NCBI RefSeq assembly: GCF_002355595.1
Contig: NZ_AP017422.1
Location: 186,001-250,000 of the forward strand
Length of the DNA: 64,000 nucleotides
Direction of reading: 5' to 3'
Origin: Filimonas lacunae
GTDB lineage: Bacteria > Bacteroidota > Bacteroidia > Chitinophagales > Chitinophagaceae
Below, one piece after another: positions 1 through 64,000 of this stretch (within the stretch, counting starts at the first letter, position 1; each line of letters opens with the position of its first letter). Made by a program: the position numbers and the translations under genes. Under the pieces are notes generated by a model that was not told the DNA's origin, made no database searches, and worked only from the letters and a program-made list of their open reading frames with translations.

Positions 1-313
1 TAACCTGAAAAAGCGTATCACTGAAATTCTGTACGAGCAAGGTTATATCCTGAAGTACAAATTTGAAGATGACAATAAACAAGGCATCATCAAGATAGCA
101 CTTAAATATGATCCTACCACTAAGCAGCCTGCTATCCGTTCTCTGGAAAGAGTAAGCCGTCCAGGTCTGCGTCAGTATTCTAAACCTGCTGACTTCAAAA
201 GAGTTATCAATGGTTTAGGTGTTGCTATCATCAGCACTTCTAAAGGTGTAATGACTGATAAGCAAGCTAAAGCTGACAACGTTGGTGGTGAAGTACTTTG
301 CTACATTTACTAA
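1..313 (+). CDS. rpsH: 30S ribosomal protein S8 (uS8), 3' part
   Basis: The frame open from base 2 gives about 103 C-terminal residues of ribosomal protein S8, an RNA-binding protein of the small subunit; the start lies outside the window. The C-terminal signature ISTSKGVMTDKQA and the ending GGEVLCYIY are typical of the family, and the usual length of about 130 residues fits an N-terminal loss of about 30. It precedes rplF, as in the conserved spc operon. The 127-bp gap that follows holds a weak 5-bp hairpin (325-340) followed by TTTTG. Confidence 0.96.
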   Translation, partial: NLKKRITEILYEQGYILKYKFEDDNKQGIIKIALKYDPTTKQPAIRSLERVSRPGLRQYSKPADFKRVINGLGVAIISTSKGVMTDKQAKADNVGGEVLCYIY

Positions 314-440
314 GAGCAACAAATCCAGGTAATTGCCTGGTTTTGTTCGTTTTACATATTTGTTTTCAGATACATTAAGCTGCACATACACGGCTGACCG
401 GTTTGAAAACGTATTATATCAGAATTAAAACAATTTTTGT

Positions 441-995
441 ATGTCTCGTGTAGGTAAAAAACCAATTGTTGTTCCAGCCGGAGTAACTATTACTGTTGGT
501 AAAGACAACATTGTGACTGTTAAAGGTGCTAAAGGTGAACTGAAGCAGGCTGTTGACAGAGATATCGTTATTGAGGTGAAAGACGGTGTTATTAACATCG
601 GCCGCCCTACTGATCAAATCCGTCACCGCGCATTACACGGTTTATACCGTGCCTTAATTGCAAACCTGGTGAAAGGTGTAACTGAAGGTTACAAGAAAGA
701 CCTTGAACTGGTGGGTGTGGGTTATAAAGCTGCCAACCAGGGTAACACTCTGGACCTGTCTCTGGGCTATTCTCACAATATCATATTTGAGATTCCTTCA
801 GAATTAAAAGTGACTACTTTAACTGAAAAAGGTCAGAACCCTAAGATTTTCTTAGAAGGTATTGACAAACAATTACTGGGTCAGGTTGCTGCTAAAATTC
901 GTGGCTTACGTAAACCAGAACCGTACAAAGGTAAAGGTGTTAAGTATAGCGGTGAATTTATCCGTCGTAAGGCTGGTAAAGCTGCTGGTAAGTAA
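441..995 (+). CDS. rplF: 50S ribosomal protein L6 (uL6)
   Basis: A 184-residue L6, a large-subunit protein near the factor-binding site. It starts MSRVGKKPIVVPAGVT and carries the C-terminal signature PEPYKGKGVKYSGE followed by a basic tail, at full family length. It lies between rpsH and rplR in standard spc-operon order. No clear Shine-Dalgarno precedes the ATG, only an A/T-rich stretch, which is normal for Bacteroidota. Confidence 0.98.
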   Translation: MSRVGKKPIVVPAGVTITVGKDNIVTVKGAKGELKQAVDRDIVIEVKDGVINIGRPTDQIRHRALHGLYRALIANLVKGVTEGYKKDLELVGVGYKAANQGNTLDLSLGYSHNIIFEIPSELKVTTLTEKGQNPKIFLEGIDKQLLGQVAAKIRGLRKPEPYKGKGVKYSGEFIRRKAGKAAGK

Positions 996-1012
996 AATCA
1001 TTAAAATAATCG

Positions 1013-1035
1013 GCTCCCCGGCAGCATCGGGGAGC
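1013..1035 (+). promoter_or_regulatory. strong hairpin between rplF and rplR
   Basis: GCTCCCCG (1013-1020) and CGGGGAGC (1028-1035) form a perfect 8-bp GC-rich stem with a 7-base loop. No T-run follows, so this is unlikely to be a terminator. It may be an mRNA-processing, stability or translational control element inside the ribosomal operon. Confidence 0.6.
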
Positions 1036-1050
1036 TCTAAATAAACAACA

Positions 1051-1404
1051 ATGGACGCTAAAGTTGTAAGAAGACAAAAGATCCGCTATAGAACCCGTAA
1101 GAAAATAGCTGGAACTCCTTCAGTACCAAGAATTTCTGTATTTCGCAGTAATGCTGATGTATATCTTCAAGTAATTGATGATTTAAATGGTAAAACCATT
1201 GCAGCAGCTTCTACTAAAGACAAGGATATCGCTGCTCAAAAAGTAACTAAGTCTGAAAAGGCTAAACTGGCTGGTGCTGCTGTTGCACGCAAAGCTGTTG
1301 CTTTAGGTGTTACTGCCGCTATTTTTGATCGTGGTGGTTATTTGTATCATGGTCGTGTGAAAGCAGCTGCTGAAGGTGCACGTGAAGGTGGTCTTCAATT
1401 TTAA
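1051..1404 (+). CDS. rplR: 50S ribosomal protein L18 (uL18)
   Basis: A 117-residue L18, the 5S rRNA-binding protein of the large subunit. The N-terminus is basic (RRQKIRYRTRKKIAGTPSVP) and the C-terminus contains FDRGGYLYHGRVKAAAEGAREGG, spread over the usual L18 signature. Length is normal. It lies between rplF and rpsE in the conserved order, 15 bases after a strong GC-rich hairpin. Confidence 0.98.
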   Translation: MDAKVVRRQKIRYRTRKKIAGTPSVPRISVFRSNADVYLQVIDDLNGKTIAAASTKDKDIAAQKVTKSEKAKLAGAAVARKAVALGVTAAIFDRGGYLYHGRVKAAAEGAREGGLQF

Positions 1405-1437
1405 TAATCGTACAACTAACATCGTAAATCGATATAA

Positions 1438-1959
1438 ATGTCTAAAGTAACTGTAAATAAAGTTAAAGCCGCCGGTGACGTTGAACTGAAGGAGAAAGTT
1501 GTGGCTATCAACCGTGTGGTAAAGACCACAAAAGGTGGCCGTACCTTCAGCTTTTCAGCTCTGGTTGTGGTAGGAAATGAAAATGGTATTGTTGGACAAG
1601 GCTTAGGTAAAGCTAAGGAAGTTCAGGAAGCCATCACTAAAGGCATTGAAGATGCCAAAAAGAGCCTGGTTAAAGTGCCTATTATGCACGGTACTATTCC
1701 TCACGATCAGCTGGCTAAAGACGGAGCTGCTAAAGTTCTGATTAAGCCTGCAGCACACGGTACCGGTGTAATCGCCGGTGGTAGCATGCGTGCTGTACTG
1801 GAAAGCGCTGGTGTAACCGACGTATTGGCTAAAAGCTTAGGTTCTGCAAACCCTCATAACGTGGTAAAAGCTACTATTAAAGCTTTAACCCTGTTACGTG
1901 AGCCTGTACAAGTTGCAAAAGACCGCAACCTGCAATTAAAGAAAGTTTTTAACGGATAA
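1438..1959 (+). CDS. rpsE: 30S ribosomal protein S5 (uS5)
   Basis: A 173-residue S5, a small-subunit protein involved in decoding accuracy. The N-terminal double-stranded-RNA-binding region contains [20 protein letters not shown], the family signature, and the C-terminal half has [19 protein letters not shown]. Full length, in conserved order between rplR and rpmD. Confidence 0.98.
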
Positions 1960-2017
1960 AATAGGCTAGTAGGTCAGATGGCACCACGCTATCTGGCTTA
2001 TCTACTAACAATTTTTT

Positions 2018-2200
2018 ATGAAAAAGATTAAAATAACTCAGGTTAAGAGCGCAATCGACAGACCTGAACGTCAGAAACTGACTTTGCAAGCTTTAGGTTT
2101 AAACAAACTTAACTCTTCAAAAGAAGTTGAAGCTACTCCACAGATTTTAGGTATGGTTACTAAAGTTAGCCATTTGATTAAAGTGGAAGAATTAGCTTAG
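2018..2200 (+). CDS. rpmD: 50S ribosomal protein L30 (uL30)
   Basis: A 60-residue protein starting MKKIKITQVKSAIDRPERQK, with LGLNKL and the C-terminal MVTKVSHLIKVEE typical of bacterial L30. The length is normal and the gene lies between rpsE and rplO as expected. The upstream 58-bp gap can fold into an imperfect stem pairing TAGTAG and CAGAT with ATCTG and CTACTA. Confidence 0.97.
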   Translation: MKKIKITQVKSAIDRPERQKLTLQALGLNKLNSSKEVEATPQILGMVTKVSHLIKVEELA

Positions 2201-2262
2201 TTTTCAGTAATAAATAACAAATGCAAGGGGGTGATTCCCCGTTGAGTCTAAAAATCAATAAC

Positions 2263-2712
2263 ATGAAACTGCATAATCTTAAGCCAGCAGAAGGTGCTGT
2301 ACATAAAGACAAACGTTTAGGTCGTGGTGAAGCGAGTGGTAAAGGTGGTACATCTACAAAAGGTAACAAGGGTGGTCAAAGCCGCGCAGGTTATCAGCGT
2401 AAAAATGGTCACGAAGGTGGTCAGATGCCTATCCAAAGACGTATTCCTAAGCGTGGATTTAAAAACAACAACCGTATTGAGTATACAGTATTTAACCTGG
2501 GTCAGGTTTCTCAGATCTCAGAAAAATACGGTATTACTGAATTTTCTCTGGAGAACCTGTATATCAATGGCTTAGTAAGCCGTACTGACAGGGTTAAAAT
2601 TTTAGGTAACGGTGAATTAACCGCTAAAATTACCTTTAAAGTTGATGCAGTAAGTGAAAAAGCAAAAGCGGCTATTGAAGCTGCTGGTGGAACTGTTGAA
2701 GTTTTGAAATAA
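2263..2712 (+). CDS. rplO: 50S ribosomal protein L15 (uL15)
   Basis: A 149-residue L15. The N-terminal half is the usual glycine-rich, basic extension (GRGEASGKGGTSTKGNKGG) and the C-terminal half is the compact L15 fold ending AAGGTVEVLK. An in-frame ATG exists 42 bases upstream at 2221, but homology begins at MKLHNLKPAEGAVHKDKR, so 2263 is preferred. A small GGGG/CCCC hairpin (2227-2240) lies between the two candidates and would sit in the leader. Confidence 0.97.
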   Translation: MKLHNLKPAEGAVHKDKRLGRGEASGKGGTSTKGNKGGQSRAGYQRKNGHEGGQMPIQRRIPKRGFKNNNRIEYTVFNLGQVSQISEKYGITEFSLENLYINGLVSRTDRVKILGNGELTAKITFKVDAVSEKAKAAIEAAGGTVEVLK

Positions 2713-2730
2713 ATTTTAACGATATTTGCC

Positions 2731-2756
2731 AGACGCACCTTCGGGTGCGTCTTTTT
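2731..2756 (+). terminator. intrinsic terminator or attenuator between rplO and secY
   Basis: AGACGCACC (2731-2739) and GGTGCGTCT (2744-2752) form a perfect 9-bp stem capped by a TTCG tetraloop and followed by TTTT. This is a textbook rho-independent terminator placed inside the ribosomal operon, 37 bases before the secY start. Some read-through is expected if secY depends on the upstream promoter. Confidence 0.85.
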
Positions 2757-2792
2757 GGCTTTAAAGCAATAACATAATTAACCGCAGATTCA

Positions 2793-4142
2793 GTGAAAAA
2801 ATTTATTCAGACAGTAAAGAACATCTGGAGCATTGAAGAGTTACGCAGCAAAATCCTGGTTACTCTGGGCTTAATACTGGTGTACAGGGTTGGTACGCAA
2901 ATCGTACTTCCGGGCATCAATCCACATTTATTGGAAGCAGCTAAAGCCAACAACAAAGGTGGTGGTATGTTAGGCTTGTTTGATATGTTTGCGGGTGGAG
3001 CCTTTACCCAGGCTTCTATTCTGGCGTTAGGTATCATGCCTTACATTTCTGCTTCTATCTTTATGCAGTTGATGACCATCCTGGTTCCTCAGTTACAGAA
3101 GGTGCAGAAAGAAGGTGAAAGCGGTCGTAAAAAAATTAACCAGTGGACTAGATATCTTACTGTATTAGTAACCGTTTTCCAGGCTGGTGCTTACGTTGCT
3201 TACCTGAACAGTCCAGGTTATGCTGAGGCTATCATTGCTGATTATAAACCATTCTTCTTCCCATCTACTTTAATTGTACTGACTGCCGGTACTTTATTTG
3301 TGATGTGGATTGGTGAGAAAATTCAGGATAAAGGATTAGGTAACGGTACTTCTATCATTATCATGGTAGGTATCTTAGCCCGTCTTCCACAAGCAATTAT
3401 CCAGGAATTTGGCGCAAAACAAGCCAAAGCCGGTGGTGGTTTGCTGATTTTCCTGATTGAAACTGCTTTATTGATTGCTATTATTATGGGTCTTATCATC
3501 CTGATCCAGGGTGTAAGAAAAGTACCTGTAAACTATGCCAAGCAAATTATTGGTAACAGGCAGTTTGGTGGTGCAAGACAATTTTTGCCTTTAAAGGTGA
3601 ACAGTGCAGGTGTAATGCCTATCATTTTCGCCCAGGCAATTATGTTCCTGCCTACACTGTTTTCTTTTACCAACCTGGATTCTGCTAAAGGTATTGTTCG
3701 CATATTTAACGACCACAGCAATGTATGGTATATGATTATTTATGCGGTAATGGTAATTGGCTTTACCTTCCTATATACGGCCCTGATTTTCAACCCTAAA
3801 CAAATGGGTGAAGATCTGAAGCGTAACAACGGATTTATTCCTGGTGTAAAACCTGGTCAGCCAACTGCTGATTACATTGGCGCTATCATGGATAGAATTA
3901 CTTTGCCTGGCGCTATTTTCCTGGCGTTGGTAGGTATCCTTCCTGGTTTTGCCCAGCGTTTAGGTGTTACCCAGGGTTTCAGTACTTTCTTTGGAGGTAC
4001 TTCTTTACTGATTATGGTGGGAGTTGTGCTGGATACTTTACAGCAAATTGAAACTCATCTGTTAATGCGTCAGTACGATGGTCTTATGAAAGGCGGTCGT
4101 TTACAAGGCAGACAGGCTACCACAACAGCAGCCAGTTATTAA
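2793..4142 (+). CDS. secY: protein translocase subunit SecY
   Basis: A 449-residue integral membrane protein forming the inner-membrane protein-conducting channel with SecE, driven by SecA (encoded here at 43.6 kb). About ten hydrophobic segments are visible. The SecY signature region LGIMPYISASIFMQLMTIL is near residues 81-99, and the cytoplasmic loop contains PVNYAKQIIGNRQFGGARQ. The start codon is GTG, reading MKKFIQTVKNIWSIEELR. It is the last gene of the ribosomal operon and is followed by a terminator. Confidence 0.97.
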   Translation: MKKFIQTVKNIWSIEELRSKILVTLGLILVYRVGTQIVLPGINPHLLEAAKANNKGGGMLGLFDMFAGGAFTQASILALGIMPYISASIFMQLMTILVPQLQKVQKEGESGRKKINQWTRYLTVLVTVFQAGAYVAYLNSPGYAEAIIADYKPFFFPSTLIVLTAGTLFVMWIGEKIQDKGLGNGTSIIIMVGILARLPQAIIQEFGAKQAKAGGGLLIFLIETALLIAIIMGLIILIQGVRKVPVNYAKQIIGNRQFGGARQFLPLKVNSAGVMPIIFAQAIMFLPTLFSFTNLDSAKGIVRIFNDHSNVWYMIIYAVMVIGFTFLYTALIFNPKQMGEDLKRNNGFIPGVKPGQPTADYIGAIMDRITLPGAIFLALVGILPGFAQRLGVTQGFSTFFGGTSLLIMVGVVLDTLQQIETHLLMRQYDGLMKGGRLQGRQATTTAASY

Positions 4143-4164
4143 TTAATTGAACTGATAATAGTAG

Positions 4165-4205
4165 ATAACCTGTTGGGCTAGTTCTGACAGGTTATTTTTA
4201 TTTTG
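4165..4205 (+). terminator. terminator after secY
   Basis: ATAACCTGT (4165-4173) pairs perfectly with ACAGGTTAT (4187-4195), with a 13-base loop, and is followed by TTTTATTTTG. It would end the spc operon transcript, so map is probably transcribed separately. Confidence 0.8.
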
Positions 4206-4248
4206 TAGAACAGGTGTATTTAGTATTATAATGAGCAGGAGGTTTAAT

Positions 4249-5076
4249 ATGATTATTTATAAGACAGAGGCTGAGTTAGCTATCATGAAAACCAATTCTA
4301 CTTTGGTAAGCACTATGCTGGGCGAAGTAGCGAAGGTGTTAAAGCCTGGTATGACCACGCTTGAGATTGACACGTTTTGTAAAAGTTTTATACAGGATAA
4401 CAAAGGGGTTCCTACCTTTTTTAATTTTCATGGTTATCCCCATAATATCTGTGCTTCGGTAAACGACGTGGTGGTGCATGGTTTTCCTAATAAAAAGGAA
4501 TTGAAAGAAGGGGATATTGTTTCTATTGATGTAGGTATTACCAGGGATGGTTATGTGGGAGAGCATGCTTATACCTTTATTATGGGGGAGGTAAGCCCTG
4601 AGGTGCTACAGCTGGTGAAGGTAACAAAGGAATCGTTATACAAAGGTATTGAGAAGGCTATTGCCGGTAATCGTGTGGGAGATATTGCTTTTGCTATTCA
4701 GGAGCATACTGAACGTAAGTATGGTTATGGCGTAGTAAGGGAGCTGGTAGGGCATGGCCTGGGTAAAACCATGCATGAAGATCCGCAGGTGCCTAACTAT
4801 GGTAAAAGAGGTACAGGAACTTACCTGAAAGAGAATGTGGTACTGGCTATTGAGCCGATGATTAATTTAGGTAAGCGCGATATATATACAGAAGAAGATG
4901 GTTGGACTGTACGTACACGTGACGGCAAGCCGTCTGTGCATTTTGAGCATAATGTATGTGTGAAAAAGGGAAAGGCATTCATTCTTTCTGACTACAGCAT
5001 TATTGAAGCTGCGGAACAAAGCAATCCGAATTTAAATACGAGTTACTATACCAACACTGTTAAAGCCTCTTCTTAA
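4249..5076 (+). CDS. map: type I methionine aminopeptidase
   Basis: A 275-residue metalloprotease that removes the initiator methionine from nascent proteins. Expected metal ligands are D94, H169, E202 and E233; the fifth position, normally Asp in the GD(S/T) motif, is Glu here (E105, in GYVGEHAYTF, codon GAG at 4561-4563). The start at 4249 is chosen because an upstream in-frame ATG at 4231 leaves AGGAGG (4237-4242) inside the coding region, whereas that Shine-Dalgarno-like box is ideally placed 6 bases before 4249. It follows secY, as is common, and is 3 bases from the next gene. Confidence 0.95.
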   Translation: MIIYKTEAELAIMKTNSTLVSTMLGEVAKVLKPGMTTLEIDTFCKSFIQDNKGVPTFFNFHGYPHNICASVNDVVVHGFPNKKELKEGDIVSIDVGITRDGYVGEHAYTFIMGEVSPEVLQLVKVTKESLYKGIEKAIAGNRVGDIAFAIQEHTERKYGYGVVRELVGHGLGKTMHEDPQVPNYGKRGTGTYLKENVVLAIEPMINLGKRDIYTEEDGWTVRTRDGKPSVHFEHNVCVKKGKAFILSDYSIIEAAEQSNPNLNTSYYTNTVKASS

Positions 5077-5079
5077 GTA

Positions 5080-6303
5080 ATGCAAAAGCATTTAGTTGTT
5101 ATAGGTGGCGGTGCAGCTGGTTTTTTCTGTGCAGTGAATGCTGCACGTATGAATTCTCAGCTGAAAGTAACCATACTGGAAAAAAGTAGTAAAGTGCTTT
5201 CTAAAGTAAAGGTGAGTGGCGGAGGCAGGTGTAATGTTACACATGCCTGTTTTGACATGAATGCACTGGTGCAATTCTATCCCCGGGGAAAGAATTTTCT
5301 CAAGAAAACTTTCCACTGGTTTAATCCTTCCCATACTATTGAATGGTATGGCGAACGTGGAGTGGCATTGAAAAAAGAAGCTGATGGCAGAATGTTCCCG
5401 GTGACAGATAATTCTCAAACGGTTATCGACTGCCTGTTGCGTGAAGCTGATAAGCATAAGGTAGAGGTAGTATTGCATGCAGATGTTAAGGAGATTGCCC
5501 GAAAAGAAGGTTTTTTTGCTTTATCGTTGGGTGGTGATCGTGTGATGAAGGCAGATTTTGTGTGCGTAGCGTGCGGAGGATTTCCTAAAGCGGAACATTT
5601 TGGATGGCTGAATCGTTTGGGACATACGGCAGAGACGCCTGTGCCTTCTCTTTTTACTTTTAATATGCCTGGTAATGCTATCACTTCTTTAATGGGAGTA
5701 AGTGTATCTAATGCGCAGGTAAAGGTTGTTGGCACTAAGCTGGTTCAACAGGGGCCGTTATTAATTACCCATTGGGGTATGAGCGGACCGGCTATTTTGC
5801 GACTTTCTGCCTGGGGAGCACGTAATCTGGCTGAAATGGATTACCAGTTTAGTATTTATGTGAACTGGGTACCGGAATATACAGAGCAGACGTTAAGAGA
5901 TGTGTGGGCTTCTATCAGGAATGACCATGCGCAGCAACGTATGGGAGGTAAAAATCCTTTTCAGTTACCTTCCCGTTTATGGGCTTACCTGTTACAACAA
6001 TGTGAAACGGATGAGAACGTGCGATGGGGTGAACTGCCTTCCAAACAGCAAAATAAGCTGATTCAACATCTGACTATGCAGCAGTTTTCTGTTAAAGGTA
6101 AAACTACCTTTAAAGAAGAGTTTGTGACTTGCGGCGGTATTAAACCGGGGGAAATAGAACCTGCTACTATGGAAAGCCGGGTGGTTCCCCAGCTGTTTTT
6201 TGCAGGGGAAATAATGGATGTGGATGGTGTTACCGGTGGATTTAATTTTCAACATGCCTGGACCAGCGGGTGGATAGCAGCAAAAGCGATAGCGGAGAAA
6301 TAA
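5080..6303 (+). CDS. BaiN/HI0933-family FAD-dependent oxidoreductase
   Basis: A 407-residue flavoprotein. The N-terminus HLVVIGGGAAGFFCAVNAA is the Rossmann FAD-binding motif, KVSGGGRCNVTH (about residues 45-56) is the characteristic second motif of the HI0933 group, and the C-terminal region FFAGEIMDVDGVTGGFNFQ closes the FAD site. Family members include BaiN of bile-acid metabolism, but most have no known substrate, and none can be assigned here. Only 3 bases separate it from map, suggesting co-transcription. It occupies the place where infA, rpmJ and rpsM often follow secY and map in other genomes. Confidence 0.88.
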   Translation: MQKHLVVIGGGAAGFFCAVNAARMNSQLKVTILEKSSKVLSKVKVSGGGRCNVTHACFDMNALVQFYPRGKNFLKKTFHWFNPSHTIEWYGERGVALKKEADGRMFPVTDNSQTVIDCLLREADKHKVEVVLHADVKEIARKEGFFALSLGGDRVMKADFVCVACGGFPKAEHFGWLNRLGHTAETPVPSLFTFNMPGNAITSLMGVSVSNAQVKVVGTKLVQQGPLLITHWGMSGPAILRLSAWGARNLAEMDYQFSIYVNWVPEYTEQTLRDVWASIRNDHAQQRMGGKNPFQLPSRLWAYLLQQCETDENVRWGELPSKQQNKLIQHLTMQQFSVKGKTTFKEEFVTCGGIKPGEIEPATMESRVVPQLFFAGEIMDVDGVTGGFNFQHAWTSGWIAAKAIAEK

Positions 6304-6327
6304 CAGATTCACTTATTTAACATAAAG

Positions 6328-6375
6328 AAGCGGTATCCTTTAGTAATAACTACTACTACGGGATACCGCTTTTCT
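6328..6375. terminator. bidirectional terminator between convergent genes
   Basis: AAGCGGTATCC (6328-6338) and GGATACCGCTT (6361-6371) form an 11-bp perfect stem with a 22-base loop, followed by TTCT on the plus strand. It lies between the flavoprotein gene (plus) and the small exported-protein gene (minus), so it probably ends both transcripts. Confidence 0.8.
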
Positions 6376-6416
6376 ATTCGTTTCTCTACCTGTTTTACTT
6401 CGGAATATTGTTTTCC

Positions 6417-6731
6417 TTAGTTTTTAGCGGGGGTAGCAGGGGCCGTTTTGTTTGCTTTATAGCGTTTGTCGGCTGTGCCATCTTTTTTGGTAGGGCCTGC
6501 CGGTTTTTGCTCTTTCGCTGCGTCTTTGTTCTCTTTATATCTCATGTCAGGCGTGCCGTCTTTTTTAGTTGGCGTACCTGTTGTTGCTGCCGGCTTCTGA
6601 TCTTTTTTAGGAGTAGCTGTTGCTGTTTTTGCAGGTGCCTGGGCTGTTTCGGCCTTTTTCTCTTTGGTTTGTGCAAAAGAAGCTGCTGACAGCATGCAGG
6701 TGGCCATCAGGGCGAGGATCAGTTTTTTCAT
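6417..6731 (-). CDS. small exported protein with duplicated KKDGTxDxRYKxNK motif
   Basis: A 104-residue protein from the ATG at 6731; an ATG three codons upstream (6740) is the alternative. Residues 1-20, MKKLILALMATCMLSAASFA, look like a signal peptide with cleavage before Q. The mature part is Lys/Ala/Pro/Thr-rich, low in complexity and probably disordered. It carries two copies of a 14-residue motif, KKDGTPDMRYKENK and KKDGTADKRYKANK. I recognise no named family or function. It is a single-gene unit, convergent with the flavoprotein gene and divergent from rpsA. Confidence 0.75.
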   Translation of the reverse strand: MKKLILALMATCMLSAASFAQTKEKKAETAQAPAKTATATPKKDQKPAATTGTPTKKDGTPDMRYKENKDAAKEQKPAGPTKKDGTADKRYKANKTAPATPAKN

Positions 6732-6826
6732 ATAAATCATGTATTTAGGCAGAAAAGGTAGGAGAATTTTGAGATTCGCTGCTTACTTTTTCCTGAAGAA
6801 TTACTTAAAAAATTCCCATCAGGATT

Positions 6827-6838
6827 GCATTGCAATGC
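6827..6838. promoter_or_regulatory. 12-bp perfect palindrome upstream of rpsA
   Basis: GCATTGCAATGC is a perfect palindrome centred about 44 bases upstream of the rpsA -7 element, in the gap shared with the divergent small-protein gene. It could be an operator, but nothing else here supports a specific regulator. Confidence 0.4.
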
Positions 6839-6875
6839 TGGCTTAGGGTATATAGTGTATCTGGTAAAAAAATAG

Positions 6876-6906
6876 TAACTTTGCAACCCCGAATAAAACC
6901 TCGGGG
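6876..6906 (+). promoter_or_regulatory. rpsA promoter -7 element and leader hairpin
   Basis: TAACTTTG (6876-6883) matches the Bacteroidota -7 consensus TAnnTTTG exactly. The predicted transcript start, a few bases downstream, coincides with a hairpin: CCCCGA (6887-6892) paired with TCGGGG (6901-6906), loop of 8. The ATG is at 6914, so the hairpin makes up nearly the whole leader and could protect the mRNA or control its translation. Confidence 0.7.
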
Positions 6907-6913
6907 TAATGTT

Positions 6914-8809
6914 ATGTTTCAAAATTTTATCGTTAAACAATTAAACGCAGATGCACAGGAGAGTGCTGCCCCGGCAGAGCAACCTACTGCGACAACAAAT
7001 GCACCTGTAGCTGAGCCAGTTGTAGCAACTGCTCATGATGATTTCGACTGGAGTATTGACAAGCGTAACGTGGCTCATTACTCTGCTGAAGAGCAACTGA
7101 AATACGACAAAGTTTACGAAAACACTTTCGTTCAAATCGAAGATGGTGAAATCGTAAACGGTGGTGTTGTGGCGCTGACTAAAACTGATGTTGTTATCAA
7201 CATTGGCTTTAAGAGCGATGGTCTCGTTTCTTTAAACGAATTCCGTGACTTACAGAACCTGGCAATAGGTGATACTGTAGAAGTAATGGTGGTTGAGAAA
7301 GAAGACAGGCAAGGTCACTTACACCTGAGCCGTAAACAAGCGCGTATTCACCGTGCCTGGGAAAGAATCGTTGAGGTTCATAAAACAGGTGAAGTGGTTA
7401 CCGGTACTGTTACCAGCAAAACTAAAGGTGGCTTGATCGTTGACGTATTTGGTATGGAAACATTCTTACCAGGTTCTCAGATCGACGTTAAACCTGTTAC
7501 TGACTACGATCAGTTTGTTAACAAGACCATGGAATTCAAAGTGGTTAAAGTTAACGAGGCTATCAAAAACGCAGTAGTATCTCACAAAGCTCTGATCGAA
7601 AGCGATATCGAAGCACAACGTGCAGAGATCATCAGCAAACTGGAAAAAGGTCAAGTACTGGAAGGTACTGTGAAGAACATCACCGATTTCGGTGCCTTCA
7701 TGGACCTGGGTGGCCTGGACGGTTTGTTATACATCACCGACATCAGCTGGGGTCGTATTTCACACCCGGGAGAGGTGCTGAAATTAGACCAGAAACTGAA
7801 TGTGGTGGTTCTGGATTTCGACGACGACAAACGTCGTATCAGCCTGGGTCTGAAACAATTAACTCCACATCCATGGGATGTGCTGCCTGAGTGGATCCAC
7901 GAAGGTGCTACCGTAAAAGGTAAAGTAGTTAATATCGAAGACTACGGTGCGTTCTTAGAAATTCAGCCTGGTGTTGAAGGTCTGGTTCACGTAAGTGAAA
8001 TTACCTGGGCTAACACTCCAATCAACGCTAAAGAATTCTTCAAGCTGGGTAACGAGCACGAAGCTAAAGTGGTTACTTTAGACAAAGATGCCCGTAAAAT
8101 GAGCTTATCTATTAAGCAACTGACTGAAGATCCTTGGAGCACTATTGAAACAAGGTTCCCAGAAGGAAGCAAGCACAAAGGCCTGGTTAAAAACATCACT
8201 CCATACGGTGTGTTTGTTGAACTGGAAGCTGGTATCGGTGGTATGATCCACATCAGCGACCTGAGCTGGCTGAAACGCTTCAACCATCCTTCTGAGTACA
8301 CTAAAGTTGGTGAGCAAATCGATGTTATCATCCTGAGCATTGATAAAGAAAACCGCAAACTGCAATTAGGACATAAGCAACTGGAAGAAGATCCATGGAA
8401 CACCCTGGAAGATACATTTGCTGTAGGTAGCATTCACGAAGGTACTGTTACCCGCAAAGATGAGAAAGGTGCTATTGTTCAATTACCTTACGGTTTAGAA
8501 GGTTTTGCGCCTAACCGTCACCTTGCAAAAGAAGATGGTAAGAGCGTAGGAGCTGACGAAACTGCTCAATTCATGGTGATCGAATTCGATCGTAATGAAA
8601 AGCGTATCGTTGTAAGCCATGCACGTATTTGGGAGCAAGCTGTTGCTGAAGAAAAAGAAGCAGTGAAGAAAGAAGCAAAAGTAGAAGCTGACAAAACGAA
8701 GAAGGCTGTTAAAAACATCCAGAGCAAAGTAGAAAAAGCTACTTTAGGTGACCTGGGTGCTTTAGCTCAAATCAAAGAAAAACTGAAGAAAGAAGAAGAT
8801 AACGGTTAA
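6914..8809 (+). CDS. rpsA: 30S ribosomal protein S1
   Basis: A 631-residue S1 protein made of repeated S1 RNA-binding domains, recognisable from recurring G-x-V-x-x-I-x-x-(F/Y)-G-(A/V)-F patterns (for example VKNITDFGAFMDLGGLDGLL and VNIEDYGAFLEIQPGVEGLV). S1 recruits mRNA to the 30S subunit, which matters where Shine-Dalgarno sites are rare. An Ala/Pro/Thr-rich N-terminal extension of about 45 residues and a Lys/Glu-rich C-terminal tail flank the domains. The frame is open further upstream to 6830, but the -7 promoter at 6876-6883 and homology place the start at MFQNFIVKQL. Confidence 0.96.
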   Translation: MFQNFIVKQLNADAQESAAPAEQPTATTNAPVAEPVVATAHDDFDWSIDKRNVAHYSAEEQLKYDKVYENTFVQIEDGEIVNGGVVALTKTDVVINIGFKSDGLVSLNEFRDLQNLAIGDTVEVMVVEKEDRQGHLHLSRKQARIHRAWERIVEVHKTGEVVTGTVTSKTKGGLIVDVFGMETFLPGSQIDVKPVTDYDQFVNKTMEFKVVKVNEAIKNAVVSHKALIESDIEAQRAEIISKLEKGQVLEGTVKNITDFGAFMDLGGLDGLLYITDISWGRISHPGEVLKLDQKLNVVVLDFDDDKRRISLGLKQLTPHPWDVLPEWIHEGATVKGKVVNIEDYGAFLEIQPGVEGLVHVSEITWANTPINAKEFFKLGNEHEAKVVTLDKDARKMSLSIKQLTEDPWSTIETRFPEGSKHKGLVKNITPYGVFVELEAGIGGMIHISDLSWLKRFNHPSEYTKVGEQIDVIILSIDKENRKLQLGHKQLEEDPWNTLEDTFAVGSIHEGTVTRKDEKGAIVQLPYGLEGFAPNRHLAKEDGKSVGADETAQFMVIEFDRNEKRIVVSHARIWEQAVAEEKEAVKKEAKVEADKTKKAVKNIQSKVEKATLGDLGALAQIKEKLKKEEDNG

Positions 8810-8837
8810 TCTGTTACTACTTCAATCTGAAGATACA

Positions 8838-8875
8838 GAGGCAATATCCGCAAGGATGTTGCCTCTTCTTTTTTG
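8838..8875 (+). terminator. rpsA terminator
   Basis: GAGGCAATATCC (8838-8849) pairs with GGATGTTGCCTC (8854-8865) in a 12-bp stem with one G-T pair and a GCAA tetraloop, followed by TTCTTTTTTG. A strong rho-independent terminator. Confidence 0.9.
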
Positions 8876-8898
8876 TAGTAGTATGTTGCTTAAACCTT

Positions 8899-8906
8899 TA
8901 TCTTTC
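8899..8906 (+). promoter_or_regulatory. probable photolyase promoter -7 element
   Basis: TATCTTTC matches TAnnTTTG at all but the last position, 36 bases before the photolyase ATG. A TTTG at 8872-8875 lies 23 bases upstream and could serve as the -33 element. Confidence 0.45.
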
Positions 8907-8942
8907 GGCTCTGTTACCCTGTTAAAACGTACTATGTAAACT

Positions 8943-10250
8943 ATGAAAGCAAAAGTGAATATTGCCTGGTTCAGGAGGGATTTGCGGCTTACTGATAATG
9001 CCGCATTGTACCATGCCTTGAAAAGTAGCAGGCCGGTAGTGCCCATATTTGTGTTTGATACCAATATTTTGAATGAATTGCCGGCAGCTGATAAGCGTAT
9101 AACGTTTATTTATGATGTGCTGGAAGAGATGCAGGAGCAACTGAAAGCATTGGGCAGCAGTCTGGAAGTGTATCATGGAACTCCGGAAGAGGTTTTTACA
9201 GCATTGCTGAAGAAATATGATATAGGGCATGTGTTTACGAATCATGACTATGAACAGTATGCTATAGACAGGGATGAGGCTATTGGAATTTTGCTGAAAC
9301 AGCATGGTGCTGCTTTGCATACTTACAAAGATCAGGTGATATTTGAGCGTAATGAGGTGGTGAAGGATGATGGCACACCTTATACTGTGTTTACGCCTTA
9401 CAGCCGCAAATGGAAGTCGGCGCTGACGCCTTTTTATTTATCTTCTTACCCGGCCAAAAAATATTACGACAACTTTTACCAGCAAAAAGCATACGCTCTG
9501 CCGACTTTAAAAAGTATGGGATTTGAACGTGTGGATATTGATTTTCCCGGGAAGCAGGTGAAATCGGCCCTGATTGAACACTATAAGGATACGCGTGATT
9601 TTCCGGGTATTAAAGGCACCAGTCACCTGGGGATACATTTGCGGTTTGGTACTATCAGTATCCGTCAACTGGCCCGGAAGGCGCAGGAGAAAAGTGAGGT
9701 GTTTTTAAATGAACTTATCTGGCGTGATTTCTATCATATGATATTAGCGCAGTTTGCGCATGTGCGTGCGGGAGAATCGTTTAGGCAGGACTATGACCGT
9801 ATACCCTGGCGGAATAATGAAAAAGAGTTTGAGAAGTGGTGTGCTGGCCAAACGGGTTATCCTATTGTGGATGCGGGGATGCGTGAGTTGAATACTACAG
9901 GTTTTATGCATAACCGGGTGCGCATGATCACGGCCTCTTTTTTAACCAAGCACCTGTTAATTGACTGGCGTTGGGGCGAGGCGTATTTTGCAGAAAAGCT
10001 GTTGGATTATGATTATGCGGCCAATAATGGTGGCTGGCAATGGGCGGCAGGTTGTGGTTGTGATGCTGCACCTTATTTCAGAGTCTTTAGCCCTGCCCGG
10101 CAAACGGAGAAATTTGATAAAGAGCTTACCTATATTAAAAAATGGGTGCCTGAGCTGGAAGGGTTTGAGTACCCAGCGCCCATGGTGGTGCATGAAGATG
10201 CAAGAAAGCGGGCGCTGGCTACCTATGGCAAAGTGCTTAAGAAGGGATAG
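8943..10250 (+). CDS. phrB: deoxyribodipyrimidine photolyase
   Basis: A 435-residue DNA photolyase/cryptochrome-family flavoprotein that repairs UV-induced pyrimidine dimers using light. The N-terminal antenna domain begins with NIAWFRRDLRLTDNAALYHA. The C-terminal FAD-binding domain contains LIWRDFYHMIL, TGYPIVDAGMRELNTTGFMH and GGWQWAAGCGCDAAPYFRVF, matching class I CPD photolyases. Its 3' end overlaps that of mqnD by 14 bases on the opposite strand. A cryptochrome role cannot be excluded from sequence alone. Confidence 0.93.
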   Translation: MKAKVNIAWFRRDLRLTDNAALYHALKSSRPVVPIFVFDTNILNELPAADKRITFIYDVLEEMQEQLKALGSSLEVYHGTPEEVFTALLKKYDIGHVFTNHDYEQYAIDRDEAIGILLKQHGAALHTYKDQVIFERNEVVKDDGTPYTVFTPYSRKWKSALTPFYLSSYPAKKYYDNFYQQKAYALPTLKSMGFERVDIDFPGKQVKSALIEHYKDTRDFPGIKGTSHLGIHLRFGTISIRQLARKAQEKSEVFLNELIWRDFYHMILAQFAHVRAGESFRQDYDRIPWRNNEKEFEKWCAGQTGYPIVDAGMRELNTTGFMHNRVRMITASFLTKHLLIDWRWGEAYFAEKLLDYDYAANNGGWQWAAGCGCDAAPYFRVFSPARQTEKFDKELTYIKKWVPELEGFEYPAPMVVHEDARKRALATYGKVLKKG

Positions 10251-11109
10251 TCTCATTGAATATGTTGCTGGTATTGATAGCAGTTTCGGGATGTAACTGC
10301 TGATATACCTGCAACATAGCCATAACTGCTTTTTCGCCTTCTGTGCCTAATTGCTGTGAAAAATTGTTTACATACAAATTGATGTGCTGACGCATTACAT
10401 CTTCGCTCATTTCCTGGGCGTGGGCCTTTACGTAATCAGACAATTCCTTGTGGTGATGTTGATAAGAATAGGCCAGGCTTTCTTGTATCAGTTTATCAAT
10501 GCGGGTGGTTAAAGTTTTATCTATGCTTTTACGGGCTACAATGCCACCTAAAGGAATAGGCGCTTTTATAGTGGCTTCCCAGTATTCGCCCAGATCCATT
10601 ATTTTATGCAGGCCTTTTAAATGATAGGTGAACCTGTTTTCGTGGATAATAACGCCGGCATCTACTTCTCCTGTTTTTACTGCGTCTTCAATTTCATGAA
10701 ACACTTTCAGCACTTTCTTTTTTGCATTAGGAAAGGCGAGTGAGAATAGCATGTGAGCGGTGGTGTTTTCGCCGGGAATGGCTATTGTTGGCTGATCGGC
10801 TTCGCTGTTGAACCGGCTGGCAAAGTTGGTAATATTTGCGGGATCGGCGGTAATGAGTAAGGGGCCTACGCCTTTACCCAGGGCGCCACCGCTGCTTAAT
10901 ACAGTGTATTGCTGGTAAATGAGTGGCAGCACTCCGTAGCTTATTTTAGACAAGTCCAGTTTTCCTTCCAATGCCCATTCATTGAGGGTTTGTACGTCGG
11001 CCAGCACTACTTCAAAATCCAGATCGCCGGTATCTATCTTTTTGTTGACCAATGCGTCAAAAATAAAAGTATCGTTGGGGCAGGGGCTAAATCCTAACGT
11101 CAGTTTCAT
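10237..11109 (-). CDS. mqnD: 1,4-dihydroxy-6-naphthoate synthase MqnD
   Basis: A 290-residue periplasmic-binding-protein-fold enzyme that converts cyclic de-hypoxanthine futalosine to 1,4-dihydroxy-6-naphthoate in the futalosine menaquinone pathway. The N-terminus LTLGFSPCPNDTFIFDALV and the segment KLDLSKISYGVLPLI are characteristic of MqnD. It starts one base after the stop of the mqnB remnant, so the two form an operon. Bacteroidota respire with menaquinone, and the presence of mqn genes points to lineages that use this route rather than the classical men pathway. Confidence 0.93.
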   Translation of the reverse strand: MKLTLGFSPCPNDTFIFDALVNKKIDTGDLDFEVVLADVQTLNEWALEGKLDLSKISYGVLPLIYQQYTVLSSGGALGKGVGPLLITADPANITNFASRFNSEADQPTIAIPGENTTAHMLFSLAFPNAKKKVLKVFHEIEDAVKTGEVDAGVIIHENRFTYHLKGLHKIMDLGEYWEATIKAPIPLGGIVARKSIDKTLTTRIDKLIQESLAYSYQHHHKELSDYVKAHAQEMSEDVMRQHINLYVNNFSQQLGTEGEKAVMAMLQVYQQLHPETAINTSNIFNETIPS

Positions 11110-11110
11110 A

Positions 11111-11778
11111 TCATCCTATCTTATAAAGTTTGTCAATATATTTCAGTAACACCTGGTTTAGTTCGCCAATAGCGTCTTTAATGCGCCATTTGCTTTTATC
11201 GCGTTCGCCTATATAGTTGCTGATGGCCCTTATTTGTATAAATGGCGTGTTGGTTTGGCGACATGCGTAATGCAGGGCTGCCCCTTCCATGCTTTCAATA
11301 ACAGGATTGTATTTTTTCCTGATCTGCTGAATGCGTTTTTCGCCGGTGGTAATGGTGTTGATGGTGATGGCGCTTACTTCGGGCAGCTTTAGCAGATTGT
11401 ATTGGGGCAGCCAGGGATTAGAAAGTCTCCTTTTTTCGAAGGGGGATAACCAGGTTTTTCGAGTTTGAGGTCGAAAATATCTTTCCAGCGTCCTTCCTCC
11501 TGCACACCCGTATCGGCCAGACTTTCGTCTTTTATAACCAACACTTTAGCCAGTGGCTGTGTGGTATCGAAGCATCCGGCAATGCCTGCCTGGATAATTA
11601 AATCGGGCTTTTCTTCGTAAATAAGTTTGGTAAGGGAAAAGGCTGTAGCCAGCAGGCCTACACCTCCCTGGTGGAAGGTTACATGCATGCGTTGGCTATT
11701 TCCCGTGTAAAGCGGGTCTATGCCTGCGTAAGCTGGCATCCATTCTCCTATTGTTGCCGCTGAAATTACTATGCGCAT
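11111..11778 (-). pseudogene. mqnB: futalosine hydrolase MqnB, interrupted by a single-base frameshift
   Basis: MqnB removes the base from (de-hypoxanthine) futalosine. The N-terminal frame from the ATG at 11778 reads MRIVISAATIGEW, later HQGGVGLLATAFSL and IIQAGIAGCFD, then runs to DIFDLKLEKPGYP before ending in a stop at 11389. The C-terminal half continues in a different frame: FEKRRLSNPWLPQYNLLKLP, then NPVIESMEGAALHYAC, which is the nucleosidase C-terminal motif, to a TGA at 11111-11113. One extra base in the C5 run (plus-strand G at 11441-11445) or the A6 run (plus-strand T at 11431-11436) restores one continuous frame of about 222 residues, the family length. It may be a real mutation, a sequencing error or slippage. 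Confidence 0.85.
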
Positions 11779-11824
11779 ATATAGGCAAAGGTCGTAGTAA
11801 AATAGGTATAAACGCAGAAACAGT

Positions 11825-11832
11825 TAACTTTG
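11825..11832 (+). promoter_or_regulatory. promoter -7 element for the PTPS-folE operon
   Basis: TAACTTTG, identical to the rpsA -7 element, lies 20 bases before the first PTPS start codon in the gap shared with the divergent mqnB. Confidence 0.65.
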
Positions 11833-11851
11833 CAAAAATTTTGGGAGCGAG

Positions 11852-12262
11852 ATGGTTTATCTAACCCGGCTGGAACATTTTAACGCAGCGCACAAGTTGT
11901 ATAATCCCAACTGGAGCAAAGAGCAGAATGATGCTGTGTTTGGTGTTTGCGCCAATGAGAACTGGCATGGTCATAATTTTGACCTGTATATTACTATCAA
12001 GGGTACTGTTGACCCTGATACGGGCTTTTTAATGGATGTTAAAAAGCTAAGCAAACTGGTGCAGGAGAAGGTGATTAAGAAAGTAGATCACAAGAACCTG
12101 AACCTGGATGTTGATTTTTTACGTGGTAAAATGTGCAGCACAGAAAACCTGGCAATGGGTATCTGGCATGAACTGGCTCCTCATCTGCCCGAACATGTGA
12201 AGCTGCATTGTGTTAAGTTGTACGAAACGCAGAGAATTTACGTAGAATATTTTGGTGATTAA
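11852..12262 (+). CDS. 6-pyruvoyl-tetrahydropterin synthase / 6-carboxytetrahydropterin synthase family protein (copy 1)
   Basis: A 136-residue T-fold enzyme acting on 7,8-dihydroneopterin triphosphate, the product of FolE encoded two genes downstream. Zinc-binding histidines H14 and H39/H41 (HFNAAH and WHGHN), the catalytic Cys33, the Asp79-His80 pair in VDHKNLNLD and Glu125 in LYET are all present. The spacing resembles eukaryotic PTPS more than QueD of queuosine synthesis, but the product cannot be settled by sequence. It is 13 bases from a paralogue and has its own -7 promoter element. Confidence 0.88.
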   Translation: MVYLTRLEHFNAAHKLYNPNWSKEQNDAVFGVCANENWHGHNFDLYITIKGTVDPDTGFLMDVKKLSKLVQEKVIKKVDHKNLNLDVDFLRGKMCSTENLAMGIWHELAPHLPEHVKLHCVKLYETQRIYVEYFGD

Positions 12263-12275
12263 CCTCTAATAATTC

Positions 12276-12692
12276 ATGCCTGATAACAAAGTAGCTGTAT
12301 ACAGACTAGAGCATTTTAACGCTGCACATCGCCTGCATGTTCCGGAATGGAATGATGTGAAAAATGATGCTGTGTTTGGGAAATGCAACAACGCCAATTA
12401 TCATGGGCATAACTATGAGCTGATTGTGAAGGTGGTGGGTGTGCCTGATGCAACTACCGGGTATGTGATAGATTTGAAGATACTAAGCGATATTATTAAG
12501 GAGCAGGTATTGGACAGGTTTGATCATAAAAATCTGAACCTGGACACAGCAGAGTTTAAAGAATTAAATCCTACTGCTGAAAATATCGCTGTTGTTATTT
12601 ATAATCTGTTGCGACCTTGTATAGATGCTTCATTGGATATGCAGGTGCGGCTATATGAAACACCCAGGAATTTTGTGGAATACCCGGTATAG
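12276..12692 (+). CDS. 6-pyruvoyl-tetrahydropterin synthase family protein (copy 2)
   Basis: A 138-residue paralogue of the preceding gene. It keeps every catalytic residue: H18, H43 and H45 for zinc, Cys37 in CNNANYHGHNYEL, Asp83-His84 in FDHKNLNLD, and Glu128 in LYETP. The CNNxNxHGHNY stretch is very close to animal PTPS of tetrahydrobiopterin synthesis. It lies 13 bases after copy 1 and 29 before folE. The pair has diverged well beyond a recent duplication, suggesting different products or partners (for example biopterin-like cofactor versus queuosine precursor). Confidence 0.88.
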   Translation: MPDNKVAVYRLEHFNAAHRLHVPEWNDVKNDAVFGKCNNANYHGHNYELIVKVVGVPDATTGYVIDLKILSDIIKEQVLDRFDHKNLNLDTAEFKELNPTAENIAVVIYNLLRPCIDASLDMQVRLYETPRNFVEYPV

Positions 12693-12721
12693 GCTTTTTT
12701 CTGATTTCAAATTAAACATGT

Positions 12722-13321
12722 ATGGCATATAAGAAGACAGAAGAATATGATGAGCAGGTAACGGAAGGCTTGATGAAAAGCTATAAAGACGCTTTGACCT
12801 TACTGGGTGAAGATGCTGAGCGTGAGGGGCTTTTGAAAACGCCTGAACGCATGGCTAAGGCTATGCAATATCTTACGCAAGGGTATGATTTGAACGCTAT
12901 AGATATACTAAACTCAGCCAAGTTTAAGGAAGAGGTGAGCGAGATGGTGATTGTGAAGGATATTGAATTGTACTCGATGTGTGAGCATCATATGTTGCCT
13001 TTCTTTGGTAAAGCGCATATTGCCTATATTCCTAATGGTTATATTACCGGTTTAAGTAAACTGGGCAGGGTGGTGGATGTGTATGCCCGCCGCCTGCAGG
13101 TGCAGGAAAGGTTAACCACTCAAATTCTGGAGGCGATTAAAGAAGCGTTGAACCCGCTAGGCGTGGCAGTAGTTATTGAAGCAAAACACCTGTGTATGAT
13201 GATGCGTGGTGTGCAAAAGCAAAACTCTGTTACCACTACTTCGGCTTTTGACGGCGAGTTTTTACACAATCATATTACCCGTAACGAGTTTCTGAAATTG
13301 ATTTCATCCGACCTCAGCTAG
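12722..13321 (+). CDS. folE: GTP cyclohydrolase I
   Basis: A 199-residue enzyme that opens GTP to 7,8-dihydroneopterin triphosphate, the first step of folate and pterin synthesis. Signatures include [20 protein letters not shown] (zinc-binding Cys and His), [20 protein letters not shown], and the second zinc Cys in [10 protein letters not shown]. Length is normal for the type IA enzyme. It closes a three-gene pterin operon and supplies the substrate of both upstream PTPS proteins. Confidence 0.95.
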
Positions 13322-13389
13322 AGAGGTGAGGAGGAGTATACCCCTTATTTATATGTTTGTGCAGCGGTGCGGATATAAACCAGTTACGT

Positions 13390-13397
13390 TACGTTTG
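13390..13397 (+). promoter_or_regulatory. fabD promoter -7 element
   Basis: TACGTTTG matches TAnnTTTG exactly, 19 bases before the preferred fabD ATG at 13417. It supports that start over an earlier in-frame ATG at 13357. Confidence 0.65.
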
Positions 13398-13416
13398 CAA
13401 AAAAGTTTTACATCTG

Positions 13417-14310
13417 ATGAGTAAACATGCTTATATATTCCCCGGACAGGGCAGCCAGTTCAGTGGTATGGGAAAGGCTTTGTATGAGTCTAATGCTCAG
13501 GCTAAAGACCTGTTTGAACAGGCTAATGATATTCTGGGTTTTCGTATCAGTGACGTAATGTTTACCGGAACTGATGCGGAGTTAAAACAAACGAATGTTA
13601 CCCAGCCTGCAGTGTTTTTACACTCTGTGGTAGCATATCGTACTTTAGAGAATGCGGTGCCTGATATGGTTGCCGGTCATTCTTTAGGCGAATTTTCTGC
13701 GCTGGTAGCCAACGGTGTTTTATCGTTTGAAGATGCTTTACGTCTGGTAAGCATTCGTGCTACTGCTATGCAAAAGGCCTGCGAATTAACTCCATCTACC
13801 ATGGCTGCGGTGTTAGCACTGGAAGATGCCAAGGTGGAAGAAATCTGTGCCCTGGTACAAAACGAAACTAAAGAGGTGGTTGTAGCGGCTAATTATAACT
13901 GTCCTGGCCAGCTGGTAATCAGCGGTAGCATCAGGGGCATTGATGTTGCCTGTGAAAGGCTGAAAGCGGCAGGTGCCAAGCGTGCGCTGGTATTGCCCGT
14001 AGGTGGTGCTTTCCACTCTCCTTTAATGGCTCCTGCGCGTGAAGAGTTGGCTGCTGCTATTGAAGCCACTACTTTTAACACGCCTACCTGCCCCGTTTAT
14101 CAGAACGTTGTGGCCAGTGCTGTAAGCGATGCAGCTACTATTAAGCAAAATCTGATCAGCCAGTTAACCGGCGCAGTTAGATGGACGCAGAGTGTACAGG
14201 CTATGGTGGCTGATGGCGCTACTCATTTTACAGAATCTGGTCCTGGTAAAGTGTTACAGGGATTAGTAGCAAAAATTGAGAAATCTGCTATTACTGATGG
14301 TGTTTCTTAA
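13417..14310 (+). CDS. fabD: malonyl-CoA:ACP transacylase
   Basis: A 297-residue cytoplasmic enzyme that loads malonate onto acyl carrier protein for fatty-acid synthesis. YIFPGQGSQFSGMGKALYE marks the N-terminus, GHSLGEFSAL holds the nucleophilic serine, and GGAFHSPLMAPAREEL holds the catalytic histidine. The start MSKHAYIF is supported by homology and by a -7 element between this ATG and the upstream one at 13357. fabH is encoded nearby on the opposite strand (15.5 kb), but the usual plsX-fabH-fabD-fabG cluster is not present. Confidence 0.95.
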   Translation: MSKHAYIFPGQGSQFSGMGKALYESNAQAKDLFEQANDILGFRISDVMFTGTDAELKQTNVTQPAVFLHSVVAYRTLENAVPDMVAGHSLGEFSALVANGVLSFEDALRLVSIRATAMQKACELTPSTMAAVLALEDAKVEEICALVQNETKEVVVAANYNCPGQLVISGSIRGIDVACERLKAAGAKRALVLPVGGAFHSPLMAPAREELAAAIEATTFNTPTCPVYQNVVASAVSDAATIKQNLISQLTGAVRWTQSVQAMVADGATHFTESGPGKVLQGLVAKIEKSAITDGVS

Positions 14311-14334
14311 TGTAATACCTGAATAATATTTATA

Positions 14335-14374
14335 AAAAGCGGCTGTTTCATTGAAGCAGCCGCTTTTATTTTGC
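14335..14374 (+). terminator. fabD terminator
   Basis: AAAAGCGGCTG (14335-14345) pairs with CAGCCGCTTTT (14357-14367), and the stem can extend inward to a 3-base loop. ATTTTG follows. The A-run on the left also allows function on the minus strand for the GNAT gene. Confidence 0.85.
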
Positions 14375-14448
14375 GCAGATATAATCAGTATTAAATTGCA
14401 TCTGATGTGATGCGCCAAGAGGAACTTATAGTTTTACAAGGCTGCCGG

Positions 14449-14919
14449 TTACACATTCACACTACAATTCACCCATTCTCCATCGAAGCTGGCGTTGAGC
14501 TTTTTGTAGAAGTTAATAGCGGGTTCGTTCCAATCTAACACCTGCCATGCAATGGCGGCTAAGCCGCGGGCTTTAGCTTCGGCAAACAGTTGCTCAAACA
14601 GCATGGCTCCTACGCCTTTACCACGCCATGATTCGGTCACCAACAGATCTTCCAGGTACATACGCTGCCCTTTCCAGGTGCTGTACCGGATATAGTAAAG
14701 GGCAAAGCCTATAATGTGTAGTTCTGGGCTGCCGGCAGTTACCGGGGCTTCGGCTACAAAAGCCCACCACACGGGGTTGGGGCCAAAGCCGCTTTCTTCA
14801 AAATGTTCCAGGGTAACGGTTACTTCCTCCGGAGCTTTTTCAAATAACGCAAGTTCATTCACTAATTCCATCAGCCGCGGACAATCTTCTTTCCTGGCTC
14901 TGCGTATTGTTATTGTCAT
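14449..14919 (-). CDS. GNAT-family N-acetyltransferase
   Basis: A 156-residue single-domain acetyltransferase using acetyl-CoA. The N-terminus ITIRRARKEDCPRLMELVNE, the segment LALFEKAPEEVTVT, and the acetyl-CoA loop around SWRGKGVGAMLFEQL (Q/R-x-x-G-x-G/A type) are visible. The LALFEKAPEEV region resembles spermidine/spermine acetyltransferase-like members, but the substrate is not determinable. It starts 22 bases after the DUF2147 gene, so the two are probably co-transcribed. Confidence 0.85.
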   Translation of the reverse strand: MTITIRRARKEDCPRLMELVNELALFEKAPEEVTVTLEHFEESGFGPNPVWWAFVAEAPVTAGSPELHIIGFALYYIRYSTWKGQRMYLEDLLVTESWRGKGVGAMLFEQLFAEAKARGLAAIAWQVLDWNEPAINFYKKLNASFDGEWVNCSVNV

Positions 14920-14941
14920 TATTGCAAATTAGTGATTTTGC

Positions 14942-15382
14942 TTATTCTGCCAGCGTCCATATACTGGAGCGACTGAGCAAAGAGAAGCCACAGATAAAGC
15001 CTTTGAGTTTGAGTTCTTTGCCGTTAACCGTAAGTTTACCGCAATAGGTTTTACCACTTTTAGGGTCGTAAACGGTGCCGTCTTCAAATATGTTACTATC
15101 GTCTTTGTCTTGCGTAAAGGTTTTTAAAATCACGAAGTTGAGGAGTGGAACATTGCGCTGGTTTTCTTTGGGGTTTTTCACATCGGTGCGTGGTTTACCG
15201 TGTTCATCAACAGGCTCCTGCAGCCAGACTATTTTTCCGTAGTATTTGCCATCTACGGCTTTGTAAATCTGGATTTTGGAAGTTTTTTCAGCGTTAAACC
15301 ATATACGTTCTATCGATGCTTTCTGAGCCAGGGCGGTGAAACAGATGCCGTAGGTAAGCAATGTGGCGATTATTTTTTTCAT
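14942..15382 (-). CDS. DUF2147 exported protein
   Basis: A 146-residue protein with a signal peptide (MKKIIATLLTYGICFTALA, cleavage near residue 19). The mature domain fits the DUF2147 family: it opens with an IERIWFN segment and contains KIQIYKAVDGKYYGKIVWL, later DGTVYDPKSGKTYCGKL and LKGFICG. The family is a small beta-barrel-like domain of unknown function, found in periplasmic proteins of many Gram-negatives. It is followed by the GNAT gene. Confidence 0.82.
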   Translation of the reverse strand: MKKIIATLLTYGICFTALAQKASIERIWFNAEKTSKIQIYKAVDGKYYGKIVWLQEPVDEHGKPRTDVKNPKENQRNVPLLNFVILKTFTQDKDDSNIFEDGTVYDPKSGKTYCGKLTVNGKELKLKGFICGFSLLSRSSIWTLAE

Positions 15383-15430
15383 ATTAACAGGCTTTCTCTT
15401 TCTAAGTTACTGTTTTTAGTGTCTATAGCC

Positions 15431-15467
15431 ATAAAAAAAGCGGCTATTACCAGGTGTAATAGCCGCT
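15431..15467 (-). terminator. fabH terminator
   Basis: On the minus strand, AGCGGCTATTAC and GTAATAGCCGCT (15439-15467) form a 12-bp perfect stem with a 5-base loop, followed by a run of seven T (plus-strand A at 15433-15439). It ends the fabH transcript. Confidence 0.88.
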
Positions 15468-15491
15468 AATAATGTGTTAAGTTCTATTTGT

Positions 15492-16487
15492 TTAGCCGTT
15501 ATAAGCCCACTTAATCCAGGTAGCACCCCAGGTAAACCCACCACCAAAGGCAGCCAATACCAAGTTGTCATCTTTTTTCAGTTGCTTTTCCCACTCCCAC
15601 AAACACAAAGGAATAGTGGCAGCGGTAGTATTGCCATAACGTTGAATATTGATCATTACTTTTTCCAGTGGCAGTCCCATACGGGTTCTGGTAGCGTCGA
15701 TGATACGCAGGTTGGCCTGGTGTGGTACCAGCCAGGCAATGTCATCGGCCGTGAGGTTGTTACGCTCTAATATTTGTGCACCTACATCGGCCATGCCGGA
15801 TACTGCATATTTGAAAACGGTTTTACCTTCCTGGAAAGCGTAGTGCTCACGGTTGGTAACTGTTTCAATACTTGCTGGTTTCAATGATCCACCGGCTTTC
15901 ATATGCAGATAGTGTCTGCCGTTGCCATCGCTTTTTAAAATGCTGTCTCTTACACCGTAACCTTCTTCGTTAGGTTCCAGCAATACGCCGCCGGCACCAT
16001 CACCAAAGATTACGCAGGTGTTTCTATCAGTGTAGTCAATGATGGCACTCATTTTATCTACACCTATTACAATCACTTTTTTATAACGACCACTTTCAAT
16101 GAAAGCAGCTCCTGTGGTAAGGGCATATAAAAAGCCGCTACAGGCGGCACTTACATCAAATCCAAAGGCGTTTACAGCACCTACTTTATCAGAAACGATA
16201 TTAGCAGTAGCAGGGAAAACCATGTCGGGGGTTACAGTAGCGCAGATAATGCAGTCAATCTCTTCGGCGCTGATGTTTCTCTTTCTCAGAATTTCTTCTA
16301 CTACGGGAGCTGCCATGTCGCTGCTGGCTTTGCCTTCCCCTTTTAAGATACGTCTTTCCTCTATTCCGGTTCTCGCGATAATCCATTCATTATTGGTATC
16401 TACCATTTTCTCCAGCTCCTGGTTGGTAAGTCTATATTCAGGAACATAGCCTCCCACGGTGGTAATGGCTGCACTGATTTTGTTCAT
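15492..16487 (-). CDS. fabH: beta-ketoacyl-ACP synthase III
   Basis: A 331-residue condensing enzyme that joins acetyl-CoA (or branched acyl-CoA) to malonyl-ACP to start fatty-acid synthesis. The catalytic triad is visible: Cys116 in [11 protein letters not shown], His256 in PHQANLRI and Asn286 in RYGNTTAAT. Length is standard. It is a single-gene unit between its own terminator and a minus-strand -7 element at 16511-16518. Bacteroidota often carry several FabH paralogues, so other copies may exist outside the window. Confidence 0.94.
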
Positions 16488-16510
16488 GCTGTGAATTCAA
16501 TTAAAGGTGC

Positions 16511-16518
16511 CAAAGGTA
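16511..16518 (-). promoter_or_regulatory. fabH promoter -7 element
   Basis: On the minus strand this reads TACCTTTG, an exact TAnnTTTG match, 23 bases before the fabH start. Confidence 0.65.
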
Positions 16519-16622
16519 TTGACAATTCATTAATATGGTTTTTCAATTTTTAAGGGGGTATAGAAATAAAAAATTTAATGACTAAGTGACTATTATTTAC
16601 GTCTATTAGGTAGAAAAACCCC

Positions 16623-16630
16623 TATTTTTG
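16623..16630 (+). promoter_or_regulatory. ruvA-sprA promoter -7 element
   Basis: TATTTTTG matches TAnnTTTG exactly and lies 14 bases before the ruvA ATG. No other match was found in the 42-bp gap before sprA, so this promoter probably serves both genes. Confidence 0.65.
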
Positions 16631-16644
16631 GTATAACTCGGTAT

Positions 16645-17244
16645 ATGATAGCATTTGTAAGAGGCATTTTTGTGCACAAAACCCCGGCCCAGGTAATTGT
16701 AGATGTGAATGGTGTAGGATATGATTTACATATTAGCCTTCACACCTTTTCAGTTATCAGTAATATGGAAAAGGGACAATTGTACACCTATTTGCATATT
16801 ACCGAAAATGGTCAAACGCTATATGGGTTTTATGAGATGCGGGAGAAAGAACTTTTTCTGCAGCTGATTAGTGTTTCGGGTGTGGGTGCTTCTACAGCGC
16901 GTATGATGTTATCGGGGATGAAACCTGACGAAATAGTGAAAGCTATCGTTCAGAGCAATGCAAAACAACTGGAAGGAATTAAAGGTATAGGCAAAAAAAC
17001 GGCAGAGCGCCTGGTTTTAGAGTTAAAAGATAAGCTGAACAAACAAGCTCCTGACCTGTCCATTTTGTCGCAGGCCGACGCTCAGCAATATTCTATGGAA
17101 TCAGACGCCTTAAACGCCCTTGTAAGTTTAGGAATAGCCAGACCAACTGCAGAACAGGCTTTAAAGAAAGCATTAAAATCCAATCATCCTACAGAAGAAA
17201 CTACACTGGAATCATTAATTAAACTGGCCCTGAAAAATATTTGA
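16645..17244 (+). CDS. ruvA: Holliday junction helicase subunit RuvA
   Basis: A 199-residue RuvA that binds four-way DNA junctions and loads the RuvB motor. It starts MIAFVRGIFVHKTPAQVIVD (OB fold), contains the helix-hairpin-helix segments SGVGASTARMML and IKGIGKKTAERLVLELKDKL, and ends with the RuvB-binding domain III. It is 42 bases upstream of sprA. To my knowledge ruvA lies next to sprA in other Bacteroidota, so this sprA is probably the ancestral copy. Confidence 0.96.
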   Translation: MIAFVRGIFVHKTPAQVIVDVNGVGYDLHISLHTFSVISNMEKGQLYTYLHITENGQTLYGFYEMREKELFLQLISVSGVGASTARMMLSGMKPDEIVKAIVQSNAKQLEGIKGIGKKTAERLVLELKDKLNKQAPDLSILSQADAQQYSMESDALNALVSLGIARPTAEQALKKALKSNHPTEETTLESLIKLALKNI

Positions 17245-17286
17245 GCCTATAGACATAATTCTACTTAACCAGAGCTTAAGAGTAAA

Positions 17287-20200
17287 TTGATAACCCGTAA
17301 CTATAGTTTTCGGTTTTACTGGATAACCATGCTGGTATGCTGCCTGTTGGGCACACTACGTGCATATGGTCAAAAGACCGATTCTCTCCGCTTTCCTATA
17401 CAAGATAGGAGGGGCGATCCTTTTGCTGCCCCCAGGTCAAATCCATTTGATATAAAAGATACTTCTTACTTAAAACGTACTATAGAATACGACCCGGTAA
17501 CGAAGCAATATTATATTATAGAAAAGGTAGGTAACACCTACTATCGCAAACCTACTTATCTCACTTTTGATGAATTCTGGAAACTGCGCTCGCAGCAGGC
17601 AGAAAGAGATTATTTCAGTCAGCGTTCCCAAACCTTATTTGATCTGAATAAAAAGGTGCAACGTCCTAAGATGCGTTTGTATAACAAATTATTCGATCGC
17701 ATTTTTGGGGTGGACAGTGGTGGTTTAAAAGTAAATATTAAACCGCAGGGTAATGTGGATTTATTGTTGGGCTACCAGGGGCAAAGAATTGACAACCCCA
17801 CTTTACCGGAAAGAGCGCGTAAAACAGGTGGCTTTGATTTTGATATGAATGCCAACCTGAACGTGGTAGGTAACATTGGTAACAAACTGAAATTGCCCAT
17901 TAACTATAACACGCTCGCCAACTTTGATTTTGAAAACCAGATTAAGCTGGATTATAAAGGGATGGATGATGAGATTATCCGTAGCATTGAAGCGGGTAAC
18001 ATTTCTTTCCAGAGCAAGGGTACGTTAATGTCGAGTGTGCAAAGCTTATTTGGTGTAAAAACCTCCTTGCAGTTTGGACGCTTAGGCATAACTACAGCAT
18101 TGGCTAACGACCGTAGCCAGAAACAGTCACTTGCGTTACAAGGCGGTGGATTAAAGCAAACACTGAATAAAAAACTGGACGACTACGAAGAAAACAAAAA
18201 CTATCTGTTAGGCCAGTATTTCCGCAATACCTATAATAAAACCATGAGCAACCTGCCTGTAGTAAACAGCCAGGTGCAGATTTTGCGTATGGAGGTTTGG
18301 GTAACCAACCGTACCGGTGCTACTACAGAAACAAGAAACATTGTTGGTTTGATGGACCTGGGTGAGAGTGCTCCCTATAATCCCAATATTAATTCTTTAA
18401 CATCCAGTGCGCTGCCACAGAATGGCGCTAACGATTTATATGGTTTCCTGGCGGGGAATGAGAACAACCGTAACCCCAACCTTATCAGCACTATACTACA
18501 GTCGAGAAACTTTAAACCGGTGAATGACTTTGAAAAAACATTTGCCCGTAAGTTGAACAGCACTGAATATTACTTTAACCCGCAAGTGGGTTTTATTTGT
18601 TTAAATCAACAATTGCAGAGTGACCAGGTGCTGGGTGTGGCTTATCAATATACCTACAACGGCCGTGTGTACCAGGTGGGGGAATTTTCGCAGGATGTTG
18701 CGGTGGATTCTTCTAAAGGCATTCAAAAGGTATTGTTTGTAAAACTGTTGAAAGCTACTTCTGCCAGGATAAGTCTGCCTATCTGGAAGCTGGCAATGAG
18801 AAACGTATACTCACTGGATGTTACGGGTATTCAACGTCAGGATTTTAAACTGAACGTATTGTACCAGGATCCTAGCGGTGGTTATAAGCGCTACTTACCG
18901 GAAAGCTCTCCTGATGTAGAAGGTAAGTCGTTATTACGCATAGTGAACCTGGACCGTTTGAACAGCCGTAATGATCCTTTGCCTGATGGTGAGTTTGACT
19001 TTGTGGAAGGATTTACGGTATTATCTCAGCAGGGTAAAATCATCTTCCCGGTGCTGGAGCCTTTTGGGCGCGATCTGGATACACTGGCTTTTGCCGGACA
19101 ACCCCAGTCACTAAAAGACAAGTACGTATTCTACCAGTTATATGATTCTATTAAAGCCATTGCGCAAACCTATGCCAACGTGGACAGGTTTGTGGCGCAG
19201 GGATCGGTCAAGGGGAGTTCGTCATCAGAGATTTATTTAGGGGCGTTGAACGTTCCGCAAGGTTCGGTGAAAGTGACGGCGGGCGGGCAGTCGTTGATAG
19301 AGAACACGGATTTCGTAATTGATTATAACATGGGTACGCTGCGGGTGATTAACCAGGCTATTCTTACCTCGGGCGTTCCTGTAAACGTACAGTTTGAAAA
19401 TAATGCCACGTTTGGTTTGCAGCAGAGAAGCTTTATGGGGGTACGTCTTGATTATGCTGTTAACAAGCAGCTGGCTATCGGGGCCACCTATGAAAAATTG
19501 GCAGAGCGTCCATTCTTTACTAAAGTAAACTATGGCGAAGACCCGATCAACAACTCCATGTATGGTTTCGACTTTAACTATCGTTCGGAGTGGCCGGGCT
19601 TAACAAGAGCTTTGAACAAGTTGCCGTTTTATAATTCCACCACCATGAGTACTATCAATGCTTATGGTGAGATAGCTGCGTTAAAACCAGGGCATGCTGC
19701 ACAAATTGGTAGTGGTACACAAGGTGCAGTATATATAGATGACTTTGAAGGTAGCACCAGTAATATTGATATCCGCTTTCCCACCACTTCGTGGGTGATG
19801 GCTTCTACGCCATCGGGTAATGGTTTATTTCCGGAAGCTACTTTAACTGATTCTATCGCTTATGGTAAAAACAGGGCAAAGTTCGCCTGGTATAATATTG
19901 AACCTATTTTACAAGATGCCAGTAACGTGAACAACCCTTTACGAGGTAAAGGCTTTGATCTTACTGCTCCTTATGTACGTGCTGTATATACGAAAGAATT
20001 GTTTCCACAAAAAACAACCAATATTACGGATGTACAGTCAACAACTTTCGACCTGGCTTTTTATCCTAAAGAAAAAGGTCCATATAACTTTAGCAACACT
20101 ACCACTGATCTTACACCGGAAGGTGTTTTAAAAAATCCACAGCAGCGTTGGGGTGGTATCATGCGTAATATTGATCAAACCGATTTTGAAACAGGCAATA

Positions 20201-23200
20201 TAGGCTTTGTTGAATTTTGGGTTCAGGACCCTTTTATTAAGCAGCCGGGCAGACCTGGTGGTAAACTGTACATTAACCTGGGGGACATTAGTGAGGATGT
20301 ATTAAAAGATGGTCGTCGCTTTTATGAAAATGGGTTAAGCACGCCTACTCAAACTACGTCGGTAGATAGTACTTCTACCTGGGGACGCACTCCTGTTAAC
20401 CCCATTCAAATTACACAGGCATTTAGTAATGATCCTGCCGACAGGGCTTACCAGGATTTGGGTTTTGATGGTTTGGACGATGACGGAGAAAGAAGAAAAA
20501 GAGACGGATACCTGAGAGAGTTGAATCAAAATTTCCCTGGCGCCACCTTTGTTACCCAAGCTGTTGCCGACCCATCCAATGACAACTATGTTTGGTATCG
20601 TGATGCTGTTTATGACAGGGATAATATTGGTATTCTGGGCAGATATAAGAATTTTAATAAGCCACAGGGTAACTCTCCTGTAGTGTCGGGTGGTTCTTTA
20701 TTTTCTCCTGCTGCTACTTTATATCCTGATAATGAAGATTTGAACAGGGATAATACCTTAAATGAAAGCGAAGACTATTTTGAATACGGCGTTGATATAA
20801 AGCCTAACATGCAGGTTGGAACGAATTATATTACAGATAAAAAAACATTTATTCCGGATGGATCACAAACAGGGACAGAAGAAACCTGGTATCTGTTCCG
20901 TGTACCTATTGATGCATATACTGCCAAAATTGGCGATATCCCTGATTTTAAATCTATCCGCTTTATCCGTTTATATCTTACCGGTTTTGAAGATTCGGTG
21001 ATCATGCGTTTTGCGAAGTTTGACCTGGTGCGTAACCAATGGCGCCAGTTTAAGTATGATCTGGATACCACTGGTTCTTATAAGCCGGTTCAGAATAATG
21101 GTGCTACGTCTTTTGATGTGTTAGCTGTAAACCTGGAAGAAAACAGCACACGCCAGCCCATTCCTTATGTTATCCCACCAGGCATTGAGCGGGTGCAGAT
21201 GTTGAGCAACAATGGTGTAAACCTGTTGCAGAACGAGCAGAGTATGAGCTTGAAAGTGCGTAACCTTGCTAACGGCGATTCCAGGGCGGTGTTTAAAACC
21301 ATGAACCTGGACATGCGGCAGTATGGAAGAATAAACATGTTTATTCACGCGGAGTCGATGGTAGGACAAACTACAGTGAAAGATGGTGAGCTGAATGCGG
21401 TAATTCGTATAGGGCAAGACTTTTTAAACAACTACTACGAAATAAAAATTCCGCTTTACATCACCGCGCCGAATGTTACCGCTACTTCTGCGCAGGTGTG
21501 GCCTACCTTAAACGATCTGGACATTTCGCTACAAGACCTGGTGAAGCTGAAGCTGCGCAGGAATAATAATGGAGCACCAGTAAGTAGTATTTATAGGGAG
21601 GTGATCAATAATAAAACCTTCTCCATTATGGGTAATCCTAATCTGGGAGAGGTGAATGCCTTTTTGATAGCGGTGGAAAATGCGCTTGATCAAAACTCGG
21701 GACAATTAAGTGCAGAGGTATGGTTTAACGAATTGCGTTTATCTGAAATAGATGAGAAAGGTGGCTGGGCTGCTTTGGGCCGTGTGGATATGCAGTTGTC
21801 TGACCTGGGTACTTTATCTGTCTCTGCTAATACCTATTCTGCGGGTTGGGGAAGTATAGAACAAAGAACGAATGAAAGGGCGCGTGAAAGCATGATGCAG
21901 TTTGATGCTGCCCTGCAAATAGATGCGGGTAAGATGATGCCTAAGTCTATAGGTGTAACCATGCCTATTTATGCCAGCATTAACAGAACTACTTATACAC
22001 CAGAATACGATCCTTACAATCTGGATGTGAAGTTGAAGGATGTGCTTTCTACTACCAGGAATAAGGATTCGGTCAGAAATGTAGCACTGGATCAAACTAC
22101 TATTAAAACGCTGAACTTTACCAACGTTCGATTTGGTAACACGGGTAAAAAGCCTAAGCTATGGAGTATCAGCAACTTTGATTTCAGCTATTCTTATACC
22201 AGCACGGTGCAAACCAGCCCGTTAATTACCCGTAATAGTGTGATTAAACATCATGGAGGTTTTGGATATACTTATAATGGTACCGCCAAGTATATCACAC
22301 CATTTAAAAGGTGGATCAAAAGCAAGAGTGGCTGGTTCTCGCTGGTGAAAGATTTCAACTTTAACCTTACACCTTCACTGATTGGGTTTAGAACAGATAT
22401 TAACCGTCAGTTTGGTACTTATATTCCGCGCATCATCAGTACTTATGACAATAAGGTAGAGCGTGTAGATACTACCTATGACAAGTACTTTACTTTCGAC
22501 AGGTATTATAACCTGCGGTGGGATCTGGCCCGTTCCTTAAACCTCGACTTTAATGCCATCAACAAGGCTTATGTGGATGAACCTGCCGGACGTTTAGACA
22601 CGAAAGCAAAAAGAGATTCTGTACGGGATAACTTCTTTAAAGGTGGACGTAACACACTGTATCAACAAAAGGCGGTTGCCAGCTATACATTGCCATTGAG
22701 CAAACTGCCTTTGACCGATTGGATTAATGTGCGTTATAGCTACGCTGCCAATTACAACTGGATTGGCGCCAGTCGTTTGGCTTTAAACCTCGGTAACATT
22801 ATTGAAAACGGCCAGCAGAATACTTTAAATGGTGAGTTTGATTTTACCCGCTTATATAGCAAATCGCGTTTGTTAAGTGCTATTGATGGTGGCGGTGGTC
22901 CTAAGAAGGGCGTAAAACAACAAATACCTGTTAAGAAGTCGGCACCGGTTGCTAATAAAAATACAAAGGCGGTTGATCCAATGGCTGCTCTTCCATCGAA
23001 GGAAGATGTGGTAAAGGACCTGCATGGTAAGAAGAGAAGGATAGCACTGCGTAAATGGCGTAAGCAGAAGAAAGAAGCCAGAAGGGCTGCAAGGGCTATG
23101 AAGGGCAATAATGCTATGCCTGACCCAGGGCCGGTGGTGAAAACTGTGGGCCGGTTGGTAACAATGGTGAAAACGGTTTCTGTAAACTATACGGCTAACT

Positions 23201-24558
23201 ATAGTACCCGTATTCCGGGATATATGGATAGTACAAGAGTACTGGGCCAAAACTGGAGCAGTATGCAACCGGGAATGGACTTTGTGTTTGGTAAGCAGGT
23301 GAATTCTGCATGGCTGGATGAGAAAGCGAAGAAAGGCATCATTTCCAGGGACTCTACCTTTAACCTGATGTTCCGGCAAACATTTGAACAACGATTGGCA
23401 CTTACAGCCAGGGTAGAACCTATCAGGGAGTTTACCATTGACCTGAATATTGACAAGTCGTTTACAAAAGAATACTCTGAGTTGTTTAAAGACACTACCG
23501 GAACGGGTAATAACTTCGGACACTTAAGCCCATATGCTTCTGGTGGTTTCAGTGTTTCTTATATCGGGTTCAAAACCATGTTCCGCAAGTACAATCCTAA
23601 CGAGGTGTCCAGCACATTTAAAGATTTCCAGAATAACCGTCTGGTGGTTTCTGAAAGGCTGGCTAAAAGCAACCCTTACCAGGATGGTACTAAAACTTCG
23701 GATGGGTATTATACAGGTTACGGCAGGTATTCACAAGCAGTAATTATCCCGGCGTTTATTGCGGCATATAGTGGCAAAGACCCTAACAAGGTGGGGCTGA
23801 TTAAGCAAACCAATTCTAATATTAAGTCTAACCCATTCAGTGGCATTAAACCTTTGCCTAACTGGCGTGCTTCTTACTCGGGTTTAGCACGTATGCTGGG
23901 GCTGGGTAGCACTTTCTCTAATATCACTTTAACGCATGGTTATACCGGTACATTAAGTATGAACAGTTATACCAGCGCCTTAAACTTTAATGATCCGTTC
24001 CATTTAGGATCGCCCGGGTTTGTGGATACGGTGTCGGGCAACTTCGTTCCTTACTTCCTGGTGCCCAACCTTACTATCCAGGAATCGTTTAGTCCGTTAT
24101 TGGGTATTGATGTAACTACCGTTAACCAGTTAAACATAAAATTTGAGTTTATCAAAAGCCGTCAGTTGAGTATGAGCCTGGTTGATTACCAGTTGAGTGA
24201 AGTAAGAAGCACCCAGTGGAACTTTGGTTTCAGCTGGCGTAAGCGCGGACTGGTGCTGCCATTTAAAATACCAGGAGGAAAGGGGAGCAGAAAACTGGAT
24301 AACGACCTGAATTTAACGCTGGATCTTTCGATGCGGGATGATACACAAAGTAATACCACGCTCGACCAGAATGCCGCTTATAGCACAGGCGGGCAAAAGG
24401 TAATTAAGATACAGCCGGCTATTGACTATATCTTAAACAACCGCATTAATGTGAAGCTGTACTTCGATCAGCAGAAAACGATACCTTATATTTCTTCTTC
24501 CTCGCCTATTACCACAACCAGGGGAGGGTTGCAAATCAGAATATCGCTGGCTCAATAA
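17287..24558 (+). CDS. sprA: T9SS outer-membrane translocon SprA (copy 1)
   Basis: A 2,423-residue protein, the giant beta-barrel through which type 9 secretion cargo crosses the outer membrane; in gliding Bacteroidota it is also needed for motility. The first usable start is TTG, giving a signal-peptide-like N-terminus ending LLGTLRAYGQ. SprA_N-type sequence follows (KTDSLRFPIQDRRGDPF, then ANFDFENQIKLDYKGMDDEI), and the C-terminus ends IRISLAQ. A Lys/Arg-rich, low-complexity insert lies near residues 1865-1945. It follows ruvA and ends in a strong hairpin. A paralogue is encoded 3.4 kb downstream. Confidence 0.95.
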   Translation: MITRNYSFRFYWITMLVCCLLGTLRAYGQKTDSLRFPIQDRRGDPFAAPRSNPFDIKDTSYLKRTIEYDPVTKQYYIIEKVGNTYYRKPTYLTFDEFWKLRSQQAERDYFSQRSQTLFDLNKKVQRPKMRLYNKLFDRIFGVDSGGLKVNIKPQGNVDLLLGYQGQRIDNPTLPERARKTGGFDFDMNANLNVVGNIGNKLKLPINYNTLANFDFENQIKLDYKGMDDEIIRSIEAGNISFQSKGTLMSSVQSLFGVKTSLQFGRLGITTALANDRSQKQSLALQGGGLKQTLNKKLDDYEENKNYLLGQYFRNTYNKTMSNLPVVNSQVQILRMEVWVTNRTGATTETRNIVGLMDLGESAPYNPNINSLTSSALPQNGANDLYGFLAGNENNRNPNLISTILQSRNFKPVNDFEKTFARKLNSTEYYFNPQVGFICLNQQLQSDQVLGVAYQYTYNGRVYQVGEFSQDVAVDSSKGIQKVLFVKLLKATSARISLPIWKLAMRNVYSLDVTGIQRQDFKLNVLYQDPSGGYKRYLPESSPDVEGKSLLRIVNLDRLNSRNDPLPDGEFDFVEGFTVLSQQGKIIFPVLEPFGRDLDTLAFAGQPQSLKDKYVFYQLYDSIKAIAQTYANVDRFVAQGSVKGSSSSEIYLGALNVPQGSVKVTAGGQSLIENTDFVIDYNMGTLRVINQAILTSGVPVNVQFENNATFGLQQRSFMGVRLDYAVNKQLAIGATYEKLAERPFFTKVNYGEDPINNSMYGFDFNYRSEWPGLTRALNKLPFYNSTTMSTINAYGEIAALKPGHAAQIGSGTQGAVYIDDFEGSTSNIDIRFPTTSWVMASTPSGNGLFPEATLTDSIAYGKNRAKFAWYNIEPILQDASNVNNPLRGKGFDLTAPYVRAVYTKELFPQKTTNITDVQSTTFDLAFYPKEKGPYNFSNTTTDLTPEGVLKNPQQRWGGIMRNIDQTDFETGNIGFVEFWVQDPFIKQPGRPGGKLYINLGDISEDVLKDGRRFYENGLSTPTQTTSVDSTSTWGRTPVNPIQITQAFSNDPADRAYQDLGFDGLDDDGERRKRDGYLRELNQNFPGATFVTQAVADPSNDNYVWYRDAVYDRDNIGILGRYKNFNKPQGNSPVVSGGSLFSPAATLYPDNEDLNRDNTLNESEDYFEYGVDIKPNMQVGTNYITDKKTFIPDGSQTGTEETWYLFRVPIDAYTAKIGDIPDFKSIRFIRLYLTGFEDSVIMRFAKFDLVRNQWRQFKYDLDTTGSYKPVQNNGATSFDVLAVNLEENSTRQPIPYVIPPGIERVQMLSNNGVNLLQNEQSMSLKVRNLANGDSRAVFKTMNLDMRQYGRINMFIHAESMVGQTTVKDGELNAVIRIGQDFLNNYYEIKIPLYITAPNVTATSAQVWPTLNDLDISLQDLVKLKLRRNNNGAPVSSIYREVINNKTFSIMGNPNLGEVNAFLIAVENALDQNSGQLSAEVWFNELRLSEIDEKGGWAALGRVDMQLSDLGTLSVSANTYSAGWGSIEQRTNERARESMMQFDAALQIDAGKMMPKSIGVTMPIYASINRTTYTPEYDPYNLDVKLKDVLSTTRNKDSVRNVALDQTTIKTLNFTNVRFGNTGKKPKLWSISNFDFSYSYTSTVQTSPLITRNSVIKHHGGFGYTYNGTAKYITPFKRWIKSKSGWFSLVKDFNFNLTPSLIGFRTDINRQFGTYIPRIISTYDNKVERVDTTYDKYFTFDRYYNLRWDLARSLNLDFNAINKAYVDEPAGRLDTKAKRDSVRDNFFKGGRNTLYQQKAVASYTLPLSKLPLTDWINVRYSYAANYNWIGASRLALNLGNIIENGQQNTLNGEFDFTRLYSKSRLLSAIDGGGGPKKGVKQQIPVKKSAPVANKNTKAVDPMAALPSKEDVVKDLHGKKRRIALRKWRKQKKEARRAARAMKGNNAMPDPGPVVKTVGRLVTMVKTVSVNYTANYSTRIPGYMDSTRVLGQNWSSMQPGMDFVFGKQVNSAWLDEKAKKGIISRDSTFNLMFRQTFEQRLALTARVEPIREFTIDLNIDKSFTKEYSELFKDTTGTGNNFGHLSPYASGGFSVSYIGFKTMFRKYNPNEVSSTFKDFQNNRLVVSERLAKSNPYQDGTKTSDGYYTGYGRYSQAVIIPAFIAAYSGKDPNKVGLIKQTNSNIKSNPFSGIKPLPNWRASYSGLARMLGLGSTFSNITLTHGYTGTLSMNSYTSALNFNDPFHLGSPGFVDTVSGNFVPYFLVPNLTIQESFSPLLGIDVTTVNQLNIKFEFIKSRQLSMSLVDYQLSEVRSTQWNFGFSWRKRGLVLPFKIPGGKGSRKLDNDLNLTLDLSMRDDTQSNTTLDQNAAYSTGGQKVIKIQPAIDYILNNRINVKLYFDQQKTIPYISSSSPITTTRGGLQIRISLAQ

Positions 24559-24569
24559 GAGCTAAAAAA

Positions 24570-24599
24570 CAAAAGCCTGATCGAATGATCAGGCTTTTG
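24570..24599. terminator. bidirectional terminator between sprA copy 1 and the response regulator
   Basis: CAAAAGCCTGATC (24570-24582) and GATCAGGCTTTTG (24587-24599) form a 13-bp perfect stem with a GAAT loop. On the minus strand a T-rich tract follows (plus-strand AAAAAA near 24564-24569). The right arm overlaps the last codons and stop of the response-regulator gene, so terminator and coding sequence share bases. Confidence 0.85.
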
Positions 24600-24990
24600 C
24601 TATTATAGAGGCTAACTTATCTTTTGTTATGGGCTTTACTATGTAGCTGGTTACTCTTCTGTATTGGTGTGCCAGCGCTATATCTTCATTGGCGGGTGAA
24701 GAGCTGATAATGTGTATATCAGGATTGTATTCGTGCGCAAAACTGAGTAATTCCAGGGCTTCTAAAAATTGCCATCCATTCATGTAGGGCATATTAATGT
24801 CCACTAACAACACATCAGGCAACTCATGAACAGGAATAGTACAGCTTTTGAAAAAATCAATGGCTTCCTCACCATTAAAAAACTGCAACACACTTTTTCC
24901 AGGTTGGGTTCTCTCAAATGTCTTCTTCAGAATTAACTGATACACCTGATCGTCATCAATGATGCCCAGGCGGTATGGTTTCTCAAGCAT
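24589..24990 (-). CDS. single-domain response regulator
   Basis: A 133-residue CheY-like receiver with no output domain. The acidic pocket is D12-D14 in IIDDDQ, the phosphoacceptor is D64 in LLVDINMPYMNGW, with S96-S98 and K119 (VKPITKDK) completing the active site. It starts 30 bases after the histidine-kinase stop, so the pair is a two-component system whose output is presumably protein-protein interaction or a phosphorelay step. The 3' end forms one arm of a terminator. Confidence 0.9.
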   Translation of the reverse strand: MLEKPYRLGIIDDDQVYQLILKKTFERTQPGKSVLQFFNGEEAIDFFKSCTIPVHELPDVLLVDINMPYMNGWQFLEALELLSFAHEYNPDIHIISSSPANEDIALAHQYRRVTSYIVKPITKDKLASIIAKA

Positions 24991-25020
24991 TATTGGTATT
25001 CTTTAAGGGGATTATGCTTA

Positions 25021-26925
25021 TTATACTGCAATAGTAAAGATAGAACCGTTTATTCCATCACTTTCCCACGTTATTTTTCCGCCACAGGCCTCTATCTGAC
25101 TTTTTAGCAGAAATAAACCCAGTCCTCTGCCGTGGTAGCCTTTGTGAAATATCCTTTTGTATTTGAATACTTCTTCTTTATGCCTGTTCATATCTATACC
25201 TAAACCATTGTCTATAAACTGAATTACCACCTGATCTTTTACCTGTGCCGAGGATATATGTATGGTAGGCGCCTGGCCTTCTTTCCGGAAAGTGAGGGCG
25301 TTACTAATGAGTGTTTGGAATATGTTTTCGAGATATACCAGCGGAAAGCTGATCACTTCTATTTCAAAATCGCAGGTAATGGTGGCATGCGTGGCATGAA
25401 TAGCCGGGTGAAACAGTAACAATTTGCCTTGTAATACCTGAAACAGGTTACAGCTGGTGTATACTATGTCTTTGTTCAGCTGAATTTCTATCACCTCTTT
25501 TAAATCGTTGAGGGTTTGTATTACAAGCTCGGAGGTGCCCTTGATTTTAGAAAGTAATTCTTTGGCTTCCTCTATATTTTCACAATCGTCCAAAAAGTCC
25601 ACAGCGCTGATCAGCGAGGTGGCCGGGCCGCGCAGGTTGTGGCTGATAATGCTGTTGAACTCTGTTATGTTGTCAATATGATATTGCAGGTTTTTATTCG
25701 CTTTTTTAAAGGCGATGTTTTTGCTTTCCAGTTCAGTGATCAGGTGTTTGTTTGCCGTGATATCTACCAGTTGACTGGTAAAGTAAGCGGGTTGATTATT
25801 TTTCCATATCAAGGATGCGGATAGCAATATCCATATAATGCTACCGTCTTTTTTATAATACCGCTTTTCCATGCGGTAGTTCTCTATTTCATGCGATAAC
25901 AGCTGTTTTACATAAGCCATATCTACGGCTATGTCATCAGGATGGGTCATATCCATGAAGTTGAGTCGCCGCATTTCTTCTTTGGTATACCCGAAAATGT
26001 CGCAAAGCGATTGATTCACGTCCAGCCATTGGCCATTCAAATCAACAAAGGCCATTCCTATAGAAGAAAAGTCGAAGGCGTTTTTAAATATTTTGCGGCT
26101 TTCTTCCAGTAGCTCCTTGTTCTTTTTAAACTCGGTGAAGTTTTGTGAGGTAACAATCACTTTTTCTACCGTATCATCAGCCCCGGTAACCACTGTGCCC
26201 CTGGTTAGAAATACTTTCTCGTTATTTTGGGCAGTAACAATGTCCTGATAATGGGTGTGGAAATTATTGTCCTTAATGCAATGTTTCAATGTTTCTTCCT
26301 GCTGCACTCTTACCTCTGGTGGAAAAAATGCGAGGTATTGCTCTATGGTGGTAATGTCCTCTTGTTCGCCCAGATCCAGCAGCAGACGCATACCTTCCGA
26401 AGTTTTGATGTTGTTGGTGGTAGTATCCCATTCAAAGTGCCCGAACTGGCCTACTATTTCTGCATTACGTAGCTGTTCGTTTTTCAGTTGCAGCTCTTTT
26501 TCTGCCTTTTTACGCATCGCTACTTCTGCTTCCAGTGCTTCGGGGCTTTGCAATGAAAAATAATAAGGCAGTAGCCTTATCATATAAAAAATGGTGATCC
26601 AGCTTATAATGGCGGTGATAGCCCTTACTACTGCATTAAGGCGATAGGCGGGATACCAGAAGGTTACAGCATCTATAAAGTGTGTGGTGCCACAAGCCAG
26701 GATAAAAGAGGCAAACAGGAAGTACAGGCGGATAAAACGCTGGTGTTTGCGGCGGGTTAAGTATTTTATGATAATGGCAGGTATGGTAAAATAAGCACCC
26801 CATATTAACAGGTCACTGACTATAAAAAGCCAGCCATGAAAAGAGGTCCACTTGCCACAATGCCAACGTGGTGGCCAGTCGCTGGTATCCAATAGTTTAA
26901 ATAGGAAATCAAGGATTCCGGGCAT
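25021..26925 (-). CDS. PAS sensor histidine kinase with ethylene-receptor-like N-terminal membrane domain
   Basis: A 634-residue kinase. Residues 30-120 hold three hydrophobic helices resembling the ethylene-binding domain of plant ETR1: SDLLIWGAYFTIP and LACGTTHFID. Asp38, Tyr45, Cys78 and His82 match ETR1 Asp25, Tyr32, Cys65 and His69 with a constant offset of 13; Cys and His are the Cu(I) ligands in ETR1. A short coiled-coil linker (about 127-158) leads to two PAS domains (about 160-265 and 280-395). The kinase core follows, with the H-box IISHNLRGP (His about 429), N-box LISNALTF, IDNGLGID and GRGLGLFLLK. It is paired with the receiver gene downstream. Confidence 0.9.
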   Translation of the reverse strand: MPGILDFLFKLLDTSDWPPRWHCGKWTSFHGWLFIVSDLLIWGAYFTIPAIIIKYLTRRKHQRFIRLYFLFASFILACGTTHFIDAVTFWYPAYRLNAVVRAITAIISWITIFYMIRLLPYYFSLQSPEALEAEVAMRKKAEKELQLKNEQLRNAEIVGQFGHFEWDTTTNNIKTSEGMRLLLDLGEQEDITTIEQYLAFFPPEVRVQQEETLKHCIKDNNFHTHYQDIVTAQNNEKVFLTRGTVVTGADDTVEKVIVTSQNFTEFKKNKELLEESRKIFKNAFDFSSIGMAFVDLNGQWLDVNQSLCDIFGYTKEEMRRLNFMDMTHPDDIAVDMAYVKQLLSHEIENYRMEKRYYKKDGSIIWILLSASLIWKNNQPAYFTSQLVDITANKHLITELESKNIAFKKANKNLQYHIDNITEFNSIISHNLRGPATSLISAVDFLDDCENIEEAKELLSKIKGTSELVIQTLNDLKEVIEIQLNKDIVYTSCNLFQVLQGKLLLFHPAIHATHATITCDFEIEVISFPLVYLENIFQTLISNALTFRKEGQAPTIHISSAQVKDQVVIQFIDNGLGIDMNRHKEEVFKYKRIFHKGYHGRGLGLFLLKSQIEACGGKITWESDGINGSIFTIAV

Positions 26926-26979
26926 AGGGCTAAGGGGAATTAGTTACTATTGCAATGTAAGAAATTAAACAACTACCAA

Positions 26980-27744
26980 TCAGCTGTTTTTATGGGTGAA
27001 AAAGGAATTGGCCTGGGCGGTACAGGTTACCACCAGGTCGTTAATGCACACATGTGCGGGCAGGTTGGCAGCATAAAAAACAATATCGGCCACATCGGCT
27101 GCATGTAGTGGTTCGTAGCCATCGTATACTGCTTTTGCCTTGCTGGCATCCCCTTTAAAACGAACATCGGAAAATTCTGTTTCAGCAGCGCCCGGATGTA
27201 CAGCAGTTACTTTAATACTATGTGGTAATAAATCTATCCGTTGCGATTTGCTGATGGCATCTACGGCATGTTTGCTAGCGCAGTATACATTCCCGTTAGG
27301 ATATACTTCTTTGCCTGCAGTAGAGCCTATGTTGATGATATGTCCTTTGCCGTTAGCTATCATGTAAGGTACTACCGCTTTGGAAACATATAGTAAACCC
27401 TTTACGTTGGTGTTGATCATGGTATCCCAGTCGTCCAGTGAGGCGGCGTCAAAAGTGTCACGTCCTAATGCCAGGCCGGCGTTGTTTACCAGCACATCCA
27501 CTTGTTGCCATTCTGCGGGCAATTGCTGTAATTGTGTAGTTGTAGCTTCCCGGTCCTGTACATCAAAGGTCAGGGGTAGTATGTTTACCTTGTATTGGTT
27601 TTGCAAATGGCTGGCTAATTCTTCCAGTTTCTCTTTCCTGCGTCCTGTAATAATACAGTTCCATCCTGCTGCTGCAAATTTCTCTGCTATCGCTTTTCCA
27701 AACCCTGAGGTGGCCCCGGTAACTAAAATTATTTTGCCTGACAT
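26980..27744 (-). CDS. SDR-family NADP-dependent oxidoreductase (YdfG-like)
   Basis: A 254-residue classical short-chain dehydrogenase. The cofactor motif is TGATSGFGKAIA, and GRR at residues 34-36 (in IITGRRKEKL) favours NADP. NNAG is at 87-90, and the catalytic residues are Ser141, Tyr154 and Lys158 (YCASK). The stretches INIGSTAG and FSDVRFKGD are shared with E. coli YdfG, which reduces 3-hydroxy-acid and serine substrates and malonic semialdehyde, so a similar small hydroxy acid is a reasonable guess. It is 54 bases upstream of the histidine kinase and on the same strand, so the three genes may be co-transcribed. Confidence 0.87.
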   Translation of the reverse strand: MSGKIILVTGATSGFGKAIAEKFAAAGWNCIITGRRKEKLEELASHLQNQYKVNILPLTFDVQDREATTTQLQQLPAEWQQVDVLVNNAGLALGRDTFDAASLDDWDTMINTNVKGLLYVSKAVVPYMIANGKGHIINIGSTAGKEVYPNGNVYCASKHAVDAISKSQRIDLLPHSIKVTAVHPGAAETEFSDVRFKGDASKAKAVYDGYEPLHAADVADIVFYAANLPAHVCINDLVVTCTAQANSFFTHKNS

Positions 27745-27984
27745 ACACTTTTTTTTGCAACAACGAAACTACACCAAAACCACAGGTTCACCCACAAAAT
27801 ATCTATACAATGTTTGATCATACCTCTTAGCAAATAAACGGGTGTTTGCCGGGCTTAGGAGGGGGCAAAACGGGCAGGCAACAAAAGCATAGAAGCCTGT
27901 ATCAAAGTAGCCAGTTATCCAATAAGCCTTTTTAAAAAACAGACCCTATCGATTAAAACTCTACCTCATCAAGCTTTCTGTTTA

Positions 27985-30900
27985 GTGCCGTTAAAAGGTT
28001 GTGTTCGTGTTATATACTGCCTGGTGTTTACCTGGTTGCTAACTGTTATAAAGGGCTATGCTCAAAAAACAGACTCGCTCCGTTTTCCTATTGAAGACAG
28101 GAGGGGAGATCCTTTTACTTATCAGCCAAAGAATCATTTTGATATAGCGGATACTGCTTACCTGAAACGCACAGTGGAATATGATCCTGTAACGCATCGC
28201 TATTATATAGTGGAGAAGATTGGTAACAGCTATTACCGCAAGCCCACTTACTTAACGTATGAAGAGTTTTGGAAGCTACAGAATGCAAAGGCCGAAAAGG
28301 ATTACTTTATGGTAAGGGCGCATACATTGGACGACCTGAATAAAAAGGTAAAGCGGCCAAAGATGCAGCTTTATCATAAGCTGTTTGACAGGATGTTTGG
28401 GCTTGACTCCAATAATATGAAAGTGGACATAAGGCCACAAGGCACTGTGGATCTGGCATTGGGGTACATGGGGCAAAGAATTGATAATCCTTCTTTAAGT
28501 GAAGCAGCACGTAAAACTGGTGGGTTTGATTTTGATATGAATGCTAACCTTAGCATGATTGCCAACATTGGTAATAAGTTAAAGCTGCCTATTAACTATA
28601 ACACACTGGCCAATTTTGATTTTGAAAACCAGTTGAAACTGGATTATAAAGGGATGGATGATGAAATTATCCGGAGCATTGAAGCAGGTAATATTTCCTT
28701 TCAAACACGCAGCTCGCTGGTAAGTGGGGTGCAAAGTTTGTTTGGGGTGAAAACGCAATTGCAGTTTGGCAGGCTGGGTATTACTGCGGCTATTGCCAAT
28801 CAACGTTCTGAAAAGAAGTCGGCTACACTGGCTGGGGGTGGCGCTACTACTACGCTTTCTAAAAAGCTGGATGATTATGACGAGAACCGAAACTTCTTAC
28901 TGGCGCAATACTTCCGCAATAATTTCAATAAAGCCATGGGGAGTTTGCCTGTTGTAAACAGCCAGATTAAAATAACCCGTATGGAGGTGTGGGTAACCAA
29001 CCGCACGGGCTCTACTACCAATGCCCGGTATGTAGCTGGGCTGGCCGATCTGGGGGAGCCGGAGCCTGCCAATAGTGCCAATACTTCTTTATCCACCAGT
29101 GCTTTGCCGCAAAACGGCGCGAACGATTTATATGCTTATGCTACCAGTAACGAAACGTATCGCAACTCTAACTACATCACCAGTTTTTTAAAGGCAAGAG
29201 GGCTAACACAGGTAAATGATTTTGAAAAGATATATGCCCGTAAGCTTACCAGCACAGAATACTCTTACAACGCCAAGGTGGGGTTTTTATGTTTGAACGG
29301 GCAATTGCAGTCCAGCGATGCATTAGCAGTGGCTTTTCAATATACCTATAATGGTAAGGTGTACCAGGTGGGGGAGTTTTCGGAAGATGTTACCGTAGAT
29401 TCTACTAGCGGTATTCAAAAGGTATTGTTTTTGAAATTATTAAAAGGTACCTCGCAAAGGGTAGCGCTGCCTATGTGGCACCTGATGATGAAGAATGTAT
29501 ATTCTGTAGGGGTTACGGGCATTGATTCGGCCGATTTTACTTTCAATGTATTATACCGCGAAGCCAGTGGTGGTGATAAAATTTATCTTCCTGAAAGTGC
29601 TACAGCAGTAGAAGGAAAGTCGCTGTTATCTATATTGAAACTGGACAGGTTAAACAGTACCCAAAATAGTATACCTGATGGCATGTTCGATTATGTGAAT
29701 GGCTATACGATTCTACCTGCGCAGGGCAAGATCATCTTCCCGGTGCTGGAGCCGTTTGGTAAAGATCTGGATACACTTGCTTTTGCGGGTATGCCTGCTT
29801 CTGTAAAAGCTAAGTATGTGTATTACGCTTTGTATGATTCTATTAAAGCAGTAGCGCAAACCTATGCCAATCTTAACCGCTTTGTGGCTTCGGGGTCGGT
29901 AAAAGGCACCAGTAGCTCTTCTTTATCGCTGGGGGCTTTTAATATTCCGTCAGGTTCAGTAACGGTGCGGGCAGGGGCTAATACCTTAAAAGAGAATGTA
30001 GACTATACAGTGGATTATAGCCTGGGTACGGTAACTATCATTAACCAGGCCTTACTGGCTTCAGGCACTACGGTCACGGTAGATTATGAAAGCTCCAGCT
30101 ATGCTATGCAGCAGCGTAATTTTATGGGCGTGCGACTGGATTATAAAGCCAGTGACAAACTGGCGCTGGGGGCTACGTTTGAGCATTTGGGCACTACACC
30201 GTTTTATAGCAAAGTGAATGTGGGCGATGATCCTATCAGCAACAGTATTTATGGTGTTGATTTTACTTATGCTTCCCAATCGCCGGGTATTACAAGGGCG
30301 TTAAATAAACTGCTACCTTTTTATCACTCTACTACCAACAGTGCTATCAATGCTTCGGGTGAATTTGCTTATCTAAAGCCGGGGCATGCTTCACAAATTG
30401 GCTCAGGCACTTCCGGTGCTGTTTATATTGATGATTTTGAAAGCGCCAGCAGCAGTATTGATATTCGTTATCCGGCCACTAACTGGGCGCTGGCTTCTAC
30501 GCCTTCGGGCAACAGCTTATTTCCGGAAGCGGAGTTAAGTGATTCTATTGATTACAATAGAAACCGGGCAAAGCTGGCCTGGTATACGATTGAATCGGTT
30601 TTACAAAACACCAGTTACAGCACCAACCCTTTACGGAAAAACCTGGCCGTGTTAAGCGATCCGCGTATGCGTGCGGTATATACCAGTGAGTTGTATCCCG
30701 ACCGTACCACTACCGTTACTGATGTGCAGCTGGCAACGCTGGACCTTGCTTATTATCCCGAAGAGAAAGGGCCTTATAACTTTGAAGCACGTACTTCGGA
30801 GTTAACAGCAGAGGGAAGATTTCGCAACCCTAAAAGCAAATGGGGTGGTATTATGCGCAGCATAGATCAAAGTGATTTTGAAACGGCCAATATTGCCTAT

Positions 30901-33900
30901 GTGGAATTCTGGATGCAGGACCCTTTTATTAAAAAGCCCGCCAGCACTGGTGGTAAACTGCATATTAACCTGGGTAGTGTAAGTGAAGATATTTTAAAAG
31001 ATGGCAAGCATTTTTATGAAAACGGCTTAAGCACCCCTACGCAAAACACAACGGTAGATAGCAGTGGTACCTGGGGTAAAGTACCTGTAAATCCCGTACA
31101 GCAAACGCAGGCATTTAGTAACGAAACCAGCGATCGTGCTTACCAGGATGTGGGCTATGATGGCTTGAATAATGAAGAGGAAAGAAGAAAGCGTGGTAAT
31201 TACCTGGGCAACCTATTGCGTAATTTCCAATCCACTTCTACCATCTATCAACGTGCCTATAACGATCCCAGTGATGATGATTATGTATGGTACCGGGATG
31301 ACCGGTTCACGGAAAACTCCGACATCCTGGTGCGTTATAAAAACTATAATAACCCGCAAGGCAACTCGCCGGTAGCCAATAGCTCTTCTACATCCACTAC
31401 TACAGCAGCTACTACTTACCCGGATAATGAAGATTTGAACAGGGATAATGTAATGAACGAAACAGAAGCCTATTATGAGTATGCCATTGATCTTACACCG
31501 GGTAGTCTTGTGGTAGGTAGCAATTACATTACAGATAAAAGAACGGTAACGCCTACTTTAGTGAATGGAAGCAGCAGCACCGAAAACTGGTACCTGTTTC
31601 GCATTCCTATAGAAGGATATACCAGTGCTGTTGGTGGTATATCCGATTTCAAGTCTATACAGTTTTCGCGTATGTATTTATCAGGCTTTGAAGATTCGGT
31701 GGTGTTGCGTTTTGGTGCTTTAAACCTGGTACGCAGTTCCTGGCGTTCGTTTACTTATAACCTCGATACTACCGGTTCTTACACGCAGCTTTCCACTACT
31801 TCCACACTGGATATTACCTCGGTGGGGCTGGAAGATAACAGTGCCCGCACACCTATCCCCTATAAGTTGCCGCCGGATATTGCGCGTGTGCAAACGTTAA
31901 GCAGCACCAATACTACGGTGCTGGAAGATGAGCGGTCTATGAGCATGAAAATATCCGGACTAACAGATGGCGAAGCCCGTGCTGTATTTAAAACGATGAG
32001 CCTGGATGTGCGTAAGTATGGCAAGCTGAGCATGTATGTGCATGCCGAAGGGGTAAGTGGACAAACCGCTATTGCCAATAAAGATTTAAACCTGGTAGTG
32101 CGTATTGGGCAGGATTTTTTATCTAACTACTATGAAATAAAAATACCGCTTACCATGACTTCGCTAACGAGCAACGCCACTGCGGAAACCATCTGGCCCA
32201 CTGCCAATAATCTCGATTTTTCATTACAGCAACTGGTGAGTTTAAAAGTGGAGCGTAATGATAACGGCGTAAACACCGGCGTTATTTACCGCAAGGAGAT
32301 AGATGGGAAAACTTATTCCGTAATGGGCAATCCCAACCTGGGCGATATAGGTGGTGTATTGATAGCAGTGGAAAACCCCAAGGGTGGCAATACGGCTGCA
32401 TTGAGTACGGAGGTGTGGGTGGATGAGTTACGTTTATCTGAGATAGATGAGCATGGTGCCTGGGCGGCTATAGGCAGGGTTGATATGCAGTTGGCCGATT
32501 TGGGTACTTTCTCGCTGGCGGGTAGTACCTATTCGCAGGGATGGGGCACTGTGGAACAAAGCTTAAGCCAGCGATCTATTAACAGCACCAGGCAGGTAGA
32601 TGCTGCCTTGCAGATAGATGCCGGTAAGCTATTGCCTTCACAGGCAGGTATCACCATGCCTATGTATGCAGGATATAGCAAAACAGTGGCTACTCCTGAA
32701 TACGATCCGTACAACCTTGATATCAAACTCAGTTCACAGTTAAAGAAAACCAGCAAATCTAAACGGGATTCTATTTTAAATAATGCGCGCGATATCTCTA
32801 CCATGCAAACACTTACGTTTACCAATGTACGTTTTGGTAAAGTGCCGGCTAAGCCTAAGCTATGGAGCCTGAGTAATTTTGATTTTACGTTTGCCTATAC
32901 CAGAACATCGGCAACCAGTTCGGTGATATCGTTGAATGACATGCGTAAATACCGGGGTGGTTTTGGATATACTTTTAACGGCACGGCTAAATATATACAG
33001 CCTTTTAAAGGTATGAAGTGGAAAACGGGGTGGCTGCAATTAATAAGAGATTTTAATATCAATCTAAATCCTTCACTCATCAGCTTTCGAACGGATGTTA
33101 ACCGACAAATGGGCATGTATACCCCCCGTATTGTAAACACTTCTACCAATACTATTACACGTGTAGATACTACCTATAATAAGAAATTCACGTTCGACAG
33201 GTACTATAATCTGCGGTGGGATCTTTCCCGTTCGCTTAACATTGATTTCAGCGCTACCAACAGGGCTATTATAGATGAGCCGGAAGGAAAGCTGGATACC
33301 AAACAAAAGCGCGACAGTGTATGGAAAACCTTCTGGAAAGGCGGGCGGCCTTTATCGTACCAACAAAAACTATCTGCATCCTATACATTACCCTTAGCTA
33401 AGTTTCCGCTAACCAACTGGATTACTACACGGTATACCTATGGCGCTTCTTACGCTTACACTTCGGCCAGTTTATCGGCCAAGTACCTGGGTAATACATT
33501 GCAAAACAGCCTGGACCATAACGTTACTGCCGAGCTGGACTTTGCCCGTTTGTATAGTAAATGGAAATGGCTGGCCCGTGTAAGCCAGGGTAGCACGCCT
33601 GTAAAGCAAAATAAACCGGTAAAGACCACCGCAACTATACCAGCTAAAGCAATTAAACCAGTGGCATTGCCGCCTTTACCGGAAAGGGATGAGGTGATCA
33701 AAGACCTTCATGGAAAAGCAAAGCGAAAGGCATTGCGCCAATGGCGGCATGCTAAAAGAGAACGTCGCAGACAGGAAAGGGAAAAGGCGGCTGCAACGGC
33801 CCAGCCTGCCGAAATAACCAAAGCGGTTACCTCCCTGGTTACCATGGTAAAGCGGGCTTCTATCAGCTATACCACCAATGTGAACAGTTATGTGCCGGGC

Positions 33901-35241
33901 TATATGGATAGCTCGCAGTTTCTGGGACAAAACTGGAAAAGCATGCAGCCGGGGTTGGATTATATATTTGGTAAGCAGCCCAATGCACAATGGATGGAGC
34001 AAAAGGCGCGCCTGGGTTTGCTCAGCGCCGATTCTACTTTTAATGATTACTTTCAGCAGGGCTTTTCGCAACAGTTTAATATGGCGGCTACTTTGCAACC
34101 ATTAAAGGATTTTACGATAGAAGTAACTGTGCAAAAAACGTTCTCTAAAACCTATAGCGAACTGTTTAAAGATACTACGGGATCAGGCCTGCACTTTTCA
34201 CATTTAAGCGGCACAGCCAACGGCGGTTTTAGTGTATCGTTTATCAGTTTTCAAACCCTGTTTCGTAAAAGCAGCCCATCGCAGGTGTCAGAAACATTTA
34301 AAACCTTTCAGAATAACCGTTTAATTGTGTCGTCGCGTATGGCGCGTTTAAATGCTTATCAGGATGGTACTAAAACGGTGGATGGATATTATACCGGGTA
34401 TGGCCGTTATTCGCAAAACGTGCTGATACCAGCGTTCGTGGCAGCCTACACCAATAAGGATGCCCATAAAATAGCTTTGCTCAATGAATCCAACACAGGC
34501 ATTACTTCCAATCCTTTTTCGGGTATAAAGCCTTTACCTAACTGGAACGCTACCTACTCGGGCCTTACCCGTATACCGGCGCTGAGCAGCCTATTCAGCA
34601 GCATTGTTTTTACACATGCCTATTCCGGCACTTTAAGTATGAACAGTTATTCCAGTGATCTTACATTTAACGATCCGCTGCATTTGGGTACACCGGGTTT
34701 TATTGATAGCACCTCCGGTAACTTTGTGCCTTATTACATTGTGCCTAACATTACTATTCAAGAGCAGTTCAGCCCGCTGATAGGCATAGATGTAACCACG
34801 TTAAAACAGCTGAATGTGCACCTGAAGTACAACAGAAGCCGGCAGTTGAGTTTAAGTCTGAGCGATTACCAGTTGAGTGAGGTGCAAAGCAGTGGCTGGG
34901 ATTTTGGCTTAAGCTGGAGAACGCATGGCTTAGATCTGCCTTTTACCCTGCCGTTTATGAAAGCAGGGCAAAAGAGACTGCAAAACGATTTGGGTATTAC
35001 TGTTGATTTCAGTTACCGGCGTGATGCACAAAGCACCAGTGTACTGGATGAAAACGTTACTTATGTTACCGGTGGACAAAGAGTCATCAAACTATCTCCT
35101 TCTATTGACTACACATTGAATAAACGCATTAATATCTCGTTCTATTTCGACAGGCAAAAGAGCATTCCCTATGTGTCTACTTCTTCGCCCATAACAGTTA
35201 CTAAAGGAGGTGTGAAAGTGCGGATAGCCTTAACAAAGTAA
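27985..35241 (+). CDS. sprA: T9SS outer-membrane translocon SprA (copy 2)
   Basis: A 2,418-residue paralogue of the protein at 17.3-24.6 kb, colinear over its whole length. It shares YAQKTDSLRFPIEDRRGDPF, the NYNTLANFDFENQLKLDYKG block, the YIDDFE segment and the C-terminal YFDRQKSIPYVSTSSPITV. It starts at GTG with a signal-peptide-like leader (residues 1-26). There is no stop or frameshift, so it appears functional. Like copy 1 it holds a Lys/Arg-rich insert (about residues 1870-1942). It differs from copy 1 throughout, so the duplication is old. No obvious -7 element was found in its 240-bp upstream gap. It is convergent with a T9SS cargo gene 3 bases away. Confidence 0.93.
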   Translation: MPLKGCVRVIYCLVFTWLLTVIKGYAQKTDSLRFPIEDRRGDPFTYQPKNHFDIADTAYLKRTVEYDPVTHRYYIVEKIGNSYYRKPTYLTYEEFWKLQNAKAEKDYFMVRAHTLDDLNKKVKRPKMQLYHKLFDRMFGLDSNNMKVDIRPQGTVDLALGYMGQRIDNPSLSEAARKTGGFDFDMNANLSMIANIGNKLKLPINYNTLANFDFENQLKLDYKGMDDEIIRSIEAGNISFQTRSSLVSGVQSLFGVKTQLQFGRLGITAAIANQRSEKKSATLAGGGATTTLSKKLDDYDENRNFLLAQYFRNNFNKAMGSLPVVNSQIKITRMEVWVTNRTGSTTNARYVAGLADLGEPEPANSANTSLSTSALPQNGANDLYAYATSNETYRNSNYITSFLKARGLTQVNDFEKIYARKLTSTEYSYNAKVGFLCLNGQLQSSDALAVAFQYTYNGKVYQVGEFSEDVTVDSTSGIQKVLFLKLLKGTSQRVALPMWHLMMKNVYSVGVTGIDSADFTFNVLYREASGGDKIYLPESATAVEGKSLLSILKLDRLNSTQNSIPDGMFDYVNGYTILPAQGKIIFPVLEPFGKDLDTLAFAGMPASVKAKYVYYALYDSIKAVAQTYANLNRFVASGSVKGTSSSSLSLGAFNIPSGSVTVRAGANTLKENVDYTVDYSLGTVTIINQALLASGTTVTVDYESSSYAMQQRNFMGVRLDYKASDKLALGATFEHLGTTPFYSKVNVGDDPISNSIYGVDFTYASQSPGITRALNKLLPFYHSTTNSAINASGEFAYLKPGHASQIGSGTSGAVYIDDFESASSSIDIRYPATNWALASTPSGNSLFPEAELSDSIDYNRNRAKLAWYTIESVLQNTSYSTNPLRKNLAVLSDPRMRAVYTSELYPDRTTTVTDVQLATLDLAYYPEEKGPYNFEARTSELTAEGRFRNPKSKWGGIMRSIDQSDFETANIAYVEFWMQDPFIKKPASTGGKLHINLGSVSEDILKDGKHFYENGLSTPTQNTTVDSSGTWGKVPVNPVQQTQAFSNETSDRAYQDVGYDGLNNEEERRKRGNYLGNLLRNFQSTSTIYQRAYNDPSDDDYVWYRDDRFTENSDILVRYKNYNNPQGNSPVANSSSTSTTTAATTYPDNEDLNRDNVMNETEAYYEYAIDLTPGSLVVGSNYITDKRTVTPTLVNGSSSTENWYLFRIPIEGYTSAVGGISDFKSIQFSRMYLSGFEDSVVLRFGALNLVRSSWRSFTYNLDTTGSYTQLSTTSTLDITSVGLEDNSARTPIPYKLPPDIARVQTLSSTNTTVLEDERSMSMKISGLTDGEARAVFKTMSLDVRKYGKLSMYVHAEGVSGQTAIANKDLNLVVRIGQDFLSNYYEIKIPLTMTSLTSNATAETIWPTANNLDFSLQQLVSLKVERNDNGVNTGVIYRKEIDGKTYSVMGNPNLGDIGGVLIAVENPKGGNTAALSTEVWVDELRLSEIDEHGAWAAIGRVDMQLADLGTFSLAGSTYSQGWGTVEQSLSQRSINSTRQVDAALQIDAGKLLPSQAGITMPMYAGYSKTVATPEYDPYNLDIKLSSQLKKTSKSKRDSILNNARDISTMQTLTFTNVRFGKVPAKPKLWSLSNFDFTFAYTRTSATSSVISLNDMRKYRGGFGYTFNGTAKYIQPFKGMKWKTGWLQLIRDFNINLNPSLISFRTDVNRQMGMYTPRIVNTSTNTITRVDTTYNKKFTFDRYYNLRWDLSRSLNIDFSATNRAIIDEPEGKLDTKQKRDSVWKTFWKGGRPLSYQQKLSASYTLPLAKFPLTNWITTRYTYGASYAYTSASLSAKYLGNTLQNSLDHNVTAELDFARLYSKWKWLARVSQGSTPVKQNKPVKTTATIPAKAIKPVALPPLPERDEVIKDLHGKAKRKALRQWRHAKRERRRQEREKAAATAQPAEITKAVTSLVTMVKRASISYTTNVNSYVPGYMDSSQFLGQNWKSMQPGLDYIFGKQPNAQWMEQKARLGLLSADSTFNDYFQQGFSQQFNMAATLQPLKDFTIEVTVQKTFSKTYSELFKDTTGSGLHFSHLSGTANGGFSVSFISFQTLFRKSSPSQVSETFKTFQNNRLIVSSRMARLNAYQDGTKTVDGYYTGYGRYSQNVLIPAFVAAYTNKDAHKIALLNESNTGITSNPFSGIKPLPNWNATYSGLTRIPALSSLFSSIVFTHAYSGTLSMNSYSSDLTFNDPLHLGTPGFIDSTSGNFVPYYIVPNITIQEQFSPLIGIDVTTLKQLNVHLKYNRSRQLSLSLSDYQLSEVQSSGWDFGLSWRTHGLDLPFTLPFMKAGQKRLQNDLGITVDFSYRRDAQSTSVLDENVTYVTGGQRVIKLSPSIDYTLNKRINISFYFDRQKSIPYVSTSSPITVTKGGVKVRIALTK

Positions 35242-35244
35242 AGG

Positions 35245-37863
35245 TTACCGGATCAATACAATAGTACCTTTTCGTTCTACTGTTCTGCCGGTGTAGTCAA
35301 CAGCTTGCGCAGTATATACATAGGTGCCGCTGGCCTGTGGTTCGCCATCATAACGGCCATCCCAGCCTTTACCTTCTTCGGTGGTGTAAAACATTTGCCT
35401 GCCCCAGCGGTTGTATATTCTAAAGAATTTCAGCTGCTTCATACCGGCCAGTATAGGCTTAATAATATCGTTCAGGCCATCGGCATTCGGTGTAAAGCCG
35501 CTGGGTACAAATATTTCCGGTTGTGTGGTAAACACCCGAACCGTAACCTGGTCATCTGCATAGCAGCCTTCTGCTGTATACACTCTTACTGTATAAGTGA
35601 TGGTGTCGCCACCAGTGTAATAAATAAATACAGGATCAGCCGAATTAGTGCTGTTTAATGCTGTGGAAGGTGACCATACATAGTTAACACCTCCGGTGGC
35701 ATGTAGTTGAACCGGTTGTCCTACCACTACGTTGGTATCATTGCCGGCAAAGGCTTTTACCGGCGGCAATACGGTTATCAGCACAGAATCTTTTACAGGC
35801 TTAGGGCAGCCCAAGGTGTCTGTAACAGAAATATAGTAGGTGGTGGTGGCTTGTGGCCCTACAATAGGATTCAGTGTATTGGTGTTGAGCATGGATTTGG
35901 TTGGCGACCATTGAAAATGCGCAGCGGTAGTTGTGGCATGTATAGTAGCAAGGTCGGCAAAACAAAGTGTGGTATCACCTGTAGCCACAACAGTGGGGTA
36001 GGGTACTACAATAATATTGGTTGAGGTATTGGCGGTACACTTACCCAGCCGGGCTTCTACAAAATAGGTGATATTATTAAGCGGCGCCGCTTTAGGATAT
36101 TTAATGGTAGTGCTGCTTAATCCGGTGGCAGGCGTCCAGGTATATTGCAGGCCATGACTTACCGGGCGAAGGGTAATGCTATCTGTTTGGCAAATAGTAG
36201 TATCCACGGGCAACTGCACGGTAATAAAGTCCAGCACGTTTACTTTAATAGAATCGGTATTGGTACAGCCGCGGTCAGTAAGGGTTACTATGTAAGTGGT
36301 AGTGTCTTTAGGATATACCAGTGGATTATTGGTGTTGGCGTTTATAATGTTATAATTAGGCGTCCATTGAAAGGTGCCCGTGCCGTAGGCTATTAATGGC
36401 AGGGTGTCTACGCTGCATATTAAAGTGTCTTTAAAAGGCAATGTTATGGGCGGCCTTGCCGATATCACCACTGCCTTAGTAGTAGTGTCTTTACAGCCCT
36501 TGCTATTGGTAACTATCAGCTGCACATTTACGTTGGCAGGGGCGGGGTATAAGTAGCTGGGATTACGTATATGCGATGTATCTGCCTGGGTGGTGTTATC
36601 GCCAAAGTTCCAGCTCCAGCTATCCACTACACCATAGGTTGTTTGGGTGGCATCTGTAAACAAAAAGCTATTGAGGTAACAGCTGCCGTTTACATTAAAA
36701 TCCGGTACAAACCCCGGGAACACTCTTACTTTGGCACTGGCCGAATCGGTACAACCTGCACCTGCCACCACTGTTAATTTAATAGTATAAACACCTGTAT
36801 CGGCATAAGTATAAGTAGGATTTGCCTGGTGCGATGTGTCGGTGGTAATATTGGGCACTCCAAAATCCCAGAGATAAGAAGTGATATTGCTATTGGTAGA
36901 TTCGTTGAAGAAGCTATTGGTAAAGCTATTACAGGAAATGTATTCCGGGTCAAGCAATGCAGCTGATAAGCTACAGTTGGCTACTGTAATATGAATTTCT
37001 TTCCGGGTTTGTCCTATTAGTACGCCTTTTCTATATTCCATCACCACTACCGCCACAGCGTAGTCGCCTGTTTGTGAAGGGGCGCGGCCCGAAATAATAC
37101 CCGAAAACTTATCAATGGTAACATCATTACCCAAAGGGGTGGTGCCACTATAGCTGCCATTGTAAGGCACGGAAGCGTAAGGTGGATTGCTGGGCGGGTT
37201 AGGCTGCGCTCCTCCGTTATTGCCTGCGCTACCACCTATAATACCATCTGTAAAGGAATATACCAGCGAATCGCCGTCTTTATCAGTAGCACTAAAGTCA
37301 AAAGTGAATGGTGAGTTGTAGCAAACCACTGCAGTATCCTTTTGTGCAAATACGGGGCTGTTATTATCATAAAAAGGCAAGCTATTCACTTTTCCGGGAA
37401 TGGTATTGGTGTAGGTAACCCCTACGTTGCTGGAGTTAAATACGTTTACAATGCCCTGTATACGGCAACAACGTTGTACGGCAAGCGTGTAGCCGTTGTC
37501 GTTGTTGGCTAATTCAATAGTGGTAGTGTACTTATCTATCCGGTAGCAAATGTCCGGAACAGGGCTGATACAAGGGCTAAACCAAACTTTTTGAGCAATA
37601 ATGCTGTCTGTATGCCGGATGTTCAGTGTGTACTGGTAAGCATCGGTAACTGCGTCAAAAACGCCCAGGTATACTACCTGGTCAATTTGCCGTTGTTGCG
37701 ATGCACAGCTTAAATATTGATTTACGGTAACCTGGTATCTGGAAGTATTGCTGCTGATGCCTGGTCCCAGGTATTCATACTGTATCCAGCCACCTTTGAG
37801 GTGATCGGCAAGCAAGGAGGTTGCTATACCTGAAAACAGGATAAGTAGAATTAGTTTCTTCAT
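35245..37863 (-). CDS. secreted PKD-domain protein with T9SS type B C-terminal domain
   Basis: An 872-residue exported protein. A signal peptide (about residues 1-19, ending SLLA) is followed by the region DHLKGGWIQYEYLG, an internal Ig/cadherin-like part (FSATDKDGDSLVYSF), PKD domains recognisable from SYLWDFG and SWSWNFGD, and several Thr-rich repeats of the form TTTYxVTLTD. The last 90 residues (FVPSGFTPNADGLND to the end) are the gliding-motility-associated type B sorting domain. The protein is therefore a T9SS substrate, presumably exported through SprA and left on the cell surface. Adhesion is plausible but not shown. It follows the alpha/beta hydrolase gene by 16 bases. Confidence 0.92.
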   Translation of the reverse strand: MKKLILLILFSGIATSLLADHLKGGWIQYEYLGPGISSNTSRYQVTVNQYLSCASQQRQIDQVVYLGVFDAVTDAYQYTLNIRHTDSIIAQKVWFSPCISPVPDICYRIDKYTTTIELANNDNGYTLAVQRCCRIQGIVNVFNSSNVGVTYTNTIPGKVNSLPFYDNNSPVFAQKDTAVVCYNSPFTFDFSATDKDGDSLVYSFTDGIIGGSAGNNGGAQPNPPSNPPYASVPYNGSYSGTTPLGNDVTIDKFSGIISGRAPSQTGDYAVAVVVMEYRKGVLIGQTRKEIHITVANCSLSAALLDPEYISCNSFTNSFFNESTNSNITSYLWDFGVPNITTDTSHQANPTYTYADTGVYTIKLTVVAGAGCTDSASAKVRVFPGFVPDFNVNGSCYLNSFLFTDATQTTYGVVDSWSWNFGDNTTQADTSHIRNPSYLYPAPANVNVQLIVTNSKGCKDTTTKAVVISARPPITLPFKDTLICSVDTLPLIAYGTGTFQWTPNYNIINANTNNPLVYPKDTTTYIVTLTDRGCTNTDSIKVNVLDFITVQLPVDTTICQTDSITLRPVSHGLQYTWTPATGLSSTTIKYPKAAPLNNITYFVEARLGKCTANTSTNIIVVPYPTVVATGDTTLCFADLATIHATTTAAHFQWSPTKSMLNTNTLNPIVGPQATTTYYISVTDTLGCPKPVKDSVLITVLPPVKAFAGNDTNVVVGQPVQLHATGGVNYVWSPSTALNSTNSADPVFIYYTGGDTITYTVRVYTAEGCYADDQVTVRVFTTQPEIFVPSGFTPNADGLNDIIKPILAGMKQLKFFRIYNRWGRQMFYTTEEGKGWDGRYDGEPQASGTYVYTAQAVDYTGRTVERKGTIVLIR

Positions 37864-37879
37864 GAAAAGAACGTGATAA

Positions 37880-38683
37880 TCAGTTCACCGCCCGTATAAA
37901 GTGTAACAGGTAGCTGTTTACAGTTGCTGTAGCTTCCCACATTCCCATATGGCCCACTTGTTTCAGTACATGAATATACGAACTATTAGGCAGGGATGAC
38001 TGTTTTAACACATCATTGAAAGGAGCAGCCACATCTTCTGTTCCCATGATAAATAATACCGGAACAGGGCTGTTTTTCAAAACGCTTGTTCTGTCGGGCC
38101 TTATCATCATGGCATGATAGTATTGCTGTAAACTGAGGGTAGAAAAAGCTGTGCTTTTTTCGATAAGACTATTTATTTTATCGGTGTTCTTCGCTTTATA
38201 GTCAGCTCCAAACAGGTTAGGAATGGTGGTTTTTAAAAAGGCAGCGCCGCCATATTGTTCCATCATTTCAATTCCCCGCTGCCTGTTGGCTTTTTTCTCG
38301 TCACTATCGGCAAAAGCGGTGCTGTGCACCATACCGAAGCCGTTAATAATAGCAGGATATTTTTCAGCCATGGCCAGGGTAATATAACCTCCCATGCTAT
38401 GCCCCAGAAAGGTGCAGCTGGTTACCTGTTCGTGTTGCAGTAACGCATAAATAGCGGCTGCATAATCTTCTATATTCGATTCAGGTTGAGAATGCAGCGG
38501 AGCAGATGCGCCACTACCGGGAATATCTGGTACAATTACCTGGCAATGTTGTTGTAAATACGAAACCTGCTCATCCCATATGGTGCTGTCTTCTCCAAAG
38601 CCATGTAATAACACCACCACAGGGCCGGTGCCGTTTTTTGTATAGCTAAGGGGGTGGTTTTTATAGGAAAACTGATAAGTCAT
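37880..38683 (-). CDS. alpha/beta-fold hydrolase
   Basis: A 267-residue cytoplasmic hydrolase without a signal peptide. The oxyanion motif VVLLHGFGED is near residue 25, the nucleophile serine is in FLGHSMGGY, the acid is in MGTEDVAAPF and the histidine is in VGHMGMWE. This is the standard alpha/beta-hydrolase triad; the substrate is unknown. It lies 5 bases after the DUF4105 gene and 16 before the T9SS cargo gene, in an apparent three-gene minus-strand unit. Confidence 0.9.
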   Translation of the reverse strand: MTYQFSYKNHPLSYTKNGTGPVVVLLHGFGEDSTIWDEQVSYLQQHCQVIVPDIPGSGASAPLHSQPESNIEDYAAAIYALLQHEQVTSCTFLGHSMGGYITLAMAEKYPAIINGFGMVHSTAFADSDEKKANRQRGIEMMEQYGGAAFLKTTIPNLFGADYKAKNTDKINSLIEKSTAFSTLSLQQYYHAMMIRPDRTSVLKNSPVPVLFIMGTEDVAAPFNDVLKQSSLPNSSYIHVLKQVGHMGMWEATATVNSYLLHFIRAVN

Positions 38684-38688
38684 ACATA

Positions 38689-39849
38689 TTATTTAAAAGT
38701 CAGCTGAAAACTGCGCCAGGCTGTAATGATAACAACCGGAAGGAAGGCAATGTTAAGTTGCTGGGGTAAAAAAATCCAGGCTACTAAAACAGCTATTTGC
38801 AAAAAGGCCAGATACAAAAAATATTTCCTTACCCAGGTGGGGCGTTTGTATATAAAAAAGCCTGCTAATAAATTGGTGGGTAATGCCCAAAGCAGATTAT
38901 AGTTGGCTGCACAGGCAACATGGTCGGTACAAAACCACATAAACAATAATAGCACACCTACCAGTCCGGTAACATATAACCCAATAGAATCAATAATGAG
39001 CATAAGGGTAGTGCCGGCTTTTTGTTTCCATTGTGATAATAGCAACACTACTACAGCTATTACACTAAACACTATCAGGGGTACATGCTTATTCTGCGGC
39101 GATAAATCGGGGCTGGCGCTGAATAATTGCTTTTTCTGTAACACTAATGGTGTTTTATCGCCTTTTTTAGCACTATCTACTCCTTTCAGCAGGTAGTCCG
39201 GTAAAAACATGCTTTCATTTACGGTAACAGGTCTGTCCATCCTGCTGCCCAATAACAGGTCTATACCCAGTTTGCTCCAGGGCTGGCCACCATTGTCCAG
39301 GTAAACATGAATCATGTTACGGAAAGTGGTGCCTTCCGGCACAAGCGGGGCCTGCATGGTAACGCCCGGTATATTATGTTGTACCTGGTCCCTTACACGG
39401 CTGGTGCAGTTGTCAAATAAAAAATCATACTTATAATACTTGTTGCTGCCTTGCAGGTTTGTTTTCAGGGCTTCCAGTAACGCCTGTTTTTCGGCGCAGG
39501 TCATGTTTAATTCCTGCTCGGTAATGCCGCGCTGCTCTTCCTGGTAAAATTGCATGAAGCCATCAAAAGGCTCCGGGTTCAGAAAATAGTCCAGCTTACC
39601 TCTTACAAACTTGGAATAAAAATCCGGATCACTAAAGTCGAAGGTGCCATAGTTAAACACTACATCCTGGTGCCGGGTGCTGTCGGTAATACGCAGGGCA
39701 GTATGCCCGAATAAAGAATACAGTTCGGCGCCGGGGGCGCAGGTAATGACGCTGATGCGTAAACGGCAGCTGTCCGGTTGGCCAAATGCCAGGCTGGTGC
39801 TGATAGCCAATGCCAGTACAAACGAAATAAAGTGGCGCATAGAATTCAT
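38689..39849 (-). CDS. DUF4105 (Lnb-type) membrane protein
   Basis: A 386-residue protein with a signal peptide (ending SLAFG), an N-terminal periplasmic domain, and about four hydrophobic helices in the last 140 residues. The domain contains PGAELYSLFGHTALRI, VFNYGTFDF and FLFDNCTSRVRD, with conserved His and Cys as in DUF4105. My recollection is that a DUF4105 protein (Lnb) was reported as the lipoprotein N-acyltransferase of Bacteroides; that role is inferred, not shown here. Two in-frame starts exist (39849 and 39840). A strong hairpin with a T-run ends immediately before the start codon. Confidence 0.85.
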   Translation of the reverse strand: MNSMRHFISFVLALAISTSLAFGQPDSCRLRISVITCAPGAELYSLFGHTALRITDSTRHQDVVFNYGTFDFSDPDFYSKFVRGKLDYFLNPEPFDGFMQFYQEEQRGITEQELNMTCAEKQALLEALKTNLQGSNKYYKYDFLFDNCTSRVRDQVQHNIPGVTMQAPLVPEGTTFRNMIHVYLDNGGQPWSKLGIDLLLGSRMDRPVTVNESMFLPDYLLKGVDSAKKGDKTPLVLQKKQLFSASPDLSPQNKHVPLIVFSVIAVVVLLLSQWKQKAGTTLMLIIDSIGLYVTGLVGVLLLFMWFCTDHVACAANYNLLWALPTNLLAGFFIYKRPTWVRKYFLYLAFLQIAVLVAWIFLPQQLNIAFLPVVIITAWRSFQLTFK

Positions 39850-39920
39850 TAAAAAAAGCCAGTAATAAAAAGTAAAGAACGTTAACTATTGCCGGTGGTT
39901 TTACTTTTTACTACTGACTT
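39850..39920 (-). terminator. long imperfect hairpin and T-run downstream of lysA, abutting the DUF4105 start
   Basis: Plus-strand arms 39856-39876 and 39900-39920 are 21 bases long and pair at 19 positions, with a 23-base loop. On the minus strand the hairpin is followed by seven T (39851-39857). It fits a terminator for scpB-lysA, yet the DUF4105 ATG begins only two bases after the T-run. Confidence 0.7.
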
Positions 39921-39941
39921 TTCCATTTTTGTATATGGTTG

Positions 39942-41156
39942 TTATAGTACTTCTATCTGATTGCGAAGCAGGTCTTCAAACACATCCCTCTTGCGTATCT
40001 GGTGGGCGGTTCCGTCTTTTACCAGTATTTCTACCGGTTTATAACGGCTGTTGAAGTTGCTGCTCATTTCAAACCCGTAAGCGCCTGCATTATAAAAAAC
40101 CAGGTAATCGCCTTCCCGCACTTCATTCAGCTCTCTATGCCAGGCAAAAGTGTCTGTTTCGCAAATATTACCTACTACCGAATATGTTTTTTTAGGCCCG
40201 TTAGGGTTGCTGATATTTTCTATACGGTGGTAAGCATCGTAAAACATGGGACGTATCAGGTGGTTAAATCCACTGTCTACGCTTACAAAGGTAGCGGCAC
40301 TGGTTTCTTTCATCACGTTTACCTGTGTTATGAAATAGCCACATTCACTTACCATAAATTTACCGGGTTCAAACCAAACCTGTAAAGGTTTGCCGCCGGG
40401 GTTAGGATGGTTGGCAAATGCTTCCCCTACTTTTTGGGCCAGCAAAGGAATATCGGTTTCTACATCTCCGTCTTTATAAGGCACTTTAAAGCCGCCGCCC
40501 AGGTCAATAAACTCCAGGTCTTTAAAATGAGGAATGATATTGAATAACACCTCAATACCCTTTACAAACACCTCCACATCTTTTATCTCGCTGCCGGTGT
40601 GTATGTGTAAGTCGCAAATGCGCAGGTTGTATTTGTTTACCAGTTCCAGTATGGTTTCAATCTGGTCTACGGGAATGCCGAATTTGCTTTTTTCGTGACC
40701 GGTAGAAATTTTCAGGTTACCACCCGCCATAATGTTAGGACGCAGGCGGATACCCACCGGGTAGGAGTGACCGAATTTCTGACCAAACTTTTCCAGATTG
40801 GAAAGGCTGTCTATATTAATGTATACACCCAGGTTTTTGGCTTCTTCAATTTCACTAAAGCCGATGCCGTTGGAAGTGTACAAAATTCTGTTGGGAGGGA
40901 ATCCGGCGTGTAGTGCCAGCTTTACTTCATTAATGGAGCTACAATCAACATTGGCACCCAGCTCTTTAATATGCTTTAAAATGTTGATGTTGGTAAGTGC
41001 CTTACAGGCATAAAAGAAAACCGTATTGGTATTGCTGAAAGCGGTAGTTAGTTTACGGTATTGCTCTTCAATTTTTTCTGCGTGGTAAACATAAACCGGG
41101 GTTCCATACGTGCCGGCAATGTCCACTAATTGTTCGCTGCTTAATGCTTGTGCCAT
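39942..41156 (-). CDS. lysA: diaminopimelate decarboxylase
   Basis: A 404-residue PLP enzyme that makes L-lysine from meso-diaminopimelate, the last step of lysine synthesis. The PLP lysine is K52 in YACKALTN; the glycine-rich phosphate site is IDLGGGFKVPY, the substrate segment is WFEPGKFMVSECG, and the second active-site region is VVGNICETDTFA. The open frame extends upstream to 41273 but overlaps scpB; MAQALSSEQLVD at 41156 matches the family start and follows the scpB stop by one base. Confidence 0.94.
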   Translation of the reverse strand: MAQALSSEQLVDIAGTYGTPVYVYHAEKIEEQYRKLTTAFSNTNTVFFYACKALTNINILKHIKELGANVDCSSINEVKLALHAGFPPNRILYTSNGIGFSEIEEAKNLGVYINIDSLSNLEKFGQKFGHSYPVGIRLRPNIMAGGNLKISTGHEKSKFGIPVDQIETILELVNKYNLRICDLHIHTGSEIKDVEVFVKGIEVLFNIIPHFKDLEFIDLGGGFKVPYKDGDVETDIPLLAQKVGEAFANHPNPGGKPLQVWFEPGKFMVSECGYFITQVNVMKETSAATFVSVDSGFNHLIRPMFYDAYHRIENISNPNGPKKTYSVVGNICETDTFAWHRELNEVREGDYLVFYNAGAYGFEMSSNFNSRYKPVEILVKDGTAHQIRKRDVFEDLLRNQIEVL

Positions 41157-41157
41157 G

Positions 41158-42153
41158 TTATTTTTGTTCGGGATGCTCACCAGAAGGTTCATCATCCTGG
41201 TGGCCGTCTTCATTATTGTCTGGGGTATTGTCTTCGTCTTCCTCTTCTTCGTCATCAAAAGCATCTTCTTCATCTGCTTCGTCCTCTTCTTCTCCGGAAG
41301 TGGTGGCTTCTTCGTCTGCTTCTTCCTGTTCTATATCTTCTGTGTCAGTTTCGTCCTCTTCTGAAACACCTGCTTGTGTTTCGGAAATGCTTGCTTCGTA
41401 TTCTGAGGGTTCAGCAGCTTCTGTGGTTTCGGAGGCCTCTACATCAGAGTCTCCATCCAGGTCATCCACGGGAATTAAAGCACCGCTGCTGTCTACTGCC
41501 AGTGGTATTTCAGATTGCACCACCACGGCTTCTTCTTCTTCGTGTACAATATTTTCTTCGCTGGAGGTGGTAATGCCGTTTACTACGGTAGCTTCTACCA
41601 TTTGCTCGGCCAGTACTTCTTTTATCTTTGGCAGGTCTTCGGCGCTGTTAATGCCAAAGTAGTCCATAAAGGTTTTGGACGTGCTGTATATTAAAGGTTT
41701 CCCGGGTAACTCTTCGCTACGTCCGGATATCACGATCAATTCTTTTTCCAGTAATTTTTGAATGCTGTAGTCACTGTTTACACCCCGTATGCCTTCAATT
41801 TCCCCTTTGGTAATAGGTTGTTTGTAGGCTATAATAGCCAGCGTTTCCATAGCTGCGTTCGACAGGCGTTTTAAAAACTTATCGCCATTGAGTTGTGCTA
41901 CGGTTTTGTGGAAGGTTTTTTTAGTGAGGAACTGCCAGCCGCCGCCGCTTTCTCTTACTTCAAACGGGAAGAATTCCGATTCGTATTTGTCAGCAATGTT
42001 TTCCATACAGCTTTCTACCTGTTCCAGGGTAATGCGCTGTTCCATGAAGCCAAATGCGTTATTAATCAGCTCCACTATATCGGGACTGGTCAATGGTTTT
42101 TCACTGGCAAAGATCAAAACTTCAATATGCGGAATAATTTCAGATAGCTCCAT
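41158..42153 (-). CDS. scpB: segregation and condensation protein ScpB with long acidic tail
   Basis: A 331-residue ScpB, the winged-helix subunit that bridges ScpA and Smc in chromosome condensation. Residues 1-190 are the normal domain: HIEVLIFASEKPLT, LSNAAMETLAIIAYKQPITK, IEGIRGVNSDYSI. From about residue 200 the protein continues for about 130 residues that are extremely rich in Asp and Glu and probably disordered; usual ScpB proteins stop near 190. The Asp/Glu codons create a GAA/GAC-rich DNA stretch at 41.2-41.5 kb. The stop lies one base before lysA. Confidence 0.93.
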   Translation of the reverse strand: MELSEIIPHIEVLIFASEKPLTSPDIVELINNAFGFMEQRITLEQVESCMENIADKYESEFFPFEVRESGGGWQFLTKKTFHKTVAQLNGDKFLKRLSNAAMETLAIIAYKQPITKGEIEGIRGVNSDYSIQKLLEKELIVISGRSEELPGKPLIYSTSKTFMDYFGINSAEDLPKIKEVLAEQMVEATVVNGITTSSEENIVHEEEEAVVVQSEIPLAVDSSGALIPVDDLDGDSDVEASETTEAAEPSEYEASISETQAGVSEEDETDTEDIEQEEADEEATTSGEEEDEADEEDAFDDEEEEDEDNTPDNNEDGHQDDEPSGEHPEQK

Positions 42154-42210
42154 GGTTAATAGTCATTAAGTCATACAAGTCAGGTAAGAATATCATTGAA
42201 CTTGCTTATT

Positions 42211-42388
42211 GTCATTGAGTCAGGGACGGTCAATGCATTTTAAGGAACATGTCAGTCAATGAGTTCTTAGCTAATATAAAATAGTCATTGAGGTTAAAGG
42301 TTAAAAAAAGTGAATCGAATTTACCACTTCATCCGTGTAAAAAGCGCATTCACTTTAATTAGCTGTAATTATTTTAACCTCAATGACT
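42211..42388. repeat. nested inverted repeat and GTCATTGAG copies between scpB and atpG
   Basis: AGTCATTGAGGTTAAA (42283-42298) and its exact reverse complement (42373-42388) bracket a second inverted pair, AAAGTGAAT (42307-42315) and ATTCACTTT (42348-42356). Further GTCATTGAG or TCAATGAG relatives occur at 42161, 42211 and near 42254. The whole 256-bp gap has no gene. It may be a terminator-like element for atpG or a decayed non-coding repeat element. Confidence 0.6.
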
Positions 42389-42409
42389 TATTGACTATTT
42401 GCTCAAAGA

Positions 42410-43291
42410 CTACGCTCCTAATGCAGCAGCACCGCTTACAATCTCGGTAAGTTCGGTAGTGATAGCTGCCTGACGGGCGCGGTTGTAAGATATTTTCAGC
42501 GATTTCAACAGTTCATTTGCGTTTTCGCTGGCTTTATCCATAGCGGTCATACGGGCTCCATGCTCACTGGCGTGGGCATCCAGCACCGCTTTGTATAATT
42601 GGATATTTAATATTTTAGGCATCAACTCTGCAATCAAAGCACCTTTCTCTGGTTCAAAGATGAAATCAGTCTTTTTGGCACCTTGTTTCGGTTCTTCCTT
42701 AGGAATAGGTAAGAACTGTTCTGCTGCAAAGCGTTGAGTAGCAGCGTTTTTAAATTCGCTGTATACGATTTCTACTGCATCAAAAGTTTTGTTGGCAAAA
42801 GCTTTCATAGCAGCCCTGGCCACTTGCTGAACGTTTTCAAAATTCAGTTGCAGGAAAAGATCTTTATAAGTAGCGTCGGTTTTGTAACCGCCTTTGGTCA
42901 GGGTTTCCCAGCCTTTTTTACCAATGTTCCAGATAGTAACATTGCCTTTGGCAAACTGGGTAGCGTATTTAGACTGGATAGTGGCTTTGGCTGCTTTTAC
43001 TACGTTTGTATTATAAGCACCAGCTAAACCACGGTCGCTGGTAATAACTATCAGCAGTACGTTTTCAACAGGGCGTGTTTCGGCCAGTTCTAAATTCAAT
43101 TCTCCTTCGGTGCTGCTTACTATATTACTCAGCATTTCCTGCAATTTCTGTGCATAAGGGCGCATTTGTATTATTGCGTCCTGCGCACGGCGTAATTTGG
43201 CAGCACTCACCATTTTCATGGCTTTGGTGATCTGTTGAGAACTCTGTACAGATTTAATGCGGTTGCGAACTTCTTTTAACTGACCGGCCAT
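42410..43291 (-). CDS. atpG: ATP synthase F1 gamma subunit
   Basis: A 293-residue gamma subunit, the rotating central stalk of F1. The N-terminal helix LKEVRNRIKSVQSSQQITKA, the segment VLLIVITSDRGLAGAYNTNV and the C-terminal helix NRARQAAITTELTEIVSGAAA are all family signatures. No other atp gene is within the window, and the gene is flanked by scpB (256 bp away) and the divergent secA. A minus-strand TACTTTTG at 43345-43352 gives it an independent promoter. Confidence 0.96.
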   Translation of the reverse strand: MAGQLKEVRNRIKSVQSSQQITKAMKMVSAAKLRRAQDAIIQMRPYAQKLQEMLSNIVSSTEGELNLELAETRPVENVLLIVITSDRGLAGAYNTNVVKAAKATIQSKYATQFAKGNVTIWNIGKKGWETLTKGGYKTDATYKDLFLQLNFENVQQVARAAMKAFANKTFDAVEIVYSEFKNAATQRFAAEQFLPIPKEEPKQGAKKTDFIFEPEKGALIAELMPKILNIQLYKAVLDAHASEHGARMTAMDKASENANELLKSLKISYNRARQAAITTELTEIVSGAAALGA

Positions 43292-43592
43292 TGTGAATTA
43301 ATCGTTTGGATGTTTTTTTAACAACAAAAACCTAAAATTGGCTGCAAAAGTAGCAGAAAATAGGCACATTTCCATTACTGGTTCTAAAAAAGCCTTTCCA
43401 GCAATTTTGTAACCCGGGGCTAAACTTCCCTCCGTAAATTGATTACCTTTGGCACCCGCTGTAGTAAAGGGCCTGTCAATTTGGCCTTTAGGCACGGGCT
43501 TGCATTGTTTTTGAAGAGGATGTATATCAAAAATACTAATAATTAAGCGCCGGAAGGTTCTCTGTTACCGGGTGTAAAACGATCATAATTCT
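43292..43592. other. 301-bp intergenic region with divergent atpG and secA promoters
   Basis: No credible gene is present. It holds TACTTTTG on the minus strand (43345-43352) for atpG and TACCTTTG on the plus strand (43444-43451) for secA, both exact TAnnTTTG matches. The secA leader of about 140 bases can fold: CCCG (43455-43458) with CGGG (43495-43498), enclosing AAAGGGCC (43466-43473) with GGCCTTT (43483-43489). A 65-codon open frame on the minus strand (43298-43495) resembles nothing I recognise. Confidence 0.6.
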
Positions 43593-46500
43593 ATGTTAGG
43601 TTTTTTAAGTAAACTACTGGGAGGCAACAAATCTGAGAAAGACGTAAAACAGATTCAACCTGTTATTGCCCAAGTAAACCAGTACTATCAGCAGTTCCAG
43701 AGCTTAACCAACGATGAGTTGCGTGGCAAAACCGTTGAATTTAAACAACGTATTCAGCAGCATTTAACCAGTATCGATGCCGACATTGCCGGTAAAAAGC
43801 AGGAAGCTGAAGCTTTGCCGGAGGAAGACATCCAGGGCCGCGATACCATTTACACGGTGATTGACAAGCTGAAAAAAGACAGGGATAAGAAAATTGAAGA
43901 AGCGCTGGAAGCCATTTTACCTGAAGCATTTGCCGTGGTAAAAGAAACTGCCCGCCGTTTCAAAGAAAATAAAGAAATGGTAGCCACTGCTACCGAGCTT
44001 GACCGTGAGTTAAGTGTAAGAAAGAAACATGTAACCATTAATGGCGATCAGAGTGTGTATCAAAACACCTGGGATGCTGCCGGCAACCTGGTTACCTGGA
44101 ATATGGTGCATTACGATGTGCAGTTAATTGGTGGTACTGTTTTGCACCAGGGTAAAATTTCAGAAATGGCTACCGGTGAAGGTAAAACACTGGTAAGTAC
44201 CCTGCCCGCTTACCTGAACGCATTAGCAGGAGAAGGTATTCATATTGTAACCGTGAACGACTACCTGGCCCGCAGGGATAGTGAGTGGAACGGACCTATA
44301 TTTGAATGGTTGGGTTTACGGGTAGATTGTATTGATAAACACCAGCCTAACAGCGCTGCCCGTCGCAACGCCTACATGGCCGATATCGTATATGGTACCA
44401 ACAACGAATTCGGTTTCGACTACCTGCGTGATAACATGGTGCATTCTCCGGAAGAAATGGTACAGCGCAAGCACCACTTTGCCATGGTGGATGAAGTGGA
44501 TAGCGTATTAATTGATGATGCGCGTACTCCTTTAATTATATCTGGTCCGGTTGGACATAGCGATAACACACAACAATTTTTTGAATTAAAGCCCCGTATC
44601 GAGAAACTGGTAGCTGAGCAAAAGCGTGTAGTGAACCAGTTCCTGAACGAAGCCAAAAAGAAAATATCTGAGGGTAACGACGATCCTAAAGATGGTGGTT
44701 TGGCCCTGTTCCGTGCGCACCGTGGTTTACCTAAAAACAGCGCTACTATCAAGTATTTGAGTGAGCCTGGTGTTCGTGTGAGATTGCAGAAGTCGGAAAA
44801 CCATTACCTGGCCGATCAGCAAAGAGAAATGCACAAGGCAGATGCGGAACTGTTTTTCTATATTGAAGAAAAAAGCAACTCTGTAGAGTTAACCGATAAG
44901 GGTATTCATTTAATTACCGGTGCCGGTGAAGATCCTAACTTCTTCGTGATTCCAGATATTGCTACCGACCTGGCTAATATAGATGGTAATGCAGCTTTAT
45001 CTGCAGAAGAAAAACTGCACCAGAAAGAAGCATTATTAAACGACTACGCTGTTAAAGCCGACCGTATCCACACTGTTCAGCAATTACTGAAAGCCTACAC
45101 CTTATTTGAAAAAGATGTAGAGTATGTGGTGGTAGAAGGTCAGGTGAAAATTGTAGATGAGCAAACAGGCCGTATGATGGAAGGCCGTCGTTACAGCGAT
45201 GGTTTACACCAGGCTATTGAAGCAAAAGAGAATGTTACCATCGAAGCTTCTACACAAACCTATGCTACTGTAACGCTGCAAAACTACTTCCGTATGTACC
45301 ACAAACTGGCGGGTATGACGGGTACTGCCGAAACAGAAGCTGCAGAATTGTGGGATATCTACAAACTCGATGTGGTAAGCATTCCAACCAATATTACCCC
45401 TGTACGTAAAGATGAGCACGACCTGGTGTTTAAAACCAAGCGTGAAAAATACGGTGCAGTAATCGATAAGATTGAAGAAATGCGTAACGCCGGAAGGCCG
45501 GTGCTGGTAGGTACCACTTCTGTAGAAGTGAGTGAGTTACTAAGCCGTATGTTACGTCAGAAACAAATTCCGCACAACGTGTTAAACGCCAAGCAACATG
45601 CCCGTGAAGCACAGGTGGTTGCCGAAGCAGGTTTGGCAGGTAGCATTACCATTGCCACCAACATGGCAGGTCGTGGTACGGATATCAAGTTAGGCCCCGG
45701 CGTTAAAGAAGCAGGTGGTTTGGCTATCCTGGGTACCGAACGTCACGAAAGCCGTCGTGTAGACAGGCAGTTACGTGGTCGTGCCGGTCGTCAGGGCGAT
45801 CCGGGTTCTTCTCAGTTCTTCGTTTCCCTGGAAGACGATCTGATGCGTATGTTCGGTAGCGAGCGTATTGCTAAGGTGATGGACTTTGCAGGTTATAAAG
45901 AAGGTGAGGTAATTCAGCACAGCATGATTACCAAAAGCATTGAACGTGCACAGAAGAAAGTAGAAGAAAACAACTTTGGCATTCGTAAGCGTTTGCTGGA
46001 GTATGATGATGTAATGAATAAACAGCGTACAGTTGTTTACACCAAACGCAGTCACGCGCTGTTTGGCGACAGACTGGCGCTGGATTTGGATAACGCATTT
46101 TATGACGTAGCAGAAGGTATCGTAAATTCCTTCAAAGAGAATAACGATTTCGATGGCTTTAAACTGGAAGTGATTGTAAACTTCGGCTTGGAAACTGCTA
46201 TTACACAGGATGACTTTACCCGTCAGAATGCCAATGATCTGGCAGCTACCCTGTATAACGAAGCTTCTGCTAATTACAAGCATCGCAGAGAGGAATTGAC
46301 CGCAAATGCGCTGCCTGTGTTCCAGAACATACGTGATACACAAGGCGCTAATGTGGAAAACGTGGTAGTGCCGTTTACCGATGGCAGAAGGCAAATGCAG
46401 GTGTTAGCCAACCTGGATAAAACTCTGGCCAGCAATGGTACTGAAATGGCGCATGCTTTAGAGCGCAACATTACCCTGGCGTTTATTGATGATGCCTGGA

Positions 46501-46919
46501 AAGAGCACCTGCGTAGCATGGACGATCTGAAACAGAGCGTTCAAACAGCACATTACGAACAAAAAGATCCGCTGGTTATTTATAAGGGCGAAGCTTATAT
46601 GCTGTTCCGTCAAATGGATAGCGCTGTTAATAAAGACATCGTTAATTTCCTTTGCCACTCTGGTATTCCTGTTGAGCAGAATATACCGCAGCCTGCCAGG
46701 CAGGTAGCGCCACCTAAAACAGATATGAGCCGTATGCGTACCACCAAAGAAGAGCTGGACGCTGCTGGTAATGAAATATCTAATGGTAACGACTACTACG
46801 ATCCCACTCCTGCTCCTAAAGCAGAGCCGGTGAAAGTAGGGCCAAAAATCGGACGTAACGATTTGTGTCCTTGCGGCAGTGGCAAAAAGTACAAACAGTG
46901 TCACGGTAAGGATTTATAA
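43593..46919 (+). CDS. secA: protein translocase ATPase SecA
   Basis: A 1,108-residue motor that pushes preproteins through SecYEG (secY is at 2.8 kb). The Walker A motif ATGEGKTL is at residues 193-200, the DEAD-type motif is MVDEVDSVLIDDARTPL, and motif VI lies in RQLRGRAGRQGDPG. The C-terminal zinc-binding tail is CPCGSGKKYKQCHG, which contacts SecB or ribosomes. The length, about 200 residues over the E. coli protein, is usual for Bacteroidota, with insertions in NBD1 and the preprotein region. It has its own promoter and terminator. Confidence 0.97.
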   Translation: MLGFLSKLLGGNKSEKDVKQIQPVIAQVNQYYQQFQSLTNDELRGKTVEFKQRIQQHLTSIDADIAGKKQEAEALPEEDIQGRDTIYTVIDKLKKDRDKKIEEALEAILPEAFAVVKETARRFKENKEMVATATELDRELSVRKKHVTINGDQSVYQNTWDAAGNLVTWNMVHYDVQLIGGTVLHQGKISEMATGEGKTLVSTLPAYLNALAGEGIHIVTVNDYLARRDSEWNGPIFEWLGLRVDCIDKHQPNSAARRNAYMADIVYGTNNEFGFDYLRDNMVHSPEEMVQRKHHFAMVDEVDSVLIDDARTPLIISGPVGHSDNTQQFFELKPRIEKLVAEQKRVVNQFLNEAKKKISEGNDDPKDGGLALFRAHRGLPKNSATIKYLSEPGVRVRLQKSENHYLADQQREMHKADAELFFYIEEKSNSVELTDKGIHLITGAGEDPNFFVIPDIATDLANIDGNAALSAEEKLHQKEALLNDYAVKADRIHTVQQLLKAYTLFEKDVEYVVVEGQVKIVDEQTGRMMEGRRYSDGLHQAIEAKENVTIEASTQTYATVTLQNYFRMYHKLAGMTGTAETEAAELWDIYKLDVVSIPTNITPVRKDEHDLVFKTKREKYGAVIDKIEEMRNAGRPVLVGTTSVEVSELLSRMLRQKQIPHNVLNAKQHAREAQVVAEAGLAGSITIATNMAGRGTDIKLGPGVKEAGGLAILGTERHESRRVDRQLRGRAGRQGDPGSSQFFVSLEDDLMRMFGSERIAKVMDFAGYKEGEVIQHSMITKSIERAQKKVEENNFGIRKRLLEYDDVMNKQRTVVYTKRSHALFGDRLALDLDNAFYDVAEGIVNSFKENNDFDGFKLEVIVNFGLETAITQDDFTRQNANDLAATLYNEASANYKHRREELTANALPVFQNIRDTQGANVENVVVPFTDGRRQMQVLANLDKTLASNGTEMAHALERNITLAFIDDAWKEHLRSMDDLKQSVQTAHYEQKDPLVIYKGEAYMLFRQMDSAVNKDIVNFLCHSGIPVEQNIPQPARQVAPPKTDMSRMRTTKEELDAAGNEISNGNDYYDPTPAPKAEPVKVGPKIGRNDLCPCGSGKKYKQCHGKDL

Positions 46920-46954
46920 GAATGTTAGATTAGTAAGAATGTATTTATAGTAAA

Positions 46955-46989
46955 CGGGCCGGTCTTTTCAGACTGGCCCGATTTGTTTT
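46955..46989 (+). terminator. secA terminator
   Basis: CGGGCCGGTC (46955-46964) pairs with GACTGGCCCG (46971-46980), 10 bp with one G-T pair and a 6-base loop, followed by ATTTGTTTT. Confidence 0.85.
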
Positions 46990-47076
46990 CGGGCCTTTCC
47001 AAGGTGGCAAATGGTAAAGTAAATGAATGCCGCCACAGGTCTTTTAGAATAAAAAACAACTGCTCCTCGCTAGGCC

Positions 47077-47169
47077 GGGAGTCCTTTTCTTGTCGTCGTG
47101 AGTGCTCACCACAGTGTCGTGAGCACTTTCCCTCGAGCCGTGAGCGCTCACGAACAGTTGGTGAGCACT
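47077..47169. repeat. 21-bp phased repeat built on the palindromic core GTGAGCGCTCAC
   Basis: The motif GTGAG(T/C)(G/A)CT begins at 47098, 47119, 47140 and 47161, exactly 21 bases apart, with a weaker copy (GGGAGTCCT) at 47077. The third copy is a perfect palindrome, GTGAGCGCTCAC, extendable by one base pair on each side; the first is nearly so. Twenty-one bases are about two helical turns, so the cores face the same side of DNA. The period is also seven codons, so a coding origin is possible but weak. No adjacent cas, rep or integrase gene. Confidence 0.7.
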
Positions 47170-47368
47170 GATTGAAAGCTCAGTAGTACTGGAAAAAGAG
47201 AAAAAGGTTTGTAAAATCTATAAAGTAGCCTGGAGCAGGTATATTGCGATAAGATGAAAATGCACAAAATCACTTGAAAAGGACTCAGCAACACCCCATT
47301 ATGGCAAGAATGTGTTCCATAAACATGCAAAAAGGCGTTTTTCTTCCCGAACAGCTTTATTCCGCTCT

Positions 47369-48805
47369 TTAACCGAACAGGTTGTTGGTAAATGCCAGCT
47401 TAAAGCGCGTCTGGAAGTTCTCAATGGTTTTAAATATCTCTTTCAAGGTGGATTTTTCTATCCGGGTAAGGCTTTCCAAAGTGATATAATTGTTGGGCGC
47501 TATCTTTTGATCGGTAATTTGTTCCGCCTGGCTTCTCAGGCGGAGGCCCATGAGGAAGTAATAACTCTGAGTGAGTACTTCATAATCCTCCTCGTTAAAC
47601 ACGCCTTTTTCCTTTAACGCTTTTAAGCGATCACCGGTGTTTACGGCAAAGCAGCGGTGCTTGAGAGCGTACACGCGTACAAGGTCAACAATAGGGGCCA
47701 TGGCACGCTTAATGTCAATCACTTCCTGCTTGTCTTTGGTCATGGTGCGGATGTTTTTAAAGAAGGTGAGCGGGGGCTGGTATTGCATAGCGTTTCGTGC
47801 CATGTAAAAAAACAGTTTTTCCAGGGGCTGCTGCAGTTCCTTGTCCAGAAATTCGTACAGCTCATCCATAATGGGTCTTTCGCCATATACAAAACGGCAA
47901 TCGAAAAAGGTGGAAAACTGGATAGCGGTTTCCGGTAAGGGATCAGTCATCCATTTATCGTAATTACCTTTCCAGTGCGACAGGCTGTGTGTCCATTGCG
48001 GGTTTTGGGCCATAAAGCCGCCTGTGCAATAGCTAAAACCTATATAATTGAGTTTATCCGAAACCTTATGGGCAAAATCAAGGAAATAGGCACGTACCAG
48101 CTCGCGCTGCTCGTTGGCCTTATCTTCATAAATAATGGCGTTGTCCTGGTCGGTTTTCAGCGTTTGTTCTTTACGTCCTTCGCTACCCAGTACCATAAAA
48201 GCAAACCGGGCAGGCGGCGGGCCTACTTCTTCTATTACACTTTCAATTACTTTCAGAGCAATGGTATCCGAAACAGAGGTGATAATCTGGTTTACAATTT
48301 CTGCGGGCACGCCCTGGTCCAGCAGCTGCACCACAATATGCGGTACACCATCCCATTTACGCTTTAGCTCATCGGCCGATACGGCTTGCCTTACACTTTG
48401 TATAAATACCAGGGGCGATTCGGCCTGTTCGCCCAGCAGTTTGTTTCTGCTGATAAAACCGGTGTACTCGCCATTTTCGCCAATTAACAGGTAACGTGTT
48501 TTGGTACGGAACATCATAAGGATGGCTTCGTACACATAGGTGTTAGCGCTGATAGAAACAATGGGGTTATCCATGATGTTTTTTACAGGCTGTGCAGCAT
48601 CGGCTCGTGCTACAATCACATTATCACGAAGGGTAATGTCGGTAACATAACCTACAATCTGCTGTTGGGCATCTTTTATAAATAAACATCCGGTTTTATG
48701 ATGGGCCATGATAGCGGCGGCTTCATATACAGGCATATTTTCATCGCATGCAATGATTTCCCTTTGTTCAATGCTATCAATTTTCTTAGTATATAATTCG
48801 TTCAT
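47369..48805 (-). CDS. CBS-domain protein with DUF294 nucleotidyltransferase-like domain
   Basis: A 478-residue cytoplasmic protein. Two CBS domains occupy about residues 1-130 (VYEAAAIMAHHKTGCLFIKD and VYEAILMMFRTKTRYLLIGE). A nucleotidyltransferase-like DUF294 domain follows with FMVLGSEGRKEQTLKTDQDN, which keeps the GS motif and the D-x-D-N acidic motif. A helical DUF294 C-terminal domain ends the protein. CBS pairs bind adenosyl ligands, so regulation by nucleotides is likely; the target is unknown. The start overlaps the stop of the exonuclease gene as ATGA, implying translational coupling. Confidence 0.88.
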   Translation of the reverse strand: MNELYTKKIDSIEQREIIACDENMPVYEAAAIMAHHKTGCLFIKDAQQQIVGYVTDITLRDNVIVARADAAQPVKNIMDNPIVSISANTYVYEAILMMFRTKTRYLLIGENGEYTGFISRNKLLGEQAESPLVFIQSVRQAVSADELKRKWDGVPHIVVQLLDQGVPAEIVNQIITSVSDTIALKVIESVIEEVGPPPARFAFMVLGSEGRKEQTLKTDQDNAIIYEDKANEQRELVRAYFLDFAHKVSDKLNYIGFSYCTGGFMAQNPQWTHSLSHWKGNYDKWMTDPLPETAIQFSTFFDCRFVYGERPIMDELYEFLDKELQQPLEKLFFYMARNAMQYQPPLTFFKNIRTMTKDKQEVIDIKRAMAPIVDLVRVYALKHRCFAVNTGDRLKALKEKGVFNEEDYEVLTQSYYFLMGLRLRSQAEQITDQKIAPNNYITLESLTRIEKSTLKEIFKTIENFQTRFKLAFTNNLFG

Positions 48806-49500
48806 AGAAAGTAGGCTATTAAAGCGCTAAGTAAACATAAGATAATGGCTACCATTCCCCATCCTGCTTTTCGGGCAGATGAGGTAGCCTTCAATAATTG
48901 TTCCTTTTGTTTACTTATTCTCTCATCAGTTATTTCTCCTCTTTTCTGCAGTTCAAAAAAACAGGCTGCGGTGGCTGTTGCATCGTTAAAAGCGTTGTGC
49001 TGCCCGGTAAGGGGTTGCTGAAACAGCTCTTCAAACAGTTGGCCCAGCCGCAGGTATTTAAACTGTGGATTGCGTACCATATGGGTGGTACCCTGCATGG
49101 TACAGAAAAGTGGAAGGGTTGGAATGGGGTTATTTAATTCGGTACGGAAAAATTCAACGCCGGTAACATGAAAGTCCAGTTCCAGGAAATGCCCTATCAC
49201 CATCGGCTGGTATTGCAGTAGATCAGCCGCCAGAAAAGCCATCACCTGTTGCCGGGGAAAACCGTTCTGCATTCTGAACTCCTGGGTAATACCGTGAATT
49301 TTTAACGAAGAAGGAGATATTTTGAAGTCGTTGTCGTTAATGTAGTAGTCTTCCTGTTTTACCAGTTCGCCATTTCTGGTATACACCAGCCACGAAACCT
49401 GTACAGCGTGGGGCCAGTTACCGGGCACGCTATAAGGCTTTTCCCAGTTTTTGGGCAAGCCGCTCGTTTCTGTGTCTATAAACAGTAAGAAATCTTTCAC
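48802..49500 (-). CDS. DnaQ-like 3'-5' exonuclease with C-terminal membrane anchor
   Basis: A DEDD-type exonuclease of about 232 residues from the GTG at 49500; in-frame ATGs at 49539 and 49566 give longer versions. ExoI is FLLFIDTETSGLP, ExoII is VIGHFLELDFHV and ExoIII is GQHNAFNDATAT, so all catalytic acids and the histidine are present. GTG is favoured because homologues begin near KDFLLFIDTET and a near-consensus -7 (TATATTTA, 49512-49519 on the minus strand) lies just upstream. The last 20 residues, GMVAIILCLLSALIAYFL, form one hydrophobic helix, so the enzyme may be tail-anchored in the membrane. Coupled to the CBS-DUF294 gene. Confidence 0.85.
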   Translation of the reverse strand: MKDFLLFIDTETSGLPKNWEKPYSVPGNWPHAVQVSWLVYTRNGELVKQEDYYINDNDFKISPSSLKIHGITQEFRMQNGFPRQQVMAFLAADLLQYQPMVIGHFLELDFHVTGVEFFRTELNNPIPTLPLFCTMQGTTHMVRNPQFKYLRLGQLFEELFQQPLTGQHNAFNDATATAACFFELQKRGEITDERISKQKEQLLKATSSARKAGWGMVAIILCLLSALIAYFL

Positions 49501-49574
49501 ATGTACTGTTGAGGTCGTAAATATACGACAAATGGTCATGTTACCGGAATTTGATGCTGACAGCATCGGGCAAA

Positions 49575-49614
49575 CAAAAAATAAAGCCCGGAAGATAAAA
49601 ATAATCCGGGCTTT
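49575..49614 (-). terminator. terminator of the PAS-protein gene
   Basis: On the minus strand, AAAGCCCGGA and TCCGGGCTTT (49583-49592 with 49605-49614) form a 10-bp stem with a 12-base loop, followed by TATTTTTTG. It separates the PAS gene from the exonuclease gene. Confidence 0.8.
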
Positions 49615-49675
49615 CGTTACTCCGGCCCGTCCCTTCGTAAAGCCGGAATAGCAGATAGATAATCACTGAGAATGG

Positions 49676-50287
49676 TTAGCGTCCGAATAACCTTGAAAAG
49701 AACCCTTTTTTCTCTTCGGGCTGCTTGTCTTCACGTGGCATGCCCTCCGTAATAATATCTTCAATAAACTCGTTATAAGTTTTACCTCGTTCTTCCAGAA
49801 AACCCACCAGGTATTTCTCGCTGGCTTCCATACCGCTGGCAGTTTCAATCAGAAGCAGTTTTTCGTATAACGGCTCTACAAATTTTTGTACTACTTCCGG
49901 TGGAGCAGCACGGCGACGGCTATAATAGTTTATAATAATTCCTTTAGCATTGGTTTTCACTTCAAAATCAGTGATCACCCAGTAATACCTGCCGCTTTTA
50001 CTCAGGTTTTTTACAATAGCATGTATGTTCTTCCCTTTTTTCAGGTAGTCCCACAATACTTTAAATACTACCCGGGGCATATCAGGGTGTCTGATAATAT
50101 TGTGCGGCTTACCCATCAGCTCATGTTCTTCATAGCCGCTTACTTCAATAAAAGCCTCATTGGCATATTCAATTACACCATAGGGGTCTGTTTTACTCAT
50201 TATAATTTTCGACTTATCCCACACAACTTCTTTATTGATAGGCGTGGGTCTTGCTATTTCCGCCATGGCGTTGGATAAATTAATCAT
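49676..50287 (-). CDS. PAS-domain protein (Aer-type PAS)
   Basis: A 203-residue cytoplasmic protein. One PAS domain (about residues 28-135) contains YGVIEYANEAFIEVSGYEEH and GKPHNIIRHPDMP, the latter typical of the FAD-binding PAS of the Aer redox receptor. The remainder is helical, with a basic C-terminus (KKGFFSRLFGR) that could contact the membrane. No output domain is present, so it may act by binding a partner. A minus-strand TACTTTAG at 50292-50299 (7 of 8 to TAnnTTTG) lies just before the start. Confidence 0.83.
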   Translation of the reverse strand: MINLSNAMAEIARPTPINKEVVWDKSKIIMSKTDPYGVIEYANEAFIEVSGYEEHELMGKPHNIIRHPDMPRVVFKVLWDYLKKGKNIHAIVKNLSKSGRYYWVITDFEVKTNAKGIIINYYSRRRAAPPEVVQKFVEPLYEKLLLIETASGMEASEKYLVGFLEERGKTYNEFIEDIITEGMPREDKQPEEKKGFFSRLFGR

Positions 50288-50471
50288 GATGCTAAAGTAG
50301 TGCTGGCGGCGTTATTACAGGATGATAGCGGTTACCATAACATCTGATAGTGGTCATGCCTTGCCACTGATCATGTTTAACGAATTGTTATGGAATAATA
50401 TTCTTTTTTTTATATCGTTACGTGAAAAGCGCTGTGCAGATAGATCAACCTTTACCTGTTAATAATTCATT

Positions 50472-53267
50472 GTGATTCACCATTGCTTTCTTTACAAAAG
50501 AATAATAGTTCTTTTTGCGTTTCTATTGCCCTTGCTTATGGGGTATAGTCAACAGGCTGTTGTGCACGGTAATATTGCCGACAGCTTTGCCCACAAAAAA
50601 ATGTACCAGTCGTCGGTTGCCCTGTTGCGGGCTAAAGACTCTGTACTGTATCGTTTTACACGCACAACCAGTGATGGAAATTTTACTTTCAGCCGCCTGA
50701 CGGCAGGCGATTATATTTTACTGGTAACCACTCCGGGCTATGCCGATTATGTAGATCGTTTGCAGCTAACCGATACCACACAGTTACATAAAGGCCAATT
50801 GTTTATGACGTTAAAGGCGCGTTTGCTGGAAGATGTGGTAGTAAGGCAAACGGTGGCAGCAATTAAAATAAAAGGGGATACCACAGAGTATACGGCGGAT
50901 AGTTTTCATACGGTTAAAGATGCTACAGTAGAAGACTTATTGAAAAAGCTACCGGGCATACAGGTTAATTCCAAGGGCCAGATAACGGCTCAGGGCGAAA
51001 CGGTGAAAAAAGTGCTGGTAGATGGGGAAGAGTTTTTTGGAGATGACCCTACGTTGGTTACTAAAAACCTGCGGGCAGATATGATTGATAAGGTGCAGGT
51101 ATATGATAAGAAAAGCGACCAGGCTGCTTTTACGGGGGTGGATGATGGCACTAAAGACAAAACAATTAACCTGAAGCTGAAGGCGGATAAAAAGAAAGGA
51201 TACTTTGGAAAGCTGGAAGCTTCTGCAGGATCGGAAGGCTATTACGATTACCAGGCTATGTTTAACCTGTTTCGTAACAAGGAAAAGCTGGCTGCTTACG
51301 GTATTGTTTCCAGCATAGGTAAAACAGGGTTAAACTGGGATGAGAAAAGCAGCTACGGACAAAGCCAGATGGATAATGTCAATTACGATGAAGTAATGGG
51401 CTTTTATTCTTTTAATGGTGATGGAGATGATATAGGGGGCTGGGATGGCCGGTATAACGAAAGAGGATATCCTTACGCCACTGCTGCGGGATTACATTAT
51501 AATAACAAGTGGAAGGAAGATAAAATTTCACTGAATGCTAATTATAAGATGCTGGACCTGAAAGTAAATAGCGCCAGTGATAACCAATCGAAAATGCTGT
51601 TGCGCGATTCTGCTTATTACCAGAACTCCGGCGACCGCTCTACCAATAATGTTTCCCGGCACCGGTTGGATGGTAGCTATGAAGTAAAAATAGATTCTTC
51701 TTCTGTTATTAAGTTTACGGCCAACGGCGGCACTGATCATAAAGTAACAGAAAACTACAGCTATACCAATTCGCTGGATAGTAGCCGGGTGCTGGTGAAC
51801 GAAGGTAACACGCATAGAACTTCTGTGGGCGACACACGTAAATTAAGCGCTAACCTGTTGTGGATGAAGAAGCTGGCTAAAAAGGGCAGAAGCCTTTCTG
51901 TAAACCTGTCAGGTAAAATAAACAATACAGATGCCAGTGGTTTCCTGGATGCTACTACCAACTATTATAAAGAAGGCGTTTTTTCGTATAACCAGCTGGT
52001 GAACCAGTTAAAAACGCAGCAGGTAAAAAATACCAGTATAGATGCAAAAGCCACCTATGCCGAGCCATTGTCTAAAACGAGCGCCCTGGTGTTCAACTAT
52101 GGGGTGGTGATCAATAACACACAGTCGCAGCGTAATTCATTCAATACCAGTGGTGATGGAAAATACAATCAATTAGATAGCACTTATAGTAGCAATTATA
52201 TCTATGATATTTTTACGCATCAGGGCGGCGCTACTTATACCATGTCTTTGGCTAAACTGAAAATGAAAGTAGGTAGCAATGTGGGCATTACCAATTTTAA
52301 CCAGCAGGATAAGTTGTTTAATACCGAACAAACCAGGCATTTTATAAATTGGTATCCATCTGCTATGATGCGGTATAGTTTTAGCACACAAAGAAGCTTG
52401 TCGTTCCAGTATAATGGCCACACTACACAGCCTTCTATTGAAGCGTTGCAGCCTTTACGTACCAACGAAAACCCACTCAGCATTACCATTGGCAATCCTG
52501 ATCTGAAGCCTGAATTCAGCAACCAGTTTAATCTATACTTCAACGATTACAAAGTGATGTCCAAGCAAAGCCTTTGGGTAAGCCTTAGTTATAATGTGGC
52601 TCAAAATTCTATCAGCAGCAGAAGTGTTATTGACAGTGCAGGTAAAACTACCAGCCAGTCGGTAAACGTGAATGGTAACAGTTATGCCGGGTTGTATGCC
52701 AATTATGGTTTCAAGCTGGCTAAACCGGATATCAGCATTCGCCCGGGAATCAATTTCTCCATGCAAAAGAATAGCAATTTTGTAAACGGATTGGCTAACC
52801 AAACGCGTGGCTACAATTATGAGGGTGGTGTGTATATAGGTCGCGATAAAGAAGAAAAATATGATATAGGCGTTAACCTTCGTGCCAGCTATTCTACCAG
52901 CCGTTCGTCTATACAGCAGAATGTGCAACCCGATTACTGGACATACTATATTCAGCCCGAAGCTACCCTGCTTTTTCCCGGCAAGCTGGAGCTACATACG
53001 GATGGTAATTTTACGCTCAGGCAACGTACCAGCATTTTTACTACCAATAACAATATCTTCTTGTGGAATGCATGGATTGGCAAAAAGTTGCTGAAGAATA
53101 AGTCGTTATTGCTGAAGGCCAGCGTAAACGACATCTTAAATCAAAATACAGGCTTTAGTCGTAACATTTACAACAACAATATTTCTCAGAGCACCTACAA
53201 CACTATCCGCAGGTATGGCATGCTGTCGGTGGTGTGGAATTTTAATGGAACCACTGTTAAAGAATAA
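50472..53267 (+). CDS. outer-membrane beta-barrel protein (TonB-receptor-like, OMP_b-brl_3 type)
   Basis: A 931-residue outer-membrane protein. It begins at GTG, with a signal peptide ending LLMGYSQ. A carboxypeptidase-regulatory-like beta-sandwich follows (about 27-115), then a plug-like domain with DLLKKLPGIQVNSKGQITAQ and VLVDGEEFFGDDPTLVTKNL, and a large barrel to the C-terminus. The plug marks the Bacteroidota barrel family related to TonB-dependent receptors; no SusD partner is present. The GLPGLI gene follows immediately, a frequent pairing. Substrate unknown. Confidence 0.88.
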   Translation: MIHHCFLYKRIIVLFAFLLPLLMGYSQQAVVHGNIADSFAHKKMYQSSVALLRAKDSVLYRFTRTTSDGNFTFSRLTAGDYILLVTTPGYADYVDRLQLTDTTQLHKGQLFMTLKARLLEDVVVRQTVAAIKIKGDTTEYTADSFHTVKDATVEDLLKKLPGIQVNSKGQITAQGETVKKVLVDGEEFFGDDPTLVTKNLRADMIDKVQVYDKKSDQAAFTGVDDGTKDKTINLKLKADKKKGYFGKLEASAGSEGYYDYQAMFNLFRNKEKLAAYGIVSSIGKTGLNWDEKSSYGQSQMDNVNYDEVMGFYSFNGDGDDIGGWDGRYNERGYPYATAAGLHYNNKWKEDKISLNANYKMLDLKVNSASDNQSKMLLRDSAYYQNSGDRSTNNVSRHRLDGSYEVKIDSSSVIKFTANGGTDHKVTENYSYTNSLDSSRVLVNEGNTHRTSVGDTRKLSANLLWMKKLAKKGRSLSVNLSGKINNTDASGFLDATTNYYKEGVFSYNQLVNQLKTQQVKNTSIDAKATYAEPLSKTSALVFNYGVVINNTQSQRNSFNTSGDGKYNQLDSTYSSNYIYDIFTHQGGATYTMSLAKLKMKVGSNVGITNFNQQDKLFNTEQTRHFINWYPSAMMRYSFSTQRSLSFQYNGHTTQPSIEALQPLRTNENPLSITIGNPDLKPEFSNQFNLYFNDYKVMSKQSLWVSLSYNVAQNSISSRSVIDSAGKTTSQSVNVNGNSYAGLYANYGFKLAKPDISIRPGINFSMQKNSNFVNGLANQTRGYNYEGGVYIGRDKEEKYDIGVNLRASYSTSRSSIQQNVQPDYWTYYIQPEATLLFPGKLELHTDGNFTLRQRTSIFTTNNNIFLWNAWIGKKLLKNKSLLLKASVNDILNQNTGFSRNIYNNNISQSTYNTIRRYGMLSVVWNFNGTTVKE

Positions 53268-53268
53268 A

Positions 53269-54024
53269 ATGATTACAATGAATGCAAAACAATACATGCT
53301 GCTGGTCATCCTTCTTTGTGGAACATGGCATAGTCAGGCGCAGCAGCCTTTATATTTAACAGCAGGCAAAATTGAATTTGAAAAAAAGGTGAACATGTAT
53401 GCCCAAATGGAAGGTGAGGATGATGAGTGGGTACAGGTGATTAAAAAGAACATGTCACAGTTCAGGGTTACTTACCACAACCTGTTATTTAATGGAGATA
53501 GTATTTTATATACTCCCGGGCGCAGTAATCCGGATAATAGCTCTATGGAGTTTGCCCCGCTGGGCGAAGACAATATTGTGTTTACCAACCTGACTGCCAG
53601 TCAGTGTGTTAGCCAGAAAAAAGTGTACGACGAGCGTTACCTGGTAAAAGACAGCACCCGGCAAATAGCCTGGAAACTCACCAACGAAACGCGGATGATC
53701 GCAGGTTTTGAATGCAGGCGCGCCAATGCGTTGATCATGGATTCGGTGTACGTGGTGGCATTTTATACCGATGCTATTATCCCGGCGGGTGGTCCTGAGT
53801 CTTTTAACGGGTTGCCGGGCATGATTTTAGGGGTGGCGCTGCCGCACGATCATGTAAGTTGGTTTGCTACAAAAGTGTATGCCGAGGCAGTACCGGTTAA
53901 GTTATTACAGGCACCGGCAAAAGGCAAGGCGTCTACCAATAAAACCATGCAGGAAGAACTGCAAACAACCATGAAACGCTGGGGAAAATACGGGCAGAAG
54001 AATATTCTGGCCGCTATGCTGTAA
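53269..54024 (+). CDS. GLPGLI family protein
   Basis: A 251-residue exported protein of the GLPGLI family, named for a motif seen here as NGLPGMILGVAL. The N-terminus MITMNAKQYMLLVILLCGTWHSQAQ is a signal peptide; an alternative ATG lies at 53278. The open frame continues upstream to 53215 but overlaps the preceding gene, so 53269, one base after its stop, is preferred. The function is unknown; members are usually encoded next to outer-membrane barrel proteins of the type found immediately upstream, as here. Confidence 0.88.
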   Translation: MITMNAKQYMLLVILLCGTWHSQAQQPLYLTAGKIEFEKKVNMYAQMEGEDDEWVQVIKKNMSQFRVTYHNLLFNGDSILYTPGRSNPDNSSMEFAPLGEDNIVFTNLTASQCVSQKKVYDERYLVKDSTRQIAWKLTNETRMIAGFECRRANALIMDSVYVVAFYTDAIIPAGGPESFNGLPGMILGVALPHDHVSWFATKVYAEAVPVKLLQAPAKGKASTNKTMQEELQTTMKRWGKYGQKNILAAML

Positions 54025-54047
54025 ATTCGCCCTTCAAAGCGAATGGA

Positions 54048-54722
54048 ATGATGCAGGTTACCCAGTACATAGATCATACAATACTAAAACCCACCACTTT
54101 GGTGGCGGATATTGAGAAAGTTTGCGCAGAAGCAATAGAATATAAGTTTGCCGCCGTGTGTGTACCGCCGCCTTTTGTAAAAAAAGCAAAAGAATTAACG
54201 GCAGGTTCTGCAGTGAAGGTGGCTACGGTAATTGGTTTTCCGTTCGGTTATTCTGCTGTGGAAGCAAAACTGGCAGAGATTGTGCTGGCTTTGGTGGATG
54301 GAGCAGATGAGTTGGATATGGTGATTAACCTCATTGCCTTAAAAAATAACGACTGGCAATACCTGGCTAACGAACTCAATCATATTTTACCCATTATCCG
54401 CAGCAAGGGTAAGGTCATTAAAATCATCATCGAGTCGGGTATTCTTACCGATGAAGAGATTATTAAATGTTGCGAGTTGTATGGTGTTGCAGGCATCGAT
54501 TACCTGAAAACTTCTACCGGGTATGCCGAAAAAGGCGCTTCGGTACACGCTGTTTCCCTGTTTAAAAAGCATTTGCCTTCTAATGTTCAGATAAAAGCAT
54601 CCGGTGGCATTCGCGACTATGCTTTTGCCAAAGAACTGGTAGAAGCCGGTGCTACCCGCCTGGGCTGCAGTGCAGGTGTGGCCATTGCCCAGGGCCAAAG
54701 TGCCGGAGACGGTGGTTATTAA
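54048..54722 (+). CDS. deoC: deoxyribose-phosphate aldolase
   Basis: A 224-residue class I aldolase that splits 2-deoxyribose 5-phosphate into glyceraldehyde 3-phosphate and acetaldehyde, in deoxynucleoside breakdown. The Schiff-base lysine is K154 in DYLKTSTGY, the second lysine is K183 in IKASGGIRD, and the aspartate is D90 in GADELDMVIN. A second start codon follows at 54051. No other deo gene is in the window. It lies 23 bases downstream of the GLPGLI gene. Confidence 0.94.
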   Translation: MMQVTQYIDHTILKPTTLVADIEKVCAEAIEYKFAAVCVPPPFVKKAKELTAGSAVKVATVIGFPFGYSAVEAKLAEIVLALVDGADELDMVINLIALKNNDWQYLANELNHILPIIRSKGKVIKIIIESGILTDEEIIKCCELYGVAGIDYLKTSTGYAEKGASVHAVSLFKKHLPSNVQIKASGGIRDYAFAKELVEAGATRLGCSAGVAIAQGQSAGDGGY

Positions 54723-54766
54723 CACAGGCAATCCCCCTAAACTAAAAGTCCAAAAACCAGATAATT

Positions 54767-55207
54767 ATGAAAGCCGCTATTCTGATACTCTTTGTTGCTT
54801 TTGCCCATATAAGCTTTGCGCAGGACACTATTGTGGTGCGTAAAGATTCCAGGCTGGAAACGCTTACCGCCAAACAGGCCAGTACTAACAAGCTGGCTGG
54901 CAAAATGACCAGCAACGGTTTATACCGTGGTTTTCGCCTGCAGGTGTTAAATACGCGTAGCCGCGAGCAGGCTTTTCAGGTGAAAACAGAGCTGTTGCGC
55001 CGTTTCCCGGAAGAAAAAACCTACCTGTTATATCAGAGTCCTTATTTTAAAGTGCGTATAGGCAATTTCCTGGAAAGAGCCGATGCGGAAGAGTTCCGTC
55101 AAATGGTAATGAAGCAATATCCGCAGGGCGTGTTTGTAATTGACGACGCCATTGAATACCGCCCGGGCGCAGCTACTTCGGAAGAAACGGAACCAGATTC
55201 GCAGTAA
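54767..55207 (+). CDS. SPOR-domain exported protein
   Basis: A 146-residue protein with a signal peptide (MKAAILILFVAFAHISFA) and one SPOR domain (about residues 58-125): GFRLQVLNTRSREQAFQVKT and YFKVRIGNFLERADAEEF. SPOR domains bind peptidoglycan strands lacking stem peptides, usually at division sites. The short C-terminal tail is acidic. It lies 44 bases after deoC and 18 before the amidohydrolase gene, so the region 50.5-56.4 kb reads as one loose transcription unit. Confidence 0.87.
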   Translation: MKAAILILFVAFAHISFAQDTIVVRKDSRLETLTAKQASTNKLAGKMTSNGLYRGFRLQVLNTRSREQAFQVKTELLRRFPEEKTYLLYQSPYFKVRIGNFLERADAEEFRQMVMKQYPQGVFVIDDAIEYRPGAATSEETEPDSQ

Positions 55208-55225
55208 TATATCAATTCAGCAGTG

Positions 55226-56407
55226 ATGAGTTTAGAACAAAAGATTAAGGATCTGGCACAGCAATACGCCGGTGAGTTTACCGAGGTACGCAGGCACCTG
55301 CATGCGCATCCTGAGTTAAGCTACCAGGAACATGCTACTTCGGCCTTTGTACAGCAAAAATTACAGTCGTACGGTATTCCGTTTTCTATAAAAGCTACCA
55401 CCGGGGTAGTAGGGATTATTGAAGGTAAAAAACCGCAAAGCCGGGTAATTGCGCTTCGTGCCGATATGGATGCGCTGCCTATCAAAGAGGAAAATGATGT
55501 GCCTTACCGTTCGCTGAACGAAGGGGTAATGCATGCCTGCGGGCACGATGTACACACCACCTGCCTGTTGGGAGCCGCTAAAATATTAAGCGAGTTGAAA
55601 GGGGAGTGGGAAGGAACGGTGAAACTGATTTTTCAGCCGGGGGAAGAAAAAAATCCGGGCGGCGCCAGTCTTATGATTAAAGACGGTGTGCTGGAGAACC
55701 CCAAACCACAGGGTATTTTTGGTTTGCACGTGCACCCGGGACTGGACGCAGGGTTGTTAAGTTTTAGAAAAGGGCGGGTAATGGCCAGCGCCGATGAAAT
55801 ATATATTACCATCAAAAGCAAGGGCGGACATGCAGCGGCACCACATTTAACAGCCGATACTATTCTCATAGCATCGCAGTTAATTGTTAGTTTACAACAG
55901 ATTATCAGCCGTAACAACAACCCGTTATCACCTTCTGTGCTGTCTATCTGTTCCTTCCAGGGTGGACATACCACCAACGTAATACCCAGCGAGGTAAAAC
56001 TGATGGGTACCTTCCGTGCTATGGATGAGGTGTGGCGTTTTAAAGCCCACGAGCTCATTCGTAAACAAACCATCGGACTGGTAGAGTCTATGGGAGCCGA
56101 GGTGGATCTGCATATTGATGTGGGCTATCCTACGGTGGATAACGACCCTGAATTAACCGATAAAGGCTGGAATAAGGCTAAAATATATATGGGTGAAGAC
56201 CATGTGCAGGAAACGGAAATGCGCATGGGAGCCGAAGATTTTGGCTACTATACCCAGGCCATCCCGGGCTGTTTTTACCGTTTAGGGGTAAGAAATGAAG
56301 CCAGGGGCATTGTTCACAACGTGCACACTCCCCGATTCGACGTCGATGAAAAAGCGATAGAAATAGGGATGGGCATGATGGCTTGTCTGGGAGCTACCAT
56401 CCAATAA
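55226..56407 (+). CDS. M20-family amidohydrolase
   Basis: A 393-residue metal-dependent peptidase or amidase. Metal-binding motifs ALRADMDALPIKEE, MHACGHDVHTTCLLGAA and QPGEEKNPGGA are present, followed by the dimerisation (lid) domain and MGAEDFGYYTQAIPGCFYRLG, all typical of the IAA-amino-acid hydrolase/aminoacylase-like subgroup. No signal peptide is seen, so it is probably cytoplasmic. A GTG at 55223 is directly before the ATG used here. Substrate unknown. Confidence 0.9.
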   Translation: MSLEQKIKDLAQQYAGEFTEVRRHLHAHPELSYQEHATSAFVQQKLQSYGIPFSIKATTGVVGIIEGKKPQSRVIALRADMDALPIKEENDVPYRSLNEGVMHACGHDVHTTCLLGAAKILSELKGEWEGTVKLIFQPGEEKNPGGASLMIKDGVLENPKPQGIFGLHVHPGLDAGLLSFRKGRVMASADEIYITIKSKGGHAAAPHLTADTILIASQLIVSLQQIISRNNNPLSPSVLSICSFQGGHTTNVIPSEVKLMGTFRAMDEVWRFKAHELIRKQTIGLVESMGAEVDLHIDVGYPTVDNDPELTDKGWNKAKIYMGEDHVQETEMRMGAEDFGYYTQAIPGCFYRLGVRNEARGIVHNVHTPRFDVDEKAIEIGMGMMACLGATIQ

Positions 56408-56423
56408 AGTTAATTTCACTTAA

Positions 56424-56460
56424 CAAAAAGTGGCAGGCTTGTAAGCCTGCCACTTTTTGT
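56424..56460 (+). terminator. strong terminator after the amidohydrolase gene
   Basis: CAAAAAGTGGCAGGCT (56424-56439) pairs perfectly with AGCCTGCCACTTTTTG (56444-56459), a 16-bp stem with a 4-base loop, with the T-run inside the right arm. Confidence 0.9.
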
Positions 56461-56473
56461 TACACGAATGCCG

Positions 56474-56481
56474 TATTTTTG
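56474..56481 (+). promoter_or_regulatory. maeB promoter -7 element
   Basis: TATTTTTG matches TAnnTTTG exactly, 105 bases before the maeB start. The leader can pair GCCGGCG (56492-56498) with CGCCGGC (56567-56573) and contains a 19-codon open frame (56517-56576). Confidence 0.6.
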
Positions 56482-56586
56482 CGCCCTTATTGCCGGCGTA
56501 AACAGTCCCCCAAAAAATGAAATTCAACCCTATACAGGTCTGTTTTTGTGCATTGAAAGTGGTGTGCGCCGGCTAAAAACACAAAT

Positions 56587-58926
56587 ATGGATAAACAGAT
56601 TCAACTGAGAAAGCAGCAAGCGCTGGAGTATCACAGCAAGGGCCGCCCTGGAAAAATTGAAGTAGTCCCAACCAAAGAAGCAAAAACCCAGCGAGATCTC
56701 TCACTCGCTTACAGCCCCGGAGTAGCAGAACCCTGTAAAGAGATTTTCAACAACAAAGAAGATGTTTATAAGTATACGGCCAAGGGCAACCTGGTGGCAG
56801 TAATCAGTAACGGTACCGCGGTGCTGGGTTTGGGCGATATTGGTCCCGAAGCCAGTAAGCCGGTAATGGAAGGTAAGGGAGTACTGTTCAAAATTTTCGC
56901 GGATATTGATGTATTCGATATCGAAATCAACGAAAAAGATCCTGAGAAGTTTGTACAGATAGTAAAGGCGCTGGAACCTACTTTCGGTGGCATTAACCTG
57001 GAAGACATTAAAGCGCCGGAGTGTTTTTACATTGAAAAAGCACTGCGCGAGCAAATGAATATTCCGGTAATGCACGACGATCAGCACGGTACCGCTATCA
57101 TCAGCGGCGCTGCGTTATTGAATGCGCTGGAAATTCAGAAAAAGAAGATTGAAAAAACAAGATTCGTAATTAACGGTGCAGGTGCTGCGGCAATGGCCTG
57201 TGTGCAGATTTATGTGGCATTGGGCGCCAGTTATGAGAATTTTACCATGTTTGATAAAGACGGTGTGCTGCATGTTGGCCGTACCGATCTGGATGACGTG
57301 AAAAAGAAGTTTGCCGTGCAATCGGCCGACTGGAACCTGGCAAAAGCATTGAAAGATGCGGATGTGTTTGTTGGTTTGAGCGTGGGTAACGTGGTAACAC
57401 AGGATATGATTAAGAGCATGGCTAAAAACCCGGTGGTTTTTGCAATGGCCAATCCTGAGCCGGAAATTACTTATGATCTGGCTACTTCTGCCCGTAAAGA
57501 TATCATTATGGCTACCGGCCGTAGCGATTATCCTAACATGGTTAACAACGTATTAGGTTTCCCTTTCATTTTCCGTGGTGCGTTAGACGTGCGTGCCAGC
57601 ACCATTAACGAAGCTATGAAGCTGGCGGCGGTAAAAGCCCTGGCCGATCTGGCTAAAACGCCGGTTCCTGATATCGTTAACCTGGCTTATAACCAAAAGA
57701 ACATGTCGTTTGGTCCGGAATATATCATTCCTAAACCACTCGATCCCCGTTTGCTGTCTACCGTATCGCCTGCTGTGGCTAAAGCGGCTATTGAAAGTGG
57801 CGTAGCGCATAAGAAAATCGAAGATTGGGAGGCATATACTATTGAACTGAACAAGCGTTTAGGTTTAGATAACCAGATTATGCGTGCCCTGGGTGCTAAA
57901 GCCCGTCGTGATCCTAAGCGTATTGTGTTTGCAGAAGCGGATAACCTTAAAGTATTAAAGGCGGCCAGCATTGTATATGACGAAGGAGTTGGTTACCCGA
58001 TTTTATTAGGTAATGAAGCCAAAATTCGTCGTATAGCAGAAGAAAACCTGCTGGATATTTCTGAACTGCCTATTATAGATCCACTGCACGAGTCTACAGA
58101 AGAGAAGAGAAATCTGTATGCCGAGGTGTTCTTCTGGAAAAGGCAGCGTAAAGGCTTTAACTACTACGAGAGTAAGAAAATAATGAGCGACCGTAACCAC
58201 TACGGTTGTATGATGGTGGAAATGGGTGATGCAGATGCGATGATTTCGGGTTTAACCCGCGATTACGCAGAAACCATCCGTCCGGCCTTACAAATTATCG
58301 GTACCGAGGAAGGCGTGAAGCGTATTGCAGGTATGTACCTGTTATTGACCAAAAAAGGTCCTTTGTTCCTGGCCGATACTACTGTTAACTTTAACCCCAA
58401 TGCCGAAGAGCTGGCAGATATTGCTGAACTGGTAGCGCGCGAGGTAAAAACCTTTAACCTTACTCCGCGTATTGCTATGCTTAGTTACAGTAACTTCGGA
58501 AGCAACAACTCGGCCGAGGCTAAAATGGTGGCAGAAGCTACCCGCATTTTAAAAGAGCGCGACCGTACTTTGATTGTAGATGGTGAAATGCAGGCATCCC
58601 TTCCTTTCAATAAGGAAATTATGCGTGACAACTATCCGTTCAGCGAGCTGGTGAATGAAGATGTGAACACGTTAATCTTCCCTAACCTGAGTGCCGGTAA
58701 CGTAGCTTATGGTTTATTAAAAGAAGTAGGTGGTGCCGATGCTATTGGCCCGATTTTGTTAGGATTGAAAAAGCCGGTTCATGTGCTTCAACTGGGTAGC
58801 TCTGTGCGCAGTATTATCAATATGGCTAATATTGCGGTAATTGACGCCCAGCTGAAATGTAAACTGAATACAGATGATGCTGTACAACGTTCACCATATT
58901 GGACCAGTCGTAAAAAGAAACAGTAA
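56587..58926 (+). CDS. maeB: NADP-dependent malic enzyme with phosphotransacetylase-like C-terminus
   Basis: A 779-residue MaeB-type enzyme that decarboxylates malate to pyruvate, yielding NADPH. The malic-enzyme half (about 1-430) shows [34 protein letters not shown] and the dinucleotide motif [15 protein letters not shown]. The C-terminal half (about 445-770) is a phosphotransacetylase-like domain with [16 protein letters not shown] and [16 protein letters not shown], thought to bind acetyl-CoA as a regulator rather than to catalyse. Full length. It has its own promoter and is 27 bases from mlaE. Confidence 0.95.
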
Positions 58927-58953
58927 ACAGTAAAAAGTTAATCCCAACAGGAA

Positions 58954-59691
58954 ATGCACCTTTTAACACAGATTGGCAGGTATTTGCTCATGCTTAAGGG
59001 CATGTTTTCAAAACCGGAGAACGGAAAAATGTACTGGAAGGCCTTTATGGAGCAATGCTCTGAAATCGGCTTTGGTGCAATGCCTATCGTGTTAATCATT
59101 TCCTTTTTTCTGGGAGCGGTAACTACGGTACAAACTGCCTATCAGCTGGTAAGCCCGTTAATACCTAAAACCACTATTTCCATGATCGTGCGCGACACCA
59201 TTATGCTGGAACTGTCGCCCACCGTGGTTTGTGTGGTGCTGGCAGGTGTGGTGGGTAGTAAAATAGCCAGTGAGTTGGGTAATATGCGGGTGAGCGAACA
59301 GATTGACGCCTATGAAATCATGGGTATCAATACTAAAGGTTACCTGATTATGCCCCGGGTAATGGGTGCACTGGTGGTTATTCCGGCGTTGATAATACTA
59401 AGCATGTTCCTGGCGCTGTTAGGCGGCCGTATTGCGGGTACTATGGCTAATATCTTATCTGCCGAAAGTTATGATATTGGATTACGCCAGAACTTTAAAC
59501 CGTTTAATGTTTACTTTTCGTTGATTAAAACATACACTTTTGCTTTCTTAATCAGTTCGGTGTCGGCTTATTTTGGCTATTATGTAAAAGGGGGAGCACT
59601 GGAAATTGGCCGTGCCAGTACAACGGCGGTAATTGTAAGTTGTATCCTGATACTGTTGGCCGATTATCTGCTGGCTGCGCTGTTACTGTAA
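58954..59691 (+). CDS. mlaE: MlaE-family phospholipid transporter permease
   Basis: A 245-residue inner-membrane permease with about five hydrophobic helices. It contains IGFGAMPIVLIISFFLGAV, ELSPTVVCVVLAGVVGSKIA and ELGNMRVSEQIDAYEIMGIN, the last being the MlaE coupling region. MlaE acts with the ATPase MlaF and the MCE protein MlaD in lipid transport between membranes. Those partners, commonly directly downstream, are absent: a terminator and the opposite-strand pbpC follow. Confidence 0.92.
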   Translation: MHLLTQIGRYLLMLKGMFSKPENGKMYWKAFMEQCSEIGFGAMPIVLIISFFLGAVTTVQTAYQLVSPLIPKTTISMIVRDTIMLELSPTVVCVVLAGVVGSKIASELGNMRVSEQIDAYEIMGINTKGYLIMPRVMGALVVIPALIILSMFLALLGGRIAGTMANILSAESYDIGLRQNFKPFNVYFSLIKTYTFAFLISSVSAYFGYYVKGGALEIGRASTTAVIVSCILILLADYLLAALLL

Positions 59692-59711
59692 GGCAGTTGT
59701 GTAATCCAATA

Positions 59712-59768
59712 AAAAAGTCATTTACATAAGCACTTCCCGGAAGCTTATGTAAATGACTTTTTCTTTTT
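59712..59768. terminator. long bidirectional terminator between mlaE and pbpC
   Basis: Arms at 59712-59731 and 59743-59762 pair perfectly over 20 bases (core GTCATTTACATAAGC), loop of 11. A and T runs on the two sides suit termination on both strands. Confidence 0.92.
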
Positions 59769-62187
59769 AGTCTTTTCCCTGTACCGTAAAATTACGGGTA
59801 ACACTTTCCCCATTTTCATCTATTACCGTTAATACATGTTTGCCTGGGGTAGGCGCAACTGCCACCTGGTGAAAATGCTGGGTGGTGGTGATGTAATGGT
59901 TATCAATATGCCAGAATAGTTTAATGTTATTATCACGGTGTGTAGCGCGGAAAACGGTGCTTCCGCGCTGGCCTGATACTTCTAAAGGCACATATATTTT
60001 GGAATACTCTTCGGGATAAATCACATCCAGAATTTTACCATTATCGCCCTCACAACCTTGCATAAAAGGAGGAAGCGTTTTATAATCGGTATGTTGCTGC
60101 CGGTAATAATATTCCATACCCGGTGGCAGCACAAACCAGCTTACGTGTTGCATATCTGCCGGCGAAACACAATTGGCGGTTACCCGGTAGTTGCCGGTTT
60201 TATCCAGGTGTATTATTTTATGATAGGGGCATACAGGTGCGTTCACAGCACTTTTATCTACCAGCACCGTATCCCTGTTTTCACAATCTGTGCCTGCTTT
60301 AAAGCCGGATTGATGGCATACGGGTAAGTAGGTAAAGCCTGTAGTGGGCGACTCAAACCAGTTGGTGAGGGGCAGCAGCCGGAATATATCGAACAAGATA
60401 GGAGCAGCGGCTGTAATACCCGTAAGGCCGGGTCTGCCTTCCCCGCTGGTATTGCCTACCCACACTACCACGCAATAGCGGGTGGTAAAACCTACAGCCC
60501 ATCCATCGCGGAAACCAAAGCTGGTGCCTGTTTTCCAGGCAACACGCTGTGCCGATCCAAACAAGCCCCACAAACCTTCTTCGCCCGGGCGCATTACTTC
60601 GGTCATAGCATTGAAGGTATGCCACAGGGAGGGGTAGGTGAATAGTTGGGAGTTGGCAGTGGTGAGTTGCGTGTGAGCGGCCGCCTGCTCTTTTTTTGAC
60701 TTCTCGTTTTGCGCGCCCGACTTTCCGCTGATATAGCGTGGCATAAACCAGTCGTCACTGTTCCATTTGCCTTTATTGCTTCGTTCGTGTAAATACATGC
60801 GGGCCATACTGCTGTATACGCCAGCCAGCTCGTAAGGGGTAACCTCGCAGCCGCCTAATATCAGGCTCATTCCATAGAAATCGGCAGGGCGGTTTAAGGT
60901 GGTAAGGCCGCATTGCTTCAATACGTTATATAAACGTGGGTATTTATATTGTTGTAATAGCTTAATGGCGGGAATGTTCAGGCTGCGTGCCAGTGCACGG
61001 TTGGCGGGCACAGCGCCATCGTAACCCAAGTCAAAGTTTTGTGGCGTGTAGCCGTTTATCTGGGTGGGTACATCGGGTACCAGCTGCCGGGGTAACAGAC
61101 TGCCATCTGTTAAGGAAGCTGCGTATAAAATAGGCTTTAAGGTGCTGCCGGGGCTGCGCGGAGCGTTTAAAACATCCACATGGCTTTCCAGGCTGGCATC
61201 GGCCGGGTTATATATATTGCCGGTGTAGGCTACTATATTACCGGTTTCAATTTCCACTACCATAGCAGCGGCATTATTCACCTGGTTGCCTTTTAGTATG
61301 GCCTGGTGGCGCGCTATAATATCGTTTACCTGCTGCTGCAGGTTCATTTGCAGGGTGGTGGCAATGCCGGTGGCCAATGCTTTATCCTGCTTATGTAATT
61401 GGGTATATTCTTTTTTAAACCGGTCCAGCAGGTGCGGTGCCAGCTGGGGCAGGGCGTGTGGCTCGCCGGGTAGCGGTTCCTGCTGTGCCAGTGCGCAGGT
61501 AGTGCTGTCTATTTTTTTAGCATGATATAATTTATTTAATAAATCATTTCGCTTGCGTAGCAGTTGCTCCCGGTTTTTGCCGGGGTGTATAGCGGCGGGT
61601 GCATTGGGCAATACGGCTAAAGCTGCCATTTCGCCCCAGCTCAGCTGTTGGGGGCTGCGGCCATAGTAGCGCCAGGCAGCTGCATCCAGCCCTACCACGT
61701 TGCTGCCAAAAGGGGCATTGGAGGCATACAGTGCCAGTATAGAATGTTTGCGGTAGCTGCATTCCAGCCTTACTGCAAGCAGGGCTTCTTTTAATTTATT
61801 CCACAGGTTGCGTTTGCGGTGGCCGGTGCTTAAACGCATTACCTGCATGGTAAGGGTGCTGCCACCGCTTACGGTTTTGGTGTTTTGCAGGTTTTGCTTA
61901 ATGGCGCGGCTCAGGGCCAGCACGTCTACACCGGGATGATAAAAGAAACGCTTGTCTTCGTAAGTGGTAATGCAGTCGGCAAACTTTTGCGGCACTGCTG
62001 TGTCGTAAGGAAAGCGCCACTGACCATCGGCTGCAATGGATGCATTCAACAGGTTACCACTACTATCTGTAATTACAAAACTGGTAGGCGTTGTAAATAA
62101 TTGCGAGGGAAGACTTAACCAAAACCATAGTAATAAAACAAGGCCGGTGATACCCAGTATTTTTTGCCGTTTGCCGTTTAACTTCAT
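59767..62187 (-). CDS. pbpC: penicillin-binding protein 1C
   Basis: An 806-residue bifunctional peptidoglycan synthase anchored by an N-terminal helix (about residues 11-28). The glycosyltransferase domain has Glu77 in YEDKRFFYHPGVD and GGSTLTMQVMRL. The transpeptidase serine is S348 in SPGSTLKP and the KTG box is WKTGTSFGFRDGWAVGF. A PBP1C-specific C-terminal domain closes the protein. In many genomes pbpC sits next to a large alpha-2-macroglobulin gene; none lies in the 67-bp gap or beyond it within the window. Confidence 0.94.
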   Translation of the reverse strand: MKLNGKRQKILGITGLVLLLWFWLSLPSQLFTTPTSFVITDSSGNLLNASIAADGQWRFPYDTAVPQKFADCITTYEDKRFFYHPGVDVLALSRAIKQNLQNTKTVSGGSTLTMQVMRLSTGHRKRNLWNKLKEALLAVRLECSYRKHSILALYASNAPFGSNVVGLDAAAWRYYGRSPQQLSWGEMAALAVLPNAPAAIHPGKNREQLLRKRNDLLNKLYHAKKIDSTTCALAQQEPLPGEPHALPQLAPHLLDRFKKEYTQLHKQDKALATGIATTLQMNLQQQVNDIIARHQAILKGNQVNNAAAMVVEIETGNIVAYTGNIYNPADASLESHVDVLNAPRSPGSTLKPILYAASLTDGSLLPRQLVPDVPTQINGYTPQNFDLGYDGAVPANRALARSLNIPAIKLLQQYKYPRLYNVLKQCGLTTLNRPADFYGMSLILGGCEVTPYELAGVYSSMARMYLHERSNKGKWNSDDWFMPRYISGKSGAQNEKSKKEQAAAHTQLTTANSQLFTYPSLWHTFNAMTEVMRPGEEGLWGLFGSAQRVAWKTGTSFGFRDGWAVGFTTRYCVVVWVGNTSGEGRPGLTGITAAAPILFDIFRLLPLTNWFESPTTGFTYLPVCHQSGFKAGTDCENRDTVLVDKSAVNAPVCPYHKIIHLDKTGNYRVTANCVSPADMQHVSWFVLPPGMEYYYRQQHTDYKTLPPFMQGCEGDNGKILDVIYPEEYSKIYVPLEVSGQRGSTVFRATHRDNNIKLFWHIDNHYITTTQHFHQVAVAPTPGKHVLTVIDENGESVTRNFTVQGKD

Positions 62188-62254
62188 ATAATGAAATACA
62201 GCGATGAATATACAACAATAGCGTTACTTCCTTCATCGCTGTATCCGTTCTATG

Positions 62255-64000
62255 CTATTCTGAGCGAAGGCTGTTGACCGGGTTGGTAAGCGCTGCCCTG
62301 ATGGTTTGTACACTAATAGTAACCAAAGCTATCAGCAAGGTAACCAGGCCTGCCAGCGGAAAAATCCACCAGTAAATGGTAATGCGGTAGGCAAAGCCTT
62401 GCAGCCACTGGCGCAGGAAATACCAGGCAATAGGGGTGGCTATTACAAATGCAATGAGCACCAGCTTTACAAAATCAACAGATAACAATCCTGTAATGCC
62501 CGATACGGTAGCGCCCAGCACTTTGCGCACGCCTATTTCTTTGCGACGCTTTTCCATCACCAGCGATACAATGGCAAAAAGGCCCAGGCAGGATAAAAAG
62601 ATAGCAATGCCGGCAGCAATACAAAAGGTGCGGGACAACCTTTGTTCTTTCTCGTACCAGCGCAGTGTGTTCTCGGTTAAGAAAGAAGCATTAACGGTAT
62701 TATCGGGTTCTATTTGTTTGTAGGCATCTTTTACCAGGTTCATAGTGGCCAGCGGATTGCCGGTTTTTACTTTTACCAGTATGTAATCGATGTGTGTGCG
62801 TTTGTTCATAGAAAAAGTAAGCGGTTTTACTTTGCTATGCACCGAGTACATATAGATATCCGGTATCACGCCAATGATATGCCATTTGGGTTTGGCGCTA
62901 TCTGAGTAGAACGACAGGCCTGCTACTTCTTTCTCTCCAAACTGGCGGGCCATGCTTTCGGTAACTACTACTGTGTTTTCCGCAGCGCTGGTATCGGAAG
63001 GGAAATCGCGACTAAAATCACGGCCACTGATAGGTTTAATGCCCAGGGTTTTAAAATAATCATAGTCTACTACCAGGGCAGAGGTCGAAATCATTTTATC
63101 CTTGTAACTAAAGCCAATGCCTGTGCTGCTTTGGCTATGATCTTCGCCAATGCCAACGTTCATGCTGCTGCCACTTACGCTGGTTACCTGTGGTTGCGAT
63201 GCCAGCAGCATACGCAGCTGGTTTACATACTGGCGGCCGTTCTCTGTTTTTTTCACGGGAATACTGATCACCGATTCCTGTTCAAAACCCATATTAGCCG
63301 TGCGCATATGCTGAAACTGGCTGTAGATAACAATGGTGCCGCAAATGAGCAGGCTGGCCATTACAAACTGAAACAGTATTAAACCATTGCGTAGGGCAGA
63401 AGAGCGGTTCATGGATACTTTGCCTTTCAGCACCTGTGCCGGGTTAAAGCGTGCCACCAGCCATGCCGGATAGCCACCTGCCAGGAACGAAACCACTAAC
63501 ATGCCCAGCACAATATACAGAACGGTTAGAGGACGAAACAGATGGTGCAGGTTCAGCTCTTCGGTAAACAGCGCGTTAAAAGGTTTTAATAACAGCATAG
63601 ATGCACCAATGGCCAGTATTACGGCAAAGGCAAACAACAAAAAGCTTTCTGTCCACAGCTGTAAAAATATCTGGCTTTTTTCGGCGCCTACGGTTTTGCG
63701 CACCCCTACTTCTTTGGCCCTGGTAAGGCTGCGGGCTACGTTCAGGTTAATAAAGTTAAAGCAGGCTATCACCACCACCACAATGGCTATCAGCATCATG
63801 GTATATAAATAGGTTTTGTTTATAGTGTTATTGGTGCCCAGTTCATCATCAAAGTGCAGGGTGCTCAACGGGGCCAGTTTTAATGCAGCATAATCGCCGT
63901 TGTTGTCTTTCCGGTAGCCGCGATTTTTTAAATCGGCATCGGTGGCCAGTGCTCGCTCTTTTAATACAGTACGTATGTTTTTTTCTGCCTGTGCCTGTGT
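62255..64000 (-). CDS. MacB/FtsX-type ABC transporter permease, 3' part
   Basis: About 581 C-terminal residues, open through the window edge at 64000, so the N-terminus is missing. A periplasmic core (MacB_PCD-like, with VVVTESMARQFGEKEVAGLS and a second soluble region) lies between two sets of membrane helices. Both FtsX-type segments are visible, including LTRAKEVGVRKTVGAEKSQI and MEKRRKEIGVRKVLGATVSG, which carry the family E-(I/V)-G-(V/I)-R-K motif. Duplicated permeases of this kind are abundant in Chitinophagaceae; the substrate is unknown and no ATPase gene is visible. Confidence 0.9.
   Translation of the reverse strand, partial: TQAQAEKNIRTVLKERALATDADLKNRGYRKDNNGDYAALKLAPLSTLHFDDELGTNNTINKTYLYTMMLIAIVVVVIACFNFINLNVARSLTRAKEVGVRKTVGAEKSQIFLQLWTESFLLFAFAVILAIGASMLLLKPFNALFTEELNLHHLFRPLTVLYIVLGMLVVSFLAGGYPAWLVARFNPAQVLKGKVSMNRSSALRNGLILFQFVMASLLICGTIVIYSQFQHMRTANMGFEQESVISIPVKKTENGRQYVNQLRMLLASQPQVTSVSGSSMNVGIGEDHSQSSTGIGFSYKDKMISTSALVVDYDYFKTLGIKPISGRDFSRDFPSDTSAAENTVVVTESMARQFGEKEVAGLSFYSDSAKPKWHIIGVIPDIYMYSVHSKVKPLTFSMNKRTHIDYILVKVKTGNPLATMNLVKDAYKQIEPDNTVNASFLTENTLRWYEKEQRLSRTFCIAAGIAIFLSCLGLFAIVSLVMEKRRKEIGVRKVLGATVSGITGLLSVDFVKLVLIAFVIATPIAWYFLRQWLQGFAYRITIYWWIFPLAGLVTLLIALVTISVQTIRAALTNPVNSLRSE

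Follow-up and report, generated by a model that had tools for sequence, protein, structure and literature searches.

A sensor histidine kinase of Filimonas lacunae carries an ETR1-type membrane domain and is probably a bacterial receptor kinase of the ETR1 type, which would hold Cu(I) by Cys78 and His82, bind ethylene or a similarly small olefin, and pass its signal by phosphorelay to a lone receiver. The gene occupies positions 25021..26925 on the minus strand of the window, that is, the whole stretch of 64,000 nucleotides that was analysed, and its product of 634 amino acids is arranged as ETR1_N-PAS-PAS-HisKA-HATPase according to Pfam, the open reading frame and a structural model. As far as sequence goes, the protein is supported as a further ETR1-type receptor, in a phylum, the Bacteroidota, for which the literature searched holds no description of one; reviews beyond that reach may mention one. 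The earlier note on this DNA gave coordinates that agree with the list of open reading frames, without naming the strand. Its central claim, that a histidine kinase bears an ETR1-type domain, stands, whereas the meaning that it gave to the position between two sprA genes does not; the lone receiver gene downstream, a lysine-to-arginine change and the two PAS domains were omitted from it.

The assignment of the membrane domain is based on a profile match, residues, predicted helices and relatives, which all agree. Specifically, the profile search that the earlier note had proposed returned PF25487 (ETR1_N) for residues 30-124 (26554..26838, minus strand) at 102.9 bits, where the curated cut-off is 27, and with an E value of 1.2e-29, and the missing match that the note had named as speaking against its claim did not occur. 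BLASTP of the kinase against ETR1 gave 27% identity across 95 residues with an E value of 3e-10, and the two E values together place the likeness to ETR1 beyond chance. The domain is the only one of its kind found by Pfam in the F. lacunae genome (one contig of 7,814,405 bp). Both motifs pointed out beforehand, SDLLIWGAYFTIP and LACGTTHFID, are present in the N-terminus of the kinase.

We take the seven ethylene-binding residues of ETR1 to be D25, Y32, I35, P36, I62, C65 and H69. On this basis, the alignment keeps seven of seven at an offset of 13: Asp38 (26812..26814), Tyr45 (26791..26793), Cys78 (26692..26694) and His82 (26680..26682), all on the minus strand, correspond to ETR1 Asp25, Tyr32, Cys65 and His69, as had been claimed, and Ile48, Pro49 and Ile75 correspond to ETR1 Ile35, Pro36 and Ile62. 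The accessible part of PMC11819568 gives seven as the number of residues needed for ethylene binding in ETR1; Cys78 and His82 are the presumed Cu(I) ligands, a role taken for the former from the same part of that source and for the latter from the portion of the ETR1 literature consulted. Past a gap of 3 residues in the second loop the offset drops to 10, and ETR1 Lys91 is replaced by Arg101 (26623..26625, minus strand). Asp38 keeps a presumed partner in Arg101, and the replacement of the lysine was counted against the receptor reading. According to the accessible part of PMC11819568, modelling pairs ETR1 Lys91 with Asp25 and gives it a role in output, and a conserved lysine is also described in the part of PMC13012798 available.

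Two AlphaFold2 models place three predicted membrane helices at residues 28-58, 65-87 and 94-125 and at 29-58, 65-90 and 94-123, respectively. In the full-length model these are followed by a long helix, predicted as a coiled coil, at residues 128-158 (26452..26544, minus strand), two PAS-like folds, a DHp helix pair and an ATPase fold. Cys78 and His82 lie in the same predicted helix, one turn apart, and would therefore share a face. Judging from the helix limits, Asp38, His82 and Arg101 would be found toward the outer helix ends, with Cys78 one turn deeper. In addition, helices 1 and 2 are joined by a strongly basic loop, which by the positive-inside rule would be cytoplasmic and leave the N-terminus outside. 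Three structural results were counted against the receptor reading, namely the moderate confidence of the models (pLDDT 76 and 77, pTM 0.60 and 0.38), the lack of a significant match in a Foldseek search of the model against the PDB, and the lack of a match when a profile of the ethylene-binding domain was compared with solved chains.

The remainder of the protein bears out the histidine kinase that had been claimed. After ETR1_N, Pfam gives the order PAS_3 (in two stretches), PAS_9 and HATPase_c, and no GAF domain was found among families up to E 0.1, with PAS in its place. The first PAS fold, at residues about 162-262 (26140..26442), is placed by the model, the second PAS_3 stretch being without a position; the second PAS domain covers residues 290-391 (25753..26058; PAS_9 E 2.1e-13, PAS_3 E 1.2e-19), and HATPase_c covers residues 532-632 with the C-terminus (25027..25332; E 1.3e-12), all on the minus strand. 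HisKA is sub-threshold, with 21.6 bits against a cut-off of 26.9, and was counted against the receptor reading. His429 (25639..25641, minus strand), the presumed phospho-acceptor, occupies an H-box column conserved in at least 90% of 24 relatives, and Asn542, Asp572, Gly574, Gly576 and Gly603 complete the transmitter residues present in the alignment with these relatives.

Directly downstream, on the same strand, a gene for a receiver without output domain starts 30 bp past the kinase (24589..24990, minus strand). Its product of 133 amino acids matches PF00072 (E 4.3e-14) and nothing else, with Asp64 at 24799-24801, and is the presumed partner of the kinase. Among 80 related loci recruited, 77 hold at least 600 bp beyond the kinase, and 40 of these have a receiver reading frame of fewer than 230 amino acids that starts within 500 bp; the 37 without one were counted against the receptor reading. 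Receivers 48-71% identical to that of the window occur in just four of the 40 loci (F. zeae, Flavitalea sp. BT771, a Chitinophagaceae MAG and a Puia MAG), where the kinases are also the closest (43-61%), and the remaining 36 receivers are only 22-39% identical to it. A quickly built tree of the ethylene-binding domain only places the same four loci with the window (SH-aLRT 95, few columns), and kinase and receiver identities mirror each other with a Spearman coefficient of 0.54 over 820 non-independent pairs. From these patterns, the receiver gene seems to have been inherited together with the kinase. In the 40 relatives with a receiver, the ethylene-binding domain is the best-kept part, with 51-79% identity against 24-61% for the kinase, hence it would appear that different transmitters were swapped in while the sensor stayed constant. 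Comparison of F. lacunae with F. zeae gives the domain a dN of 0.14 and a dS of 1.9, which speaks for constraint, this dS being near or beyond saturation. As a separate observation, the receivers adjoining the ethylene-binding-domain kinases in L078 (8316-8933) and L080 (5955-6581) carry a LuxR-type DNA-binding domain; some members of the group would thus act on transcription, and these receivers are possible handles for finding target genes.

The genomic surroundings are informative on the history of the pair. Both flanking genes encode SprA, as the earlier note said (PF14349, E 3.1e-165 and 4.1e-167); they lie at 17287-24558 and 27985-35241 on the strand opposite to the kinase and are 61% identical to each other. 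Upstream of the kinase, at a distance of 54 bp, is a gene for an SDR oxidoreductase (26980..27744, minus strand; PF00106 E 1.8e-57). In F. zeae the order is fabH, ruvA, sprA, receiver, kinase, SDR and PKD protein, and the corresponding order in a third genome of the genus, G001, is fabH, ruvA, sprA, SDR and PKD protein, with neither kinase nor receiver in between. The SDR gene, present in G001 without the kinase, is a native neighbour and, since the pair sits between sprA and SDR in F. zeae and is missing in G001, gene order indicates that kinase and receiver are a two-gene unit gained or lost at this place. Of the three Filimonas genomes, one was found to have a second sprA gene, the sole sprA found in F. 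zeae lies beside the pair, and G001 has one sprA and no pair. In other words, the sprA sandwich is incidental by synteny, and the link to type 9 secretion is rejected. Control of gliding or type 9 secretion by the kinase, exerted via the neighbouring sprA genes, is suggested by position only and deserves hardly any credence, as the pair is missing beside sprA in G001, F. zeae and G001 have one sprA each, the sprA genes of the window are on the opposite strand, and SprA occurs at one of 80 related loci, namely that of F. zeae; on the same synteny, sprA was rejected as a partner.

Column counts were made on 127 of 132 unique domains; L035, L147, L049, L148 and L149 were omitted for gaps or for having no Pro at key columns, L148 and L149 being weak matches (27.5 and 22.3 bits) that are also without the His. 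The domain of the window is present twice among the 127 (L001, L133), and L126 and L127 are near-copies. Cys78 is kept in 124 and His82 in 117 of the 127 domains. At the ETR1 Lys91 column, Arg is found in 91 domains, Lys in 23, Leu in 10, Asp in 2 and Gln in 1, counts that are skewed to Arg because the 80 loci were recruited with Arg-type sequence patterns. For the Asp38/Arg101 columns, 113 domains have acid and base, 8 neither, 5 the acid only and 1 the base only (Fisher p 8e-9 by rows); when kinship is considered, this amounts to 3 to 4 independent changes, with the acid following in about 2 of 3, and is not significant. The pattern would fit a salt bridge and goes no further. Leu occupies the Lys91 position in ten domains, in six of which the Asp is also Asn or Ser (L006, L010, L018, L128, L144, L155), the acid being kept in L011, L142, L143 and L145; in ETR1, the Asp-to-Asn change lowers ethylene affinity about 100-fold, according to the available part of PMC13012798. 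A further feature is the outer motif PPRWHCGxW, with His22-Cys23 at 26857..26862 (minus strand) and the Cys present in 113 of the 127 domains. Both Cys23 and His82 are kept in 112 domains, neither in 9, His only in 5 and Cys only in 1 (p 1e-9 by rows), an association that on the tree goes back to one event or two and is not significant. The outer Cys23 may help to load copper.

The His ligand is missing in 10 of the 127 domains, replaced by Tyr in 6, Phe in 3 and Gln in 1, and three of the ten are also without the ligand Cys. The ten proteins are about 350 amino acids long and end past the DHp region, and Pfam, with all ten checked, finds in each ETR1_N and HisKA and no HATPase; the absence of the ATPase was taken from Pfam, a motif search having missed a real ATPase in L013 (Pfam 80 bits). 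Nine of the ten genes (L113, L126, L127, L163, L164, L166, L167, L168, L169) follow feoB on the same strand at a distance of 93-488 bp, and for the tenth, L165, no feoB was found in the 14 kb read. FeoB was confirmed by TIGR00437 for two (528 and 525 bits), the others being 71-80% identical to one of these. No feoB is seen at any of the 77 His-bearing loci, of which 67 extend 2.5 kb or more upstream of the kinase. A second upstream gene, which in L113 encodes a T9SS-sorted protein, is retained at eight of these His-less loci. On the tree, two changes, possibly one, would account for the His-less rows, so that they probably represent one old locus kept in synteny rather than a repeated invention. 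The strict rule joining loss of His, loss of the ATPase and feoB is weakened by L107, which is of the ATPase-less build, yet keeps His82 and has no feoB nearby. The oddity is that a receptor fold deprived of metal ligand and kinase still stands beside a metal transporter. A speculative and rather improbable idea is that the ETR1 fold has split in Bacteroidota into a copper-site branch, to which the window belongs, with Arg for Lys91 and the outer Cys, which would sense a small olefin, and a feoB branch, without copper ligand and ATPase, which would be a membrane protein devoid of kinase and linked with the uptake of ferrous iron. Should both branches share one ancestral role, this may be metal sensing, and ethylene sensing a later use of the site.

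How the kinase would work can be outlined as follows. In an inner-membrane dimer, Cys78 and His82 would hold Cu(I), to which ethylene or an olefin of similarly small size would bind, thereby shifting the membrane helices. The Asp38-Arg101 pair, like ETR1 Asp25-Lys91, would couple this shift to the long helix 128-158, from which the signal would run through the two PAS domains to the transmitter, and phosphate would be handed on by His429 to Asp64 in the lone receiver; the latter, being without output domain, must act via another protein. Onto the observed domain, its residues, the order of the parts and the genetic pairing with the receiver, the roles of copper, ethylene and coupling would be carried over from ETR1, SynEtr1 and AzoEtr1.

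An alternative that we consider unlikely is that of a Cu(I) sensor, in which the signal would be copper supply or redox state, with the binding of ethylene as a side property at most. The copper ligands are the best-kept feature of the domains, and the extra outer Cys, so common among them, is missing in nine of the ten His-less ones. To our knowledge, this outer Cys is as such absent from plant ethylene receptors. Moreover, Chitinophagaceae like this freshwater isolate are without an evident ethylene source of their own, and DIOX_N, which marks the plant-type ethylene-forming dioxygenase and is a partial test only, is absent from the F. lacunae genome. A mere copper site, however, would not need Asp38, Tyr45, Ile48, Pro49 and Ile75, all of which are kept; there are no copper genes in the neighbourhood, and the association of Cys23 with His82 reduces to those few tree events. 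AzoEtr1 and SynEtr1, in addition, respond to ethylene, according to the accessible part of PMC11819568.

Two further explanations concern what the domain perceives. The Cu(I) sites of ETR1 also take other small ligands, such as olefins, CO, isonitriles and a terpenoid gas, and it is conceivable, with a distinctly low probability, that the domain binds copper and senses another small neutral ligand of this kind; the exchange of Lys91 for Arg could affect the shape of the site, but no particular ligand is indicated by the sequence. That the membrane domain is now an anchor only, with the PAS domains sensing, appears very improbable: the ten ligand-less and ATPase-less relatives indicate that the fold can lose its site, and the PAS domains vary more among relatives and could carry the signal, whereas the ethylene-binding domain is the best-kept part and its seven residues are intact. 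Reception of ethylene or a similarly small olefin through Cu(I) is the reading that we prefer.

Among the genomes sampled, ETR1_N passes its cut-off in 27 of 195 for the family, in 21 of 395 for the phylum and in 15 of 395 for the class, the samples partly overlapping. Ethylene-binding domains or working receptors have been described in cyanobacteria and proteobacteria in the available parts of PMC7700396 and PMC11819568, and the available part of PMC10452086 contains the term 'ethylene-binding domain' but names Bacteroidetes for ACC deaminase only. F. lacunae was isolated from freshwater, and F. endophytica and F. zeae from plant root (PMC4945802); the freshwater, non-plant origin was counted against the ethylene-receptor reading. 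The F. lacunae genome encodes a P-ATPase of the Cu(I) type (TIGR01511 at 494 bits, above the cut-off of 397), hence the organism can handle copper. The domain was not found in phage records and occurs in 18 plasmid records, including 7 of Azospirillum and 4 of cyanobacteria. On plasmid p2 of Novosphingobium sp. ES2-1 (L159, 2495-3962), typed as conjugative, a kinase with this domain has an overlapping response regulator gene and lies near a cas9 gene. The F. lacunae protein is a well-preserved candidate with a receiver in Bacteroidota and one root isolate, F. zeae, carries the pair, which raises the question whether root Bacteroidota sense plant ethylene.

Compared with known systems, the kinase has in common with plant ETR1 the ETR1_N domain, the seven residues and the Asp with a basic partner, at the 27% identity over 95 residues given above and with Arg instead of Lys91; the plant protein has a GAF domain and a fused receiver, according to the portion of the literature consulted, in contrast to PAS domains and a separate receiver in the window. 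The His-less, feoB-linked proteins of Chitinophagaceae (L113, L022 and others), built as ethylene-binding domain, PAS and DHp, share ETR1_N above cut-off in ten of ten and differ by the lack of His82 and HATPase, by the loss of Cys23 in nine of ten and by the adjoining feoB in nine of ten. SynEtr1 (slr1212) of Synechocystis is likewise a bacterial ethylene receptor kinase with a phosphorelay, in the accessible parts of PMC11819568 and PMC7700396, and doubles as a light receptor; it is likened to the window by description, not by sequence. A close parallel in build is AzoEtr1 with AzoRRetr1 of Azospirillum brasilense, for which the accessible part of PMC11819568 gives the same succession of ethylene-binding domain, PAS and histidine kinase, then a lone receiver gene, whose product has 135 amino acids against 133 in the window. 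The AzoEtr1 domain is 37.6% identical to that of the window across 91% of the query, with the same seven binding residues and a shared outer H-x-C/HC motif (L157 domain), but with Lys98 where the window has Arg101; AzoEtr1 has one PAS domain and the window kinase two, and its gene overlaps that of the receiver, whereas those of the window are 30 bp apart. Residues 1-130 of AzoEtr1 bind ethylene when expressed in yeast, as reported in the same part of that source, so that binding is measured there and predicted for the window. The receptor reading rests mainly on AzoEtr1, which is bacterial, similar in build and of measured ethylene binding (PMC11819568, in the part accessible).
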